DNA of 53,196 bases from an uncultured bacterium (GTDB lineage Bacteria > Bacillota > Clostridia > Lachnospirales > Lachnospiraceae). Below are positions 1 to 53,196 of this stretch, one piece after another. Location: contig CANDBT010000031.1 in the NCBI GenBank assembly GCA_947383005.1, forward strand, positions 1 to 53,196, read 5' to 3'. The notes under the pieces are model-generated. The model was given only the letters and a program-made list of their open reading frames with translations. It searched no databases and was not told the origin of the DNA. The translations under genes and the position numbers were made by a program. Every line of letters starts with the position of its first letter. The stretch's first letter is position 1.

Positions 1-46
1 ATATTACGCAATATGTATTGACATATTGCGTAATATGTAATATAAT
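1..46 (+). promoter_or_regulatory. Promoter P1 with overlapping palindromic operator
   Basis: Perfect 16-base inverted arms (1-16 and 21-36) are separated by ATTG. A TTGACA -35 box (18-23) lies in the centre of the palindrome and a TATAAT -10 box (41-46) follows after 17 bp. A repressor bound here would cover the -35 region. The same unit recurs at 642-687. The operator reading is inference; the palindrome and boxes are seen directly. Confidence 0.8.
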
Positions 47-78
47 GAATATATCAAATGAAAGAGAGGTAAAGCACC

Positions 79-333
79 ATGAAAGAATTGTTAAAGAGAT
101 TGAAAGAGGCAGAGAAAAAAGCAGATGCAGCCGATCGGGAGTATGAAAACGATCCGGAAAATGAGGAAAAAGAAAAGGCTTTTGATTTGGCATATAGCGA
201 GGAATACAAAGCGTTTGAGGCGTTGGCAAGGGAAATAGTAAAAGCGACAGCGGGAAAGATTGATACACAGACAGCGGCGGCGATGATTAGAGGCAGGCGG
301 CAGCAGTTGGAAACCATTTTAGAAATGATGTAG
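79..333 (+). CDS. Small charged helical protein, unknown
   Basis: 84 residues from ATG with a GAGAGGTAAAG ribosome site upstream. The sequence is rich in Lys, Glu and Ala with heptad-like spacing in the first 60 residues, so it is probably all-helical and cytoplasmic. It has no signal peptide or membrane segment. It is the first gene after promoter P1 and lies 11 bases ahead of the next gene, so the two are likely co-transcribed. I do not recognise the family; the context suggests cargo of a plasmid-like or integrative element. Confidence 0.65.
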   Translation: MKELLKRLKEAEKKADAADREYENDPENEEKEKAFDLAYSEEYKAFEALAREIVKATAGKIDTQTAAAMIRGRRQQLETILEMM

Positions 334-344
334 GAGGCGGGGAA

Positions 345-632
345 ATGGCAGAGTATGGCGAATTGGTAAAGGCAGCAATCAGAGAGGCACAGCAGACAGC
401 GGCAGAGCAAAGGAAGAAAGCCACAGTTTCGGAAATATACGAAGGGCAGTTATTGGAAACGGAATACATAAAGCGCGGCGGCGCGATTTGGCAACAAATA
501 AGGGTTGACGGAAAAGTGACGAGTGAAAACAGAGTATATAAAGTAAATTCTGATAAACCATATACAAGGGGTTTCGGGCGGTACTGGTATTTGGACGATG
601 AGGCAAAAGAGGCGATGCGGGCAGCTTTATAA
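345..632 (+). CDS. Small hypothetical protein, second gene of the P1 unit
   Basis: 95 residues starting at ATG behind a strong GGAGGCGGGG site. The N-terminal third looks helical (Ala, Glu and Gln rich). The C-terminal part is richer in aromatic residues and Gly (for example YTRGFGRYWYLDDE near residues 73-86) and may form a small beta fold. There is no membrane segment. It is followed at once by the second operator/promoter unit at 642. Family not recognised; a role in element maintenance is only a guess from its position. Confidence 0.65.
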   Translation: MAEYGELVKAAIREAQQTAAEQRKKATVSEIYEGQLLETEYIKRGGAIWQQIRVDGKVTSENRVYKVNSDKPYTRGFGRYWYLDDEAKEAMRAAL

Positions 633-641
633 AATTTATAG

Positions 642-687
642 ATATTACGCAATATGTATTGACATATTGCGTAATATGTGTTATAAT
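642..687 (+). promoter_or_regulatory. Promoter P2 with the same palindromic operator
   Basis: This repeats the 1-46 unit: arms 642-657 and 662-677 with an ATTG spacer, TTGACA at 659-664, 17-bp spacing and TATAAT at 682-687. It should drive the 43-residue peptide and probably the RHH gene. Identity between the two operators implies control by one factor. Confidence 0.8.
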
Positions 688-691
688 ATCC

Positions 692-904
692 ATGTAAACA
701 GTTAAGGGGCAGCACAAAGGAAAGGAAACAAGCCCCATGATAAAGTTAATAGAAGTTTTGGCAGAAATAGCAATAGTAACAGTCATTGTCTTAGAGATAA
801 TCGAGGACATAAAAAATAGGGTTGACAGCGACCAAACCGACAACCCCAAAGACGATAAAGAGCAGTAGTAACTAAGCAACCAAAGCCCCTTAACTGATTT
901 ACAT
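692..904 (+). repeat. Long-range inverted repeat enclosing a small ORF
   Basis: An arm at 692-710 (core CAGTTAAGGGGC) is complementary to an arm at 885-904 (core GCCCCTTAACTG) over about 19 of 20 positions. A local alternative exists: GGGGC at 706-710 can pair with GCCCC at 732-736, just ahead of the peptide start. The transcript from P2 begins near the first arm, so its 5' end can pair with the region behind the peptide stop. It could instead be the terminal repeat pair of a very small mobile element; no clear target duplication is visible. Confidence 0.6.
737..868 (+). CDS. 43-residue hydrophobic peptide, type I toxin-like
   Basis: A short ORF with ATG at 737, preceded by GGAAAGGAAA. Residues 4-23 form a Leu/Ile/Val-rich segment able to span a membrane, though it contains two Glu residues. 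The tail of about 18 residues is strongly charged (Asp, Lys, Gln). Size, single hydrophobic segment, charged tail and enclosure by complementary arms resemble type I toxin mRNAs of the TxpA/Fst/Hok kind. No sequence match to a named toxin is claimed, and no clear antisense promoter was found. It might equally be a harmless small membrane protein. Confidence 0.55.
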   Translation: MIKLIEVLAEIAIVTVIVLEIIEDIKNRVDSDQTDNPKDDKEQ

Positions 905-946
905 TATATCATGGGAGCCGGAAAAGTCAAGAAGGGAGGGCTGAAA

Positions 947-1129
947 TTGCGATCCAACAATGAGTTTAACCAAATTGCATACCAAAACGACTATATCAAA
1001 GAAAAGTACGATCGGATCAATTTAACGGTGCCAAAGGGCAGAAAGGAGGAAATAAAGAAAAAGGCAGCAGCAGCAGGAAAGAGCGTGAACGAATATATTA
1101 ACAGCTTAATTGATAATGACATGAATTAA
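947..1129 (+). CDS. Ribbon-helix-helix (Arc-like) DNA-binding protein
   Basis: 60 residues from a TTG at 947 with GGGAGGG six bases upstream. An in-frame ATG at 911 would add 12 residues but has no ribosome site. Residues from about 22 onward read as a short beta strand (RINLTVP), a Lys-rich helix and a second helix ending SVNEYINSLI, the usual Arc/MetJ/CopG pattern. Such proteins bind inverted repeats as dimers and often regulate plasmid or toxin-antitoxin genes. The nearby identical palindromes at 1-36 and 642-677 are plausible targets, which is inference. It lies downstream of the 43-residue peptide. Confidence 0.7.
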   Translation: MRSNNEFNQIAYQNDYIKEKYDRINLTVPKGRKEEIKKKAAAAGKSVNEYINSLIDNDMN

Positions 1130-1147
1130 AAAGTTTGGCGCGTGTAA

Positions 1148-1182
1148 AGGGCGGCAGGTAGACTATTACCCGCCGCCCTTCG
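1148..1182 (+). other. Strong hairpin between the RHH gene and the transposase
   Basis: AAGGGCGGC and GCCGCCCTT pair across a loop of about 16 bases. No T-run follows (the next bases are CGGCGTG), so it is not a typical intrinsic terminator. It may attenuate read-through into the transposase or protect the upstream mRNA end. Confidence 0.5.
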
Positions 1183-1213
1183 GCGTGTGCAGAAAGGAAG
1201 ATGATACAATTTT

Positions 1214-2248
1214 ATGAAATCATTCAAACAATTTACATATAATGACCGGTTGCGGTTGGAGGTATTGGTTAAGGCAAAGCATACACCAAAGGAGATCGCG
1301 GAAATTCTACATTTCCATATAAGCACGATTTACAGAGAATTAAACCGAGGACAGTTTGAGGCGTTAAATTCGGATCTCACAAAAGAAATGAGATATAGCC
1401 CCGACATAGCACAGCAGCATAAAGAGGAGGTTTTAGCTGCAAAGGGCGCAGATCTGAAAATTGGAAACGAGCAGGCATTTGCAGACCGGATAGAGGAAAT
1501 CATAATAAACGAGGGGTACAGCCCTGCGGCGGCACTGGCAAAAGTGAAAGCTGAAGGATATGATTTTTCAATATGCGTAACCACTCTATACAGTTACATT
1601 GATAAAGGCGTTTTCTTAAATTTGACAATGAAACACCTGCCGGAAAAGAGAAAAGGGGAGAAGAAACACAAGAGGAAAACCACACAAAAGCGGGCTACAA
1701 AGGGGGAGAGCATCGAGAACAGACCGGACGAAATAGACACGCGGGAGGAATTTGGGCATTGGGAAATGGATACCGTTGTAGGGGCGCGGGGCGTTTCCAA
1801 AAAGTCTTTATTGGTACTGACAGAGCGGAAAACACGAAAGGAAATAATATTTTTACTGAAAGAGCATACATCGGCAGCAGTTGTAAAGGCATTAGACCGG
1901 TTGGAAAGGAAGTTAGGAAAGAAATTTAGAGAAATCTTTAAAAGTATAACCGTAGACAATGGATCGGAATTTGCAGATTGGGAAGGAATGGAGCGATCCA
2001 AGCGTGGCAAAAAGAAAAGGACGAAAATATATTACTGTCACCCATATAGCAGTTGGGAGCGTGGCAGCAACGAGAACCAAAACAAATTAGTACGCCGTCA
2101 TATTCCAAAGGGTGTAAATTTTGATGATAAGACGCAGGGGGATATTGACAATATAGCAGAGTGGATCAATAACTACCCGCGCCGCCTGCATGAGTATAGA
2201 ACAGCAGAGGAATTATATATTAAGGAACTGGAAAAGATTGCGGCATAG
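1214..2248 (+). CDS. IS30-family transposase
   Basis: 344 residues. An N-terminal helix-turn-helix (about 8-45, TPKEIAEILHFHISTIYREL) is followed by a DDE integrase-like core. The visible catalytic positions are Asp in GHWEMDT, Asp in VDNGSEF and Glu in SNENQNK, the order expected for IS30 enzymes. Length is normal for the family, so the gene looks intact. I could not find matching terminal inverted repeats in the 85 bases before or 100 bases after the gene. It may therefore be a fixed transposase gene of a larger element rather than a complete insertion sequence. Confidence 0.9.
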   Translation: MKSFKQFTYNDRLRLEVLVKAKHTPKEIAEILHFHISTIYRELNRGQFEALNSDLTKEMRYSPDIAQQHKEEVLAAKGADLKIGNEQAFADRIEEIIINEGYSPAAALAKVKAEGYDFSICVTTLYSYIDKGVFLNLTMKHLPEKRKGEKKHKRKTTQKRATKGESIENRPDEIDTREEFGHWEMDTVVGARGVSKKSLLVLTERKTRKEIIFLLKEHTSAAVVKALDRLERKLGKKFREIFKSITVDNGSEFADWEGMERSKRGKKKRTKIYYCHPYSSWERGSNENQNKLVRRHIPKGVNFDDKTQGDIDNIAEWINNYPRRLHEYRTAEELYIKELEKIAA

Positions 2249-2443
2249 AACAAATGTTTGATATGCAAGTAGCCTTTATTTCGTGCGCCCATTTTTTAGG
2301 TATCGCAGAAAGCGATCCGGATCCGGATCTGCATCACTCCAAAACCAAAACTTGTATTATGTGAAAGTTGCACAATAAAACAGCTCTATTTATTGTGTAT
2401 ATTGCTGAAAGCGAAAAAATCAAAAAAACTTTCGCATTTAATG
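2249..2443. other. Non-coding gap behind the transposase
   Basis: AT-rich with no ORF of note. It holds a GATCC-rich palindrome near 2310-2330, a hairpin CACAATAAA/TTTATTGTG (2371-2397) and GCGAAA/TTTCGC arms near 2410-2436. None is followed by a convincing T-run. It probably marks the edge of the accessory module. Confidence 0.4.
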
Positions 2444-2510
2444 TTGACATTTTCAGGGGTGATTTTTATTATAAAAAACAGTTGAAATTTTGAAAATAAT
2501 ATTGTATAAT
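2444..2510 (+). promoter_or_regulatory. Tandem promoters for tRNA-Gly(CCC)
   Basis: There are two sigma-A-like promoters with 17-bp spacing: TTGACA (2444-2449) with TATTAT (2467-2472), and TTGAAA (2482-2487) with TATAAT (2505-2510). The second would start transcription a few bases ahead of the tRNA. Confidence 0.75.
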
Positions 2511-2520
2511 ACCAATGTAT

Positions 2521-2591
<71 letters not shown>

Positions 2592-2597
2592 TTGTTT

Positions 2598-2685
2598 ATG
2601 CATATGGGTATCCAAAGAAAGACATCAGTTAAAGCTGACGGGTGTCCGGTGCGAGGAGTAAGGGAAGTACCCTTCCTACTCAATT
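2598..2685 (+). repeat. R1 dispersed palindromic repeat, copy A
   Basis: A diverged copy of the R1 family. It has a first stem-loop around GTCAGCTAAAGCTGAC (here one arm mutated) flanked by GGGTATCC/GGGTGTCC-type arms, then a second stem-loop GAGTAAGGGAA/TTCCTACTC. It starts at TATGC just after the 3' end of the tRNA. Confidence 0.75.
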
Positions 2686-2698
2686 GGTTTAAGCTATT

Positions 2699-2733
2699 AA
2701 GAACAACTTTTGGCTGAGGTTGTTCTTATTTTA
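2699..2733 (+). terminator. Terminator behind tRNA-Gly(CCC) and R1 copy A
   Basis: AAGAACAAC (2699-2707) pairs with GTTGTTCTT (2719-2727), followed by ATTTTATT. Confidence 0.8.
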
Positions 2734-2788
2734 TTGCGGGCTATTCGGAAAATGCGCAAATGAAACAGCAGTTTCCTGTATTTTACAA

Positions 2789-2814
2789 TAAAAAAAGCCT
2801 TGATTTAAAGGCTT
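2789..2814 (-). terminator. Terminator of tRNA-Gly(GCC)
   Basis: AAGCCTT (2795-2801) and AAGGCTT (2808-2814) form a stem. On the minus strand it is followed by a run of T. Confidence 0.8.
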
Positions 2815-2819
2815 CTATA

Positions 2820-2892
2820 AGCGACAGACGGGACTCGAACCCGCGACCCCGACCTTGGCAAGGTCGTACTCCACCAACTGAGCCACTGTCGC
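2820..2892 (-). tRNA. tRNA-Gly (anticodon GCC)
   Basis: Read on the minus strand the cloverleaf has acceptor GCGACAG/CTGTCGC, anticodon stem CGACC/GGTCG with loop TTGCCAA, and T stem GCGGG/CCCGT. The anticodon GCC reads GGC and GGU. It faces the other glycine tRNA across a 230-bp gap. Confidence 0.95.
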
Positions 2893-2917
2893 ACGTTATT
2901 GTATTTCAATGAAAATT

Positions 2918-2946
2918 ATTCTACCACATATCAGGAAAAAAATCAA
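2918..2946 (-). promoter_or_regulatory. Promoter of tRNA-Gly(GCC)
   Basis: On the minus strand, TTGATT (2946-2941), 17 bp, then TAGAAT (2923-2918), placed about 25 bases before the tRNA. Confidence 0.7.
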
Positions 2947-2971
2947 GAGTGTTTTTGGGATTTCTGTTGTG

Positions 2972-3000
2972 TTGAAAAACAGGCAGATTAGTGATACAAT
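2972..3000 (+). promoter_or_regulatory. Promoter of the HD-domain gene
   Basis: TTGAAA (2972-2977), 17 bp, TACAAT (2995-3000), giving a leader of about 50 bases. Confidence 0.7.
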
Positions 3001-3055
3001 ACAACAAGGAATTGGATGATGATTTTTTTGCCAGGCGGCAGATAGAGGAGGAATA

Positions 3056-3637
3056 ATGATGACAAGCCAGATTACGAGAGAAGAGGGATTAGCGCTTTTG
3101 AAACAATATAACAAGGAGCCTTTTCATATTTTACATGCGCTGACGGTGGAAGGAGTTATGCGATGGTATGCCAATGAACTGGGATATGGAGAAGAAGAGG
3201 AATATTGGGGGCTTGTGGGGCTGCTACATGATATTGATTTTGAACAGTACCCGGAGCAGCATTGTGTAAAAGCGCCTGAACTTTTGCGTGCAGGGAATGT
3301 AGGGGAGGATATGATCTATTCCATTTGTTCTCATGGTTACGGAATCTGTTGCGATTGGGAGCCGAAACATCCGATGGAGAAAGTTTTGTTTGCTGCAGAC
3401 GAACTGACCGGGCTGATTGGAGCGGCCGCCAGAATGAGACCTTCAAAAAGCACAAAAGATATGGAAGTATCCAGTTTGAAGAAAAAATTTAAAGATAAGA
3501 AATTTGCCGCAGGCTGTTCTCGGGATGTTATCCGGCAGGGAGCAGAACGTTTGGGGTGGGAATTGGATGAATTGCTGGCAAAAACAATTGAAGCCATGCG
3601 TTCTTGCGAGGATACGGTTACCGAAGAGATGAAATAG
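3056..3637 (+). CDS. HD/HDIG-domain phosphohydrolase-like protein
   Basis: 193 residues from ATG behind GAGGAGGAAT; a second ATG follows directly. The metal-binding HD signature shows as His near residue 23-24 (HALTVEGVM) and the pair HD in GLLHDIDFEQYP near 57-58. A later His (SHGYG) and Asp (AADELTG) are also in the expected places. HD proteins hydrolyse phosphate esters, often of nucleotides, but the substrate cannot be told from this sequence. It is cytoplasmic and monocistronic, with its own promoter and a repeat directly behind it. Confidence 0.85.
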   Translation: MMTSQITREEGLALLKQYNKEPFHILHALTVEGVMRWYANELGYGEEEEYWGLVGLLHDIDFEQYPEQHCVKAPELLRAGNVGEDMIYSICSHGYGICCDWEPKHPMEKVLFAADELTGLIGAAARMRPSKSTKDMEVSSLKKKFKDKKFAAGCSRDVIRQGAERLGWELDELLAKTIEAMRSCEDTVTEEMK

Positions 3638-3639
3638 TT

Positions 3640-3714
3640 TTCCCCGTTGGGCGAATGCCCGATGTTTCTTGTTCGGCGTAGCCGGACAAGAAGATGCGCC
3701 CCGTGAACAGTAAC
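3640..3714 (+). repeat. R2-type palindromic repeat, partial copy
   Basis: Contains a hairpin TTCTTGTTCGGC/GCCGGACAAGAA and ends CCCCGTGAACAGTAAC, the R2 end motif also seen at 9739, 12488 and (inverted) 52987. The left end lacks the matching GTTAC arm, so the copy is probably truncated. It may double as the terminator of the HD-domain gene. Confidence 0.6.
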
Positions 3715-3732
3715 TTTTACCCCGCATTGGCG

Positions 3733-3761
3733 TTGAATTTTGGAAATAGTTATGATATAAT
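3733..3761 (+). promoter_or_regulatory. Promoter of the 41-residue membrane peptide
   Basis: TTGAAT (3733-3738), 17 bp, TATAAT (3756-3761). The peptide starts at 3983, so the leader would be about 215 bases long and include the R4 and R1 repeats. Confidence 0.7.
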
Positions 3762-3799
3762 CCCGATAGAGATTATACCAGTGAGAATAATGGTAAGAT

Positions 3800-3862
3800 T
3801 GGAATGCGGAGCAATCCGTGTATTTTAGGGGCCAAATTACCTTTTGGCCACAATATCTTATA
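3800..3862 (+). repeat. R4 repeat, copy 1
   Basis: Shares with 17906-17968 the core GGAGCAATC, followed by a GGGnnCAAAnTAnCCTTTnG block and CAATAT-TTATA. Function unknown. Confidence 0.5.
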
Positions 3863-3949
3863 TACACACGGGTACTCAAAGGAGGATGTCAGCTAAAGCT
3901 GACGGGTGCCCGGCGCGGCGAGCAGGGGGGAAGCTTTCCCTACTCGATT
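3863..3949 (+). repeat. R1 dispersed repeat, copy B
   Basis: Complete two-stem R1 copy: GTCAGCTAAAGCTGAC hairpin, GGTGCCCGGCGCGGCGAG linker, then GCAGGGGGGAA/TTTCCCTACTCG. It lies in the leader of the 41-residue peptide. Confidence 0.8.
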
Positions 3950-3982
3950 ATTAAGAGAGTATAACATGCGAGGAGGGACAAG

Positions 3983-4108
3983 ATGGAACTGATGTATTTT
4001 ATGGGTGGGGTATTAATGATTATTATTTTTGCTGTTGTTGCAGCGGTGACTACTGTAGCCAGCACGGCAGCAGCTATTGCGATGGAGGAAGAAGAGGAAG
4101 AGGATTAG
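3983..4108 (+). CDS. 41-residue single-span membrane peptide with acidic tail
   Basis: ATG at 3983 with GGAGGGAC upstream. Residues about 5-33 are hydrophobic (Met, Ile, Val, Ala), long enough for one membrane helix, and the last eight residues are seven Glu/Asp in a row behind a Met, giving a strongly negative end. It has a dedicated promoter, a ribosome site and a terminator, so it is very likely expressed. I do not recognise a named family. Possible roles are regulating a membrane protein or acting as a small toxin; neither is supported beyond general features. Confidence 0.65.
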   Translation: MELMYFMGGVLMIIIFAVVAAVTTVASTAAAIAMEEEEEED

Positions 4109-4130
4109 AAAGAGGATTGGTTTTATTTTC

Positions 4131-4165
4131 GGATATGCCTGGGAAGGAGGCATATCCGTTTTTTT
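4131..4165 (+). terminator. Terminator of the 41-residue peptide gene
   Basis: GGATATGCCT (4131-4140) pairs perfectly with AGGCATATCC (4148-4157), followed by GTTTTTTT. R1 copy C begins right after the T-run. Confidence 0.9.
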
Positions 4166-4166
4166 G

Positions 4167-4256
4167 TATGCGCAGCCCCATGCAGAGGAAGTATGCCGCA
4201 GAAGCGGCGCATGGGGCGCACGGCGAGTGGGGGAAGTATCCTCCCTTACTCGATTT
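4167..4256 (+). repeat. R1 dispersed repeat, copy C (variant centre)
   Basis: Starts TATGCGCAGCCCCATGC and has GCCGC-AGAA-GCGGC in place of the GTCAGC hairpin, with GCCCCATG/CATGGGGC outer arms. It then carries the usual second stem GAGTGGGGGAA/CCTCCCTTACTCG. It sits directly behind a terminator T-run. Confidence 0.75.
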
Positions 4257-4372
4257 GTTTAAGCACAGGCCCACGTGTGGAAGTTTGTTGCTGACACAGC
4301 AAATGGGCTCGTGCAAAATAGGGTGTCCTGCTTGATTTAATTCAAGAGTCAGAGCCAAAAGATAATATGATT

Positions 4373-4603
4373 TCATAAAATTTCCACAAATATTTCTCCA
4401 GCATTTTTTTTGCGTAGAGCGATGACGGCGCCGCGAACCAGATAGGCGCTCATTCCGTTTCGGGGAGCTTTTAGGACGCAAGACAAATGTTCATTAGGAG
4501 CGAATCCCAGATCCAAAAGCCGTTGTTTCATATGAGCCTCACTAGCCAGCCAGACTACACGGACATGTTCGCCGGGTTTTATATGACTTAATGGTAGAAC
4601 CAT
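4373..4603 (-). CDS. feoA: FeoA-domain protein
   Basis: 76 residues from the ATG at 4603-4601; a GTG three codons earlier (4612) is possible. The SH3-like FeoA fold is recognisable from GEHVRVV near 9-15, RLLDLGFAPNEHL in the middle and the terminal GAVIALRKKNAGEIFVE. FeoA normally acts beside FeoB, the ferrous iron transporter, at the cytoplasmic face. Here no feoB is adjacent, so it is either a dispersed Fe(II)-uptake partner or a free-standing FeoA-like protein. The ribosome site is weak (GAGAAG). Confidence 0.85.
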   Translation of the reverse strand: MVLPLSHIKPGEHVRVVWLASEAHMKQRLLDLGFAPNEHLSCVLKAPRNGMSAYLVRGAVIALRKKNAGEIFVEIL

Positions 4604-4679
4604 ACCATTCACTTCTCGGTTTTTGCGTTGTAATCAGTATATGTGAAAATAGAAAGAATGTGTATATTAAGATAGGGGA

Positions 4680-4766
4680 ATCGAGTAGTGAAGATTTCCC
4701 CTTACTCGTCGAGCCGGGCGTCCGTCAGCTTTAGCTGACATCTTCCTTTGGGCGCCCGTGTGCATA
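4680..4766 (-). repeat. R1 dispersed repeat, copy D
   Basis: Minus-strand copy with GTCAGCTTTAGCTGAC at the centre, GGGCGCCCG-type arms and the CGAGTA...TACTCG second stem (partly mutated). On the minus strand it starts TATGCACACGG just behind the T-run of the hairpin at 4770-4806. Confidence 0.8.
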
Positions 4767-4767
4767 A

Positions 4768-4807
4768 AGACAAAAACCCACTGATTTTTCCAGTGGGTTT
4801 TTGTCTT
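4768..4807. terminator. Bidirectional terminator
   Basis: GACAAAAACCCACTG and CAGTGGGTTTTTGTC form a 15-bp perfect stem with a seven-base loop. T-runs are present on both strands. Confidence 0.75.
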
Positions 4808-4907
4808 ACTTTTGGGAATGGTAGGTATACAAATAAAAGAAAATGGTTTTTAGGGGGGGCCTGCCAGAATCGCTTCTGGCAGGTATGAGTATGAAAAAGC
4901 TTTAAAA

Positions 4908-4932
4908 TTCAAGTATAAAATATATACTTGAA
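4908..4932. promoter_or_regulatory. Operator-like perfect palindrome
   Basis: TTCAAGTATA and TATACTTGAA are separated by AAATA. It is not followed by a T-run and lies about 140 bp upstream of the mbl promoter. A repressor site is possible; the partner is unknown. Confidence 0.4.
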
Positions 4933-5045
4933 ACAAAGGCCCATTATCCTGTTGGATAATGTAATTTGAGTATAAAGAAGAATTGTGTCAAAATTGTGTC
5001 ATCATAATAAAAATTATATAAATAAAAAATAAAATAAAAAAACCC

Positions 5046-5074
5046 TTTCAAAATAACTTATCTTTGTATATAAT
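5046..5074 (+). promoter_or_regulatory. Probable promoter of the mreB/mbl gene
   Basis: TTTCAA (5046-5051), 17 bp, TATAAT (5069-5074). It implies an untranslated leader of about 330 bases that contains an R2 repeat. Confidence 0.6.
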
Positions 5075-5127
5075 AAAAAGAAATTCCGCGAATAAGGCAG
5101 AAAAAGGTAAAATAAAACGGCATCATG

Positions 5128-5279
5128 TGTGTCAGCTCAGATAGGGCCTCTTCTTGCCTGTCTATGCCGGAAAAGAAACATCGGATGTCTATCTGATGTG
5201 GGGATTGATATAAATTTCGGTTCACAGGTAAGCCTGACGCCCAGATCTATGTCAAATCCTCGCCGCATGGACTGTTGCT
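5128..5279 (+). repeat. R2 repeat, degenerate copy in the mbl leader
   Basis: It resembles 52987-53137 in order and spacing: TCAG-TC arm, CTTCTTGCC-GTCTA-GCCGGA, CATCGGATGTC hairpin, GGTTCACA-GTAAGCCTGACGCCCA, and a closing CGCCG-GGACTGTT arm. Several arm bases are mutated. Confidence 0.65.
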
Positions 5280-5409
5280 ATCATATTATCAAAGAAAGCA
5301 AGATTAAAGTTATAAATTTGGCAAACAATAAATAGAAACAGAATTATAGATTTTGAGGTAAGGGAAGGGCAAATAGTAAAGTAACCGCTCAGACTAGGAG
5401 GAAAGACAG

Positions 5410-6414
5410 ATGTTGGTATCCAATGATATTGGGATTGATTTAGGTACAGCGAGTATTTTGGTATATATTAAAGGAAAGGGTGTAGTATTAAAGGAGCCGT
5501 CAGTGGTTGCCATCGACAGAGATACATCAAAGATTATGGCTATTGGCGAAGAAGCGCGGCTGATGATTGGCAGGACGCCTGGAAATATTATTGCTATAAG
5601 ACCCTTGCGGCAGGGCGTGATTTCCGATTATACAGTGACAGAAAAAATGTTGAAATATTTTATTACCAAGGCCGTAGGCAAGAGGACTTTGCGTAAACCC
5701 CGGATTGCTGTCTGTATTCCCAGCGGCGCCACAGAGGTGGAACGAAAAGCTGTGGAGGATGCTACTTATAATGCTGGCGCCAGAGATGTAACCATTATTG
5801 AAGAACCAGTGGCAGCGGCTATTGGCGCAGGCATTGATATTGCTAAAGCCTGCGGCAATATGATTGTGGATATTGGCGGAGGTACCGCGGATATTGCGGT
5901 GATTTCTCTGGGAGGTCCCGTGGTAAGCACTTCGATTAAGGTGGCCGGTGATGACTTTGATGAAGCGCTGGTCCGTTATATGAGGAAGAAGCATAATCTG
6001 CTGATCGGTGAACGGACAGCGGAAGAAATAAAAATCAATATCGGTGCGGCATACCGACGGCCGGAAGTTTTAACGATGGAAGTCCGTGGGCGGAATTTGG
6101 TTACGGGTTTGCCAAAGACGATTGTGGTGACTTCTGATGAAACCTTGGAGGCGCTGAGAGAACCGGCCATGCAGATTGTGGATGCCGTGCACAATGTGCT
6201 GGAGCGCACGCCCCCGGAATTGGCAGCGGATATTTTTGATCGGGGTATTGTGATGACTGGAGGAGGCTCCCTGCTTAATGGTTTGGATCAGTTGATTGAG
6301 GAAAAATCGGGAATTACTACACTGGTGGCGGAAGAGCCTCTGACAGCAGTAGCTATTGGTACGGGAAAGTTTATTGAATTTCAGCATGGTGAGCCAAAGG
6401 CGCGGGAGTATTAA
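5410..6414 (+). CDS. mreB: MreB/Mbl actin-like cell-shape protein
   Basis: 334 residues, the normal size for MreB/Mbl. The actin-type nucleotide motifs are visible: DIGIDLGTA near 6-14, VDIGGGTADIAVI near 159-171 and GIVMTGGGSLLNG near 276-288. MreB-family filaments guide peptidoglycan synthesis at the inner membrane. The gene stands alone without mreC or mreD, which fits an Mbl-type paralogue better than the mreBCD operon gene, but the two cannot be separated here. The start has a strong AGGAGGAAAG site, and a terminator follows at 6476. Confidence 0.92.
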   Translation: MLVSNDIGIDLGTASILVYIKGKGVVLKEPSVVAIDRDTSKIMAIGEEARLMIGRTPGNIIAIRPLRQGVISDYTVTEKMLKYFITKAVGKRTLRKPRIAVCIPSGATEVERKAVEDATYNAGARDVTIIEEPVAAAIGAGIDIAKACGNMIVDIGGGTADIAVISLGGPVVSTSIKVAGDDFDEALVRYMRKKHNLLIGERTAEEIKINIGAAYRRPEVLTMEVRGRNLVTGLPKTIVVTSDETLEALREPAMQIVDAVHNVLERTPPELAADIFDRGIVMTGGGSLLNGLDQLIEEKSGITTLVAEEPLTAVAIGTGKFIEFQHGEPKAREY

Positions 6415-6475
6415 AGAAGATATTTTTAAGCAGGAAGCCTGTGAATGTGACAAAAGGGGTGTTTTTGGGTATGAT

Positions 6476-6511
6476 GGCTTCGCGCCGATTCGGTAAGGCG
6501 GGAAGCCTTTT
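6476..6511 (+). terminator. Terminator of mreB/mbl
   Basis: GGCTTCGCGCC (6476-6486) pairs with GGCGGGAAGCC (6497-6507) with one mismatch, followed by TTTT. R1 copy E begins immediately. Confidence 0.75.
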
Positions 6512-6600
6512 GTGCACACGGGCACCCGAAGGAAGATGTCAGCTAAAGCTGACGGGTGCCCGGCGCGGCGAGTAGGGGAAATAGCCTCCCCTACTCGATT
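6512..6600 (+). repeat. R1 dispersed repeat, copy E (best-preserved)
   Basis: Complete copy: CGGGCACCC, GTCAGCTAAAGCTGAC, GGGTGCCCG, then CGAGTAGGGGAA/CCTCCCCTACTCG. Both stems are nearly perfect. The repeat is open in the recD2 frame, which wrongly lengthens that ORF by 44 codons if the furthest start is used. Confidence 0.85.
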
Positions 6601-6643
6601 TAAGGGACAGGGTGAGGATACAAGGGAATGGCGGGCGGCATAT

Positions 6644-8878
6644 ATGGCAACAGTAAAAGGATATGTGGAGAAAATAAAATTCCGTAATGAAGAAAATGGC
6701 TACTCGGTTCTGCAGGTAGGTTATGAGGGGAAGGATTACGTGCTGGTAGGATCTTTCGCTTACATAAATGAAGGTGATTTAATTGAAGCTGAAGGCCGGG
6801 AGAACGCCCACCCAGTTTACGGAGAACAGTTCCAGGTGGAAAGCTATGAATTGAAAGAACCGGAAGATGCCGCTTCTATGGAACGCTATCTGGCTTCCGG
6901 CGCCATTAAAGGGATAAAAGCGGCTTTGGCTGCGCGGATTGTCCGGCGATTTAAGGCGGATACATTTAGGATTATGGAGGAAGAGCCGGACAAACTGGCA
7001 CAGATTAAGGGAATCAGCGAAAAAATGGCATATTCCTTTTCGCAACAGATGGAGGATAAAAGGGATATGCGTCAGGCCATGATGTTTTTGCAGGGTTATG
7101 GGATTTCCATGAATTTGGCTTTGAAAATTTATCAGAAATATGGCTCAAAGCTATATGGAATTATTAAAGAAAATCCGTATCGTTTGGTGGATGATATTCA
7201 AGGCGTAGGGTTTAAAATTGCTGACGAAATTGCCCAAAAGGCAGGGATAACGGCAGATTCCGATTATCGGCTTCGCAGCGGGATTTTTTATTGCCTTCTC
7301 CAGTCTGTCGCAGGCGGACATACCTATCTTCCTCAGGAAGAGTTGATAAACAACGCAACAGATCTTCTGCATGTACCGCTTGACATGATGGAAAAACATC
7401 TGATGGATTTGCAGATGGAAAAGAAGATAGTGATTAAGATGGGTGGCGAACAGTCGGAAATTCGTCAAATTTATGCTGCTTCTTACTATTACATGGAACT
7501 AAACGCTGCCCGAATGCTCCATGACTTGAATATTCGGGGAAATGAAGCCGAGGAGAAAATCCGCGGACGTTTAAAACAAATTCAGGCTGAGGAAAAGATT
7601 GAGCCGGACGAGCTACAGATTCAGGCAGTAATTCAGGCGGTTAATTGCGGCCTTTTGATTATTACCGGCGGGCCGGGTACTGGTAAAACCACTACAATCA
7701 ATACAATTATCCGTTATTTTGAACAGGAAGGGATGACTATACTTTTAGCGGCGCCAACCGGGCGGGCAGCAAAACGGATGACAGAGGCTACCGGCTATGA
7801 AGCAAGTACCATTCATCGGTTATTGGAATTGACAGGCATACCTGATGATGCCGGAGGGACTTCCAGCATGCACTTTGAACGAAATGAGGAGAACCCGCTG
7901 GAGGCAGATGCGGTTATTATTGATGAAACCTCGATGGTAGATATTTATTTGTTTCATGCACTTTTACGAGCCATAAATCCAGGAACCAGACTGATATTGG
8001 TGGGGGATGTAAGCCAGCTTCCCAGCGTGGGGGCAGGAAATGTGTTGCGGGATATAATTAATTCCGGCTATTGTCAGACGGTATGCTTGAACAGGATTTT
8101 CCGGCAGGCGGCAGAAAGCGATATTATTGTCAACGCTCACAAAATTAATGCGGGAGAGCAGATACCTTTGGGAAAGCCCAGCCGGGACTTTATATTTATT
8201 CGTGGAGAACAGCCGGATGCCATTATTAAGGCTATGATTACGTTGGTAAAAGAAAAGCTGCCAGGTTATGTTCATGCAGAACCTCTGGATATTCAGATTA
8301 TGACGCCGATGCGCAAAGGGGCATTAGGGGTGGAACGGCTTAATGGCATTCTTCAGGAGTGCTTGAATCCGCCATCCTCGTCCGGTCAGGAAAAGGAAAT
8401 TGGCGGCGTTATCTATCGGGTGGGCGATAAAGTAATGCAGATAAAGAACAATTATCAAATCGAATGGGAAATTCGTGGCCTTCACGGAGTGGCGATAGAA
8501 AGCGGTACGGGGGTTTTCAATGGCGATATGGGCATTATTCGCGAGATTAACACTTTTTCCGAGGAAATGACGGTCGAATTTGATGAAAAGAGGATGGTTG
8601 ACTACAGCTTTAAACAAGCGGAAGAATTGGAGCTGGCTTATGCCATTACTATTCATAAGTCTCAGGGAAGTGAATATCCGGCAGTAGTTATTCCTGTCTT
8701 TCCCGGCCCTCGTATGCTGATGAGCAGGAATCTGATCTATACGGCAGTAACACGGGCGAAAGTTTGTGTCTGTCTGGTAGGCATACCGAGTGTTTTTCAA
8801 GAAATGGTAAATAATGAACGTGAGCAATTACGTTATACCGGTCTAAAGGAACGAATTCAGGAAATAGAGGAGGTATAG
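6644..8878 (+). CDS. recD2: RecD2-type 5'-3' DNA helicase
   Basis: 744 residues from ATG at 6644; the upstream in-frame extension lies in an R1 repeat and is not protein-like. Walker A GGPGTGKT is at about 341-348, Walker B DETSMVD at about 426, and C-terminal helicase motifs include AITIHKSQGSEY and NLIYTAVTRAK. A helix-hairpin-helix N-terminal half (AQIKGISEKMA, DDIQGVGFKIAD) is typical of RecD2, the form found in bacteria lacking RecBC. It is an ATP-dependent helicase with a role in DNA repair. The stop overlaps the comF start by one base, so the two are translationally coupled. Confidence 0.93.
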   Translation: MATVKGYVEKIKFRNEENGYSVLQVGYEGKDYVLVGSFAYINEGDLIEAEGRENAHPVYGEQFQVESYELKEPEDAASMERYLASGAIKGIKAALAARIVRRFKADTFRIMEEEPDKLAQIKGISEKMAYSFSQQMEDKRDMRQAMMFLQGYGISMNLALKIYQKYGSKLYGIIKENPYRLVDDIQGVGFKIADEIAQKAGITADSDYRLRSGIFYCLLQSVAGGHTYLPQEELINNATDLLHVPLDMMEKHLMDLQMEKKIVIKMGGEQSEIRQIYAASYYYMELNAARMLHDLNIRGNEAEEKIRGRLKQIQAEEKIEPDELQIQAVIQAVNCGLLIITGGPGTGKTTTINTIIRYFEQEGMTILLAAPTGRAAKRMTEATGYEASTIHRLLELTGIPDDAGGTSSMHFERNEENPLEADAVIIDETSMVDIYLFHALLRAINPGTRLILVGDVSQLPSVGAGNVLRDIINSGYCQTVCLNRIFRQAAESDIIVNAHKINAGEQIPLGKPSRDFIFIRGEQPDAIIKAMITLVKEKLPGYVHAEPLDIQIMTPMRKGALGVERLNGILQECLNPPSSSGQEKEIGGVIYRVGDKVMQIKNNYQIEWEIRGLHGVAIESGTGVFNGDMGIIREINTFSEEMTVEFDEKRMVDYSFKQAEELELAYAITIHKSQGSEYPAVVIPVFPGPRMLMSRNLIYTAVTRAKVCVCLVGIPSVFQEMVNNEREQLRYTGLKERIQEIEEV

Positions 8879-9633
8879 TGAAGCATAAAGATTGGATTTT
8901 TTCTTCTTTAGCCCAATGGGGCATGGAACTGATATTTCCCCGCCGTTGTCCTGTGTGTGGCCAGATTGTACAGCCTTCGGGGGAATTGATTTGTGCTACC
9001 TGTTTTTTACAGTTATCTCCAGTTAAATCACCCGTCTGTCGAAAATGCGGCAAGGAAGTTCTGGGGGATCATTATGAGTATTGTCCGGATTGTATGAGAC
9101 GGCAGCGGACATTTGATTCTGGTATGGCTCTTTTCAACTATAATGAGGCGGCTCGCCGTTCTATGGCGGCAATTAAATATAAAAATCGACGTGAGTATCT
9201 GGATTTTTATGGTGCAGCATTGTCGCGCCGCTTTTCGAAAATTGTCGGCCACTGGCAGGCCGATTGCTTGATCCCTGTTCCGATTCATCCTTCCCGGCGC
9301 AGGCAAAGGGGATTTAATCAAGCAGAGGAACTGGCAAAGCGTTTGGAAAAAAGCTGGAATATCCCTGTTTGCTCTCAAATTCTTATCCGAAACCGCAAAA
9401 CAGTTCCTCAACGGGATTTAAATCCGTCAGAACGTCTGAAGAATCTTCGGGAGGCTTTCCGGCTTCATCCGGATTGCTGCAAAAATCTTGTTCATTTTTT
9501 CCCTAAAACAGTAATTTTAATTGATGATATCTATACCACCGGCAGTACGATAGAAGCTTGTGCGCGGGTTTTGAAAGCGGCAGGAGTGCAGCGCGTTTAT
9601 TTCTTGGTGGTTTGTATAGGGACAGCAAAATAG
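8878..9633 (+). CDS. comF: ComF-family phosphoribosyltransferase-like protein
   Basis: 251 residues from GTG sharing a base with the recD2 stop codon. Four-cysteine zinc ribbon elements lie in the N-terminus (CPVCGQ, CATC, CRKCG, CPDC). A type I PRTase domain follows with the PRPP loop VILIDDIYTTGST at about 211-223. ComF proteins are needed for DNA uptake in naturally competent bacteria, and in others they may serve DNA repair. Pairing with recD2 is common in Clostridia and suits handling of single-stranded DNA. Length is typical. Confidence 0.9.
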   Translation: MKHKDWIFSSLAQWGMELIFPRRCPVCGQIVQPSGELICATCFLQLSPVKSPVCRKCGKEVLGDHYEYCPDCMRRQRTFDSGMALFNYNEAARRSMAAIKYKNRREYLDFYGAALSRRFSKIVGHWQADCLIPVPIHPSRRRQRGFNQAEELAKRLEKSWNIPVCSQILIRNRKTVPQRDLNPSERLKNLREAFRLHPDCCKNLVHFFPKTVILIDDIYTTGSTIEACARVLKAAGVQRVYFLVVCIGTAK

Positions 9634-9635
9634 AC

Positions 9636-9739
9636 GTTACAGTTTACGGGGCGGTTGTCGCGAAGGGGACGCCCGGGAAAAAGTTTCCCCCGGACTGCTG
9701 TCCGCTGGTTTCAGATACAAGTACCCCGTGAATAGTAAC
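9636..9739 (+). repeat. R2 repeat, short version
   Basis: The outer arms GTTACAGTTTACGGGG (9636-9651) and CCCCGTGAATAGTAAC (9724-9739) match at 13 of 16 positions. Inside are GGGGACGCCCG and GGGAAAAAGTTTCCC hairpins. It sits just behind comF. Confidence 0.65.
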
Positions 9740-9779
9740 AATAGGCTGCTGGATTGTAATACAAAAATTAAGAAAAACA

Positions 9780-9808
9780 TTGACGCGCTTCGTTACATGT
9801 GGTATATT
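9780..9808 (+). promoter_or_regulatory. Promoter of rpmG-secE-nusG
   Basis: TTGACG (9780-9785), 17 bp, TATATT (9803-9808). The leader of about 80 bases contains a weak hairpin with T-rich and A-rich arms (AGGTCTTTTTTT and AAAAAAAGGCC). Confidence 0.7.
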
Positions 9809-9894
9809 GATATGGCGAATGGAAGAGCTTAGGTCTTTTTTTTGTGCTCAAAAAAAGGCCTTGAAACTAAGAAAAGTGAGTGGAGGTGGAAGTT

Positions 9895-10044
9895 GTGCGC
9901 ACAAGAATTACATTGGCATGTACGGAATGTAAACAGCGGAACTACAACATGACGAAGGATAAGAAAACCCATCCGGATCGCATGGAAACGAAGAAATACT
10001 GTAGATTTTGCAAAAGACATACTTTGCATAAGGAAACTAAGTAA
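9895..10044 (+). CDS. rpmG: 50S ribosomal protein L33
   Basis: 49 residues from GTG with GGAGGTGG upstream. The two CxxC pairs (CTEC, CRFC) make this the zinc-binding form of L33. It is the usual first gene of the L33-SecE-NusG cluster, ten bases or so ahead of secE. Confidence 0.95.
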
Positions 10045-10056
10045 GGAGTGTGGATG

Positions 10057-10260
10057 ATGGCAGAAACTACAAAGGCCGCGAAAGTTCCCAGACAAAGCTT
10101 TATCAAAGGCCTGAAAGCTGAGTTCAAGAAAGTTTTGTGGCCCGACCGGGAGACGGTGGGGAAACAGACGGCTACCGTGGTGGCGATTACCATTTTTTTG
10201 GGAATCATCATCGGGGTTTTGGACTATGTGATCAAATGGGGCCTCAGCTTCATTATGTGA
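10057..10260 (+). CDS. secE: Preprotein translocase subunit SecE
   Basis: 67 residues from ATG at 10057, eight bases behind AAGGAG; the ATG one codon earlier is also possible. It has the conserved amphipathic motif (FIKGLKAEFKKVLWPDRE) followed by one membrane helix (VVAITIFLGIIIGVLDYVI). It stabilises SecY in the inner membrane. Confidence 0.93.
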   Translation: MAETTKAAKVPRQSFIKGLKAEFKKVLWPDRETVGKQTATVVAITIFLGIIIGVLDYVIKWGLSFIM

Positions 10261-10279
10261 TTAAGGCGAGGGCGATGCT

Positions 10280-10795
10280 ATGTCAGAGGCAAAATGGTAT
10301 GTGGTCCATACCTATTCAGGCTACGAAAACAAAGTGAAGGTAGACATTGAAAAGACCATTGAAAATCGCAATCTTCAGGATCAGATTTTGGGTGTATCTG
10401 TTCCTATGCTGGAGGTTTCCGAACTGAAGAACGGGGTGGAAAAACTGGCTGATAAGAAGATGTTTCCTGGCTATGTGCTGATCCATATGGTGATGAACGA
10501 CGAAACTTGGTATGTGGTGAGAAATACCCGTGGTGTTACCGGTTTTGTCGGCCCAGGTTCCAAACCGGTGCCATTGAGTGAAGCGGAGATGGCAAATCTC
10601 GGCTTTAGCAAGAAAGATGTGGTGGTTGGTTTCGAAATCGGCGATACCATAGTGGTGACTGCCGGTGCGTGGAAGGATACTATCGGTGCGGTTCAGTCGA
10701 TTAACGAAGGCAAAAAGACGCTCACGATAAATGTTGAAATGTTTGGCCGTGAGACGCCGGTTGAATTGAATTTCACAGAAGTTAAGAAGATGTAA
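10280..10795 (+). CDS. nusG: Transcription termination/antitermination factor NusG
   Basis: 171 residues. The NGN domain begins KWYVVHTYSGYENKV and includes FPGYVLI and the RNTRGVTGFVG stretch. The C-terminal KOW motif (EIGDTIVVTAGAWKDTIGAV) binds Rho or S10. It lies in the canonical secE-nusG-rplK order. Both NusG and Rho are encoded in this window. Confidence 0.97.
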   Translation: MSEAKWYVVHTYSGYENKVKVDIEKTIENRNLQDQILGVSVPMLEVSELKNGVEKLADKKMFPGYVLIHMVMNDETWYVVRNTRGVTGFVGPGSKPVPLSEAEMANLGFSKKDVVVGFEIGDTIVVTAGAWKDTIGAVQSINEGKKTLTINVEMFGRETPVELNFTEVKKM

Positions 10796-10880
10796 CTGCT
10801 GCATGGTCTTATACAGAAACCCCCGCTGCTGGCGTATTGAAGCATTAAAGCCGTGGCGGTTAGCACTACAAGGTAACAAC

Positions 10881-10908
10881 GTGGGAGGGACATCCCCGAC
10901 AATACCAC
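10881..10908 (+). promoter_or_regulatory. L1-binding mRNA motif, copy 1 (ahead of rplK)
   Basis: GTGGGAGGG, a short linker, CCCCGACAATACCAC. GTGG pairs with CCAC and GGG with CCC around an asymmetric internal loop. This copies the L1-stalk of 23S rRNA (recalled E. coli elements: GGUGGGAGG and AAAUACCACC). By established knowledge, L1 represses its own operon by binding such a mimic. It lies 20 bases ahead of the rplK start. Confidence 0.75.
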
Positions 10909-10927
10909 ATTATAGGAGGTCATTATC

Positions 10928-11353
10928 ATGGCAAAGAAAGTAACTGGTTATATTAAATTGCAAATTCCGGCAGGAAAGGCTACCCCGGCTCCGCCAGTTG
11001 GTCCTGCATTGGGTCAGCATGGTGTAAATATTGTACAGTTTACAAAGGAATTTAATGCGAGGACCGCAGATCAGGGAGACTTAATTATTCCGGTTGTGAT
11101 TACCGTATATGCGGACAGAAGCTTTAGCTTCGTCACCAAGACTCCGCCAGCAGCAGTATTGTTAAAGAAATACTGCAAAATCAAATCAGGTTCCGCAGTT
11201 CCGAACAAGACAAAAGTGGCTACCATTTCCAAGGCTGACTTGCAGAAGATCGCTGAAACTAAAATGCCTGATTTAAATGCGGCAAGTTTGGAAGCGGCAA
11301 TGAGCATGATCGCAGGCACAGCCAGAAGCATGGGTATTACCGTTGGCGAATAA
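10928..11353 (+). CDS. rplK: 50S ribosomal protein L11
   Basis: 141 residues, the standard length. Recognised from the N-terminal [20 protein letters not shown] and the C-terminal RNA-binding part with [10 protein letters not shown]. It binds the GTPase-associated region of 23S rRNA. Ribosome site ATAGGAGGT. An L1-type site precedes it. Confidence 0.97.
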
Positions 11354-11373
11354 AAACAGAGAGCACATCCTTT

Positions 11374-11463
11374 TATGCATAGGGCCCGCATAGAGGAATT
11401 TGCTGTTGGCGCAGCAAGCGGGTCGCATGGCGGGCAGGAGAAAAGCCTTTCCTGCTCAATTCC
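11374..11463 (+). repeat. R1-like repeat, copy I, between rplK and rplA
   Basis: Starts TTTTATGCATAGGGCCCGCAT, has a variant central hairpin (TTGCTGTTGGCGCAGCAAG) and ends with the R1 second stem GGGCAGGAGAAAAGCCTTTCCTGCTC. It interrupts the normally tight rplK-rplA junction. Confidence 0.65.
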
Positions 11464-11474
11464 AGAAAACAGGC

Positions 11475-11503
11475 GTGGGAGGGAAAATCCCCGACAATAC
11501 CAC
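11475..11503 (+). promoter_or_regulatory. L1-binding mRNA motif, copy 2 (ahead of rplA)
   Basis: GTGGGAGGG, AAAAT linker, CCCCGACAATACCAC: the same structure as at 10881-10908 with a one-base-longer loop. It lies directly before the AGGAGG site of rplA, well placed to block translation of L1 by L1. Confidence 0.75.
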
Positions 11504-11519
11504 CAGGAGGTTATTGATT

Positions 11520-12215
11520 ATGAAACGTGGAAAAAGATATCTTGAAGCGGCAAAGAATGTAGACCGCTCTGTACTGTATGATTCAGCAGATGCGATTGCA
11601 TTGGTGAAGAAAAATGCAGGCGCTAAATTTGACGAAACCATTGAGGCCCATATCCGGACCGGATGTGACGGGCGTCATGCCGACCAGCAGATTCGTGGAG
11701 CTGTTGTGCTGCCGCACGGTACCGGCAAAGTTGTCCGTATTTTGGTATTTGCGAAAGGCGCGAAAGCTGATGAGGCTGAAGCGGCTGGTGCAGATTTTGT
11801 AGGGGCAGAGGAACTGATTCCGAAGATTCAGAATGAGGGCTGGTTGGATTTTGATGTGGTTGTGGCTACCCCGGATATGATGGGCGTGGTTGGCCGTCTT
11901 GGACGTACCCTTGGCCCGAAAGGTTTGATGCCTAATCCGAAAGCCGGTACCGTAACCATGGATATTACCAAGGCGATTAACGAGATTAAAGCTGGTAAAA
12001 TCGAGTACAGACTTGACAAGACAAATATTATCCATGTGCCCATTGGCAAGGCTTCTTTTACAGAAGATAAATTAGCGGACAACTTCCAGACGCTTATGGA
12101 TGCAATAATTAAAGCAAGGCCCAGCACTTTGAAAGGAACTTTCCTCAAGAGTGTTACCTTGACTTCTACGATGGGGCCTGGTGTAAAGCTGAACGTGAGC
12201 AAGCTGTTGGCTTAG
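11520..12215 (+). CDS. rplA: 50S ribosomal protein L1
   Basis: 231 residues from ATG at 11520 behind AGGAGG; longer in-frame readings run into the repeat and are rejected. The family core is visible: [39 protein letters not shown] and the closing [10 protein letters not shown]. It binds the mobile L1 stalk of 23S rRNA and, as a repressor, probably the two motifs at 10881 and 11475. Confidence 0.97.
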
Positions 12216-12245
12216 TTTTTAACCATAGCATCCGCATAAATAGAA

Positions 12246-12297
12246 TAAGGCCGGGAGAGTTATCAGATTTGATGATTTTTCCGGCCTTAGTTTTTAT
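12246..12297 (+). terminator. Terminator behind rplA
   Basis: AAGGCCGG pairs with CCGGCCTT, followed by AGTTTTTAT. It separates the rplKA unit from the rplJL unit. Confidence 0.85.
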
Positions 12298-12350
12298 AAA
12301 GAAAACATCTGCACTTCTTATTTTTGCTAATGCTTTTTCTGGTTTTGTTG

Positions 12351-12488
12351 GTTACTGTTCACAGGTACCCTGTGAACGTAACCGCATATGCCCCATTGCC
12401 TTCGGCAATGGGGCATATGCTTTGCTCCCATAATGATATCTGCCCATGGCTAATCAGCGGAGTGATTAGCCATGGTGTGAACAGTAAC
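12351..12488 (+). repeat. R2 repeat with perfect terminal inverted ends
   Basis: The outer ends GTTACTGTTCACA (12351-12363) and TGTGAACAGTAAC (12476-12488) are perfectly complementary. Inside are three hairpins: CACAGGTACCCTGTG, GCATATGCCCCATTGCC with its partner, and a CCATGGCTAATCA pair. It looks like a small non-autonomous palindromic element placed between the rplA terminator and the rplJ promoter. Confidence 0.75.
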
Positions 12489-12527
12489 TTTTGTTGTTTT
12501 CTTTCAAAAAAATAATGAAAAATAGAA

Positions 12528-12556
12528 TTGACAAGAAAAATTGATTATGGTACTAT
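12528..12556 (+). promoter_or_regulatory. Promoter of rplJ-rplL
   Basis: TTGACA (12528-12533), 17 bp, TACTAT (12551-12556). The transcript starts just ahead of the L10 leader. Confidence 0.75.
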
Positions 12557-12565
12557 AACTAAGTA

Positions 12566-12700
12566 TTGACTGCCGAAGACAGCAGGCGCCGAAAGGCATA
12601 AGGTGGAACCGCCTGCCGAGGAAACATACAAATCTGTTTTAATAATGAATTTGTAGAGCCTCTTTGTCGTGCTGCGGCAGAGAGGTTTTTGTGTTCCAGC
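12566..12700 (+). ncRNA. Ribosomal protein L10 leader with attenuator
   Basis: The conserved L10(L12)4 binding region is visible (CCGAAGACAGCAGGC, then GGAACCGCCTGCCGAGG). It is followed by an ACAAAT/ATTTGT stem and an 11-bp terminator hairpin CCTCTTTGTCG/CGGCAGAGAGG (12659-12686) with five T. In Firmicutes such leaders reduce rplJL transcription when L10 is in excess. Confidence 0.85.
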
Positions 12701-12795
12701 CTTGCTGAAAGCAAAGGTAGGAAAGAGCCTTTGGTCATTGCAGTCGAAGCTCCGCGGCTTTTTGCCGTGGAAAATCTAACAGGAGGTAGACATTC

Positions 12796-13290
12796 ATGGC
12801 AAAAGTTGAGTTGAAGCAGCCGATTGTAGCAGAGATTGCCGAACTGTTAAATGGCGCTACATCTGCAGTTGCGGTAGATTACCGTGGATTGACTGTTGCC
12901 CAGGATACAGAGCTGCGGAAACAGTTGAGAGAAGCTGGCGTTACTTACAAAGTATACAAAAATACTTTGATCCGCCGGGCTGCAGAGAATACGGATTTTG
13001 CTGTATTAGATCCCCATTTGGAAGGTCCTACAGCTATCGCCGTATCTAAGGATGACGCTACGGCGCCTGCGAGAATTTTGGCTGAGTTTGCAAAGAAGGC
13101 TAATCAGCTGGAAATCAAAGCCGGTGTTGTAGAAGGCACTTATTATGATGCGAAGGGCATGCAGACTATCGCTACTATTCCGTCCAGAGAGGTATTGCTG
13201 GGAAGATTGTTTGGTAGTATGCAGTCACCGGTTGCTAATTTTGCTCGTGTGATTAACCAGATTGCTGAAAAGCAGGAAGAAACTGCATAA
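12796..13290 (+). CDS. rplJ: 50S ribosomal protein L10
   Basis: 164 residues. Family motifs VDYRGLTVAQDTELRKQLRE, YKVYKNTLIRRA and the ending region SPVANFARVI are present. It anchors L7/L12 dimers to the ribosome and should bind the leader upstream. The ribosome site AGGAGGT is ideal. It is co-transcribed with rplL about 96 bases downstream. Confidence 0.97.
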   Translation: MAKVELKQPIVAEIAELLNGATSAVAVDYRGLTVAQDTELRKQLREAGVTYKVYKNTLIRRAAENTDFAVLDPHLEGPTAIAVSKDDATAPARILAEFAKKANQLEIKAGVVEGTYYDAKGMQTIATIPSREVLLGRLFGSMQSPVANFARVINQIAEKQEETA

Positions 13291-13386
13291 AGCTGTCTGA
13301 CAGGCTAAGAACCTGAATGATTATTTTATTTGTGTGCTGCATGAGCAGCCATACTATTTTATCAATCAAATATGGAGGAAATAAAA

Positions 13387-13758
13387 ATGGCAAAGCTGAC
13401 TACTGCTGAGTTTATTGATGCAATTAAAGAATTGACTGTTCTGGAGTTGAACGAGTTGGTAAAAGCTTGTGAAGAAGAGTTTGGCGTATCTGCTGCGGCT
13501 GGTGTTGTTGTTGCTGCTGCGGGTCCGGCAGAAGAGAAAGAAGAGAAGACCGAGTTTGATGTTGAGTTGACTGAGGTTGGTCCGAATAAGGTAAAAGTAA
13601 TCAAGGTAGTCCGTGAAGTAACCGGCCTGGGTCTGAAGGAAGCCAAGGAAGTTGTTGATGGCGCACCGAAGGTCGTTAAGGAGGGTGCTTCTAAGGAAGA
13701 GGCTGAGGAACTTAAGGCTAAGCTGGAAGGCGAAGGAGCAAAAGTTACTTTGAAGTAA
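13387..13758 (+). CDS. rplL: 50S ribosomal protein L7/L12
   Basis: 123 residues from ATG at 13387; an in-frame ATG at 13372 overlaps the GGAGGA ribosome site and is rejected. N-terminal dimer domain, Ala/Gly/Val-rich hinge (about 37-52) and C-terminal factor-binding domain with [16 protein letters not shown]. rpoB, the usual next gene, is not here: repeats and a minus-strand gene follow. Confidence 0.97.
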
Positions 13759-13759
13759 A

Positions 13760-13796
13760 CATGCAGAAAATTTGCCGTCAGCGGCTTTTCTGTATA
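13760..13796 (+). terminator. Hairpin behind rplL, probable terminator
   Basis: GCAGAAAA-TTTGCCG pairs imperfectly with CGGC-TTTTCTGT. The T-run lies inside the stem, so termination strength is uncertain. Confidence 0.5.
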
Positions 13797-13799
13797 CTG

Positions 13800-13888
13800 A
13801 GTCGAGCAGGGAAGGCTGCTTCCTTTACTCGTCGCGCTGGGTACCCCGTCAGCTTTAGCTGACATCTTTCTTTGGGCGCCGTGTGCAT
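13800..13888 (-). repeat. R1 dispersed repeat, copy F
   Basis: Minus-strand copy with intact GTCAGCTTTAGCTGAC centre and a CGAGCAGGGAA-TTCCTTTACTCG second stem. On the minus strand it begins TGCACACGGCGCCC a few bases behind the T-run of the hairpin at 13895-13925. Confidence 0.8.
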
Positions 13889-13892
13889 CAGC

Positions 13893-13926
13893 ATAAAAAA
13901 CCTGCCATAGGCAGGTTTTTCTTTTG
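13893..13926. terminator. Bidirectional terminator
   Basis: AAAAACCTGCC and GGCAGGTTTTT form a stem around ATA, with T-runs on both strands. It may serve the minus-strand EAL gene and rplL read-through. Confidence 0.8.
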
Positions 13927-13934
13927 CAAAAATC

Positions 13935-13998
13935 CCTCTACACTCCGTTTCGGTTCGCCCTAAACAAGCGCCACTGGCGCTTAGGACCGCCGTAGACG
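13935..13998 (+). repeat. R3 repeat, copy 1
   Basis: Shares CTACnCTCCGnTTCGGT, a GCCACTGGCGCTTAG core and a closing GTAG arm with the copies at 37865 (same strand) and 16143 (opposite strand). Confidence 0.55.
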
Positions 13999-14053
13999 AT
14001 TTTCAATGTATTTTTGCTCGTCACGTTGAAGGTGCTGAACAGTTACGATAATG

Positions 14054-15358
14054 CTATATTTCAGAGATGTTCTTTTCCTCAAGAAAACGAAGTAACTCAT
14101 CTTCGGGCAGAGGTTTGGAAAAATAGTAGCCTTGTATTCGGTCCAAACGGCACTGGTTAACCGTCTTGGCTTGGTTTTCTGTCTCAATACCCTCAGCTAC
14201 AATGGAGTATTCGTTTTCATGCATAATATCCGCCAAAAGGCCAATGGTTTTTAAAGCCTTATTGGTGTCGTTGATTGTTTTCATAAGAGACTGGTCAAAT
14301 TTGATAACTTCAAAAGGAAGAGAAAACATACGTGATAAGTTGGAGTAGCCAGTGCCAAAATCATCTAAGTAGAAATGGATACCTTTACTGGCCAAATGCT
14401 CCATGACCCTTTTTACTTCGGAGAAATCTTCAATAATCGTTCGTTCGGTGATTTCGATTCGCAGGCGGGAACCGCTGATATGATGATCACGCAGGCTTTC
14501 ATCGATTCGGTGGATGAAGTTTGGATCAAGAATTTGCTGGCCAGTCATATTGACAGAGATGGTTTTCAGCGGCAAATCGGGATGAGTCCCCAAAAATTGG
14601 CATACTTTTCCCAATACAATCCAACTGATGCTGTCAATCAATCCAGTATCTTCAGCCATAGGGATAAACTCACCTGGTGATATAAATGTACCATCACGCC
14701 CACTGAGACGGATCAAAGATTCGGCTGTAGTGAATTTCTTTTCATGGCAGTCATAAATAGGCTGATAATACATTTGGAAAGTTTCATGGTCGATGGCATA
14801 ACGAAGTTCTTCCATGACATATTTCAAATGCTGCATGTCAGAATCAATTTCTTTATCATAGAAAATAATGCCGTCTGTTGATCGCTGAGGAAATACAGAA
14901 ATGGCGTGATTCATTTTATCCATCAGATCACTTTCCGTGTCTTCTAGTCCGAGAAATAAATGAATAAAATAAGCTTTTGTAGAAATGCCATAAACGTATT
15001 CATTATGACTGATAGACCAGGCATGATCAAAGCGATCTTTGATCCGCATTGTTATGGCATCAGCGGTTTCCTGACTGCATTCCGGCCCCATCAGGACAAG
15101 CCGGGAATTGGCAATGCGATAGGCTTCGTAATTGGCATCAAGAGACTGTAAATATTGGGCAATATGAATAATGAGCTTGTCACATACCAGAACGCCATAT
15201 TTGCGGTTGATACGGAGAAGCTGGGATAGCTGGACTAAAATAATATGTGCATGAATTCCCTTTGCAGCATAGCGTTCAGTGTCCAGAATAAACGCAGTAC
15301 GGTCCTTGAGTCCGGTCATAGGGTCATATAAATCATTTGCTGAGGAATAGGTATTCAT
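14054..15358 (-). CDS. EAL-domain cyclic-di-GMP phosphodiesterase with degenerate GGDEF
   Basis: 434 residues from the ATG at 15358, seven bases behind TAGGAGAG; the earlier ATG overlaps that site. Residues about 15-165 have a diguanylate-cyclase-like outline (YDPMTGLKDRTAF) but the GGDEF signature is missing. Residues about 190-430 are an EAL domain with ESLIR at the active-site start, DDFGTGYSN and EGIETENQ, so hydrolysis of c-di-GMP is plausible. The N-terminal part probably senses GTP or only mediates dimerisation. No membrane segment is seen. It is monocistronic, with its own promoter facing away from the cold-shock gene. Confidence 0.9.
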   Translation of the reverse strand: MNTYSSANDLYDPMTGLKDRTAFILDTERYAAKGIHAHIILVQLSQLLRINRKYGVLVCDKLIIHIAQYLQSLDANYEAYRIANSRLVLMGPECSQETADAITMRIKDRFDHAWSISHNEYVYGISTKAYFIHLFLGLEDTESDLMDKMNHAISVFPQRSTDGIIFYDKEIDSDMQHLKYVMEELRYAIDHETFQMYYQPIYDCHEKKFTTAESLIRLSGRDGTFISPGEFIPMAEDTGLIDSISWIVLGKVCQFLGTHPDLPLKTISVNMTGQQILDPNFIHRIDESLRDHHISGSRLRIEITERTIIEDFSEVKRVMEHLASKGIHFYLDDFGTGYSNLSRMFSLPFEVIKFDQSLMKTINDTNKALKTIGLLADIMHENEYSIVAEGIETENQAKTVNQCRLDRIQGYYFSKPLPEDELLRFLEEKNISEI

Positions 15359-15406
15359 AATTGTCTCTCCTACCATTGAATTACAAAATAGAAATATTAT
15401 GTTTTT

Positions 15407-15435
15407 ATAATAGTACAGAGAAAATAAATTGTCAA
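15407..15435 (-). promoter_or_regulatory. Promoter of the EAL gene
   Basis: Minus-strand TTGACA (15435-15430), 17 bp, TATTAT (15412-15407). It is divergent from the csp promoter 35 bp away. Confidence 0.75.
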
Positions 15436-15469
15436 TGGGAACAACAGTTGTTGAAAAACAAAAAAGTGC

Positions 15470-15498
15470 TTGACAGTATGGAAGTTTGGTGATAGGAT
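15470..15498 (+). promoter_or_regulatory. Promoter of the cold-shock gene
   Basis: TTGACA (15470-15475), 17 bp, TAGGAT (15493-15498). It gives a leader of about 170 bases. Confidence 0.7.
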
Positions 15499-15527
15499 AT
15501 TCAAGTGTCTTCGCATGAGCTTTGATT

Positions 15528-15637
15528 CACATATTTGTGTAAGTCATGAAATTGTCTCATGATTTACACAAATATGTGATTTTTATGCCTCAGTATACGG
15601 AAAAGTTGTCAAAGGCGAGTTTTCCGTATGTTTTAGA
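15528..15637 (+). promoter_or_regulatory. Two-hairpin csp leader
   Basis: Hairpin 1: arms 15528-15549 and 15557-15578, 22 bp including one G-U pair, followed by ATTTTTATG. Hairpin 2: ATACGGAAAA (15595-15604) and TTTTCCGTAT (15620-15629), followed by GTTTTAG. Both resemble terminators, yet the gene lies beyond them, which suggests temperature- or condition-dependent read-through or refolding. Confidence 0.65.
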
Positions 15638-15672
15638 CGAAATACACAATAATAATCAAGGAGGGTGCTATT

Positions 15673-15879
15673 ATGAACAATGGTACAGTAAAGTGGTTTA
15701 ATGCAACGAAAGGTTATGGTTTCATCACTAATGATGCTACAGGCGAGGAAGTGTTCGTACACTTTTCCGGTATTGAGGCTGACGGTTATAAGACTTTGGA
15801 AGATGGTCAGAAGGTTACTTTTGATACAACCGAGGGCAATCGTGGTGTTCAGGCTGTAAATGTACGCGTAGTAGCTTAA
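15673..15879 (+). CDS. csp: Cold-shock protein (CspA family)
   Basis: 68 residues, a single OB-fold domain. RNP1 appears as KGYGFIT and RNP2 as VFVHFSGI. It binds single-stranded RNA/DNA and acts as an RNA chaperone. Ribosome site AAGGAGGGTG. The structured leader is consistent with post-transcriptional cold-shock control, which is known for this family; the exact mechanism here is inference. Confidence 0.96.
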
Positions 15880-15907
15880 TGGACAAAGCTATAGGTGAAA
15901 CAGCCAA

Positions 15908-16018
15908 AAGCGTTTTCTGTGACGCTTTGGTGAGGATGAACAGCAAAAAAAGATTGGGATTAGTACAATAAGGCGGTGGCAAAACTGGCGGAAGATTGCG
16001 GTTTTGCGCTGCTTTTTT
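15908..16018 (+). terminator. Hairpins behind csp, probable terminator
   Basis: AAAGCGT/ACGCTTT (15908-15929) comes first, then GCAAAAC/GTTTTGC with GCTGCTTTTTTAT ending near 16018. The second resembles an intrinsic terminator. R1 copy G follows at once. Confidence 0.55.
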
Positions 16019-16109
16019 ATATGCACAGCCCCATGTAGAGGAAGTATGCCGCAGAAGCGGCACATGGAGTGCGCGGCGAGTAGGGGAAGATGGCTTTTAC
16101 CTTTCGACT
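16019..16109 (+). repeat. R1 dispersed repeat, copy G (variant centre)
   Basis: Same variant as copy C: TATGCACAGCCCCATGT, GCCGC-AGAA-GCGGC, then GAGTAGGGGAA with a diverged right arm. It begins right after a TTTTTT tract. Confidence 0.75.
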
Positions 16110-16336
16110 CATAGGAAAGTGCGTCCTATGATCTAAAAAAGCCCCGCGAGGTTGCTGAGTGCCAGTGGCCTTGTTTAGCAACGACCGAAGTGGAATGTAG
16201 ATCGCAACGCGGTGTGGGCTTGTTCACTAAGCTCATTGCATTTGCTAAGTGAGCCAATGCCTGCGGCGGAAAGGAATCATGTCGCTGAAGCGCCCCACCG
16301 CAGGCGGAGAATCCTGCGGAGCAGGATTCTTTTTTG
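16110..16336. repeat. Repeat-rich gap with R3 copy 2 and terminator-like hairpins
   Basis: CATAGGA/TCCTATG hairpin at 16110-16131; R3 copy on the minus strand at about 16143-16214 (GTTGCTGAGTGCCAGTGGC core); and a CTGCGG-rich palindrome at about 16260-16303. GAATCCTGC/GCAGGATTC with TTTTTT ends it at about 16307-16336. No gene is present. Confidence 0.55.
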
Positions 16337-16355
16337 GATTATTGAATAAAATCTA

Positions 16356-16384
16356 TTGCATAATGGTGGTAAATGGTGTATGAT
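16356..16384 (+). promoter_or_regulatory. Promoter of uxaB
   Basis: TTGCAT (16356-16361), 17 bp, TATGAT (16379-16384). Confidence 0.65.
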
Positions 16385-16421
16385 GAAGCTATAAATAGTG
16401 TGTATGCTGTTTGATCAATTT

Positions 16422-16435
16422 TGTAAGCGTTTACA
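16422..16435 (+). promoter_or_regulatory. CcpA-type cre site
   Basis: TGTAAGCGTTTACA fits the catabolite-responsive element consensus and is a near-perfect palindrome. It lies about 30 bases downstream of the expected transcription start, where bound CcpA would act as a roadblock. Confidence 0.75.
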
Positions 16436-16521
16436 TTGTTGAAAATCCGGTAAAAAAGGAGTATTTGAGCGGATATTGGCATACGGACATCAGGAAAAAC
16501 ATTTAATGGAGGTTACGTATA

Positions 16522-17859
16522 ATGGGCAACAGGAAGGAAACAGTGATTCAGTTTGGTGAAGGAGGTTTTTTACGCGGTTTTGTTGACTACTTTTTGCAGA
16601 AGCTTAAAGACCAGGGATTGTTTGATGGTTCCGTAGTGGTGGTACAACCGATAGAAAATGGCATGTGTGAGATGCTGGAAAAACAGAATTGTGAATATAA
16701 CCTGTTTTTGCGGGGGATTGACAACGGAGAAGTGGTTGATGAGCATACTCATATCCAGGTGATTTCAAGATGTGTGAATCCTTACACAAATTGTGATGAT
16801 TATATGGCTTTGGCAGAGAATCCGGATTTTCGCTTTATTGTATCTAATACTACAGAGGCTGGGATCGAATTCGTTGCAGATAATCGTTTTGAAGATGCTC
16901 CAGCCAGGAGCTTTCCGGGAAAACTTACCCAACTTCTTTATAAAAGATACAAATTGGGTTTGAAAGGCTTTATCATTTTATCTTGTGAGTTGATTGATCA
17001 TAATGGTGAAGAGTTGGAGAAGTGTTGTCTGCAATATGCGGATTTGTGGGATTTGGGAGAAGAGTTTAAGTCATGGCTGAAAAAAGAAAATGATTTTTGT
17101 TCAACACTGGTAGACCGGATTGTGACAGGTTTCCCGAGAGACGAGCATCAGGCATTGTGTCAGAGGATCGGACAGCAGGACAATATGATGGATACGGCCG
17201 AAATTTTCCATTTATGGGTTATCCAGGGACACCACGAAGATGAGCTGCCGTTGCAGAAGGCAGGATTTAATGTGGTTTGGACGGATAATGTAGACCCCTA
17301 TAAAAAGCGTAAGGTGAGGATACTCAACGGCGCTCATACATCAATGGTATTAGGAGCCCATTTGTACGGTCTGGAGACAGTAGGCCAGTGTCTGAAAGAC
17401 GAAAAAGTTTCTTCGCTGTTGAAGAAATGTATCTTTGATGAGATTATCCCGACAATTGGTGACACGGAGGATAATCGGAAATTTGGACAGGCAGTATTGG
17501 AACGGTTCTCCAATCCTTTTATTAAGCACTTGCTGTTGTCTATTGCGCTTAATTCCGTTTCCAAATTTAAGGCCAGGGTTCTTCCGACAATTTTAGAATA
17601 CAAAGAACAATTCGGTCAATATCCTCAAGGTCTGACGTTTTCATTGGCCGCTCTGATTGCTTTTTACCGTACGGATGCAGCCAATGATGGTGAGGAAATT
17701 ATGAAATATATGAAAGATGCATCGGTGGCGGATATATTGAAAAAGAGCGAATATTGGGGGCAGGATTTGAGTGATATGCTGCCGGAAGTACAGAAATGGT
17801 ATGATCAGATTCGGGCTGAAGGCATGGAAAAAGCTTACGATTCTGTATTGTCTGCCTGA
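16522..17859 (+). CDS. uxaB: Tagaturonate reductase (altronate oxidoreductase)
   Basis: 445 residues from ATG behind TGGAGG. It is a mannitol dehydrogenase-family enzyme: N-terminal NAD-binding start with GEGGFLRGFVDYF (about 12-24) and the family signature K-x4-N-x2-H in KVRILNGAHTS. Tagaturonate reductase interconverts tagaturonate and altronate in galacturonate breakdown. The other uxa genes are not nearby, so the gene is an orphan here, but the cre site fits a sugar-acid catabolic role. A fructuronate reductase is the main alternative. Confidence 0.85.
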   Translation: MGNRKETVIQFGEGGFLRGFVDYFLQKLKDQGLFDGSVVVVQPIENGMCEMLEKQNCEYNLFLRGIDNGEVVDEHTHIQVISRCVNPYTNCDDYMALAENPDFRFIVSNTTEAGIEFVADNRFEDAPARSFPGKLTQLLYKRYKLGLKGFIILSCELIDHNGEELEKCCLQYADLWDLGEEFKSWLKKENDFCSTLVDRIVTGFPRDEHQALCQRIGQQDNMMDTAEIFHLWVIQGHHEDELPLQKAGFNVVWTDNVDPYKKRKVRILNGAHTSMVLGAHLYGLETVGQCLKDEKVSSLLKKCIFDEIIPTIGDTEDNRKFGQAVLERFSNPFIKHLLLSIALNSVSKFKARVLPTILEYKEQFGQYPQGLTFSLAALIAFYRTDAANDGEEIMKYMKDASVADILKKSEYWGQDLSDMLPEVQKWYDQIRAEGMEKAYDSVLSA

Positions 17860-18072
17860 GATTAAAACGGGTTGAGGTGTTTTAAGATTGCGGGAGCATG
17901 AAATGAGGAGCAATCTGTGGTATCATAGGGATCAAAATAACCTTTGACTCCAATATTATACTTATACTATAAGAAGCAAAAATGGCTTCCTATAGTCGGA
18001 TTTACGGCGCAAAAGACGCGCCTTTTATCGGAAATTACTTCGTAATTTCCGATAAGTTATATTACAACAGTC
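17860..18072. repeat. Gap with R4 copy 2 and hairpins
   Basis: R4 copy at about 17906-17968 (GGAGCAATC, GGGATCAAAATAACCTTTG, CAATATTATA). There is also a loose stem around 17968-17998 and a perfect ATCGGAAATTAC/GTAATTTCCGAT hairpin near 18027-18054. No gene. Confidence 0.5.
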
Positions 18073-18109
18073 AAAAGCAGCCTCTTTGTATTCGTTGAGG
18101 CTGCTTTTG
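18073..18109 (+). terminator. Terminator upstream of the deacetylase gene
   Basis: AAAAGCAGCCTC pairs with GAGGCTGCTTTT, followed by GTTTAT. It probably ends the uxaB transcript. Confidence 0.85.
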
Positions 18110-18157
18110 TTTATGCGCAGCTCCACGCAGGGGAAGATGGTTCTTCCCTGCTCGATT
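18108..18157 (+). repeat. R1 repeat, short copy H
   Basis: Starts TATGCGCAGCTCCACGC directly behind a terminator and keeps only the second stem (GGGGAAGATGG/TTCCCTGCTCG). The central hairpin is lost. Confidence 0.6.
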
Positions 18158-18267
18158 GTTTGTCCGGTTTGGCTTATAGGAAAAATGCCGGTTTGCCCCT
18201 TGCATGTTAAATTGCTTTTTTGCATATATTTTTTTGATGATAGCTGAACATGAACGGGGCTTGTATC

Positions 18268-19035
18268 ATGAAAAGAAGCAGATGGGGAATGGGAAGCCGC
18301 ATAGGACTGCTGCTGGCCGTTTTGCTGGTTGATGGCGGTTTGCTGGGATCGATGGCGGGAGTTGTGACTTTGGGAAAAGAAGGCGGATTGCCGGCTACCA
18401 GCTACAGGGCCGAACATTGGAATGCAGAAAACGGACAGAAGGGCAGTTATGGTAAAAATGCAGTATCTAATATTTCGGAACAGAAGCTGGTGGCTCTGAC
18501 GTTTGATGATGGTCCTCATAAAAAATATACGGAAAAATTATTGGATGGACTGAAGGAACGCGGGGTGAAGGCCACATTTTTTTTGATGGGGCAGAATATT
18601 GAGGGAAATGAGGATTTGATCAGGCGGATGCAGCGGGAGGGGCATCTGATTGGCAACCATAGTTTTCGTCATATTCAACTGACTAATGAGGGAGAGACTG
18701 CCGTATGTGAAGCGGTAGAGCAGACGGAAAAGCTGATTGAAGGGATTACCGGAGTACGTCCTCAATATTTGCGACCGCCTTACGGAGACTGGAACGAAAA
18801 TCTGGAATGCCAGGTAGAACTGATTACTGTGTTTTGGACGGTGGATTCGTTGGATTGGAAATTGCAAAACACGGACAAAATTGTCCGCCGGGTGGAGAAA
18901 AAAGTCAATGACGGGGATATTATTCTAATGCACGATATTTTTCCTACTTCGGTAGAAGCAGCATTGAAGCTGATCGATCATCTGACAGAAAGAGGATATT
19001 GTTTTGTGACGGTAGATGAACTCCTGATTGATTAG
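18268..19035 (+). CDS. Polysaccharide deacetylase (NodB/PdaA-like)
   Basis: 255 residues from ATG at 18268; an ATG at 18250 is possible but neither has a strong ribosome site. It has a basic N-terminus and hydrophobic segment (about 11-36) as signal or anchor. The catalytic NodB set is visible: TFDDGPH, GNHSFRH, RPPYGDWN and LMHDI. Such enzymes remove acetyl groups from peptidoglycan or other cell-surface sugars outside the membrane. The last codons overlap the rarA promoter. Confidence 0.88.
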   Translation: MKRSRWGMGSRIGLLLAVLLVDGGLLGSMAGVVTLGKEGGLPATSYRAEHWNAENGQKGSYGKNAVSNISEQKLVALTFDDGPHKKYTEKLLDGLKERGVKATFFLMGQNIEGNEDLIRRMQREGHLIGNHSFRHIQLTNEGETAVCEAVEQTEKLIEGITGVRPQYLRPPYGDWNENLECQVELITVFWTVDSLDWKLQNTDKIVRRVEKKVNDGDIILMHDIFPTSVEAALKLIDHLTERGYCFVTVDELLID

Positions 19036-19056
19036 GAGATAAAGCTGTGATATAAT
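19028..19056 (+). promoter_or_regulatory. Promoter of rarA
   Basis: TTGATT (19028-19033), 17 bp, TATAAT (19051-19056). The -35 box overlaps the stop codon region of the deacetylase gene. Confidence 0.75.
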
Positions 19057-19099
19057 AAAATATTATTAAAAATATCGTGAACGGAAAAAGAGGGAACAT

Positions 19100-20425
19100 A
19101 TGGATCTTTTTGATTATATGAGAAGTGCGACTCAGGAAAGGGAATCTCCGCTTGCTTCACGGATGCGCCCAAAGACGCTGGATGAAGTGGTAGGGCAGAG
19201 ACATATTATCGGGAAAGATAAGCTGCTTTACCGGGCGATACAGGCAGATCAGTTGGGCTCCCTGATTTTTTATGGTCCGCCGGGAACGGGCAAGACGACA
19301 TTGGCCAAAGTGATTGCCAATACCACCAGCGCTGATTTCCGCCAGCTTAATGCTACAGTGGCGGGGAAAAAGGATATGGAGGAAGTGGTGAAGGCTGCGA
19401 AGGATTCTCTTGGCATGTACGGCAGGAAAACGATTTTATTTGTGGATGAGATTCACCGTTTTAATAAAGGGCAGCAAGACTATCTGCTTCCTTATGTAGA
19501 GGATGGCACATTGATTCTTATCGGTGCGACTACGGAGAATCCATTTTTTGAGGTAAATGGAGCATTGCTTTCCCGCTCCCGGATTTTTGAGTTAAAGTCT
19601 TTGGAGAAGGAAGATGTGAAGGAGCTGATATACCGGGCAATTGCTGATGAGCAACGTGGACTGGGCGGTTATCGGGCGGTGATCGATGATGAGGCGGCGG
19701 ATTTTTTGGCAGATGTAGCGGGAGGAGATGCCCGGGCCGCTCTTAATGCCGTAGAACTGGGAGTGCTGACCACCAGTCGTAGCATAGAAGACGGGAAAAT
19801 CCATATTACGCTGGAAGTGGCACAGGAATGTATTCAGAAACGGGTGGTTCATTATGATAAGAACGGGGACAACCACTATGATACGATCTCTGCTTTTATT
19901 AAAAGCATGAGGGGGTCTGATCCGGATGCGGCGATTTACTATTTGGCCAGAATGCTGTATGCGGGAGAAGATATTAAGTTTATTGCCCGACGGATTATGA
20001 TTTGTGCGTCTGAGGATGTGGGAAATGCCGACCCTCAGGCACTGCTGGTGGCGGTAGGGGCAGCCCAGGCGATAGAAAGAGTTGGAATGCCGGAGGCTCA
20101 GATTATTTTGGCTCAGGCTGTAGCTTATGTAGCGACAGCACCGAAAAGCAATTCAGCGGTATGTGCGATTAATGAAGCCATGGAAGCAATAAGGGACCAG
20201 CAGGCTATGCCGGTACCTGTGCATTTGCAGGACAGTCATTATAAGGGAGCCAATGCTTTGGGAAAGGGAATAGGATATCTTTATGCTCATGATTACCCTA
20301 ACCATTACGTGAAACAGCAGTACTTGCCGGACGGTATGGAAGGACGGGTCTTTTACCGTCCGTCGGAGATGGGATACGAAAAGCAGATATCTGAACATAT
20401 GTGTTTTCTTAAAGAGAAAGGATGA
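19100..20425 (+). CDS. rarA: Replication-associated recombination protein RarA (MgsA)
   Basis: 441 residues. AAA+ ATPase with Walker A GPPGTGKT at about 59-66, Walker B DEIHRFN at about 115, and the C-terminal clamp-loader-like tetramerisation domain (GSDPDAAIYYLARML, ASEDVGNADPQAL). It acts at stalled replication forks. Ribosome site GAGGGAAC. Length and motifs are normal. Confidence 0.95.
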   Translation: MDLFDYMRSATQERESPLASRMRPKTLDEVVGQRHIIGKDKLLYRAIQADQLGSLIFYGPPGTGKTTLAKVIANTTSADFRQLNATVAGKKDMEEVVKAAKDSLGMYGRKTILFVDEIHRFNKGQQDYLLPYVEDGTLILIGATTENPFFEVNGALLSRSRIFELKSLEKEDVKELIYRAIADEQRGLGGYRAVIDDEAADFLADVAGGDARAALNAVELGVLTTSRSIEDGKIHITLEVAQECIQKRVVHYDKNGDNHYDTISAFIKSMRGSDPDAAIYYLARMLYAGEDIKFIARRIMICASEDVGNADPQALLVAVGAAQAIERVGMPEAQIILAQAVAYVATAPKSNSAVCAINEAMEAIRDQQAMPVPVHLQDSHYKGANALGKGIGYLYAHDYPNHYVKQQYLPDGMEGRVFYRPSEMGYEKQISEHMCFLKEKG

Positions 20426-20907
20426 CGGCTGATTATTGCCGGCGTCCAATTTAGTGGTTATTGTTTTAGCAATTTTGACAGATATATTGATAGGGAATAG
20501 TTGTTATGATTTGGCGGAGGTCTTTCTTTGGGTTTTGGGTATTATGAAAGAGTCTTTGGCTGGGCTGGCAACTATTTTTATTTGCGTTAAGTTTTGTGGT
20601 TCAATGGTTACGGTTCTGATGGATATAAAAACTCTTTCTTTTTTTGGAAATTCGTTATATAATATTTATATGGGACAAGAAATCGTTTCGCACGCTTTTT
20701 TGTACATCTGCAATCAGGATCTTCTTGAATCTTTTACCCCCCCTAAGTGATTGATAGCACTTGTTGATTTAGCATTATCGTCGTTTTGGCAAATTCAGAG
20801 ACTTTTCCGGAAAAATTAATCGATTACGGGAAAGGCCGGGACGAGAGGAAAAGGAAGATGAATTAAATTTTTGAAAAATCAATTTATGGCAGAATGGAGA
20901 ATAATTA
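20426..20907. other. Gap between rarA and rho, no confident gene
   Basis: AT-rich. A 104-codon open frame from TTG at 20436 is hydrophobic but has no ribosome site and no recognised pattern, so it is not called. There is no clear terminator. A CCCCCC run is at about 20740. Confidence 0.5.
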
Positions 20908-22344
20908 ATGAGAGAAAAATTACAGACATTGCCTTTGGCAGAGCTAAAAGAGCTGGCAAAAAGTCAAAAGATCAAAGGAAGCAGCACCATGCGCAAAGCG
21001 GAGCTGATCGAAGCGTTATGCGAGGCTGCACAACAGGAAGAAATTATTAAAACGGCTGTGGCGCCCCCGGCGTCTAAGATTCAGCCGCCGCCACAAACAA
21101 TGCCGCCGCCACAAAATGAAGGGAAGACGGAAGAACGGGCAGGTACCCGTATATCGCGGCCGATTAGAGACAGTCGGCAGTCGGAATTATCTCCTCAGGA
21201 AATTGCGGAGCTGGACAGCGGTATCGGAGCCAACGGCATATTGGAAGTGATGCCGGATGGCTTTGGTTTTATACGCTGCGAAAACTTTTTGCCAGGAGAG
21301 AATGACGTATATGTTGCGCCGTCTCAGATAAGAAGGTTTAATCTGAAAACGGGGGATATTATTGTAGGAAATCGCCGGGTGAAGACTGCTGCAGAAAAAT
21401 TCGCTGCTTTGCTGTACATCAAAAGCGTTAATGGTTATCCCATCAGTGTTATCGAACGCCGTCCCAGCTTTGAGAATCTGACTCCGATATTTCCTAATGA
21501 ACGATTGCATATGGAGACTGCCAGCAAAACGACGACGGCTATGCGGGTATTGGATTTGCTGGCGCCTATCGGTAAGGGACAGCGTGGCTTAATTGTATCT
21601 CCGCCAAAAGCAGGAAAGACTACTTTGTTGAAGCAGGTCGCACAGGCAATTACGGCAAATCATTCGGATATGCACTTGATTATTCTTTTGATTGACGAGC
21701 GGCCGGAGGAAGTAACAGACGTGAAAGAATCCGTAATGGGGCCGAATGTAGAGGTGATTTATTCTACGTTTGACGAACTTCCGGAGCGGCACAAACGGGT
21801 GTCGGAGATGGTTATAGAACGGGCCAAACGTCTGGTGGAACATAAGCGGGATGTAATGATTTTGCTGGACAGTATTACTCGTTTAGCCAGAGCCTACAAT
21901 CTGGTTGTGCCGCCCAGCGGACGTACGCTTTCCGGTGGCCTTGATCCGGGGGCTTTGCATATGCCAAAACGTTTTTTTGGCGCTGCCCGGAATATGCGTG
22001 AAGGTGGAAGCCTGACTATTCTCGCTACAGGGCTTGTGGATACGGGGAGCCGTATGGATGATGTGATTTATGAAGAATTTAAAAGTACGGGCAATATGGA
22101 GCTGGTATTAGACAGGAAGCTTTCGGAGAAGAGGATATTCCCTGCTATTGATATATTGAAATCCGGGACACGCCGTGATGATTTGTTGCTGAGTGCTGAG
22201 GAAGCCGAGGCGGTAGATATTATCCGCAAGGCAACGAATACATTAAAACCAGAAGAATCGGTGGAAAAAGTACTGGATTTGTTTGCCAAGACAAAAACCA
22301 ACCAGGAGTTTGTGGAAAATGTGAAGCGGATGCGTTTTTATTAA
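20908..22344 (+). CDS. rho: Transcription termination factor Rho
   Basis: 478 residues. N-terminal helical domain ([15 protein letters not shown]), a Pro/Gln-rich insertion at about 52-72, then a cold-shock-like RNA-binding domain ([14 protein letters not shown]). The RecA-type ATPase has [11 protein letters not shown] near 231-241, and the Q-loop/R-loop region has [21 protein letters not shown]. It forms a hexameric RNA translocase. It is followed after 36 bases by the kinase gene, so probably the same operon. Confidence 0.96.
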
Positions 22345-22379
22345 TTGTGGATTAACCGGTAAAGGCAAAAGGAGATGAA

Positions 22380-24236
22380 ATGGGACTGAATTTTTGTATG
22401 GGCTGTATGAATGAAAAGCCGTCCTCCGGAGCATGTCCATATTGCGGATTCCAGGATGAAAATTATTTGATTAGTCCCCGTCACCTTCCTCTTGGGACAA
22501 TTTTAAATGGGAAGTACCTGGTAGGCCGTGCAATTGGGGAAGGCGGCTTTGGCATTACTTATATTGGACGCGATTTGGACTTGAATATGAAATTGGCGAT
22601 AAAAGAATATTATCCTAATCAGTTGGTCACCCGAGAGAACAGTCGCAGCAATCAGGTAGTTATGATGACCGGGAAGAAAGACGTAGTTTTCCAAGATGAG
22701 AAAGGCAAGTTTTTGGAGGAAGCCCGTTGTCTGGCCCGATTTTGGGGATTGCCGGGAATTGTGGCAGTTAAAGATTATTTTCAGGAGAACGGTACAGCAT
22801 ATATTGCTATGGAGTTTGTGGAAGGGCAGACATTGGAACAAGTCCTCAGCAGACAAGGGGGACGGATGAATCCGGATTGGGTACTGAGGCTTATGGATCC
22901 GATCATGGCCTCTTTGGAAAAAGTTCATCAGTCAGGGTTGATTCATCGGGATATCAGTCCGGATAATATTATGGTTGAGCCGGATAATCGGTGTAAGCTT
23001 ATTGATTTTGGTGCAGCAAGGGATTTTACGGCGGAAGGTCGGGAATTATCGGTAATTTTGCGGCCTCAGTACGCGCCGTGGGAACAGTATGGAGGGAGGG
23101 GGCGGCAGGGGCCGTGGACGGATGTTTATGCCCTGTGCGCAACGATATACCGCGCTGTTACCGGCAGAAAGCCAGATAATATTATGAGCCGGGTGGAGAA
23201 TGATCAGCTTAAAAGTCCATCTGAGTTAGGGATTCCAATGCCGGATTATCAGGAAGCGGCGCTGATGAAGGGATTGGCTCTTTTTGCGCAGGATCGTTTT
23301 CAAACAGTTGGAGAGCTGAGAGTAGCTTTGATGGGCGGTCAGAATCGACAGGTAGTGGATTCGGCAGGTTATGGTTTGGCGCAGCCTTCTGGAAATATTT
23401 ATCCGTTTAACGGTGCGCAGGCACAGCCATCAGAGGATACATACCCGGCTGGTAATATACAGCCTGCGGCGGATAGATTTTCTGCCGAAAGGGGACAGCC
23501 GGAAACAAGCAGCAAATCTGCCCGGAAAGTATGGCTGGGGGCAGGGGCGGTGTTTTTGCTGCTGTTGGGAGTATGTGTTGGTATTGGCGTTATATCGGTG
23601 ATATTTTATCTTTCTTCCCGGACAGATGAGGAGGCTCGGTCAGAGACGACAATTGCGGTCCGGCAGCCGGTAACTGAACTGGTAGAGTCAGAGACTTCCG
23701 AGAGTGCGGACACACAAGAAGATAGCACGACAGAATCCAATGAAGATACAACAGCGGAATCCAATGAAGAAACATCAACAGAAGCGGAAAGTATTTCAGC
23801 GCCAAACGTCACGATGAATGATGTGGTATTGGTGGTGGCTACCAGTTCTCTATCTGAATATAATATGACACATGGACCGGAAAGGCTTATTGACGGGGAT
23901 TTAAAAACCGCCTGGGTAGAAGGTGCAGACGGGCAAGGCCAGGGAGAATCGGTTTCATTCCTTTTTGAAGGAACCTGTCAGGTCACCGGTTTTTGTATAA
24001 ATGCCGGTTATCAGAAAAGCATGGATTTGTATCAAAAAAATTCCCGGCCTGCGGTGTTGAGAGTTTCATCTCCGTCCGGTTTCAATGAGACCTATTTGCT
24101 GGCGGACGTTTTTGCTATGCAGGAGATTTCCCTGGGAGAAGCAATCTTGACAGATCAAATTACTTTTACCATTGAATCGGTCTATCCGGGAGGAAAATAT
24201 GAAGACACGGTTATTTCCGAGATTACCTTATATTAA
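22380..24236 (+). CDS. Membrane Ser/Thr protein kinase with zinc ribbon and C-terminal carbohydrate-binding-like domain
   Basis: 618 residues. An N-terminal four-cysteine ribbon (C6, C9, C19, C22) precedes a full Hanks-type kinase: glycine loop GEGGFGITY near 53-61, Lys75 in LAIKEYY, HRDISPDN and DFGAARDF. A low-complexity linker leads to one membrane helix near 382-410 and a Ser/Thr/Glu-rich stalk. The C-terminal 145 residues look like a discoidin/NADase-type glycan-binding fold (RLIDGDLKTAW). Usual PASTA repeats are absent. It probably senses an outside ligand and phosphorylates inside targets. It overlaps the next gene by 38 bases. Confidence 0.88.
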   Translation: MGLNFCMGCMNEKPSSGACPYCGFQDENYLISPRHLPLGTILNGKYLVGRAIGEGGFGITYIGRDLDLNMKLAIKEYYPNQLVTRENSRSNQVVMMTGKKDVVFQDEKGKFLEEARCLARFWGLPGIVAVKDYFQENGTAYIAMEFVEGQTLEQVLSRQGGRMNPDWVLRLMDPIMASLEKVHQSGLIHRDISPDNIMVEPDNRCKLIDFGAARDFTAEGRELSVILRPQYAPWEQYGGRGRQGPWTDVYALCATIYRAVTGRKPDNIMSRVENDQLKSPSELGIPMPDYQEAALMKGLALFAQDRFQTVGELRVALMGGQNRQVVDSAGYGLAQPSGNIYPFNGAQAQPSEDTYPAGNIQPAADRFSAERGQPETSSKSARKVWLGAGAVFLLLLGVCVGIGVISVIFYLSSRTDEEARSETTIAVRQPVTELVESETSESADTQEDSTTESNEDTTAESNEETSTEAESISAPNVTMNDVVLVVATSSLSEYNMTHGPERLIDGDLKTAWVEGADGQGQGESVSFLFEGTCQVTGFCINAGYQKSMDLYQKNSRPAVLRVSSPSGFNETYLLADVFAMQEISLGEAILTDQITFTIESVYPGGKYEDTVISEITLY

Positions 24237-25053
24237 TAAGTTTGTTTGGATAGCTGTTCTGTGCTCGTGGATAAGTCTTGCAGGCTGCGTTGAGAAAGCC
24301 AAAGAGGCGATAACGGTATCTTCGGCTGAAAGAATTTCTTATGAGGAAATATCCGAAGGGACAGCGAAAGAAACCATAATCAGAGATGCAACGGCAGAAA
24401 AAAACCAAGAAACACAAGCCCCAAGAACAGCGGTGGAAAATGTGGCGGCAGAAGAGAGCGGATATCCGGTCAATGAAACGGAACAAACATTAGTTTTTCC
24501 GGAGAAAGACAGCCTGGTAAATGTACAGGATTATATTCCGGATATTCTGGTTGATTTGAAATATGCGACGACGGACAATTTTACTGGTCAGACGATTTAT
24601 GATTTTACGGAAGCATATTTGCGATATGGCACGGTAGAACGGCTGAGGCAGGCTCAGGATATGCTGAAGGCGCAGGGGATGAAACTGAAAATATGGGATG
24701 CTTACCGGCCGGTTTCCGCGCAATTCCGTCTATGGGAGGTCTGCCCGGATTCTACTTATGTGGCAAATCCGAATAAGGGTTATTCTTCTCACAGCAGAGG
24801 AAATACCGTTGATATAACGTTGGTTTGTCTTGATGGCACAGAGATGGAAATGCCGACGGGGTTTGACGATTTTTCCAGCCGGGCAGATCGGGATTACAGC
24901 GATTGCGGTAGAGTAGCAGCACAGAATGCCTTGCTGTTGGAAAATACGATGAAACAATGCGGTTTTAAACCATATTCGGGAGAGTGGTGGCATTTTTCGG
25001 ACCAGGATTCTTATTCGGTAGAGGAAGATTTTGAAGTTGCCAGGGAGCCGTAA
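24199..25053 (+). CDS. VanX/DdpX-like D-Ala-D-Ala dipeptidase lipoprotein (peptidase M15)
   Basis: 284 residues from ATG at 24199, seven bases behind GGGAGG, overlapping the kinase gene. The signal ends in a lipobox with Cys30 (SLAGC), so it is an anchored lipoprotein. The M15 zinc signature is SHSRGNTVDITL plus the C-terminal EWWHF; WDAYRP is also typical. It is likely to cut D-Ala-D-Ala or similar dipeptides in the wall, as nutrient recovery or wall remodelling rather than vancomycin resistance, since no van cluster is present. Pairing with a membrane kinase suggests wall-sensing. Confidence 0.85.
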   Translation: MKTRLFPRLPYINKFVWIAVLCSWISLAGCVEKAKEAITVSSAERISYEEISEGTAKETIIRDATAEKNQETQAPRTAVENVAAEESGYPVNETEQTLVFPEKDSLVNVQDYIPDILVDLKYATTDNFTGQTIYDFTEAYLRYGTVERLRQAQDMLKAQGMKLKIWDAYRPVSAQFRLWEVCPDSTYVANPNKGYSSHSRGNTVDITLVCLDGTEMEMPTGFDDFSSRADRDYSDCGRVAAQNALLLENTMKQCGFKPYSGEWWHFSDQDSYSVEEDFEVAREP

Positions 25054-25103
25054 ATTTTGCCGGGAGAAGAACGGATATTTCTCTGTTGTGGAAAAAACCA
25101 TTT

Positions 25104-25171
25104 TGGAAATAGGCCGGAGTCTGTTGAGGTGTTTGCTGGTTAAAAAAACAGAGCCATCCGGACTATTTCTA
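25104..25171 (+). terminator. Imperfect hairpin behind the dipeptidase gene
   Basis: GAAATAGGCCGGA pairs loosely with TCCGGACTATTTC around a long A-rich loop. Termination is uncertain. Confidence 0.4.
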
Positions 25172-25209
25172 TGAATGGTTATTTTATTGGAAATACTTGC
25201 CTCAAATGC

Positions 25210-25238
25210 TTGATTTTTAAAACCGAATAAAGTATACT
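25210..25238 (+). promoter_or_regulatory. Promoter of surface protein 1
   Basis: TTGATT (25210-25215), 17 bp, TATACT (25233-25238). The core block is almost the same as the promoter of surface protein 2 at 32380. Confidence 0.75.
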
Positions 25239-25330
25239 TCAGTTAGGCATTAATCATTAGCAATAGAAAACAGATGCTTGTGGGGAAATGTCTCAAGGTT
25301 GTTGGTGTAAGTAAAAAAGGAGTGTACAGT

Positions 25331-27505
25331 ATGTGGAGGGAGATTCGAAAGGGTTATCGGCGTCTGGTAGCATTTTTGCTGACGGCGGTCATTGTGGGGA
25401 CCAATGTTTTGGGCAATGCCGGCGTTGCGTTTGCTGCGGGGATGTCGGAAAGCGCTTTGTTCCTGGTGGATGGAGAAGAGCTTCGCGAAGCCGTTCAGGA
25501 AGCGAAGGAACACAGGGAGGTGTTCCCGTTTTCATCGTTGGAACTGGCAGCCGCCAGGAAAAGCATCAGGAATAAGTATGAGAAATTATTGGGTAAAAAA
25601 GACGGGGAAGTTTACGAGCTGGATTTGGAAGTTGACGACAGCTATGCCCCGGAGGGCGCGGCCGTACAGGTGTTTTACCATGCGGGTACGGAAGATGTGG
25701 TTTTCCTGTTCCTCAATGAAACCGATATGGAAGTGGAATACCGGGTGAATATCGACGGTTATGAGACAGAGCCGGTGACGGTAAAGCCTAATACCTTTAA
25801 TATTGAAGCGGAAGAGGATACGTCTTTCGGGGAAAATTATGAAGCGGCGGATATGATCGACGACGTGAAGACAGCCCCGAAGGCGGAAGTAGTGGAGACA
25901 AAAGAGACGTCGGCCGGAGAGAAAAGTGAAGAAGCCGGGAAGGACGAGACGGCTGGGGATGTTTCCCTGGAAAGCAAGGAAGAGGAAAGCAGCGCGGCGG
26001 ACGAAACTTTGGAGAGCGGGAAGGAAAGCCAGGAAACGGAAGCTGACAGCACCGAGGCAGCCTCGGAAGAGGGTACGGAAGAAGCCGGTGAGACAGAAGC
26101 TGTTGGCAAAGAGGAGGCGGAAACCGATGCTCAGGTAAAGGAAGGGCAAGAAACAGAAACTGAAGCGGAGCCGGAAAGCCAAGCTGAGGCAGAGTCAGAA
26201 ACTGAGATGGAAAAGGAACAGTCTGAGGCTGCCGATGAAGATCCGGATGTGCAGGCAGGGCAAACATTAAGCAAATCCAATAAACAGGCAGCAATTGTGG
26301 CTGTTTCTTTGGGAGATTTAGAAGAAGAAAGTGCGGAGGAGACAGAGCTTTCTGTAGCGGAAGAAACGGAAGCAAACGAGGCCGAAGCTACTGAGGCAGA
26401 AAAAGAAACTGAGGCGGAAGAGACTGTGGAAAGTGGAGAAACAGAAGCCTTAGATAAAAACAGCGAGAGCGAAGCCGAGACTGAAGATGCCAATGCTAAT
26501 ACGGAAGTAGAGACTAAGGCTGAGGAAACAAAAACCGAGTATGAGGAAACCAAAGCCGAAATAAGAGAAGAGAGTAAATCTGAGGAAACGGAAAGCACTA
26601 AGGAAGGGATTGAAACAGAAGAAACGGAAAAGGATGCCGCTACAGAAGAGCCGGAGACGGAGAGTAAAGCAACCGTTGAGGAAACAAAGAATGAAGAAGA
26701 GGCAGTAGGAGGCATTGCTGGCCCAGTCAGCCAAACTGGCAGTATAGACGAGGTAGATGGACAACTGCTGGAGGATGATAGCATAGAGCTTTTGGGTAAA
26801 CTGAAAGGGAAGGATTACGCCACAGTTACCTTGAAAAACCATGTGAATGCTAAGGCTGTCAAGGTTGCATGGGAGGATATTGAAGAGATTATTTCCAGTG
26901 ACGGGTTAGAAGAAGCAGCAGAGTATATGGTAGATTATGTAGTCAGCCTGCCGGGCGGCGCATCGGTGAAAGGTGCGGACAGCGTGACGGAAGGCGAGGA
27001 TCTGTATTTTGCTGTGGAACCGGAGAACGGGTATGAAATCATCCGTGTGATGGCAAATGGAGAAGAACTGGATGAAATCGAGAATAAGGCTGATTTGGCC
27101 AGCGGGTCAGATTGGAAGGGCTATTCTCATGTGTATGTAGCTGAGGAAGCGGCGGAAAATTTGCTGGTCGATATTGAATTGGAAGAATTAGCTCCTATTA
27201 TTGCGGCTTCCGTCTATACGGCTGAGACGGATGATGCCATTTTTACAATAAATGTGCCGCAAGGCGCATTTATGGAAGAGGTGGATCTGAAGGTAGAGAA
27301 GATCACGAAAGAAGAAACAGTAAATGAACTGACAAACCAGGCTGCGGCTGCTTTGAAAGAAGGTCAGATTGTAGCCGGTGTGCTGGCTTATGATGTTGCA
27401 TTTGTTTCAAAAGATTCCGGAAATGAAGTTGAACCGCTGGAGGCGGTAGAAGTGAACATCCGTTATAAAGAGGTTGCCGTTCCGGAAGAAATAAACAGGC
27501 CGTAA
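25331..27505 (+). CDS. LPXTG surface protein 1, N-terminal part (frameshifted)
   Basis: 724 residues from ATG at 25331, nine bases behind AAGGAG. It has a signal peptide (RRLVAFLLTAVIVGTNVLG, cleavage near AFA-AG) and a conserved domain of about 160 residues shared with surface protein 2. An extremely Glu/Thr/Ala-rich spacer follows at about 195-475, then a beta-rich part. The frame ends at 27503-27505 in a wrong-frame tail (NRP). One base missing in an A-run near 27493-27495 would explain it: with an extra A the reading continues EEI-K-QAVTEISVV in the downstream frame. Either a real break, phase variation or a sequencing error. Confidence 0.8.
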   Translation: MWREIRKGYRRLVAFLLTAVIVGTNVLGNAGVAFAAGMSESALFLVDGEELREAVQEAKEHREVFPFSSLELAAARKSIRNKYEKLLGKKDGEVYELDLEVDDSYAPEGAAVQVFYHAGTEDVVFLFLNETDMEVEYRVNIDGYETEPVTVKPNTFNIEAEEDTSFGENYEAADMIDDVKTAPKAEVVETKETSAGEKSEEAGKDETAGDVSLESKEEESSAADETLESGKESQETEADSTEAASEEGTEEAGETEAVGKEEAETDAQVKEGQETETEAEPESQAEAESETEMEKEQSEAADEDPDVQAGQTLSKSNKQAAIVAVSLGDLEEESAEETELSVAEETEANEAEATEAEKETEAEETVESGETEALDKNSESEAETEDANANTEVETKAEETKTEYEETKAEIREESKSEETESTKEGIETEETEKDAATEEPETESKATVEETKNEEEAVGGIAGPVSQTGSIDEVDGQLLEDDSIELLGKLKGKDYATVTLKNHVNAKAVKVAWEDIEEIISSDGLEEAAEYMVDYVVSLPGGASVKGADSVTEGEDLYFAVEPENGYEIIRVMANGEELDEIENKADLASGSDWKGYSHVYVAEEAAENLLVDIELEELAPIIAASVYTAETDDAIFTINVPQGAFMEEVDLKVEKITKEETVNELTNQAAAALKEGQIVAGVLAYDVAFVSKDSGNEVEPLEAVEVNIRYKEVAVPEEINRP

Positions 27506-30500
27506 CGGAAATTTCCGTAGTCCATCTGCCGGAAAATGAAGATGCAGAAGTTGTTACATCGGTAGAGAATGTTGAGGAAACAGAGTTTGTATTCAGGACA
27601 GACAGCTTTTCGCCGGTGGTGGTTGTGTTTGGGGCTACGGGAAGCGTTGTGGTTGAGGGGACGTATTATCCGTCATTACAGCAAGCAATTAGCAGTATAG
27701 AAGGAAGCGGTGATGAGGCAATCCGGGTTCAACTGCTGGATGATGTAGAGGTTCCCTATTTGAATCCTACAGGAAAATCGTTTACTTTGGATTTGAATGG
27801 TCATACGGTTTATGGGACGGAGGCATATTATGTGCTGTATGTCAGTGCCTCAATAATTATTGAGGATTCATCTGAAGAAAAGACCGGGGCCATTACCCAC
27901 AAAGATGGTGTGAATGGCGGCGGTGTGGTCGTTAATTCCGGTACGTTAAAACTGGAAGGCGGAAAAATTTGTGGAAATACATCTGAGTATGGCGGCGTGA
28001 AAGTCAACAGCCCTGGCGAGTTTGTTATGAACGGCGGAGAGGTGAGCAATAATAGCGCTACTAACGGCGGCGGTGTTTATGTCTGGGGCAAATTTACCAT
28101 GACAGATGGATCGGTCAAAGACAATACCTGTACAAATTATGGCGGCGGCGTGTATGTTGGAAGTGGCGCTGAATTTACGATGACAGGCGGCAACGTTTGC
28201 GGAAATGAAAATCAGAGATATTATGGCGGCGGCATATATAATGGCGGTTCCCTTATCGTGAATGGCGGAACGATTGAAAGAAATAAGGCAAGCGGGCAGA
28301 CATATGGAGATGGCGGCGGCGTATATAATGCCAAAGATTTCTGGTTGGATGAGGGGAAGATAGCAGGGAACGAAGCTGCACGTAACGGCGGCGGCGTGGC
28401 AAACGCTGGCACAATGGAAATAAATGATGCCGCAATTACAGGGAATATCAATGGCGGCATATATATCCAGAGCGGTGACGCACAGTTGGATAAAGTGGTC
28501 TTTAGTGAGAATACGGGGAACCGGCCGGTACTGTATATTGCCAGAGAGGCAGGGAAGTTTGAAGCTAAGGAGTGTACAATCGATGGCAATAAAGTAGAAA
28601 ATAATGTGCTGCATATTTATGGCGGTTCGGAAAATAATGTCCGGAAATTAGACCAGTGTACAATATCCGGCAATGAAAATCTCAGCACAGATTACCGGTT
28701 TGGAAATATTGTTTGTTTAGAAGGTTCAGCACATGTATCTTTTACCGGATGTAAAATCGAGGATAATTCCACGATCTCTGCTTCCGGAGTGGCGACAGTT
28801 TCAGTTGTTCAGGCAATAGTGACCATGTCAGATTCAATAATCGCCGGAAATGAGGCTAAGGGAACTTCTGGCGTAGGCGGCATCAAGCAGGCCAGCAGCC
28901 AGAGTAAAATCACATTGGATAATGTCGTGATTACCGAAAACAGGACGACGAATCCCCGGGGTTCTGCGGGTGGAGTTTATGTTACATTTGGAGAGTTCAA
29001 TCTGAAGTCCGGCGCCGTGTATAGTAACTACTCGAATGGTAATTTGGAAGATTTCCGGTTTTCCAACAACGCACATTGGACACTGGCGAAGGCTTCCGGG
29101 ATGAAAGACAATTTTTTGATGACAGAAAATGTCTTTGATGAACAGCATGACAATTATACATGGCTTGCAAACCCTGAAGGCAGTTCGGCAAAAATGCAGC
29201 TTGATGACAACGTTTCCTGGAATAATACAGCAATAAAAGGTATGCAGGGGAAAAATGAACTGCACATATGGGCATTCCCAAGAAGAATCCCGGAGGGGGT
29301 CTATATCAGCGGGGCAGGGGATGACGCAAACGATGGCTATTCTGCGGAAACGGCGGTGAAGACGCTTGAAAGAGCGTTGGCTGCTCTGGATGAATTTAAT
29401 AAAGGAAAAGGTGATAACGAAAAGAGCAATACCATCTATGTTGTTGGGACAATAACCATAAGGGAAGAAACTTCCTGGAATAGTAATGGAGTAGTTTTGA
29501 AACGTGACCCGTCGGGCAGATTCAAGAGCGTCATGGTAATTGTGGAAGGAAGCAGCGGCGTTCTTACCATGAAGAATATCACGCTTGATGGAGGCGCTGT
29601 TGAGGGCGTGCAGAGTTACGGCCTGGTAAAGGTGGTTAATAAGGGGGAACTGATCATTGATGAAGGCGCTGTTTTGCAAAACAGCATGAAAAGCCTGGGA
29701 AATCAGTTTGAAGGCGGAGGTGGCGTATATATCTCCGGCGGAAAAGTCACCTTAAAAGAAAAAGGAAAACTTACCAATAACAGTTCCCACAACGGCGGCG
29801 CTATTTCGCTCATGTCTGACAGTACATTCATTATGGACGGCGGGGAAATCAGCAACAATACGACGGACAGGAGCGGACAGTTTAATCGTGCAGGTTATTA
29901 TACTTCCGGAGGCGGCGTATTTATCGGTTATAATGGGAAAATGGTCATGAATGGGGGAAGTATTTCCGGCAATACATCTTATGATGGCGGCGGTATCTCC
30001 CTCGGAGGTCCGGAGAATGATGTATTCATTAAGTATGGCTCGCCGGTATTTGAGATGAATGGCGGAACGATTGACAGCAACGAGGCATATTCTTCCGGCG
30101 GTGGGATCTTTGTTCAGATGAATTGTGTGGCAACGGTTTATGGAGGCTATATTACAAACAACCATACCCGGGCGCTGGGATTCGGAGGTAATTTTGGCGG
30201 TGGCGGCGTTTATGTCAATGGCGGAAAAGATTCAAATTATCAAAACGGTTTGCTGCAACTGTATAAAGTGGAAATTACCGGCAACCAGGAAGGCTCAGGC
30301 ACAGGAAGCGGCGCTGCGCTTGCGGGATGCCCGACTTCAAGGACAAAAATTTACCTGACTAATGGCGGGGTGATCCATGAAAATGGCGGCAGAAACGATC
30401 TTTATCTGAGCAGCAAAAGGATAGGAGGTTATTCAGGAACAGCCCAATTGGTGATTTCTCCTTATATGTTAGGCGGAGGCGCTTATCATTGGACGGATGA

Positions 30501-32088
30501 CGAAGGAAATGAGCTTCCTTTGAATGATGGTTTTATTCAGGTAAGTGAGCAGAATTTTTATGCCAGGACCCCGGTGGCAGGCGATGCGGTCACCGGATTG
30601 GGTAAGATAAAAACTTACATTACAGGAAATACTTCAGGGGATTCCAAGAGTTCCCCAGGGGCGGCGATAGGCAGCAATGGCGACGTGATTATCGGCGAGG
30701 AACCCGAGGAAGTAGTTGAACTCACTGTAGAAAAAAACTGGGATGATTCAGGTTATGAAAACCATCGTCCTGAATATGTGGATATCCGTATTTTACAGAG
30801 CACTGATGGCGAGAATTTTACCGATATCGGTTTTGTAAGGCTCTACAGAAAAGATAATTGGGAAAAAGCAACGCTGAAGGATTTGCCAAAACAGGATGAA
30901 GAAGGAAATGAGTTTATTTATAAAGTCGCCGAGACACCAAACGGTTATGACAGCATAGTAACCGAAAAAGAGGGTGAGAATTCCTTTGTGGTTACGAACA
31001 CGCCAACTTATGCCCTTACCCTGAAAAAAAAGGTGGAAGGCCCGGCAGTCAGTGATACTTTTGAATTTAAAATTACACTTAGCCAGGAAGACGACAGTTT
31101 GTTTACCGGGGAAGTGGATGTTATAAGGGCAAACGGAAACCAGGGTAAGCTTTCCTTTGAAAATGGAGAGGCCACAGTAAGGCTTGGAGGAGGCGAGTCG
31201 CTTCAATTAAAGAATCTCCAGCCAGGCATGACCTACAAGATTGAGGAGACCAACAATGGCGGAGCGAAAGAAACCAGCATGACCATTGATGGGAACCTTG
31301 TTGATACGGCGGAAGGCAGCGTTCAGCTTGGCGGAAATGTCAATGTGGTTACATTTACCAATACTTTCGAGGAAGAAAAACCAGCAACCGGGAATCTAAG
31401 CATTCAAAAGGTTGTGGCTGGTACGGCTGGCGAAAAACAAAGGGCATTCCGTTTCCGGATTTCTTTGGATGACCAATCTATTAGCGGCCGTTTTGGCGGG
31501 CTGAACTTTGACGGAGGTATTTCTGAAGAATTTGCCCTGCAGGATCAACAGTCGAGGAGCATAACGGATTTACCGGCAGGTACAGGGTATACCGTAGAAG
31601 AATTAGGAGCGGAAGAACTCAGGGCAGAAGCATATGAAATTACATTTGAAGAAGAAGGTAAAGGCATTGTTTTTGCGGAGAACAAGATAAATGGAGTAAT
31701 CAGTGAAGGTGAATCCATAAAGATTATCTGCACGAACAAAAAGGATACACCAGATAAGCCAGATGAGCCAGATGAACCTGACAAACCCGATACGCCGGAT
31801 AATCCAGGCAGGCCGAACCGTCCGAGCGGTGGCGGCAATCCCCCAAGGGGAGGAGATAACCCAGGAGGGCCAGGCACGACAACAACGATTGAAACACCGG
31901 ATGTCCCATTAGCTGATTTCCCGAATGAACCGGTGACAGAAGAGATCGAGGAGGAGGAAGTGCCGCTTGCAGCGTTGCCAAGAACCGGCGACAGCCGCCA
32001 GAACGGAGCATTGCTGGCATTATTGGGAATAGCTGGTTTGGGAGCATTGTTCTCAGCCATGGCTCTGCATAAGCGGAAGGAAGATTAA
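27496..32088 (+). pseudogene. LPXTG surface protein 1, C-terminal part (downstream of frameshift)
   Basis: About 1530 codons in the next frame, without a start signal or ribosome site of its own. Joined to the N-terminal part the protein would be about 2250 residues. It carries a long right-handed beta-helix region (many NGGGVY-type turns with FTMTDG/FVMNGG strands, about 27.9-30.5 kb). A Cna-B-like domain (LTVEKNWDDSG, about 30.72-31.0 kb) and two pilin/Spy0128-like domains follow. A Pro/Gly-rich wall-spanning segment and the sorting signal LPRTG (31975-31989) with hydrophobic helix and KRKED tail complete it. It is a wall-anchored adhesin if read through. Confidence 0.75.
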
Positions 32089-32162
32089 AGGTTGGTTGAG
32101 GTTATTGTTGGGGGACGAATCATTTTGTTAATTAGTTAGAACGGTACAGTTTCAAAGACAAA

Positions 32163-32214
32163 AGACTGCGGGGAAACAGAGTTTATTTATCCTGTTTCCC
32201 CGCAGTTTTAGTTT
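32163..32214 (+). terminator. Terminator of surface protein 1
   Basis: CTGCGGGGAAACAG (32166-32179) pairs perfectly with CTGTTTCCCCGCAG (32192-32205), followed by TTTTAGTTT. Confidence 0.9.
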
Positions 32215-32379
32215 CCTGCCGGAATACTTTGTATCAGAAGGCTATTCCGCAAAAGGTTTCTACAGAATGCGCCAGAATCCCTATCCGGTATGACAGCCAA
32301 TATCCACATCTATCATACCTTATGACACTGTTCCTAAACTACAAATGGTTATATTATTTGAAATAATTGGTAAAAACGC
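32215..32379. other. Gap ahead of surface protein 2
   Basis: No ORF, repeat family or strong hairpin seen between the terminator and the promoter at 32380. Confidence 0.5.
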
Positions 32380-32408
32380 TTGATTTTTGAAACTAAATAA
32401 GTTATACT
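32380..32408 (+). promoter_or_regulatory. Promoter of surface protein 2
   Basis: TTGATT (32380-32385), 17 bp, TATACT (32403-32408). The block GCTTGATTTTT, A-rich spacer and TATACT is shared with the promoter at 25210. Confidence 0.75.
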
Positions 32409-32509
32409 CATACTCAGATGGTAGATATTAGTACGCTGAAGATAAGAAAGTTTAAAAACAAGTGTATCTTAAAATTATAACGGCAAATTAAAAAGGGGTG
32501 TGTACAATT

Positions 32510-35500
32510 ATGTGGAAGGGAATTCGGAGAAATTATCGGCGTTTGGTAGCGTTCTTGCTGACCGCAGTTATGGTGGGTACCAATGTCTGCGCGAATGTCG
32601 GCGTTGCGTTCGCGGCAGGGATGTCGGAAAGTGCCTTGTTCCTGGTGGATGGGGAAGAGCTTCGTGAAGCCATCCAGGAGGCGAAAGAACACAGGGAGGT
32701 GTTTTCGTTTTCGGCACTGGAGCTGGCGGCGGCCAGGAAAAGCATTCGGAACAGGTATGAAAAACTGTTAGGGAAAAAAGACGGCGAAGTTTATGAGCTG
32801 GATTTGGAAATTGACGACAGTTATGCTCCGGAAGGGGCGGCCGTACAGGTGTTTTACCATGCGGGTACGGAAGACGTGGTTTTCCTGTTCCTCAATGAAA
32901 CCGATATGGAAGTGGAATACCGGGTAAATATCGACGGTTATGAGACAGAGCCGGTGACGGTAAAGCCTAATACCTTTAATATTGAAGCGGAAGAGGATAC
33001 GTCTTTCGGGGAAAATTATGAAGCGGCGGATATGATCGACGACGTGAAGACAGCCCCGAAGGCGGAAGTAGTGGAGACAAAAGAGACGTCGGCCGGAGAG
33101 GAAAGTGAAGAAGCCGGGAAGGACGAGGCAACAGAGGATGCTTCTTTAGAGGGTAAAGAGGAAAGCAGCGCGGCAGACGAAACTCTGGCGGATGAGGAAG
33201 AAAGCCAGGAAGCAGAAGCCGATACTACTGAGGCTGCCCTGGAAGAGGGGACGGAAAAAACCAGTGAGATAGAAGCTGCTGACAAGGAAGACGAAGAAAC
33301 CGATGCCCAGGCAGAGGTTGAGCAAGCAGCAGAAACTGAAACAGAGCCGGAAACTGAAGCGGAGACAGAGGTTGAGGATAACGATGAAGTTTTGGATGAG
33401 CGGGAGGGGGAAACATTAAGCAAATCCAACAGACAGGCAGCGGTTGTAGCTGTTTCTCTGGGGGATTTAGAAGAGGAAAGTACGGAGGCGACAGAGGTTT
33501 CTGTTGAGGAAGAGACAGAAGTAGCTGAAACAGAAAAAGAAACCGAGGCTGAAGAGCGTGCAGAGGGCAAGACAGAAGAGGCTGCCGGAAGCGAAACCAC
33601 CGAAGCTGAGGATGAAAATAAAGCGACGGAAGCCGAGGCTGAGGAAACCGAGGCCGAAACAGAAGAAGAGAGCAAGGCTGAGGATACAGAAACTGAGGAA
33701 GCGACGGAAGCGGAAGAAACCGAAGCAGAAGAAACGGAAAAAGATGCTACTGTAGAAGAAACTGAAGCCGAGGATAAAACAACTGTTGGGGAAACAAAGA
33801 GCGAAGAAGAGACAGGGAAGGACAGTGCCGGTTCCGACAGCAGCAAAACAGGCAGCACAGACAAGATGGATGGGCAACTGTTAGAGGACGACAGCATAGA
33901 ATTCCTGGGCAAACTGAAAGGGAAAGATTACGCTACAGTTACCTTGAAAAACCATGTGAATGCCAGGGCGCTTAAGGTTGCCTGGGAAGATATTTTGCCT
34001 ATTATCAAGGCGTCAGACAAAGATGGAGAAGATGTCCAGTCTCTTTTGGATGCGATTAACGAGGTGATAGCGAATTATCGTAATGGCATATATGAATCCG
34101 ACGAAGACTTGGAAGCGGATATTGACACGATTACGGCTATGATCGGGGCGTTTGACGAGGATTTTGAGTATCCAGAAGAGCTTATTGAAGCAATGGCCGA
34201 GCTGCAGAAGCTTCTGGGCTTGGAAGCAGGAACGTTGGAAGCAGAGGAAGAGTGTACCTGTGAGTATTTGTGTACCTGGTTTTGGGGAAAATATATCAAG
34301 ATCAATAGTGACTGTCCTGTTTGCAGTAAAGCTACTGAGGAAGAATTAGATCCTTATACTTATGATCCTGAGCATCCGGAAGACTTTATCTGCAAGGGGA
34401 AACAGGTGGTCATTCCTGGCAATAATGAGGAGTGTACGCATAATGGTTGGGCTCCTGGCGGTGGGAGTCCGGAACTTTTGCCGGCAACTTGCCATTCACC
34501 CGCAACTACAGAAGAGGCGATAGAATGTTGGGGCTGCGGAGCCAGGTGGCTTTGGAGCTTCGATGAAAATTCAGAAATTGATCCGGATGCCCACTATTAC
34601 GGGAGAAATGAACCGGAAATCAAAAAAGAAGCAACGTGCACGGAAGACGGGCTTATGGTTCAGGAGTGCAAATTCTGTGGGGAGATTGAAACCGTAATTA
34701 AAGGCGGCCATGTAAAACCGGAAAATCCGGATGAAATTACGGTTGTTCCGGCAACATGTAAAGATGGTTCGGTTGTTTATACCTGTGCGAACTGCGGCGA
34801 AGAGGTGACAGAGGTTCTTCAAGGCAGACATACTTTCCCTGAGGGGAAAGTACCGGAAGCACAGTATGGCGTTTGTACGGAATGCGGAGCGATAGCATAT
34901 GAGGTTTACACCTACGAAAAAGGCGCGACACCCAGTGGGAGTGGTTATGAAACCCAGTTATGTACCCGGATGATTGCGGAGAAAGACGGGGAAACCTATG
35001 GAGTGGATCGCGACGGCTACCGTTTGGACGGTGATACGTTTACTGTTGTGATTAATGAATCCCTGATGGGGAAAGTAAAACCCCGCAAAGATGCCGAGGG
35101 GAATATAGTCATGACACAAGTGGTAGGCTACCGCAGCATGGATGACGATAACGGTGAGATTTACAAAGCCGGTCAGGAAGTGGCTTATGCAGATGTGCCA
35201 GAGTTGTTCAAGGCTGATATGCCAGGGGCGTTTTACTATTCTGACAATAATAGAAGGGTCATTTATCTGGAAGATGTCCGGGAAGATGTGGTGAATGAGG
35301 AAAGAGTGGAGTACGATTTTACGAATTCAAATCCGGATTCGGGACTGCGCACAACTATTGCAGACACATCAGACGGAATTGAGAAAGAAATAACGTTCAG
35401 TCCGGATATTACCGATATAAAAGTTCCTTATTATGATAATATAAGTGCCACGATTACCTATATCATCCCAGAGGATTATGCTGAAGATACGGTAAAGATT

Positions 35501-37345
35501 AATGCAACAGATGATATGATGGACGCCTATGCAATAATCCAGGATAAACGTTTTGCTAACGGTGGAGTACAGGGTGGGGATCTCCTGGGGCCTGTTTATA
35601 TCCAGGTAATCAATAATTCCCAAAAGACGTTTTCCTATGTGGATGACAGCATAACGCTTCAGAGCAATGGCCATTACGGCCAAACTCCTTATCTGGAAGA
35701 TATCCGTTCTTTTGATGGCGTGGGTGTTCCGGAAACTTCAATTCCGCCGCGGGTAAGCAATGGTGCGTTAAAATATTTATATCAGAAAGAGACCGGGCTT
35801 GGGAATGAAGATTTGACAGATGAAAAATTAGGAGAAACTCTTAAAGCAAAGGGATATGTAAATGGTATAGCCGATCTGCATCAATTCTACCTGGATTATT
35901 ATAATCATGCATATAGCGAAAAATATGGTACAACGTGGAGCAACTTGAGTGATGTTCCTTATGGGCTTCTTGTTCAGCGGGACGAAGGTATTTTCGGAGG
36001 CCATGGTTCTAACAGTCCAATAAAGGAGACAAATCCGGAAGTGGCTGGTGTGGGTTACAGCTTTATGTACACACGGCTCCTCAGTGCAGTTCTCGGTGAT
36101 GAAGGCCGTAAAGATGAGGCAGGAGACTTTGCTGTTGCCAATTATATGAGAGGCAATGCACCTTACGTGCTTCTTGACCATAGTGCAAAGTCAGCATGGG
36201 GAATGCTGGAGCCATCATCTCAGGCACGGGCTTTGAAAGGTTTAAGTTTGTATTTCAATGGTGAGACTAATGATTTTTATCAGGACACGGAGTGGGGGAT
36301 TGAAGTCGGTTTTGAACTGGTAAATAAAAAAGGCAGTTTGGTGATAGCCAAGAGTGTTACCGGTACTGCGGGCGAAAAGAGCAAAGCGTTCCCATTCACT
36401 CTTACTTTGACCGGAAAGCTGGATGAAGATGCTTTCGCTTCTATGGGATTTGTAAAACAGGAAGGCAGTTCTTCCTGGACGATGGATTTTGAACTGAAGG
36501 ACGGAGAGACAAAAACAATAGCGGACATCCCGGCTGGAACAGAATATCGGATAGAAGAGACGGGCAGCGAGGACTATGAAGTAACCGTAATAAAAGGAAC
36601 GGTTTCGGAGAAAGCTACAGTTGTCAGCGGAAAGATTCAAAGTGAAGATGCTGAGCATGTGGAGTTCGTCAATCATAAGGATGAAGAGGAAAAGACAGGA
36701 AGCCTTATGGTGCGCAAGACTGTTTCCGGCAGCGGGGCAAGTACATCCAAGGACTTTGCATTTACAGTGACATTGGACGATCAGACAATCAACGGAAAGT
36801 ATGGCGATATGGTTTTTGAAAATGGTGTTGCCTCCTTCCGTTTGGCACATGGCCAGAGCAGAAGAGCAGATAATTTGCCGGCTGGAATTACTTATGAGGT
36901 AAAGGAAAGCGATTATGACGGATATATTTCTTCGTCAGAAAATGAGGCGGGGACAATACCGGAAGGTACGGTGGTTATAGCAGCATTTAATAACCATCGT
37001 CCGGGAGATGATAATCCGCCGGATACTCCCGATGAACCAGATAGACCAGATAATCCGGGCAGGCCAAACCGTCCAAGCGGAGGCGGTGGCGGCAATTCGC
37101 CAAGAGGAGGAGATAATCCCGGAGGCCCAGGTACTACAACGACGATTGAAACACCGGAAGTCCCCTTGGCCGATTTCCCGAACGAGCCGGTAGCGGAAAC
37201 AATTGAGGATTCGGAAGTGCCTCTGGCGGCGCTGCCCAAAACCGGTGACAGCCGACAGAATGGAGCTTTGCTGGCATTGCTTGGCATGGCGGGATTGGGA
37301 GCATTGTTCTCAGCCATGGCTCTGCGTAAGCGGAAGGAAGACTAA
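32510..37345 (+). CDS. LPXTG surface protein 2 (intact paralogue)
   Basis: 1611 residues from ATG at 32510 behind AAGGGG. Signal peptide and N-terminal domain (to about residue 195) match surface protein 1. A Glu/Thr/Ala-rich spacer reaches about 450. Residues about 580-800 hold five CxxC pairs (CPVC, CWGC, CKFC, CANC, CTEC), probably metal- or disulfide-bonded knuckles. Residues about 800-1275 form a large region I do not recognise. Two Spy0128-like domains (SLVIAKSVTGTAG, SLMVRKTVSGSG) with likely isopeptide bonds follow, then a Pro/Gly-rich segment and LPKTG (37232-37246) with anchor. The gene is complete, unlike its neighbour. Confidence 0.88.
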   Translation: MWKGIRRNYRRLVAFLLTAVMVGTNVCANVGVAFAAGMSESALFLVDGEELREAIQEAKEHREVFSFSALELAAARKSIRNRYEKLLGKKDGEVYELDLEIDDSYAPEGAAVQVFYHAGTEDVVFLFLNETDMEVEYRVNIDGYETEPVTVKPNTFNIEAEEDTSFGENYEAADMIDDVKTAPKAEVVETKETSAGEESEEAGKDEATEDASLEGKEESSAADETLADEEESQEAEADTTEAALEEGTEKTSEIEAADKEDEETDAQAEVEQAAETETEPETEAETEVEDNDEVLDEREGETLSKSNRQAAVVAVSLGDLEEESTEATEVSVEEETEVAETEKETEAEERAEGKTEEAAGSETTEAEDENKATEAEAEETEAETEEESKAEDTETEEATEAEETEAEETEKDATVEETEAEDKTTVGETKSEEETGKDSAGSDSSKTGSTDKMDGQLLEDDSIEFLGKLKGKDYATVTLKNHVNARALKVAWEDILPIIKASDKDGEDVQSLLDAINEVIANYRNGIYESDEDLEADIDTITAMIGAFDEDFEYPEELIEAMAELQKLLGLEAGTLEAEEECTCEYLCTWFWGKYIKINSDCPVCSKATEEELDPYTYDPEHPEDFICKGKQVVIPGNNEECTHNGWAPGGGSPELLPATCHSPATTEEAIECWGCGARWLWSFDENSEIDPDAHYYGRNEPEIKKEATCTEDGLMVQECKFCGEIETVIKGGHVKPENPDEITVVPATCKDGSVVYTCANCGEEVTEVLQGRHTFPEGKVPEAQYGVCTECGAIAYEVYTYEKGATPSGSGYETQLCTRMIAEKDGETYGVDRDGYRLDGDTFTVVINESLMGKVKPRKDAEGNIVMTQVVGYRSMDDDNGEIYKAGQEVAYADVPELFKADMPGAFYYSDNNRRVIYLEDVREDVVNEERVEYDFTNSNPDSGLRTTIADTSDGIEKEITFSPDITDIKVPYYDNISATITYIIPEDYAEDTVKINATDDMMDAYAIIQDKRFANGGVQGGDLLGPVYIQVINNSQKTFSYVDDSITLQSNGHYGQTPYLEDIRSFDGVGVPETSIPPRVSNGALKYLYQKETGLGNEDLTDEKLGETLKAKGYVNGIADLHQFYLDYYNHAYSEKYGTTWSNLSDVPYGLLVQRDEGIFGGHGSNSPIKETNPEVAGVGYSFMYTRLLSAVLGDEGRKDEAGDFAVANYMRGNAPYVLLDHSAKSAWGMLEPSSQARALKGLSLYFNGETNDFYQDTEWGIEVGFELVNKKGSLVIAKSVTGTAGEKSKAFPFTLTLTGKLDEDAFASMGFVKQEGSSSWTMDFELKDGETKTIADIPAGTEYRIEETGSEDYEVTVIKGTVSEKATVVSGKIQSEDAEHVEFVNHKDEEEKTGSLMVRKTVSGSGASTSKDFAFTVTLDDQTINGKYGDMVFENGVASFRLAHGQSRRADNLPAGITYEVKESDYDGYISSSENEAGTIPEGTVVIAAFNNHRPGDDNPPDTPDEPDRPDNPGRPNRPSGGGGGNSPRGGDNPGGPGTTTTIETPEVPLADFPNEPVAETIEDSEVPLAALPKTGDSRQNGALLALLGMAGLGALFSAMALRKRKED

Positions 37346-37352
37346 AAAACAC

Positions 37353-37381
37353 TTGCAAATCGTTTGCCTTTGTGGTATACT
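37353..37381 (+). promoter_or_regulatory. Promoter of rpmE
   Basis: TTGCAA (37353-37358), 17 bp, TATACT (37376-37381). Confidence 0.75.
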
Positions 37382-37405
37382 TATAACGCTGTTTATAGAC
37401 GTGGG

Positions 37406-37445
37406 GTGATTTTAACGGTTCGACAGGAGACCGTTAGATGATCAC
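37406..37445 (+). promoter_or_regulatory. Structured rpmE leader, candidate L31 autoregulatory site
   Basis: An outer stem GTGAT/ATCAC (37406-37410, 37441-37445) encloses an inner stem AACGGT/ACCGTT (37414-37419, 37430-37435) with loop TCGACAGGAG. It lies 37 bases before the start codon. L31 leaders are known in Firmicutes; that this belongs to one of them is not verified. Confidence 0.5.
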
Positions 37446-37482
37446 AAGACTATAGAATCGAAAAAGCGAAGAGGTGAAGACG

Positions 37483-37692
37483 ATGAGAGAAGGTATCCAT
37501 CCTGCCTACTACCAGGCAAAGGTGACCTGCAACTGCGGCAATGAGTTTGTTACTGGTTCTACAAAGAAGGAAATTCACGTGGAGGTTTGTTCCAAGTGCC
37601 ATTCTTTCTATACCGGCCAGCAGAAGACAGCAGCGGCGCGCGGACGTATTGATAAGTTTAACAGAAAGTACGGCATCAAAGCTAACGCATAA
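37483..37692 (+). CDS. rpmE: 50S ribosomal protein L31 (zinc type)
   Basis: 69 residues from ATG at 37483 with AGAGGTG upstream. Begins [10 protein letters not shown], contains CNCGNEF and [10 protein letters not shown], the cysteines that bind zinc in the C+ form. It bridges the ribosomal subunits. The order rpmE, DUF1385, prmC, prfA is common in Firmicutes. Confidence 0.96.
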
Positions 37693-37710
37693 GGGAAACA
37701 TGGGCGAAAT

Positions 37711-37754
37711 AAGGTTGAGACTTAAGTGGAGACACTTTGGCTCAGCCTTTTTTC
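37711..37754 (+). terminator. Terminator of rpmE
   Basis: AAGGTTGAG (37711-37719) pairs with CTCAGCCTT (37741-37749), one G-U pair, followed by a T-run. Confidence 0.75.
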
Positions 37755-37864
37755 CATCTTTGTATGAAAGATTGCCGGCGGGTTGCTGTTTACGTCATGA
37801 TTAATCACTTTGCGGATTAGTTATGGGAAATACAGCCTGGGAAAATCGAAGTATATGCTCATTG

Positions 37865-37985
37865 CTGCGTTGGTCTACGCTCCGCTTCGGTCTGTGCTGA
37901 ACGTGTGCCACTGGCGCTTAGCAACGTAGCGGTGCCTACGTCTAGCTTTGCAGGCGTACAGAGGGCGGAAATAGCGAGTGCCGAA
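37865..37985 (+). repeat. R3 repeat, copy 3
   Basis: The best-preserved R3 copy: GCGTTGGTCTACGCTCCGC, TTCGGT, a GCCACTGGCGCTTAGCAAC core, then a GTAGCGGTGCCTAC hairpin. It lies just ahead of the DUF1385 gene. Confidence 0.6.
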
Positions 37986-38034
37986 TTCACTGAAATTTCC
38001 GCGAGGTAGTACTAGCGGCAGAATGGAGGTAAGG

Positions 38035-39054
38035 ATGAAGTATTCTGGTATCGGCGGTCAGGCCGTTATTGAAGGAATCATGATGAAAAATAAAGATGCG
38101 TATGCAACGGCGGTACGCAAGCCAAATGGAATGATTGAAGTGCAAGAGGGGACTTATGTCAGCCTGACGGAAAAGGTCAAGCTGTTTTCCCTGCCGTTTA
38201 TCCGCGGAGTATTCAGCTTTGCCGATTCTATGATTTTGGGGATGCGCACGCTGAGTTTTTCTGCCAGTTTTTTTGAGGACGATGAGGATAGCCCGGAAGC
38301 GGGACCGGTGGAGAAGTGGTTGGAGCGGGTATTTGGAGAAAAGCTGGAAAAGGCTTTGATGACCTTTGTAATGGTGCTTTCTTTATTTTTAGCCGTTGCG
38401 ATATTTATGGTATTGCCGATGCTGCTGGCCAATGGCTTTCGTTATTTGCTGGATATGGCTTTAGCAGACAGGGCCAGTAGTGTTTTAAGCCGGGTTGGCA
38501 CTGAACGGATTATGGCAATTTTGGAGGGATTTATCCGCATAGGGATTTTTATTTTGTATATCCGGCTGATTTCCCGTATGGAAGATATCCGTCGTACTTT
38601 TATGTATCATGGGGCGGAGCATAAATGTATTAACTGTATTGAACATGGCATGACGCTGACAGTAGAACATGTGAGGGAGAGTTCCAAGCAGCATAAGCGC
38701 TGCGGAACCAGTTTTTTAATCATTGTCATGATTATCAGCATTCTCTTTTTTATGATTATCCGGGTGGATAATGTCTGGATGAGGATTGTCAGCCGGATTG
38801 TGCTGGTGCCGGTAATCGCCGGAGTATCTTATGAGTTTTTGCGGTTGGCGGGGCGGAGTGATTCCGCACTGATCAATATGTTAAGCAAGCCGGGGATGTG
38901 GATGCAGAATATGACAACCAAGGAGCCGGACGATACGATGATTGAAGTGGCTATTGCCGCGGTAAATGCAGTGTTTGACTGGCGGGAATACTTGCGGGAA
39001 AATTTCCCTGAGACTGAACTTCCCGAGACTAAACCTTCGGAGGCTGGGATATGA
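38035..39054 (+). CDS. DUF1385 membrane protein
   Basis: 339 residues from ATG at 38035 behind GGAGGTAAGG; longer readings enter the R3 repeat. The N-terminal GIGGQAVIEGIMMK and the YHGAEHKCINCIE motif are hallmarks of DUF1385. Several membrane segments (about 115-150, 175-195, 235-280) are present. Function is not established; the conserved place ahead of prmC-prfA is usual. The stop overlaps the prmC start (ATGA). Confidence 0.9.
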   Translation: MKYSGIGGQAVIEGIMMKNKDAYATAVRKPNGMIEVQEGTYVSLTEKVKLFSLPFIRGVFSFADSMILGMRTLSFSASFFEDDEDSPEAGPVEKWLERVFGEKLEKALMTFVMVLSLFLAVAIFMVLPMLLANGFRYLLDMALADRASSVLSRVGTERIMAILEGFIRIGIFILYIRLISRMEDIRRTFMYHGAEHKCINCIEHGMTLTVEHVRESSKQHKRCGTSFLIIVMIISILFFMIIRVDNVWMRIVSRIVLVPVIAGVSYEFLRLAGRSDSALINMLSKPGMWMQNMTTKEPDDTMIEVAIAAVNAVFDWREYLRENFPETELPETKPSEAGI

Positions 39055-40004
39055 CGTTGTTTCGTTTGCTGACAGAAGGGAGCAGGGCGCTTGAACAATC
39101 GGGAGTCCCTAATGCCGGCCAGGATGCCAGGCAGATGCTTTTGGCAGCGTTTCATTTGGATATGGTGCATTTTTTGCTTAACCGTATGCAGGAATTGGAA
39201 GATAATTCTTATAATCGGGATTCCATAAGCCTGTATCGGGATATGATTGGCCGCCGCCGCCGCCGCTGCCCTTTGCAGCAGATTTTGGGCAGCCAGATGT
39301 TTATGGGACTGGAATTTTATGTCAATCGCCATGTGCTGATTCCCCGGCAGGATACGGAAACATTGGTAGAGATGGTATTGGCGGACGAGATGGCAAAAGA
39401 AAAAGAAAAGAAAAAAGCGGCAAATGCAGATGGCCGTTGGTTATTGGATTTATGCACGGGTTCCGGCTGCATTGCCATTAGCCTGGCAGCCAAAGGAGAT
39501 TTTACCAAAGTGACGGTAGCGGATATTTCCAAAGAAGCGCTGGATGTAGCCAGAAAAAATGCCGGTCAGCTTCTTGTGGGCTGGGATGTGGATACGGAAA
39601 TAGATGAAGAAACAAAAACTAATCGGCAGTTTGAATTCAGGCAGGGGGATTTATTTGCCGGTTTGTCGGGCAGTGTCCATAAGTATCAGGTAATTACGGC
39701 GAATCCTCCCTATATTCCAACGGCGGTGATTGCTACGCTGGAACCGGAGGTGAAAGACTATGAACCGTCGCTGGCTTTGGACGGAACCGAGGACGGTTTG
39801 GAATATTATCGGAGAATCGTTGTGGAAGCTGGGGAATGGCTTGATGATAGAGGAACTCTGTACCTTGAAATCGGGCATGACCAAAAAGAAGCAGTAACCG
39901 GACTGTTGGATGCTGCGGGGTATGAAAATATCCGGGTACGCCAGGATATGTCAGGCCATGACAGAGTGGTAGCCGCTGACAGGTTCATCTGCCACCATAT
40001 ATAG
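39051..40004 (+). CDS. prmC: Release factor glutamine methyltransferase PrmC
   Basis: 317 residues. The SAM-binding motif [15 protein letters not shown] and the catalytic NPPYIP motif are clear, as is RQDTETLVE. It methylates the Gln of the GGQ motif in RF1 and RF2. The gene overlaps DUF1385 by four bases and lies 13 bases ahead of prfA, its substrate gene. An insertion of Lys/Glu-rich residues ([10 protein letters not shown]) near 112-121 is slightly unusual. Confidence 0.95.
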
Positions 40005-40017
40005 GAGGAAGTTTCTT

Positions 40018-41094
40018 ATGTTTGATCGATTGGATGATATGTTGATTCACTATGAAGAAGTTATGCAGGAATTAAATGAACCAGGAGTGACAGAAGATCA
40101 GAACCGCTTCCGAAAGCTGATGAAAGAGCAATCTGACCTGGCTCCGGTGGCGGATGCTTATCATGCTTATAAACAGGCAAAACAGGATATTGAGGACAGC
40201 CTGTCGCTTCTGGAGGAAGAGAGTGATGAGGAAATACGGGAGCTGGCCAAGGAAGAGTTGTCAGATGCCCGAAAGCGGGTGGAAGAGCTGGAACAGGAGC
40301 TGAAAATCTTGTTGCTGCCCAAAGATCCCAATGATGACAAAAATATCATTTTGGAAATTCGTGCCGGCGCCGGCGGAGACGAAGCTGCGTTGTTTGCTTC
40401 CGAGTTGTACCGGATGTATGTCAATTATGCGGAAAGCCAACGATGGAAAGTGGAACTGGTCAGTGTAAACGAAAATGGTATTGGCGGTTTTAAGGAAGTG
40501 GTGGCCATGATTGCTGGAAAAGGTGCATATTCCCGTATGAAATATGAGAGCGGGGTGCATCGGGTGCAGAGAGTGCCGGAGACGGAATCTGGCGGGCGGA
40601 TACATACTTCTACCGCTACAGTGGCAGTAATGCCGGAGGCAGAGGATGTTGATGTGCAGATTGATATGAATGATTGCCGCATTGATGTAATGCGTGCTTC
40701 CGGCAATGGCGGACAGTGTGTAAATACTACGGATTCGGCTGTCCGTTTGACGCATATTCCCACAGGGATTGTGATTTACAGCCAGACGGAAAAATCTCAG
40801 CTTCAAAATAAGGAAAAAGCCTTCCGTCTGCTTCGCTCAAAGCTTTATGATCTGGAAATGGAAAAGAAAATGAATGCGGAAGCAGCCGAGCGGCGCAGCC
40901 AGATTGGTACAGGGGACCGTTCGGAGAAGATTCGTACGTACAATTTTCCCCAGGGACGTGTGACCGAACATCGGATTAAGCTGACTTTATATAAAATTGA
41001 CTCGGTGATGAATGGGGATATTCAAGAGCTGATTGACAGTTTGATCGCTGCCGACCAGGCAGCGAAGCTGAGCCGTTTGAATGAGGAGGGGTAG
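40018..41094 (+). CDS. prfA: Peptide chain release factor 1
   Basis: 358 residues, standard size. It contains the catalytic loop [15 protein letters not shown] and the typical [21 protein letters not shown] stretch next to the stop-codon-reading domain. It releases proteins at UAA and UAG. AGGAGG precedes the ATG. It is the last gene of the rpmE-linked cluster. Confidence 0.97.
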
Positions 41095-41130
41095 TAAGTA
41101 ACGCTTATTTAAAAATGTTTCAAAAAGTTG

Positions 41131-41159
41131 TTTCAAAATTTCTGATTTTATGGTAAAAT
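41131..41159 (+). promoter_or_regulatory. Possible promoter of the 246-residue gene
   Basis: TTTCAA (41131-41136), 17 bp, TAAAAT (41154-41159). Confidence 0.5.
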
Positions 41160-41209
41160 AACATTAAATGTATCTGAAGTAATTTTCACCAATTAGGAGA
41201 TGAGCATAA

Positions 41210-41950
41210 ATGGCAATATCGTATAAAAGCAGTTTGCCAGATGCTGAGCGCTTATTTGTCGTGGCAATAGATCAGTATGAAGACGGACTCAGAAAAGGTG
41301 TTCTTTACCATGGGAAAGAACGGACAGGTACTCCGTTTATCGGTTATCCCGATCTGGCACAGAAAATGGAAAGTTTTTTTCAGCAAATGCAGTTTCCGCG
41401 TTTGATTATGACGCGGCGCAGCTTTGAGAGTGGCATGGTAATGGCTTCCCCGGAGGAGGACAGCGTGTGTGGCCGCAGGCTGGGAGTATTGGCGACATTT
41501 ACAATCCGGGTAACGCAGAGGCAGAATGCCAGTTGGCAGGGGATTCTGCAAAAGAGTGAAGCGGAAGAAACTTACCGTTTTTCCAGTTTTTTTGATATGG
41601 TGAGTTATATCCACGGAGTTCTGTGTGGCCAGCCGGATGAATATTCTGCCGATATGGATGCCCGGGAAAAGAATCAGCAGAAGCTGGAGAAGTATTTGAA
41701 ACTGGTGATGGAATGTACGGAGGTATTGAAAATATTCCCCTGTACATGGGTCTATCGTTTTGACAAACGGGACGCGACCAGGACATTCATGGTTAAGCCG
41801 TTGTTTTTTGAACATAATACCTGTCAGGGGACATTATACTGGCGGGAAAGCAAAAAGCAAAAAAGTTTCCGCAGTTTTTTGGAACTCATGGGAATGATGA
41901 ATGAGGCAATCCGGCAGGAGAATGAACAGATCGAAGAAAAGGCGATATAG
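41210..41950 (+). CDS. Uncharacterised 246-residue protein
   Basis: ATG behind AGGAGATGAG. It is soluble, without signal peptide or membrane span. It reads as mixed alpha/beta with a middle strand-rich part (LGVLATFTIRVTQRQ near 91-105) and charged C-terminal helices ending in EQIEEKAI. No motif known to me stands out. It is preceded by prfA with a possible own promoter and followed after 130 bases by the sortase, so it may be co-transcribed with the sortase. Confidence 0.75.
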   Translation: MAISYKSSLPDAERLFVVAIDQYEDGLRKGVLYHGKERTGTPFIGYPDLAQKMESFFQQMQFPRLIMTRRSFESGMVMASPEEDSVCGRRLGVLATFTIRVTQRQNASWQGILQKSEAEETYRFSSFFDMVSYIHGVLCGQPDEYSADMDAREKNQQKLEKYLKLVMECTEVLKIFPCTWVYRFDKRDATRTFMVKPLFFEHNTCQGTLYWRESKKQKSFRSFLELMGMMNEAIRQENEQIEEKAI

Positions 41951-42082
41951 GGAGCAGGACTCCCGGTATAGCATAGCGCTAAGCGCGGCAATACCCATAC
42001 AGAATCATGTGGAAGGGCTGCCGATGAAATGCTGTGTGCTGTGTGCGCCGGGCTGCGGATTGTCAGGATTAAGGGGCGGGAG

Positions 42083-42874
42083 ATGGCGGATATGGAACAG
42101 AGCGAAAAGAACAGAAATTTTACCCGGCGAAATATCATTGCCGGGTTTTTGCTGTTGTTTATTGTTGCAGGTGGCGTGTTTTGGCTGGGGAAATGGCGGG
42201 AATCGCTAAAATATCAGGAGGAACAGCCTTCTCCGGAAGAGAGCCGGGAGACGGAAAGGATTGTGATAGAGACAGAACCGGAAACTGAGCCGGAGACAGA
42301 GCCGCCTTACGTTTCACCTATCGATTTTGAGGCCCTTTGGGAGGTGAATCCGGATACTATCGGATGGATTCGTGTTCCGGATACGGTGATTGATTATCCG
42401 ATTGTATATGATCCGGAAGATAATGAGCGGTATCTTCATTTGAATTTCCAGGGGCAGCAGAGCGTATATGGCGCGATTTATCTGGATTGCGACAGTGAGC
42501 CGGATTTTTCCGGACGCAATAATCCTATATATGGCCATCATATGAAAGACGGTTCCATGTTTAAAAGCCTGGAATATTTCAAAAATGAAGAATATTTTAA
42601 TGCACATCGCTATTTTGAAATATACACGCCGGAACGTACCATACATTTAAAAACGCTGGCTTGTTATTATAGCGGTGCGGATGGTATTGTGCGGAAAACC
42701 AAATTCAAATCCCAGGAGGAATTTGACCAGTGGACGCAGGACAGGCTGTCGCCCTGTGCTTTTGCCGAGTTCCCCCCAAAAGGCTTGAAATCGATGTTTG
42801 TGTTGGTGACATGCAGTTATGAAATGAAAAATGCCCGGACGCTGCTTTTTGCCGTAGAAACGGATGAAGATTAG
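42083..42874 (+). CDS. Class B sortase
   Basis: 263 residues from ATG at 42083 (AAGGGG six bases upstream); ATG at 42092 is an alternative. One N-terminal membrane anchor (NIIAGFLLLFIVAGGVFWLG), a Glu/Pro/Thr-rich stalk, then the sortase domain. The catalytic His lies in IYGHHMKDGSMF, the Cys in LVTCSYEM and the Arg in NARTLLFAV. Sortases join surface proteins to the cell wall. The two LPXTG proteins 5-15 kb away are candidate substrates, although many class B enzymes prefer other signals. Confidence 0.88.
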   Translation: MADMEQSEKNRNFTRRNIIAGFLLLFIVAGGVFWLGKWRESLKYQEEQPSPEESRETERIVIETEPETEPETEPPYVSPIDFEALWEVNPDTIGWIRVPDTVIDYPIVYDPEDNERYLHLNFQGQQSVYGAIYLDCDSEPDFSGRNNPIYGHHMKDGSMFKSLEYFKNEEYFNAHRYFEIYTPERTIHLKTLACYYSGADGIVRKTKFKSQEEFDQWTQDRLSPCAFAEFPPKGLKSMFVLVTCSYEMKNARTLLFAVETDED

Positions 42875-42886
42875 TGGGTATATGCG

Positions 42887-42917
42887 GTTACGCTCACAGA
42901 GAATCTGTGAGCGTAAC
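42887..42917 (+). terminator. Perfect hairpin behind the sortase gene
   Basis: GTTACGCTCACAGA pairs with TCTGTGAGCGTAAC (14 bp, loop GAA). There is no T-run. The GTTAC ends recall R2 repeats. Confidence 0.5.
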
Positions 42918-42918
42918 T

Positions 42919-42950
42919 GGAAAAAGGCCAATCAGTGAGGCGATTGGCCT
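42919..42950 (-). terminator. Terminator of the SARP-like gene, overlapping its stop codon
   Basis: On the minus strand AGGCCAATC, loop, GATTGGCCT then TTTTT. The TGA stop (42934-42932) of the gene lies at the foot of the right-hand stem, so the last codons form part of the terminator. Confidence 0.8.
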
Positions 42951-44170
42951 GAAGAAGAAAAATAACCAGCATTTTCCAGTGGGGTTACTGCCCGCAGGGA
43001 ATAGTGGATCATCAATTCTTTTCTCATATATAGTTTCTTGAATTTTCGTATAATCCGCTGCATAACAATCTCACTGTTTTCGTAGGAAGCTGAGGGCAGC
43101 AAGATCATATATTGGCTGATGCTGTAGCGGGTATAGACATCTCCATAACGCAGGGAAGAGACGACGGCATGATTTAGATGTTCCATAGCCCGGTTCAGAA
43201 TAGATGATTTGGGCAGGAATCCGTCTTCGCCTGTCAAAGTCAGCAGACACAAAAATAGCGATTCACCCGTCCGGGCGATGGCTCTTTGTTCAAGCTGATA
43301 GAGATCTTTGAATACGGGGAATTCGCATAAATATGCACCCGGATTTATTTTTGTTTCCTGCATGGATTCCTGAATCTGAGCTAAGTCCGTGACTATTCCG
43401 CGGGATTTGTTTTGGATCATCTTATATAAATCGGTGATTCGGGCGGAAGGGGTGATGGCAAACTCATTGTAAAAAGAGTCTGTCATGTTGCGATATTGTT
43501 CCAGGGCTTCGTTCTGAAGATTACATTGGTAGAGGGCATAAATCAAATAATAATGGAATTCTTCATTATATGCTTCGATTTGAACAGCATGGCGGCATAG
43601 GGCAACGATGGCTTCCCATTTTTCATCTTTGGCGAGAAGATCGATAGCATTTAAAGCAGACTGGACAAACAGTTCGTGATAGTGGCTGCTAATGGGGATA
43701 ACCCAAGGTTCCCAGGCTGATTTCGGTAAAAAATCTCCCTGGTACAGTTTCAAAGCCTGAGTCAGCAGGGAAAGCTTTTCTCTTTCGGTTATGCCGGGCT
43801 GCTGACTGAGTTGGCATAACTGTTCAAACTGGTGGGCATCCACGATAAGCGTCACTTCCGGGCTCCAGCAGTAAGCGCCTCGGTTTTGGATGAGAATTTG
43901 TGAAGTGGGAAGCTGGAAAATTTCCAAAATCTTCCGTGTACGGAAAATCAAGGTTTTTAAGGCATTGGCAGAGTTGACATCCTTGCCGTCAGGCCAAATC
44001 ACACGAATAAGTTCTTCTGAGGAAACATTTTTCTCATGGTAATAGGCCAGATATTCCAAAATATTCCAGGGCTTTTTTGCCTGCTGCGCCTTGCTGGAAA
44101 TAGAGCTGCCATTGACAGTCAGGCAAAAATCGCCGAGCATTTGTATTTGTATTGTAAAATTATTATCCAT
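42932..44170 (-). CDS. SARP/BTAD-type transcriptional regulator
   Basis: 412 residues from the ATG at 44170 (AGGTGA upstream); an in-frame extension to 44356 is hydrophobic and not protein-like. Residues 1-100 are a winged-helix DNA-binding domain (LGDFCLTVNG, then AKKPWNILEYLAYYH). Residues about 110-250 are BTAD-like helical repeats (LYQGDFLP, EAYNEEFHYYLIYALYQ). The C-terminal 130 residues resemble a degraded GGDEF-type domain (GDVYTRYSISQYMILLP). The signal sensed is unknown. It diverges from the ATP synthase operon. Confidence 0.85.
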   Translation of the reverse strand: MDNNFTIQIQMLGDFCLTVNGSSISSKAQQAKKPWNILEYLAYYHEKNVSSEELIRVIWPDGKDVNSANALKTLIFRTRKILEIFQLPTSQILIQNRGAYCWSPEVTLIVDAHQFEQLCQLSQQPGITEREKLSLLTQALKLYQGDFLPKSAWEPWVIPISSHYHELFVQSALNAIDLLAKDEKWEAIVALCRHAVQIEAYNEEFHYYLIYALYQCNLQNEALEQYRNMTDSFYNEFAITPSARITDLYKMIQNKSRGIVTDLAQIQESMQETKINPGAYLCEFPVFKDLYQLEQRAIARTGESLFLCLLTLTGEDGFLPKSSILNRAMEHLNHAVVSSLRYGDVYTRYSISQYMILLPSASYENSEIVMQRIIRKFKKLYMRKELMIHYSLRAVTPLENAGYFSSSGQSPH

Positions 44171-44287
44171 AAAATCACCTGTTCTTTCTTTTTTCATTAT
44201 AGTAAAAAAAGAAAAAGAAGTCCAGAAAAACATGAAAAAACGGAGACATTTTTGTAAAACCAATTTGGATTTTCTTTCGGTTGGCAA

Positions 44288-44316
44288 TAGACAAAACGGA
44301 AAAGATTGGGTATAAT
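44288..44316 (+). promoter_or_regulatory. Promoter of the ATP synthase operon
   Basis: TAGACA (44288-44293), 17 bp, TATAAT (44311-44316), about 35 bases before the first gene. Confidence 0.65.
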
Positions 44317-44350
44317 AAAAATGCGTGCAAAATGCGGAAAGAGGTGGCTT

Positions 44351-44779
44351 ATGCAATATCGAAAAAGTGTGTTCCGAAGTTTGGCAATGGTGACACAGTT
44401 AGGTTTGAGTGTTGTGACCCCCATCTTTTTGTGCATATTCATTGGGTATCAGATTGATTCTCATTTTGAGGTGAAGACCTTGATACCAATGTTGATTCTG
44501 GGAGTGCTTGCAGGAGGAAGATGCGCCTGGCGTTTAGCCATGAATACGTTGGAGCAGGATTGCCGGGAAGAAAGAAAGCTTCGCGAGGAGCTAAAGAGCC
44601 GCAGCCTGAGGACAGGAATCAGCAAACCGAAACAAGCCAGCCGTATCCGGAAAAGTGGGGAAAATCCCAATAAACCGGAGCGGGATCTTGTTTGGGGAAT
44701 CAATGAGGGACATACGGCGGACAGGGAGGCGGACGAAAATGGAGTTGCTGAGAAAATCAACAAAACGGCTTCTCTTTGA
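44351..44779 (+). CDS. AtpZ/AtpI-type small membrane protein
   Basis: 142 residues from ATG at 44351 behind GAGGTGG. Two membrane helices (about 11-34 and 43-60) match the AtpZ/AtpI pattern (LAMVTQLGLSVVTPIFLCIFIGYQID). The 75-residue hydrophilic, Arg/Lys/Glu-rich tail is longer than usual. AtpZ/AtpI proteins help ATP synthase assembly or Mg/Ca uptake. The 3' end overlaps the next gene by 41 bases. Confidence 0.8.
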   Translation: MQYRKSVFRSLAMVTQLGLSVVTPIFLCIFIGYQIDSHFEVKTLIPMLILGVLAGGRCAWRLAMNTLEQDCREERKLREELKSRSLRTGISKPKQASRIRKSGENPNKPERDLVWGINEGHTADREADENGVAEKINKTASL

Positions 44780-45251
44780 GATGTCCGTGGGAATTGTATT
44801 GTATAACCTGCTGCTGGGGGTGTTTGCATGTCTGATCATACCAAGAGCCTCTTATTCGCTGGCGTCGGTGCTAAAGGGGCTTTTGGCAGGAGCCATCGGG
44901 GCCGTGTTGATTTTGATTCATATGGCAGTAACGATGGAACGGGCGCTGGACAGCCAGAGCGAGAGCTATGCCAACAAAACCACGGTCATTCAAAGTTTAA
45001 TCCGCAAGATTGTACTGGTGGCGGCGATGCTTTTTTGCTGGCGGGCGCTTCAGGTGGATCTTTTGGCTATGGTTGTTGGTGTCATGGGACTGAAAGCGGG
45101 TGCATACCTGCAGCCACTGGTTCACAAAATTTTCGGAGGGGAGGATGGCCTGAAAGGTTCGCCCGAGCCTGAACAGTATCCGGAAGGAGCGCAGAGGGCA
45201 GAGTATGATGGGCAAGAATTTCAGGAAGGATTTTCTGATGAAAACACATGA
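44739..45251 (+). CDS. atpI: ATP synthase subunit I-like protein
   Basis: 170 residues from ATG at 44739, with GGGAGGCGG just upstream inside the preceding gene. Four hydrophobic segments (about 13-35, 44-64, 89-103, 107-125) and the typical place ahead of atpB mark it as an AtpI-like assembly factor for the c-ring. The acidic tail of about 40 residues (PEPEQYPEGAQ) is longer than in standard AtpI. Confidence 0.78.
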   Translation: MELLRKSTKRLLFEMSVGIVLYNLLLGVFACLIIPRASYSLASVLKGLLAGAIGAVLILIHMAVTMERALDSQSESYANKTTVIQSLIRKIVLVAAMLFCWRALQVDLLAMVVGVMGLKAGAYLQPLVHKIFGGEDGLKGSPEPEQYPEGAQRAEYDGQEFQEGFSDENT

Positions 45252-45324
45252 AACAACGGTTGATTTGCATGCGGGCATCTGCCCGCGGGACGGTTGTTAT
45301 TTTTAGAGGAAAGGAGGATGGTGT

Positions 45325-46026
45325 ATGGGGATGCTGATTTCCAATGAACCTGACTTTATGATACATGATGTATTGCACTATCAACTGTTTGGTCAGGATT
45401 TATACCTTACAACAACAACGATCGGGATGTGGATAATAACCATCATTATCTTGCTGCTTGCCATACTGGCAAGCAGGACAATGAAGAAAGCCTCGGATGT
45501 GCCGGGAGTGTTCCAGAACGTGTTGGAATATGCTTACGAAATGTTGGATAAAATGGCGGCAGGCATTCTGGGAGGATATTCCAAACGGTTTGTAAATTAC
45601 ATCGGGACGATTTTTCTATTCATCCTGTTTTGCAACCTCAGTGGGCTTTTGGGGCTTAGAGCGCCGACGGCAGATTTCGGTGTAACGTTTCTGTTGGGCA
45701 TGTTCACATTCTTTATCGTTAATTATCAGGGAATTAAGAATCGGAAAGTGCGTCATTTTACCAGCTTATTCGAGCCGACACCAATTTTATTTCCGATTAA
45801 TTTAATCGGAGAGCTGGCAAATCCGCTTTCGATTTCCCTGCGTCTGTTTGCCAATCTGCTATCAGGCGTGATTATTATGGGACTATGGTATGGAATGATG
45901 CCTATTTTGTTAGACATTGGTATTCCAGCGGCTCTTCATATTTATTGCGATGTATTTTCCGGCTGTATCCAGACTTATGTGTTCTGTATGCTGACTATGG
46001 TATACATTAATGATAAGATGGAATAG
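45325..46026 (+). CDS. atpB: ATP synthase subunit a
   Basis: 233 residues. Membrane protein with the key helix SLRLFANLLSGVIIMG carrying the essential Arg, and PINLIGELANPLS before it. It forms the ion half-channels. Ribosome site AAAGGAGG. A GCGGGCATCTGCCCGC hairpin precedes it. Confidence 0.95.
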   Translation: MGMLISNEPDFMIHDVLHYQLFGQDLYLTTTTIGMWIITIIILLLAILASRTMKKASDVPGVFQNVLEYAYEMLDKMAAGILGGYSKRFVNYIGTIFLFILFCNLSGLLGLRAPTADFGVTFLLGMFTFFIVNYQGIKNRKVRHFTSLFEPTPILFPINLIGELANPLSISLRLFANLLSGVIIMGLWYGMMPILLDIGIPAALHIYCDVFSGCIQTYVFCMLTMVYINDKME

Positions 46027-46047
46027 TTTAAACGGTAGTTTTATTAA

Positions 46048-46338
<291 letters not shown>

Positions 46339-46373
46339 GAATCGGGGGATAGTAACGAAAGGAGGCTTAAGAC

Positions 46374-46889
46374 TTGGATAGACTGATAGCATTTGATGCG
46401 CAGTTTCTGCATGATGCAATTCTGACCGGCATCAACGTCTTCATATTGTTCTTTGCCTTATCCTATCTGCTTTTTAATCCGGTGCGCAATGTACTGGAGG
46501 AGCGGAGAAAAAAGATCGCCGGACAGTTGGAGCAGGCGGCTAGCGACCAGAAGAGCGCCGCTGCATTAAAAGAAGAATATGAGGCAAAGCTTAAGGATGT
46601 AAACAAAGAGGCAGAGGGCATCCTGGAAGCGGCGCGAAAGAAGGCCAAGACCCGGGAGGCGGAAATCGTGCAGGAAGCCCGAACGGAGGCAGCCCGGATT
46701 CTTGAGCGGGCCAACCGTGAGATTGAGTTGGAAAAGAAGAAGGCTATAGACGACCTGAAACAGGATGTGGTCAATATTGCCGCGCTGATGGCTCAGAAGG
46801 CTGTGGGAAATTCTATTGACGTAAAAATTCAGGATGCTCTGATTGATGAGACTTTGAAAGAAATGGGTGAATATACATGGCAAAGCTAG
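46374..46889 (+). CDS. atpF: ATP synthase subunit b
   Basis: 171 residues from TTG at 46374, eight bases behind AAAGGAGG; no ATG fits as well. One N-terminal membrane helix (AILTGINVFILFFALSYLLF) is followed by a long charged coiled coil, the usual stator design. The 3' end overlaps atpH by 13 bases. Confidence 0.94.
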   Translation: MDRLIAFDAQFLHDAILTGINVFILFFALSYLLFNPVRNVLEERRKKIAGQLEQAASDQKSAAALKEEYEAKLKDVNKEAEGILEAARKKAKTREAEIVQEARTEAARILERANREIELEKKKAIDDLKQDVVNIAALMAQKAVGNSIDVKIQDALIDETLKEMGEYTWQS

Positions 46890-47425
46890 TATCAAAGGTG
46901 TACGGCGATGCGTTGTTTGAGACAGCCGTGGAAAAAGACACCGTGGATGTGCTTTATGAAGAGGCGTGTGCGTTGATCACCATTTTGAAGGACAATCCTG
47001 AGCTGACAGCATTGCTGAATAACCCTCAGATTGTCAATGAAGAAAAGGTTTCCATCATGGATCGGATTTTCTCAGGCAGGGTGTCGGATGAGCTGATGGG
47101 CTTACTGGCAATTATTGTCGAAAAAGGCAGGCAAAACGAAATGATTTCGATTTTTGCGTATTTTATCCAAAGGGTGAAGGAATACAAAAAAATCGGTTCC
47201 GTGTCTGTAGTCAGTGCGGTAGAGTTAAATAGCGGACAAAAAGACCGTCTGAGAAAAAAATTATTGGAGTCTACTGATTATGTAGCTTTTGAGATGGACT
47301 ATCAGGTGGATCCGTCTCTGATTGGCGGCATGACGATTCGTATCGGGGATCGGGTGGTGGACAACAGCATTAAGACACGGCTTTATGAGCTGAAAAGGGA
47401 GCTGCAGCAGCTTCAGCTGGCTTAG
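46877..47425 (+). CDS. atpH: ATP synthase subunit delta
   Basis: 182 residues. It starts inside atpF (MAKLVSKVYGDALFE). The conserved C-terminal part VDPSLIGGMTIRIGDRVVDNSIKTRL is clear. It links the stator to the top of F1. Confidence 0.95.
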   Translation: MAKLVSKVYGDALFETAVEKDTVDVLYEEACALITILKDNPELTALLNNPQIVNEEKVSIMDRIFSGRVSDELMGLLAIIVEKGRQNEMISIFAYFIQRVKEYKKIGSVSVVSAVELNSGQKDRLRKKLLESTDYVAFEMDYQVDPSLIGGMTIRIGDRVVDNSIKTRLYELKRELQQLQLA

Positions 47426-47430
47426 ATTAA

Positions 47431-48957
<1,527 letters not shown>

Positions 48958-48976
48958 GACGGGAGGAACATAAATC

Positions 48977-49846
48977 ATGGCATCCATGAGAGATATCAAG
49001 CGCAGAAGGGCGAGCATCCAGAGCACCGGCCAGATAACCAAGGCGATGAAGCTGGTGTCCACAGTCAAGCTGCAGAAATCCAGAACGAAAGCCGAAAGTT
49101 CCAAACCCTACTTTAACCAGATGTATGCTACCATTTCTGCTATGCTGGAGAGATCCGGCAATATGGAGCACAAATATCTTAGCGCCGGGGCTGAGGGGAA
49201 AAAGGCGGTAATAGCCATTACGTCTAACAGAGGTCTGGCAGGCGGTTATAACAACAATATTGTTAAGCTGATTATGGGTAATCCCGGGCTTGCGGCGGCG
49301 GATACAAAGATTTATGCTATTGGCCGCAAGGGACGCGACGGACTGGCCAGGAAGGGATATGAGATTGCTGCCGATTATTCGGAAGTAATCAATGAACCTC
49401 TATACCAGGACGCGGCGGATTTGACTGTGGAGCTTCTGGACGCTTTTGGACGGGGGGAGATCAGCGAGATTTATCTGGCTTATACTTTCTTTAAAAACAC
49501 GGTTGTCCATATCCCCAAGTTGGTAAAGCTGCTTCCTTTTGAGCGGGAGGCGGCGCAGGATAAGACGGACGAAGAGACAAAAGCCCGGGCTTTAATGAAT
49601 TATGAACCGAATGCCGAGGAAGTGCTGGATATGATCATCCCTAAGTATATGAGCAGTCTGATTTATGGAGCATTGTTGGAGGCAGTAGCCAGCGAAAACG
49701 GCGCTCGAATGAACGCTATGGATTCGGCTACAAATAATGCCGAGGAGATGTTGGGAAAGCTGGAGATTCAGTACAACCGAGCGCGTCAGGGTTCTATTAC
49801 TCAAGAGCTGACAGAAATTATCGCGGGCGCCAATGCAATCAGCTAG
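48977..49846 (+). CDS. atpG: ATP synthase subunit gamma
   Basis: 289 residues. N-terminal IKRRRASIQSTGQITKAMK and C-terminal YNRARQGSITQELTEIIAGA form the coiled-coil shaft. It is the central rotor stalk. Confidence 0.97.
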   Translation: MASMRDIKRRRASIQSTGQITKAMKLVSTVKLQKSRTKAESSKPYFNQMYATISAMLERSGNMEHKYLSAGAEGKKAVIAITSNRGLAGGYNNNIVKLIMGNPGLAAADTKIYAIGRKGRDGLARKGYEIAADYSEVINEPLYQDAADLTVELLDAFGRGEISEIYLAYTFFKNTVVHIPKLVKLLPFEREAAQDKTDEETKARALMNYEPNAEEVLDMIIPKYMSSLIYGALLEAVASENGARMNAMDSATNNAEEMLGKLEIQYNRARQGSITQELTEIIAGANAIS

Positions 49847-49883
49847 GAAATTTCGGAAAGGCTGTCCGGCAGAAGACAGATAA

Positions 49884-51401
<1,518 letters not shown>

Positions 51402-51412
51402 GGGGGACGTCT

Positions 51413-51811
51413 ATGGCTGATATGATGAAACTGACGGTGATTACTCCGGAGAAACAGTTTTATGAGGGTGAGGTATCTATGGTAGAGCTTGTAACTACCG
51501 AGGGAGCTATCGGTGTCTATCCCAATCATATTCCGTTGACCGCAGTAGTATCGCCGGGAGTGCTGACTATTCATGAAGCAGGCGAAAAAAAGCAGGCTTC
51601 GTTGATTTCGGGTTTCGTTACCATCCTGCCGGATGCGGTTACGATTATGGCGGAAGTGGCTGAGTGGCCGGATGAGATTGATTTTAACCGCGCCGAGGAG
51701 GCACGGGTACGTGCGGAGCGGCGTCTGGCTGCCAATGAGACCGGACTGGATACGTTGCGTGCGGAATTGGCGCTGAAGCGTGCCCTGGTGAGATTAGGGC
51801 TGAAACATTAG
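51413..51811 (+). CDS. atpC: ATP synthase subunit epsilon
   Basis: 132 residues. Beta-sandwich N-terminus (TVITPEKQFYEGEVSMVEL, EGAIGVYPNHIPL) and two C-terminal helices with many Arg/Ala. Inhibitory and coupling subunit; the last gene of the operon, with a terminator 26 bases on. Confidence 0.95.
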   Translation: MADMMKLTVITPEKQFYEGEVSMVELVTTEGAIGVYPNHIPLTAVVSPGVLTIHEAGEKKQASLISGFVTILPDAVTIMAEVAEWPDEIDFNRAEEARVRAERRLAANETGLDTLRAELALKRALVRLGLKH

Positions 51812-51836
51812 GACGTTGTACAATGAAAATTATGGA

Positions 51837-51879
51837 CTCCTGGCAGGAGATTGGTTATCTGCCGGGAGTTTCTGATTTT
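51837..51879 (+). terminator. Terminator of the ATP synthase operon
   Basis: CTCCTGGCAG (51837-51846) pairs with CTGCCGGGAG (51859-51868), one G-U pair, followed by TTTCTGATTTT. The next gene's likely ATG comes immediately after. Confidence 0.7.
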
Positions 51880-52980
51880 ATGGTGGAAATGGACATTATG
51901 AAGTTGCATAAAAACAAGCAATATTTGAAAATCGGGCTGGTTTTGCTGGCATTGACAGGGATTTTACAGATTTCAGCCAGGAATATAGCAGGTTTTTCCA
52001 CTTGGTATGCCCGCCATCTTTATCCAATGATTGTGGGGACTATTGGACGATTTTTTGGCATTTTTTCATTTTCGGTGGTAGAAATGATGCTCTATTTGCT
52101 TATTTTTGTTTTTGTTGTGTATGTTGTGCGTTTTTGGCGGCAACCATGGCGGCTTTTGTCCCGGATGGTGTTTTTGTCGGGAGTGCTGTTGCTCACTTAT
52201 ACTTGTAATTGTGGGATTAATTATTATGCTGTTCCATTCTCCCAATACGCAGGGTTGAAGACAGAGCCGCGCAAAAAAGAGGATTTATTGAAGCTGTGTG
52301 AGTATTTGATAGAAATGGTTAATGAAACGGCAACGGCAGAAAGTTATGGCGGAGCAGGTTTTTCACCCGGAAGCCGGGGTAATTGTCAGGCATGGCGGGA
52401 GGAAGCAGTCAGCGCTATGGCCGGAACTGCTTCGTCTTATCCGGTGTTGGCTGGTTATTATCCCAAGCCGAAACAGGTGGCGTTTTCCGATATTCTTTCC
52501 ATACAGCAATTATGCGGAATTTATTCCCCTTTTACTGTAGAAGCGAATTTTAACGGGGCTATGCCCGATTATAATATACCTCATACACTATGCCATGAAT
52601 TATCGCATCTCAAGGGGTTTATGAGAGAGGATGAGGCAAATTTTATCGGTTATTTGGCTTGTATAGGTTCGGAACGTCAGGTGTTTCGCTACAGCGGTTA
52701 CCTGACCGGTTGGGTTTATGCCGGGAATGCTTTGGCCGGAGTAGACGGAGAGGCTTACAGGGCTTTGCATCAGCGTCTTTGCGGTCAGGCCAAATCGGAT
52801 CTGCAAGGGAATAATGTTTTTTGGGATCAATATGAGGGGAAGGTAGCAGAAGCCGCAAATCAGGTCAATGATGTATATTTGAAAATGAATGATCAGAGCG
52901 ACGGTGTACAAAGCTATGGCCGGATGGTGGATTTAATGCTGGAGTATTATTGCCAGGAAGGTTTTGCCAATGAACGGTGA
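51880..52980 (+). CDS. DUF3810-type membrane zinc metalloprotease
   Basis: 366 residues if started at ATG 51880; the frame is open from 51823 but that stretch forms a terminator. ATG 51898 (MKLHKNK) is also plausible. Three hydrophobic segments lie in the first 130 residues. A soluble domain follows with HELSH (HExxH zinc motif) after NIPHTLC, and a downstream Glu-rich EDEANFIGYLA that may supply the third ligand. DUF3810 proteins are uncharacterised. Whether it is expressed by read-through from the atp operon or from its own start is unclear. Confidence 0.82.
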   Translation: MVEMDIMKLHKNKQYLKIGLVLLALTGILQISARNIAGFSTWYARHLYPMIVGTIGRFFGIFSFSVVEMMLYLLIFVFVVYVVRFWRQPWRLLSRMVFLSGVLLLTYTCNCGINYYAVPFSQYAGLKTEPRKKEDLLKLCEYLIEMVNETATAESYGGAGFSPGSRGNCQAWREEAVSAMAGTASSYPVLAGYYPKPKQVAFSDILSIQQLCGIYSPFTVEANFNGAMPDYNIPHTLCHELSHLKGFMREDEANFIGYLACIGSERQVFRYSGYLTGWVYAGNALAGVDGEAYRALHQRLCGQAKSDLQGNNVFWDQYEGKVAEAANQVNDVYLKMNDQSDGVQSYGRMVDLMLEYYCQEGFANER

Positions 52981-52986
52981 TAAATA

Positions 52987-53137
52987 GTAACAGTTCAGAC
53001 GGGGATCTTCTTGCCCGTCTAAGCCGGACAAGAAGCATCGGATGTCCATCCGATGTGGAATTTAACATGAATTTTGGCTTACAAGCAAGCTTGACGCCCA
53101 AAATTCACGTTAAATTCCCCGCCGTCTGAACTGTTAC
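52987..53137 (+). repeat. R2 repeat, full-length copy
   Basis: Outer arms GTAACAGTTCAGACGG and CCGTCTGAACTGTTAC are perfectly complementary. Inside: a GCCGGACAAGAAGCATCGG part, CATCGGATG/CATCCGATG hairpin, and ATTTAACATGAATTTTGG pairing with the CCAAAATTCACGTTAAAT stretch. It lies directly behind the metalloprotease gene. Confidence 0.8.
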
Positions 53138-53196
53138 AATAAATAGTTACTGATTTTATATAAATTGTGCCAATAGCATTGCCATATTGTTACAAA
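53138..53196. other. Window end, nothing recognised
   Basis: AT-rich, no gene or repeat visible. Confidence 0.5.

Follow-up and report, generated by a model that had tools for sequence, protein, structure and literature searches.

Genes and features of the locus

The window, i.e., the whole stretch of 53,196 nucleotides that was analysed, carries on its plus strand a 43-codon open reading frame (ORF) at 737-868, which had been proposed in an earlier note on this DNA and is confirmed in the sequence. The encoded 43-residue peptide is composed of a hydrophobic N-terminal half and a charged C-terminal tail. Its best 19-residue Kyte-Doolittle mean is 2.5, two glutamates (E6 and E10) are situated inside the hydrophobic stretch, and AlphaFold, run from six sequences, predicts a single helix spanning residues 2-35 with a mean pLDDT of 78.7. 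An SD (Shine-Dalgarno)-like sequence, AGGAAAGGA, is located at 718-726 on the same strand, and GCCCC at 732-736 stands beside the start codon. No credible match for the peptide, the unit or its RNA was found in Pfam, PHROGs, NCBIfam, PADLOC, Rfam or the PDB sequences; the best RNA-family match, AniS on the minus strand of 811-891, reaches 17.9 bits and is sub-threshold against a gathering score of 50. The peptide, being familyless in the libraries searched, is likely to be overlooked by routine annotation.

The predicted promoter of the peptide mRNA, TTGACA-17-TATAAT (659-687, plus strand), agrees with the consensus at 12 of 12 positions and lies within a palindromic double repeat at 642-677. 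Downstream of the peptide gene, an RHH (Arc/CopG-like) protein of 60 aa is encoded from a TTG codon at 947-1129 on the plus strand, with an SD-like AGGGAGG ahead. This protein matches phrog_13890 (E 1.7e-20) and the Arc-like repressor phrog_582 (E 2.5e-6); its match with Pfam Arc (E 0.001) is below the cut-off. It is followed by an IS30-family transposase of the phage integrase class (1214-2248, plus strand; NCBIfam transpos_IS30, E 2.5e-72; phrog_4646, E 1.2e-129), a neighbour outside the switch discussed below.

The earlier note had counted a strong palindromic operator as part of the unit's promoter. The palindrome is present, but it belongs probably to the RHH gene, since related RHH genes are found behind a similar palindrome with no peptide unit, and we reject it as a part of the toxin unit for the same reason. 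A TTRCGCAA-type core is seen upstream of RHH in 15 of 20 rows (a raw count, several rows being near-identical; L051, which is like L050, and repeat fetches were left out), and variant palindromes occupy this position in the remaining five (L043, L049, L060, L061 and L003). In L046, whose RHH protein and transposase are 75% and 74% identical to those of the window, the palindromic promoter stands immediately before RHH, without the unit. From this comparison we infer that the palindrome is the RHH operator, to which the RHH protein would bind, and that the RHH operon contains the peptide unit as an accessory module. Copies of the palindrome with up to three mismatches occur at two places only in the window's own genome, 1-36 and 642-677. 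The former is part of a second palindromic promoter (1-46), probably also under control of the RHH protein, ahead of two small genes of 84 and 95 aa (79-632) for which no credible family match was found; relatives of both are present in L063, L064 and L042, and relatives of the 95-aa gene also in L040 and L041.

Opposite the ORF, the minus strand holds a predicted antisense gene, which had been overlooked in the earlier note. Its promoter, TTGACT-16-TATAAT at 930-903 with TG before the −10 box, agrees with 11 of 12 consensus positions and points leftwards into the ORF. One such match alone proves little, as a promoter scan of 1-3000 returned 17 sites against 7.0 expected. With the usual promoter spacing, the antisense RNA would start near 896, so that the outermost letters of the 3′ arm described below may be untranscribed, and a minus-strand RNA of about 85 nt (811-896) is predicted. 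It would end in a terminator (811-848) made of a hairpin at 848-817 with a UUGG loop and a U-run at 816-811. The minus-strand folds of 800-897 (z −3.59) and 804-896 (z −4.22) are equalled by 1 of 200 and 0 of 200 shuffles, respectively.

Homologous loci and prophage setting

Searches with the peptide gave 2 of 397 family genomes (own genome included), four viral contigs and six genome records, one of which (L066) is a contig already among the family genomes. A search with the arm pattern returned two viral contigs, both already among the peptide matches. Including the window, 11 loci were obtained, of which 10 are non-identical, and they form three groups: the window, L040, L063 and L064; L041 and L042; and L043 (with the identical L067), L065, L066 and L068, termed the L043 group. 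L067 was omitted from the alignments because its unit is identical to that of L043, and fetches of the same contig were counted once (L039/L040/L044; L038/L043; L007/L009/L066; L041/L047; L042/L045). The named records are Bacterium 1XD8-76, Bacterium D16-51, and bins of uncultured Roseburia, Lachnospiraceae and Clostridia. The unit is rare. No match was obtained by blastn of 640-1135 against plasmids and phages or by tblastn of the peptide against phages, a DNA search among 61 relatives returned the own genome only, and a covariance model of the antisense strand recovered the two family genomes (of 397) that the peptide had given, and no others.

The ORF, the arms, both promoters and the terminator are kept throughout the three groups. 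Homologues without the arms or with a broken ORF had been named as evidence that would speak against the unit; all 11 loci retain both, with the qualification that the loci were recruited through the peptide or the arms, so that loci having lost both would escape. The sense promoter has TTGACA and a spacer of 17 in all 11, with a −10 box of TATAAT in six and TAAAAT in five. The minus-strand promoter is placed at the same position in 11 of 11 loci with 9-11 of 12 consensus positions: L042 has 10, the five loci of the L043 group have 9 with a weak −10 box (TAAAGT), and the remaining five have 11. Comparisons of the peptide ORF between groups give dN/dS values of 0.24, 0.25, 0.28, 0.13 and 0.19, and this range of 0.13-0.28 indicates purifying selection on the ORF. 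Its 3′ part has a dN/dS of 1.73 between the window and L066, a figure that derives from one synonymous change only and is probably due to the overlapping antisense terminator.

The antisense RNAs of all ten non-identical loci fold with a terminator hairpin (z −1.68 to −4.61), and the UUGG loop, a YUNR-type motif, is kept in 11 of 11; the 5′ part varies between groups and is uncertain in L068. In the terminator alignment, in which one of ten rows was collapsed as identical to leave nine distinct, the stem is paired in 97.2% of 107 cells and the covariation score is 0.241, each being reached by 3 of 500 shuffles. A double change is seen in one pair, as many or more being found in 382 of 500 shuffles, and most pair measures are not outstanding.

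The RHH gene is found directly 3′ of the unit in 11 of 11 loci, and the IS30-family transposase comes after it in nine; in L042 and L043, the contig ends at the RHH gene. A transposase of this class is described, in an excerpted source, as the integrase of phage FP_Lagaffe (51.9% identity). In L038 and L063, the unit is located behind holin and endolysin genes, and L063 also carries a reverse transcriptase gene (phrog_1423). By its transposase class and gene context, the window contains the right end of such a prophage, interrupted by the start of the contig; more generally, the unit occupies the right end of prophages with IS30 transposases in gut bacteria of Lachnospiraceae type. We considered a leader that controls the transposase and dropped it, as the transposase of L041 lies ~1.4 kb beyond RHH and L046 has RHH and transposase without the unit.

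Several other observations were made in and around these prophage ends. Similarity to L007 runs on behind the transposase at about 2250-2460 (by eye), up to a tRNA gene at 2521, and the prophage probably ends within this interval. L038 contains two near-repeats (about 6590-6730 and 7390-7540) that differ mostly at A positions, as judged by eye, and that resemble the variable and template repeats of a diversity-generating retroelement. An ordinary ribosomal protein L10 leader (RF00557, 80.8 bits) is present at 12555-12700 of the window. Contig C23 of the own genome (L003, 1500-2022, and L037) contains a second phage-type end with a similar palindromic promoter, RHH and IS30-type transposase, in which a different 50-aa ORF occupies the slot between promoter and RHH. 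The gap there shows a minus-strand promoter-like site matching 11 of 12 positions (1846-1818) with a structured stretch behind it (z −3.53), and a terminator scan gave none behind this site. The slot between promoter and RHH may thus be reused for antisense-controlled small genes.

Complementary arms and accessibility of the start region

The 5′ arm (693-710, plus strand) forms the beginning of the peptide mRNA leader and is a near-copy of the 5′ end of the antisense RNA, and the 3′ arm (885-903, plus strand) is its partner and the complement of the antisense 5′ region. Complementary arms had been proposed at 692-710 and 885-904; they are real, with exact limits of 693-710 and 885-903, and comprise 18 pairs with one bulged A (A897). 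As each arm is situated directly behind one of the two −10 boxes, two convergent transcripts would begin with them. Among perfect inverted matches in 688-960 whose halves are separated by at least 100 nt, the longest measures 12 bp; in 200 dinucleotide shuffles, this length averages 6.2 and never exceeds 10. The arms also pair in the fold of minimum free energy computed for 688-950 (−53.3 kcal/mol, z −2.03), which 6 of 200 shuffles equal or better. The local alternative that had been suggested is also available, since GCCCC at 732-736 can pair with GGGGC at 706-710 in the 5′ arm. GCCCC is retained in six of ten aligned loci. In L043 and L065-L068, a hairpin at the SD is made from GCUAC and GUAGC instead, a different sequence of the same topology.

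In the ten-row alignment, 97.2% of 177 cells of the arm stem are paired, and 8 cells carry a change in both partners; none of 500 shuffles attains either value or the covariation score. Counts of doubly changed pairs (3, equalled or exceeded in 69 of 500 shuffles) and of additional pair types (5, in 72 of 500) are not outstanding. Few changes are informative: L041 and L042 have two adjacent pairs altered at both positions, and the L043 group has AU replaced by UG at one pair. With three sequence groups only, there are few independent compensations. The duplex of the 5′ arm with the 3′ arm is computed at −23.0 to −25.0 kcal/mol, against −26.4 to −31.6 kcal/mol for the duplex with the antisense RNA, so the 3′ arm is bound less well by the leader by 1.4-7.3 kcal/mol. 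The antisense RNA matches this site perfectly by definition; what matters is the imperfection of the leader, which is seen in 10 of 10 loci.

Within the complete sense RNA, pairing of the two arms has a probability of 0.91-1.00 in each of the ten loci. The earlier note had called for folding with and without the 3′ arm. The predicted pairing of the arms is borne out by it, and hiding of the SD by them is not: in the six loci of the first two groups, the SD letters are unpaired with a probability of 0.79-0.94, which rises to 0.98-1.00 once the 3′ arm is removed. In the L043 group (four loci), they are about two-thirds paired with or without it.

Opening the start region (−18 to +12) is computed to cost 2.0-5.4 kcal/mol in the free RNA and 7.6-13.2 kcal/mol once the stretch covered by the antisense RNA is blocked, the cost rising in 10 of 10 loci. 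With the tail extended to the RHH gene, the rise persists in 10 of 10 and amounts to 2.4-6.5, although opening L041 in its free state then costs 7.8 rather than 2.0. The cost goes up for all five footprints in the six loci of the first two groups and for three of five in the L043 group, in which (25,15) goes down in all four loci and (12,6) goes up in L043, is unchanged in L065 and is slightly lower in L066 and L068. When the 5′ arm was shuffled in four of the ten loci (window, L041, L042 and L066), the real difference was reached by 0 of 50 shuffles in each. In three of them (window, L041 and L042), no shuffle (0 of 50) gives a free state as open as the real arm does, but the closed state persists with the 5′ arm blocked, which suggests that other pairings close the start region and that freeing the arm is not the whole explanation. 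L066 differs: its free state is ordinary (31 of 50), and it is the bound state that the arm closes (0 of 50). The paired arms are thus predicted to act, in most but not all settings, as an opener of the start region that the antisense RNA would remove. In addition, opening of the RHH start is predicted to become cheaper by 0.2-3.2 kcal/mol upon antisense binding, in 10 of 10 loci.

Interpretation and relation to known systems

Among the features of a type I system, a short ORF for a small hydrophobic peptide, kept under selection, is present here, and an antisense gene with its own promoter and terminator opposite that ORF is present by prediction and conservation; in a true member, the peptide would also be toxic and its synthesis repressed by the antisense RNA. 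It is probable that the antisense RNA controls the peptide. On balance, though with modest confidence, we favour the reading of the unit as a previously undescribed prophage module of the type I toxin-antitoxin type, with the peptide as its putative toxin and with a possible role in prophage maintenance. The type I toxin-like unit of the earlier note has accordingly gained a conserved predicted antisense gene and an ORF and arms kept in 11 of 11 loci, and it has lost support for the control logic of hok and AapA. According to this reading, the phage promoter with its likely RHH operator would give an mRNA for the 43-aa membrane peptide, and the convergent promoter between the peptide and RHH genes would give a short structured antisense RNA spanning the 3′ half of the peptide gene and the 3′ arm. 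As the mRNA leader is a slightly imperfect copy of the antisense 5′ region, both would compete for the 3′ site. The start region would be more open while leader and 3′ arm are paired, and it would close once the antisense RNA has taken the 3′ site, the resulting duplex being a presumable target of RNase III. Counting against this reading are the glutamates within the hydrophobic stretch, the absence of a family match for the peptide, and, in the L043 group, the weak antisense −10 box and the two footprints that fail to show closing.

The layout is similar to that of yonT/SR6 of the Bacillus subtilis SPβ prophage, in which a polycistronic prophage mRNA is likewise involved (excerpted account, PMC5848175); the antisense RNA covers the 3′ end of the toxin or putative toxin gene in both, polycistrony being the expected arrangement here. 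The next gene is a second toxin, yoyJ, in that system and the RHH gene here, and inverted arms, which are present here, are not mentioned in the excerpts of that account (PMC5848175). The likeness noted here is one of layout; no credible match in Pfam, NCBIfam, PHROGs or Rfam links toxin or antitoxin of the two. The convergent type I pairs of Clostridioides difficile prophages share the same layout. In bsrG/SR4 of B. subtilis, pairing of the antisense RNA at the 3′ end closes the distant ribosome site, and such remote closing from the 3′ end perhaps occurs here too; there, however, the stem at the ribosome-binding site grows from 4 to 8 nt, whereas here the predicted change is the loss of a long-range stem formed by two versions of the antisense start sequence (excerpted account, PMC4147584).

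The Fst/Ldr family, including par of pAD1, is similar in its small hydrophobic peptide with a charged tail, its convergent promoters, its repeats at RNA interaction sites and its YUNR loop motif, which in par starts the RNA contact from the toxin RNA (in the portion of the review cited, PMC7472228). Nevertheless, PXXXG in the membrane helix and a tryptophan before the charged tail are absent from 11 of 11 peptides, of which the tryptophan is also lacking in Fst of pAD1 itself (PMC7472228, same portion). The repeats are direct in that family and inverted here, and the terminator, shared and bidirectional there, serves the antisense strand only, as no plus-strand T-run is seen by eye behind the hairpin (PMC7472228, same portion). 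Membership in Fst/Ldr is rejected on these four grounds.

Given the RHH gene in the same operon, phage regulation similar to that by sar of phage P22 is the main rival. Arc of P22 is an RHH repressor. In P22, the antisense RNA sar arises from the arc-ant intergenic region of a phage operon (as excerpted from PMC7968456), and by analogy the antisense RNA of the window would tune the RHH-repressor operon, with the peptide as a small regulatory or leader product rather than a toxin. RHH directly behind the unit in all 11 loci, the antisense start in the gap before it, the easier predicted opening of the RHH start upon antisense binding and the second prophage end of the own genome, with its different small ORF and promoter-like site in the same slot, are consistent with this alternative. 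However, sar blocks the ribosome site of the downstream gene ant (PMC7968456, same excerpt), whereas the antisense RNA here lies over the upstream peptide gene and points away from the RHH start. The L046 phage end, which has RHH behind the palindromic promoter without the unit, and the selection on a membrane-type peptide also speak against regulation of the P22 kind, which we regard as unlikely, if a serious contender.

It is rather improbable that the antisense-controlled peptide is a non-toxic phage accessory, acting in superinfection exclusion or in modulation of lysis. The location right behind the holin and endolysin genes in L038 and L063 argues for such a product, and the related phage end without the unit (L046) points to an accessory nature; on the other side, no known exclusion or lysis protein was matched in PHROGs, Pfam or PADLOC, and antisense control of this type is best known from toxins.

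The control logic that the earlier note had adopted is that of hok and AapA, in which the 5′-3′ pairing would be the silent form and trimming of the 3′ end would activate the mRNA. In aapA/IsoA of Helicobacter pylori, long-distance pairing traps the SD and silences the mRNA (excerpted account, PMC6733600). The unit resembles aapA/IsoA (PMC6733600) and hok/Sok (PMC4147584) in that alternative 5′-3′ and local pairings are available to the mRNA of a small toxin with an antisense RNA, again as far as the excerpted accounts go; the strong arm pairing in ten loci, the local 5′ hairpin and the slightly greater exposure of the SD letters without the 3′ arm in six loci agree with it. In contrast to both systems, where the long-distance pairing silences (PMC6733600, PMC4147584, same excerpts), the paired arms are predicted here to leave the start region open. 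The SD is outside the arm stem, pairing of the arms does not hide the region from −18 to +12 in any of ten loci (other footprints being mixed in four), and no evident terminator stands at the 3′ arm for the sense RNA (partly by eye), which probably continues into RHH. We therefore hold silencing by long-range pairing to be quite improbable. The chance that the unit is a small transposable or invertible element with the arms as terminal repeats, another suggestion of the earlier note, is negligible: although the arms are inverted repeats and the unit is absent from the L046 phage end, all 11 loci have it in one orientation and one position (palindromic promoter, unit, RHH), the arms coincide with the transcript starts and covary, and DNA similarity reveals no second copy of arms and ORF in the own genome.

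For the type I toxin-antitoxin reading, a more specific design can be put forward tentatively, as a possibility that we do not consider probable. The leader would be an evolved, weaker copy of the antisense 5′ end, giving a cis-competitor type I switch combined with an RHH autorepressor acting at the promoter, in phages with IS30 transposases. The leader would hold the 3′ target in cis and keep the start open, and the antisense RNA would displace this strand and turn translation off from about 150 nt away. The likelihood of both the toxin-antitoxin reading and the cis-competitor design is slightly lowered by the exposure of the SD, the sensitivity of L041 to the tail and the effect on the RHH start. 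A search of one open-access collection returned no paper matching a type I design by strand displacement, which may nevertheless exist in print. If correct, the proposal would add a family of membrane peptides under antisense control in phages of gut Lachnospiraceae, together with a mode of regulation whereby the mRNA leader and the antisense RNA are two copies of one sequence that compete for one site.
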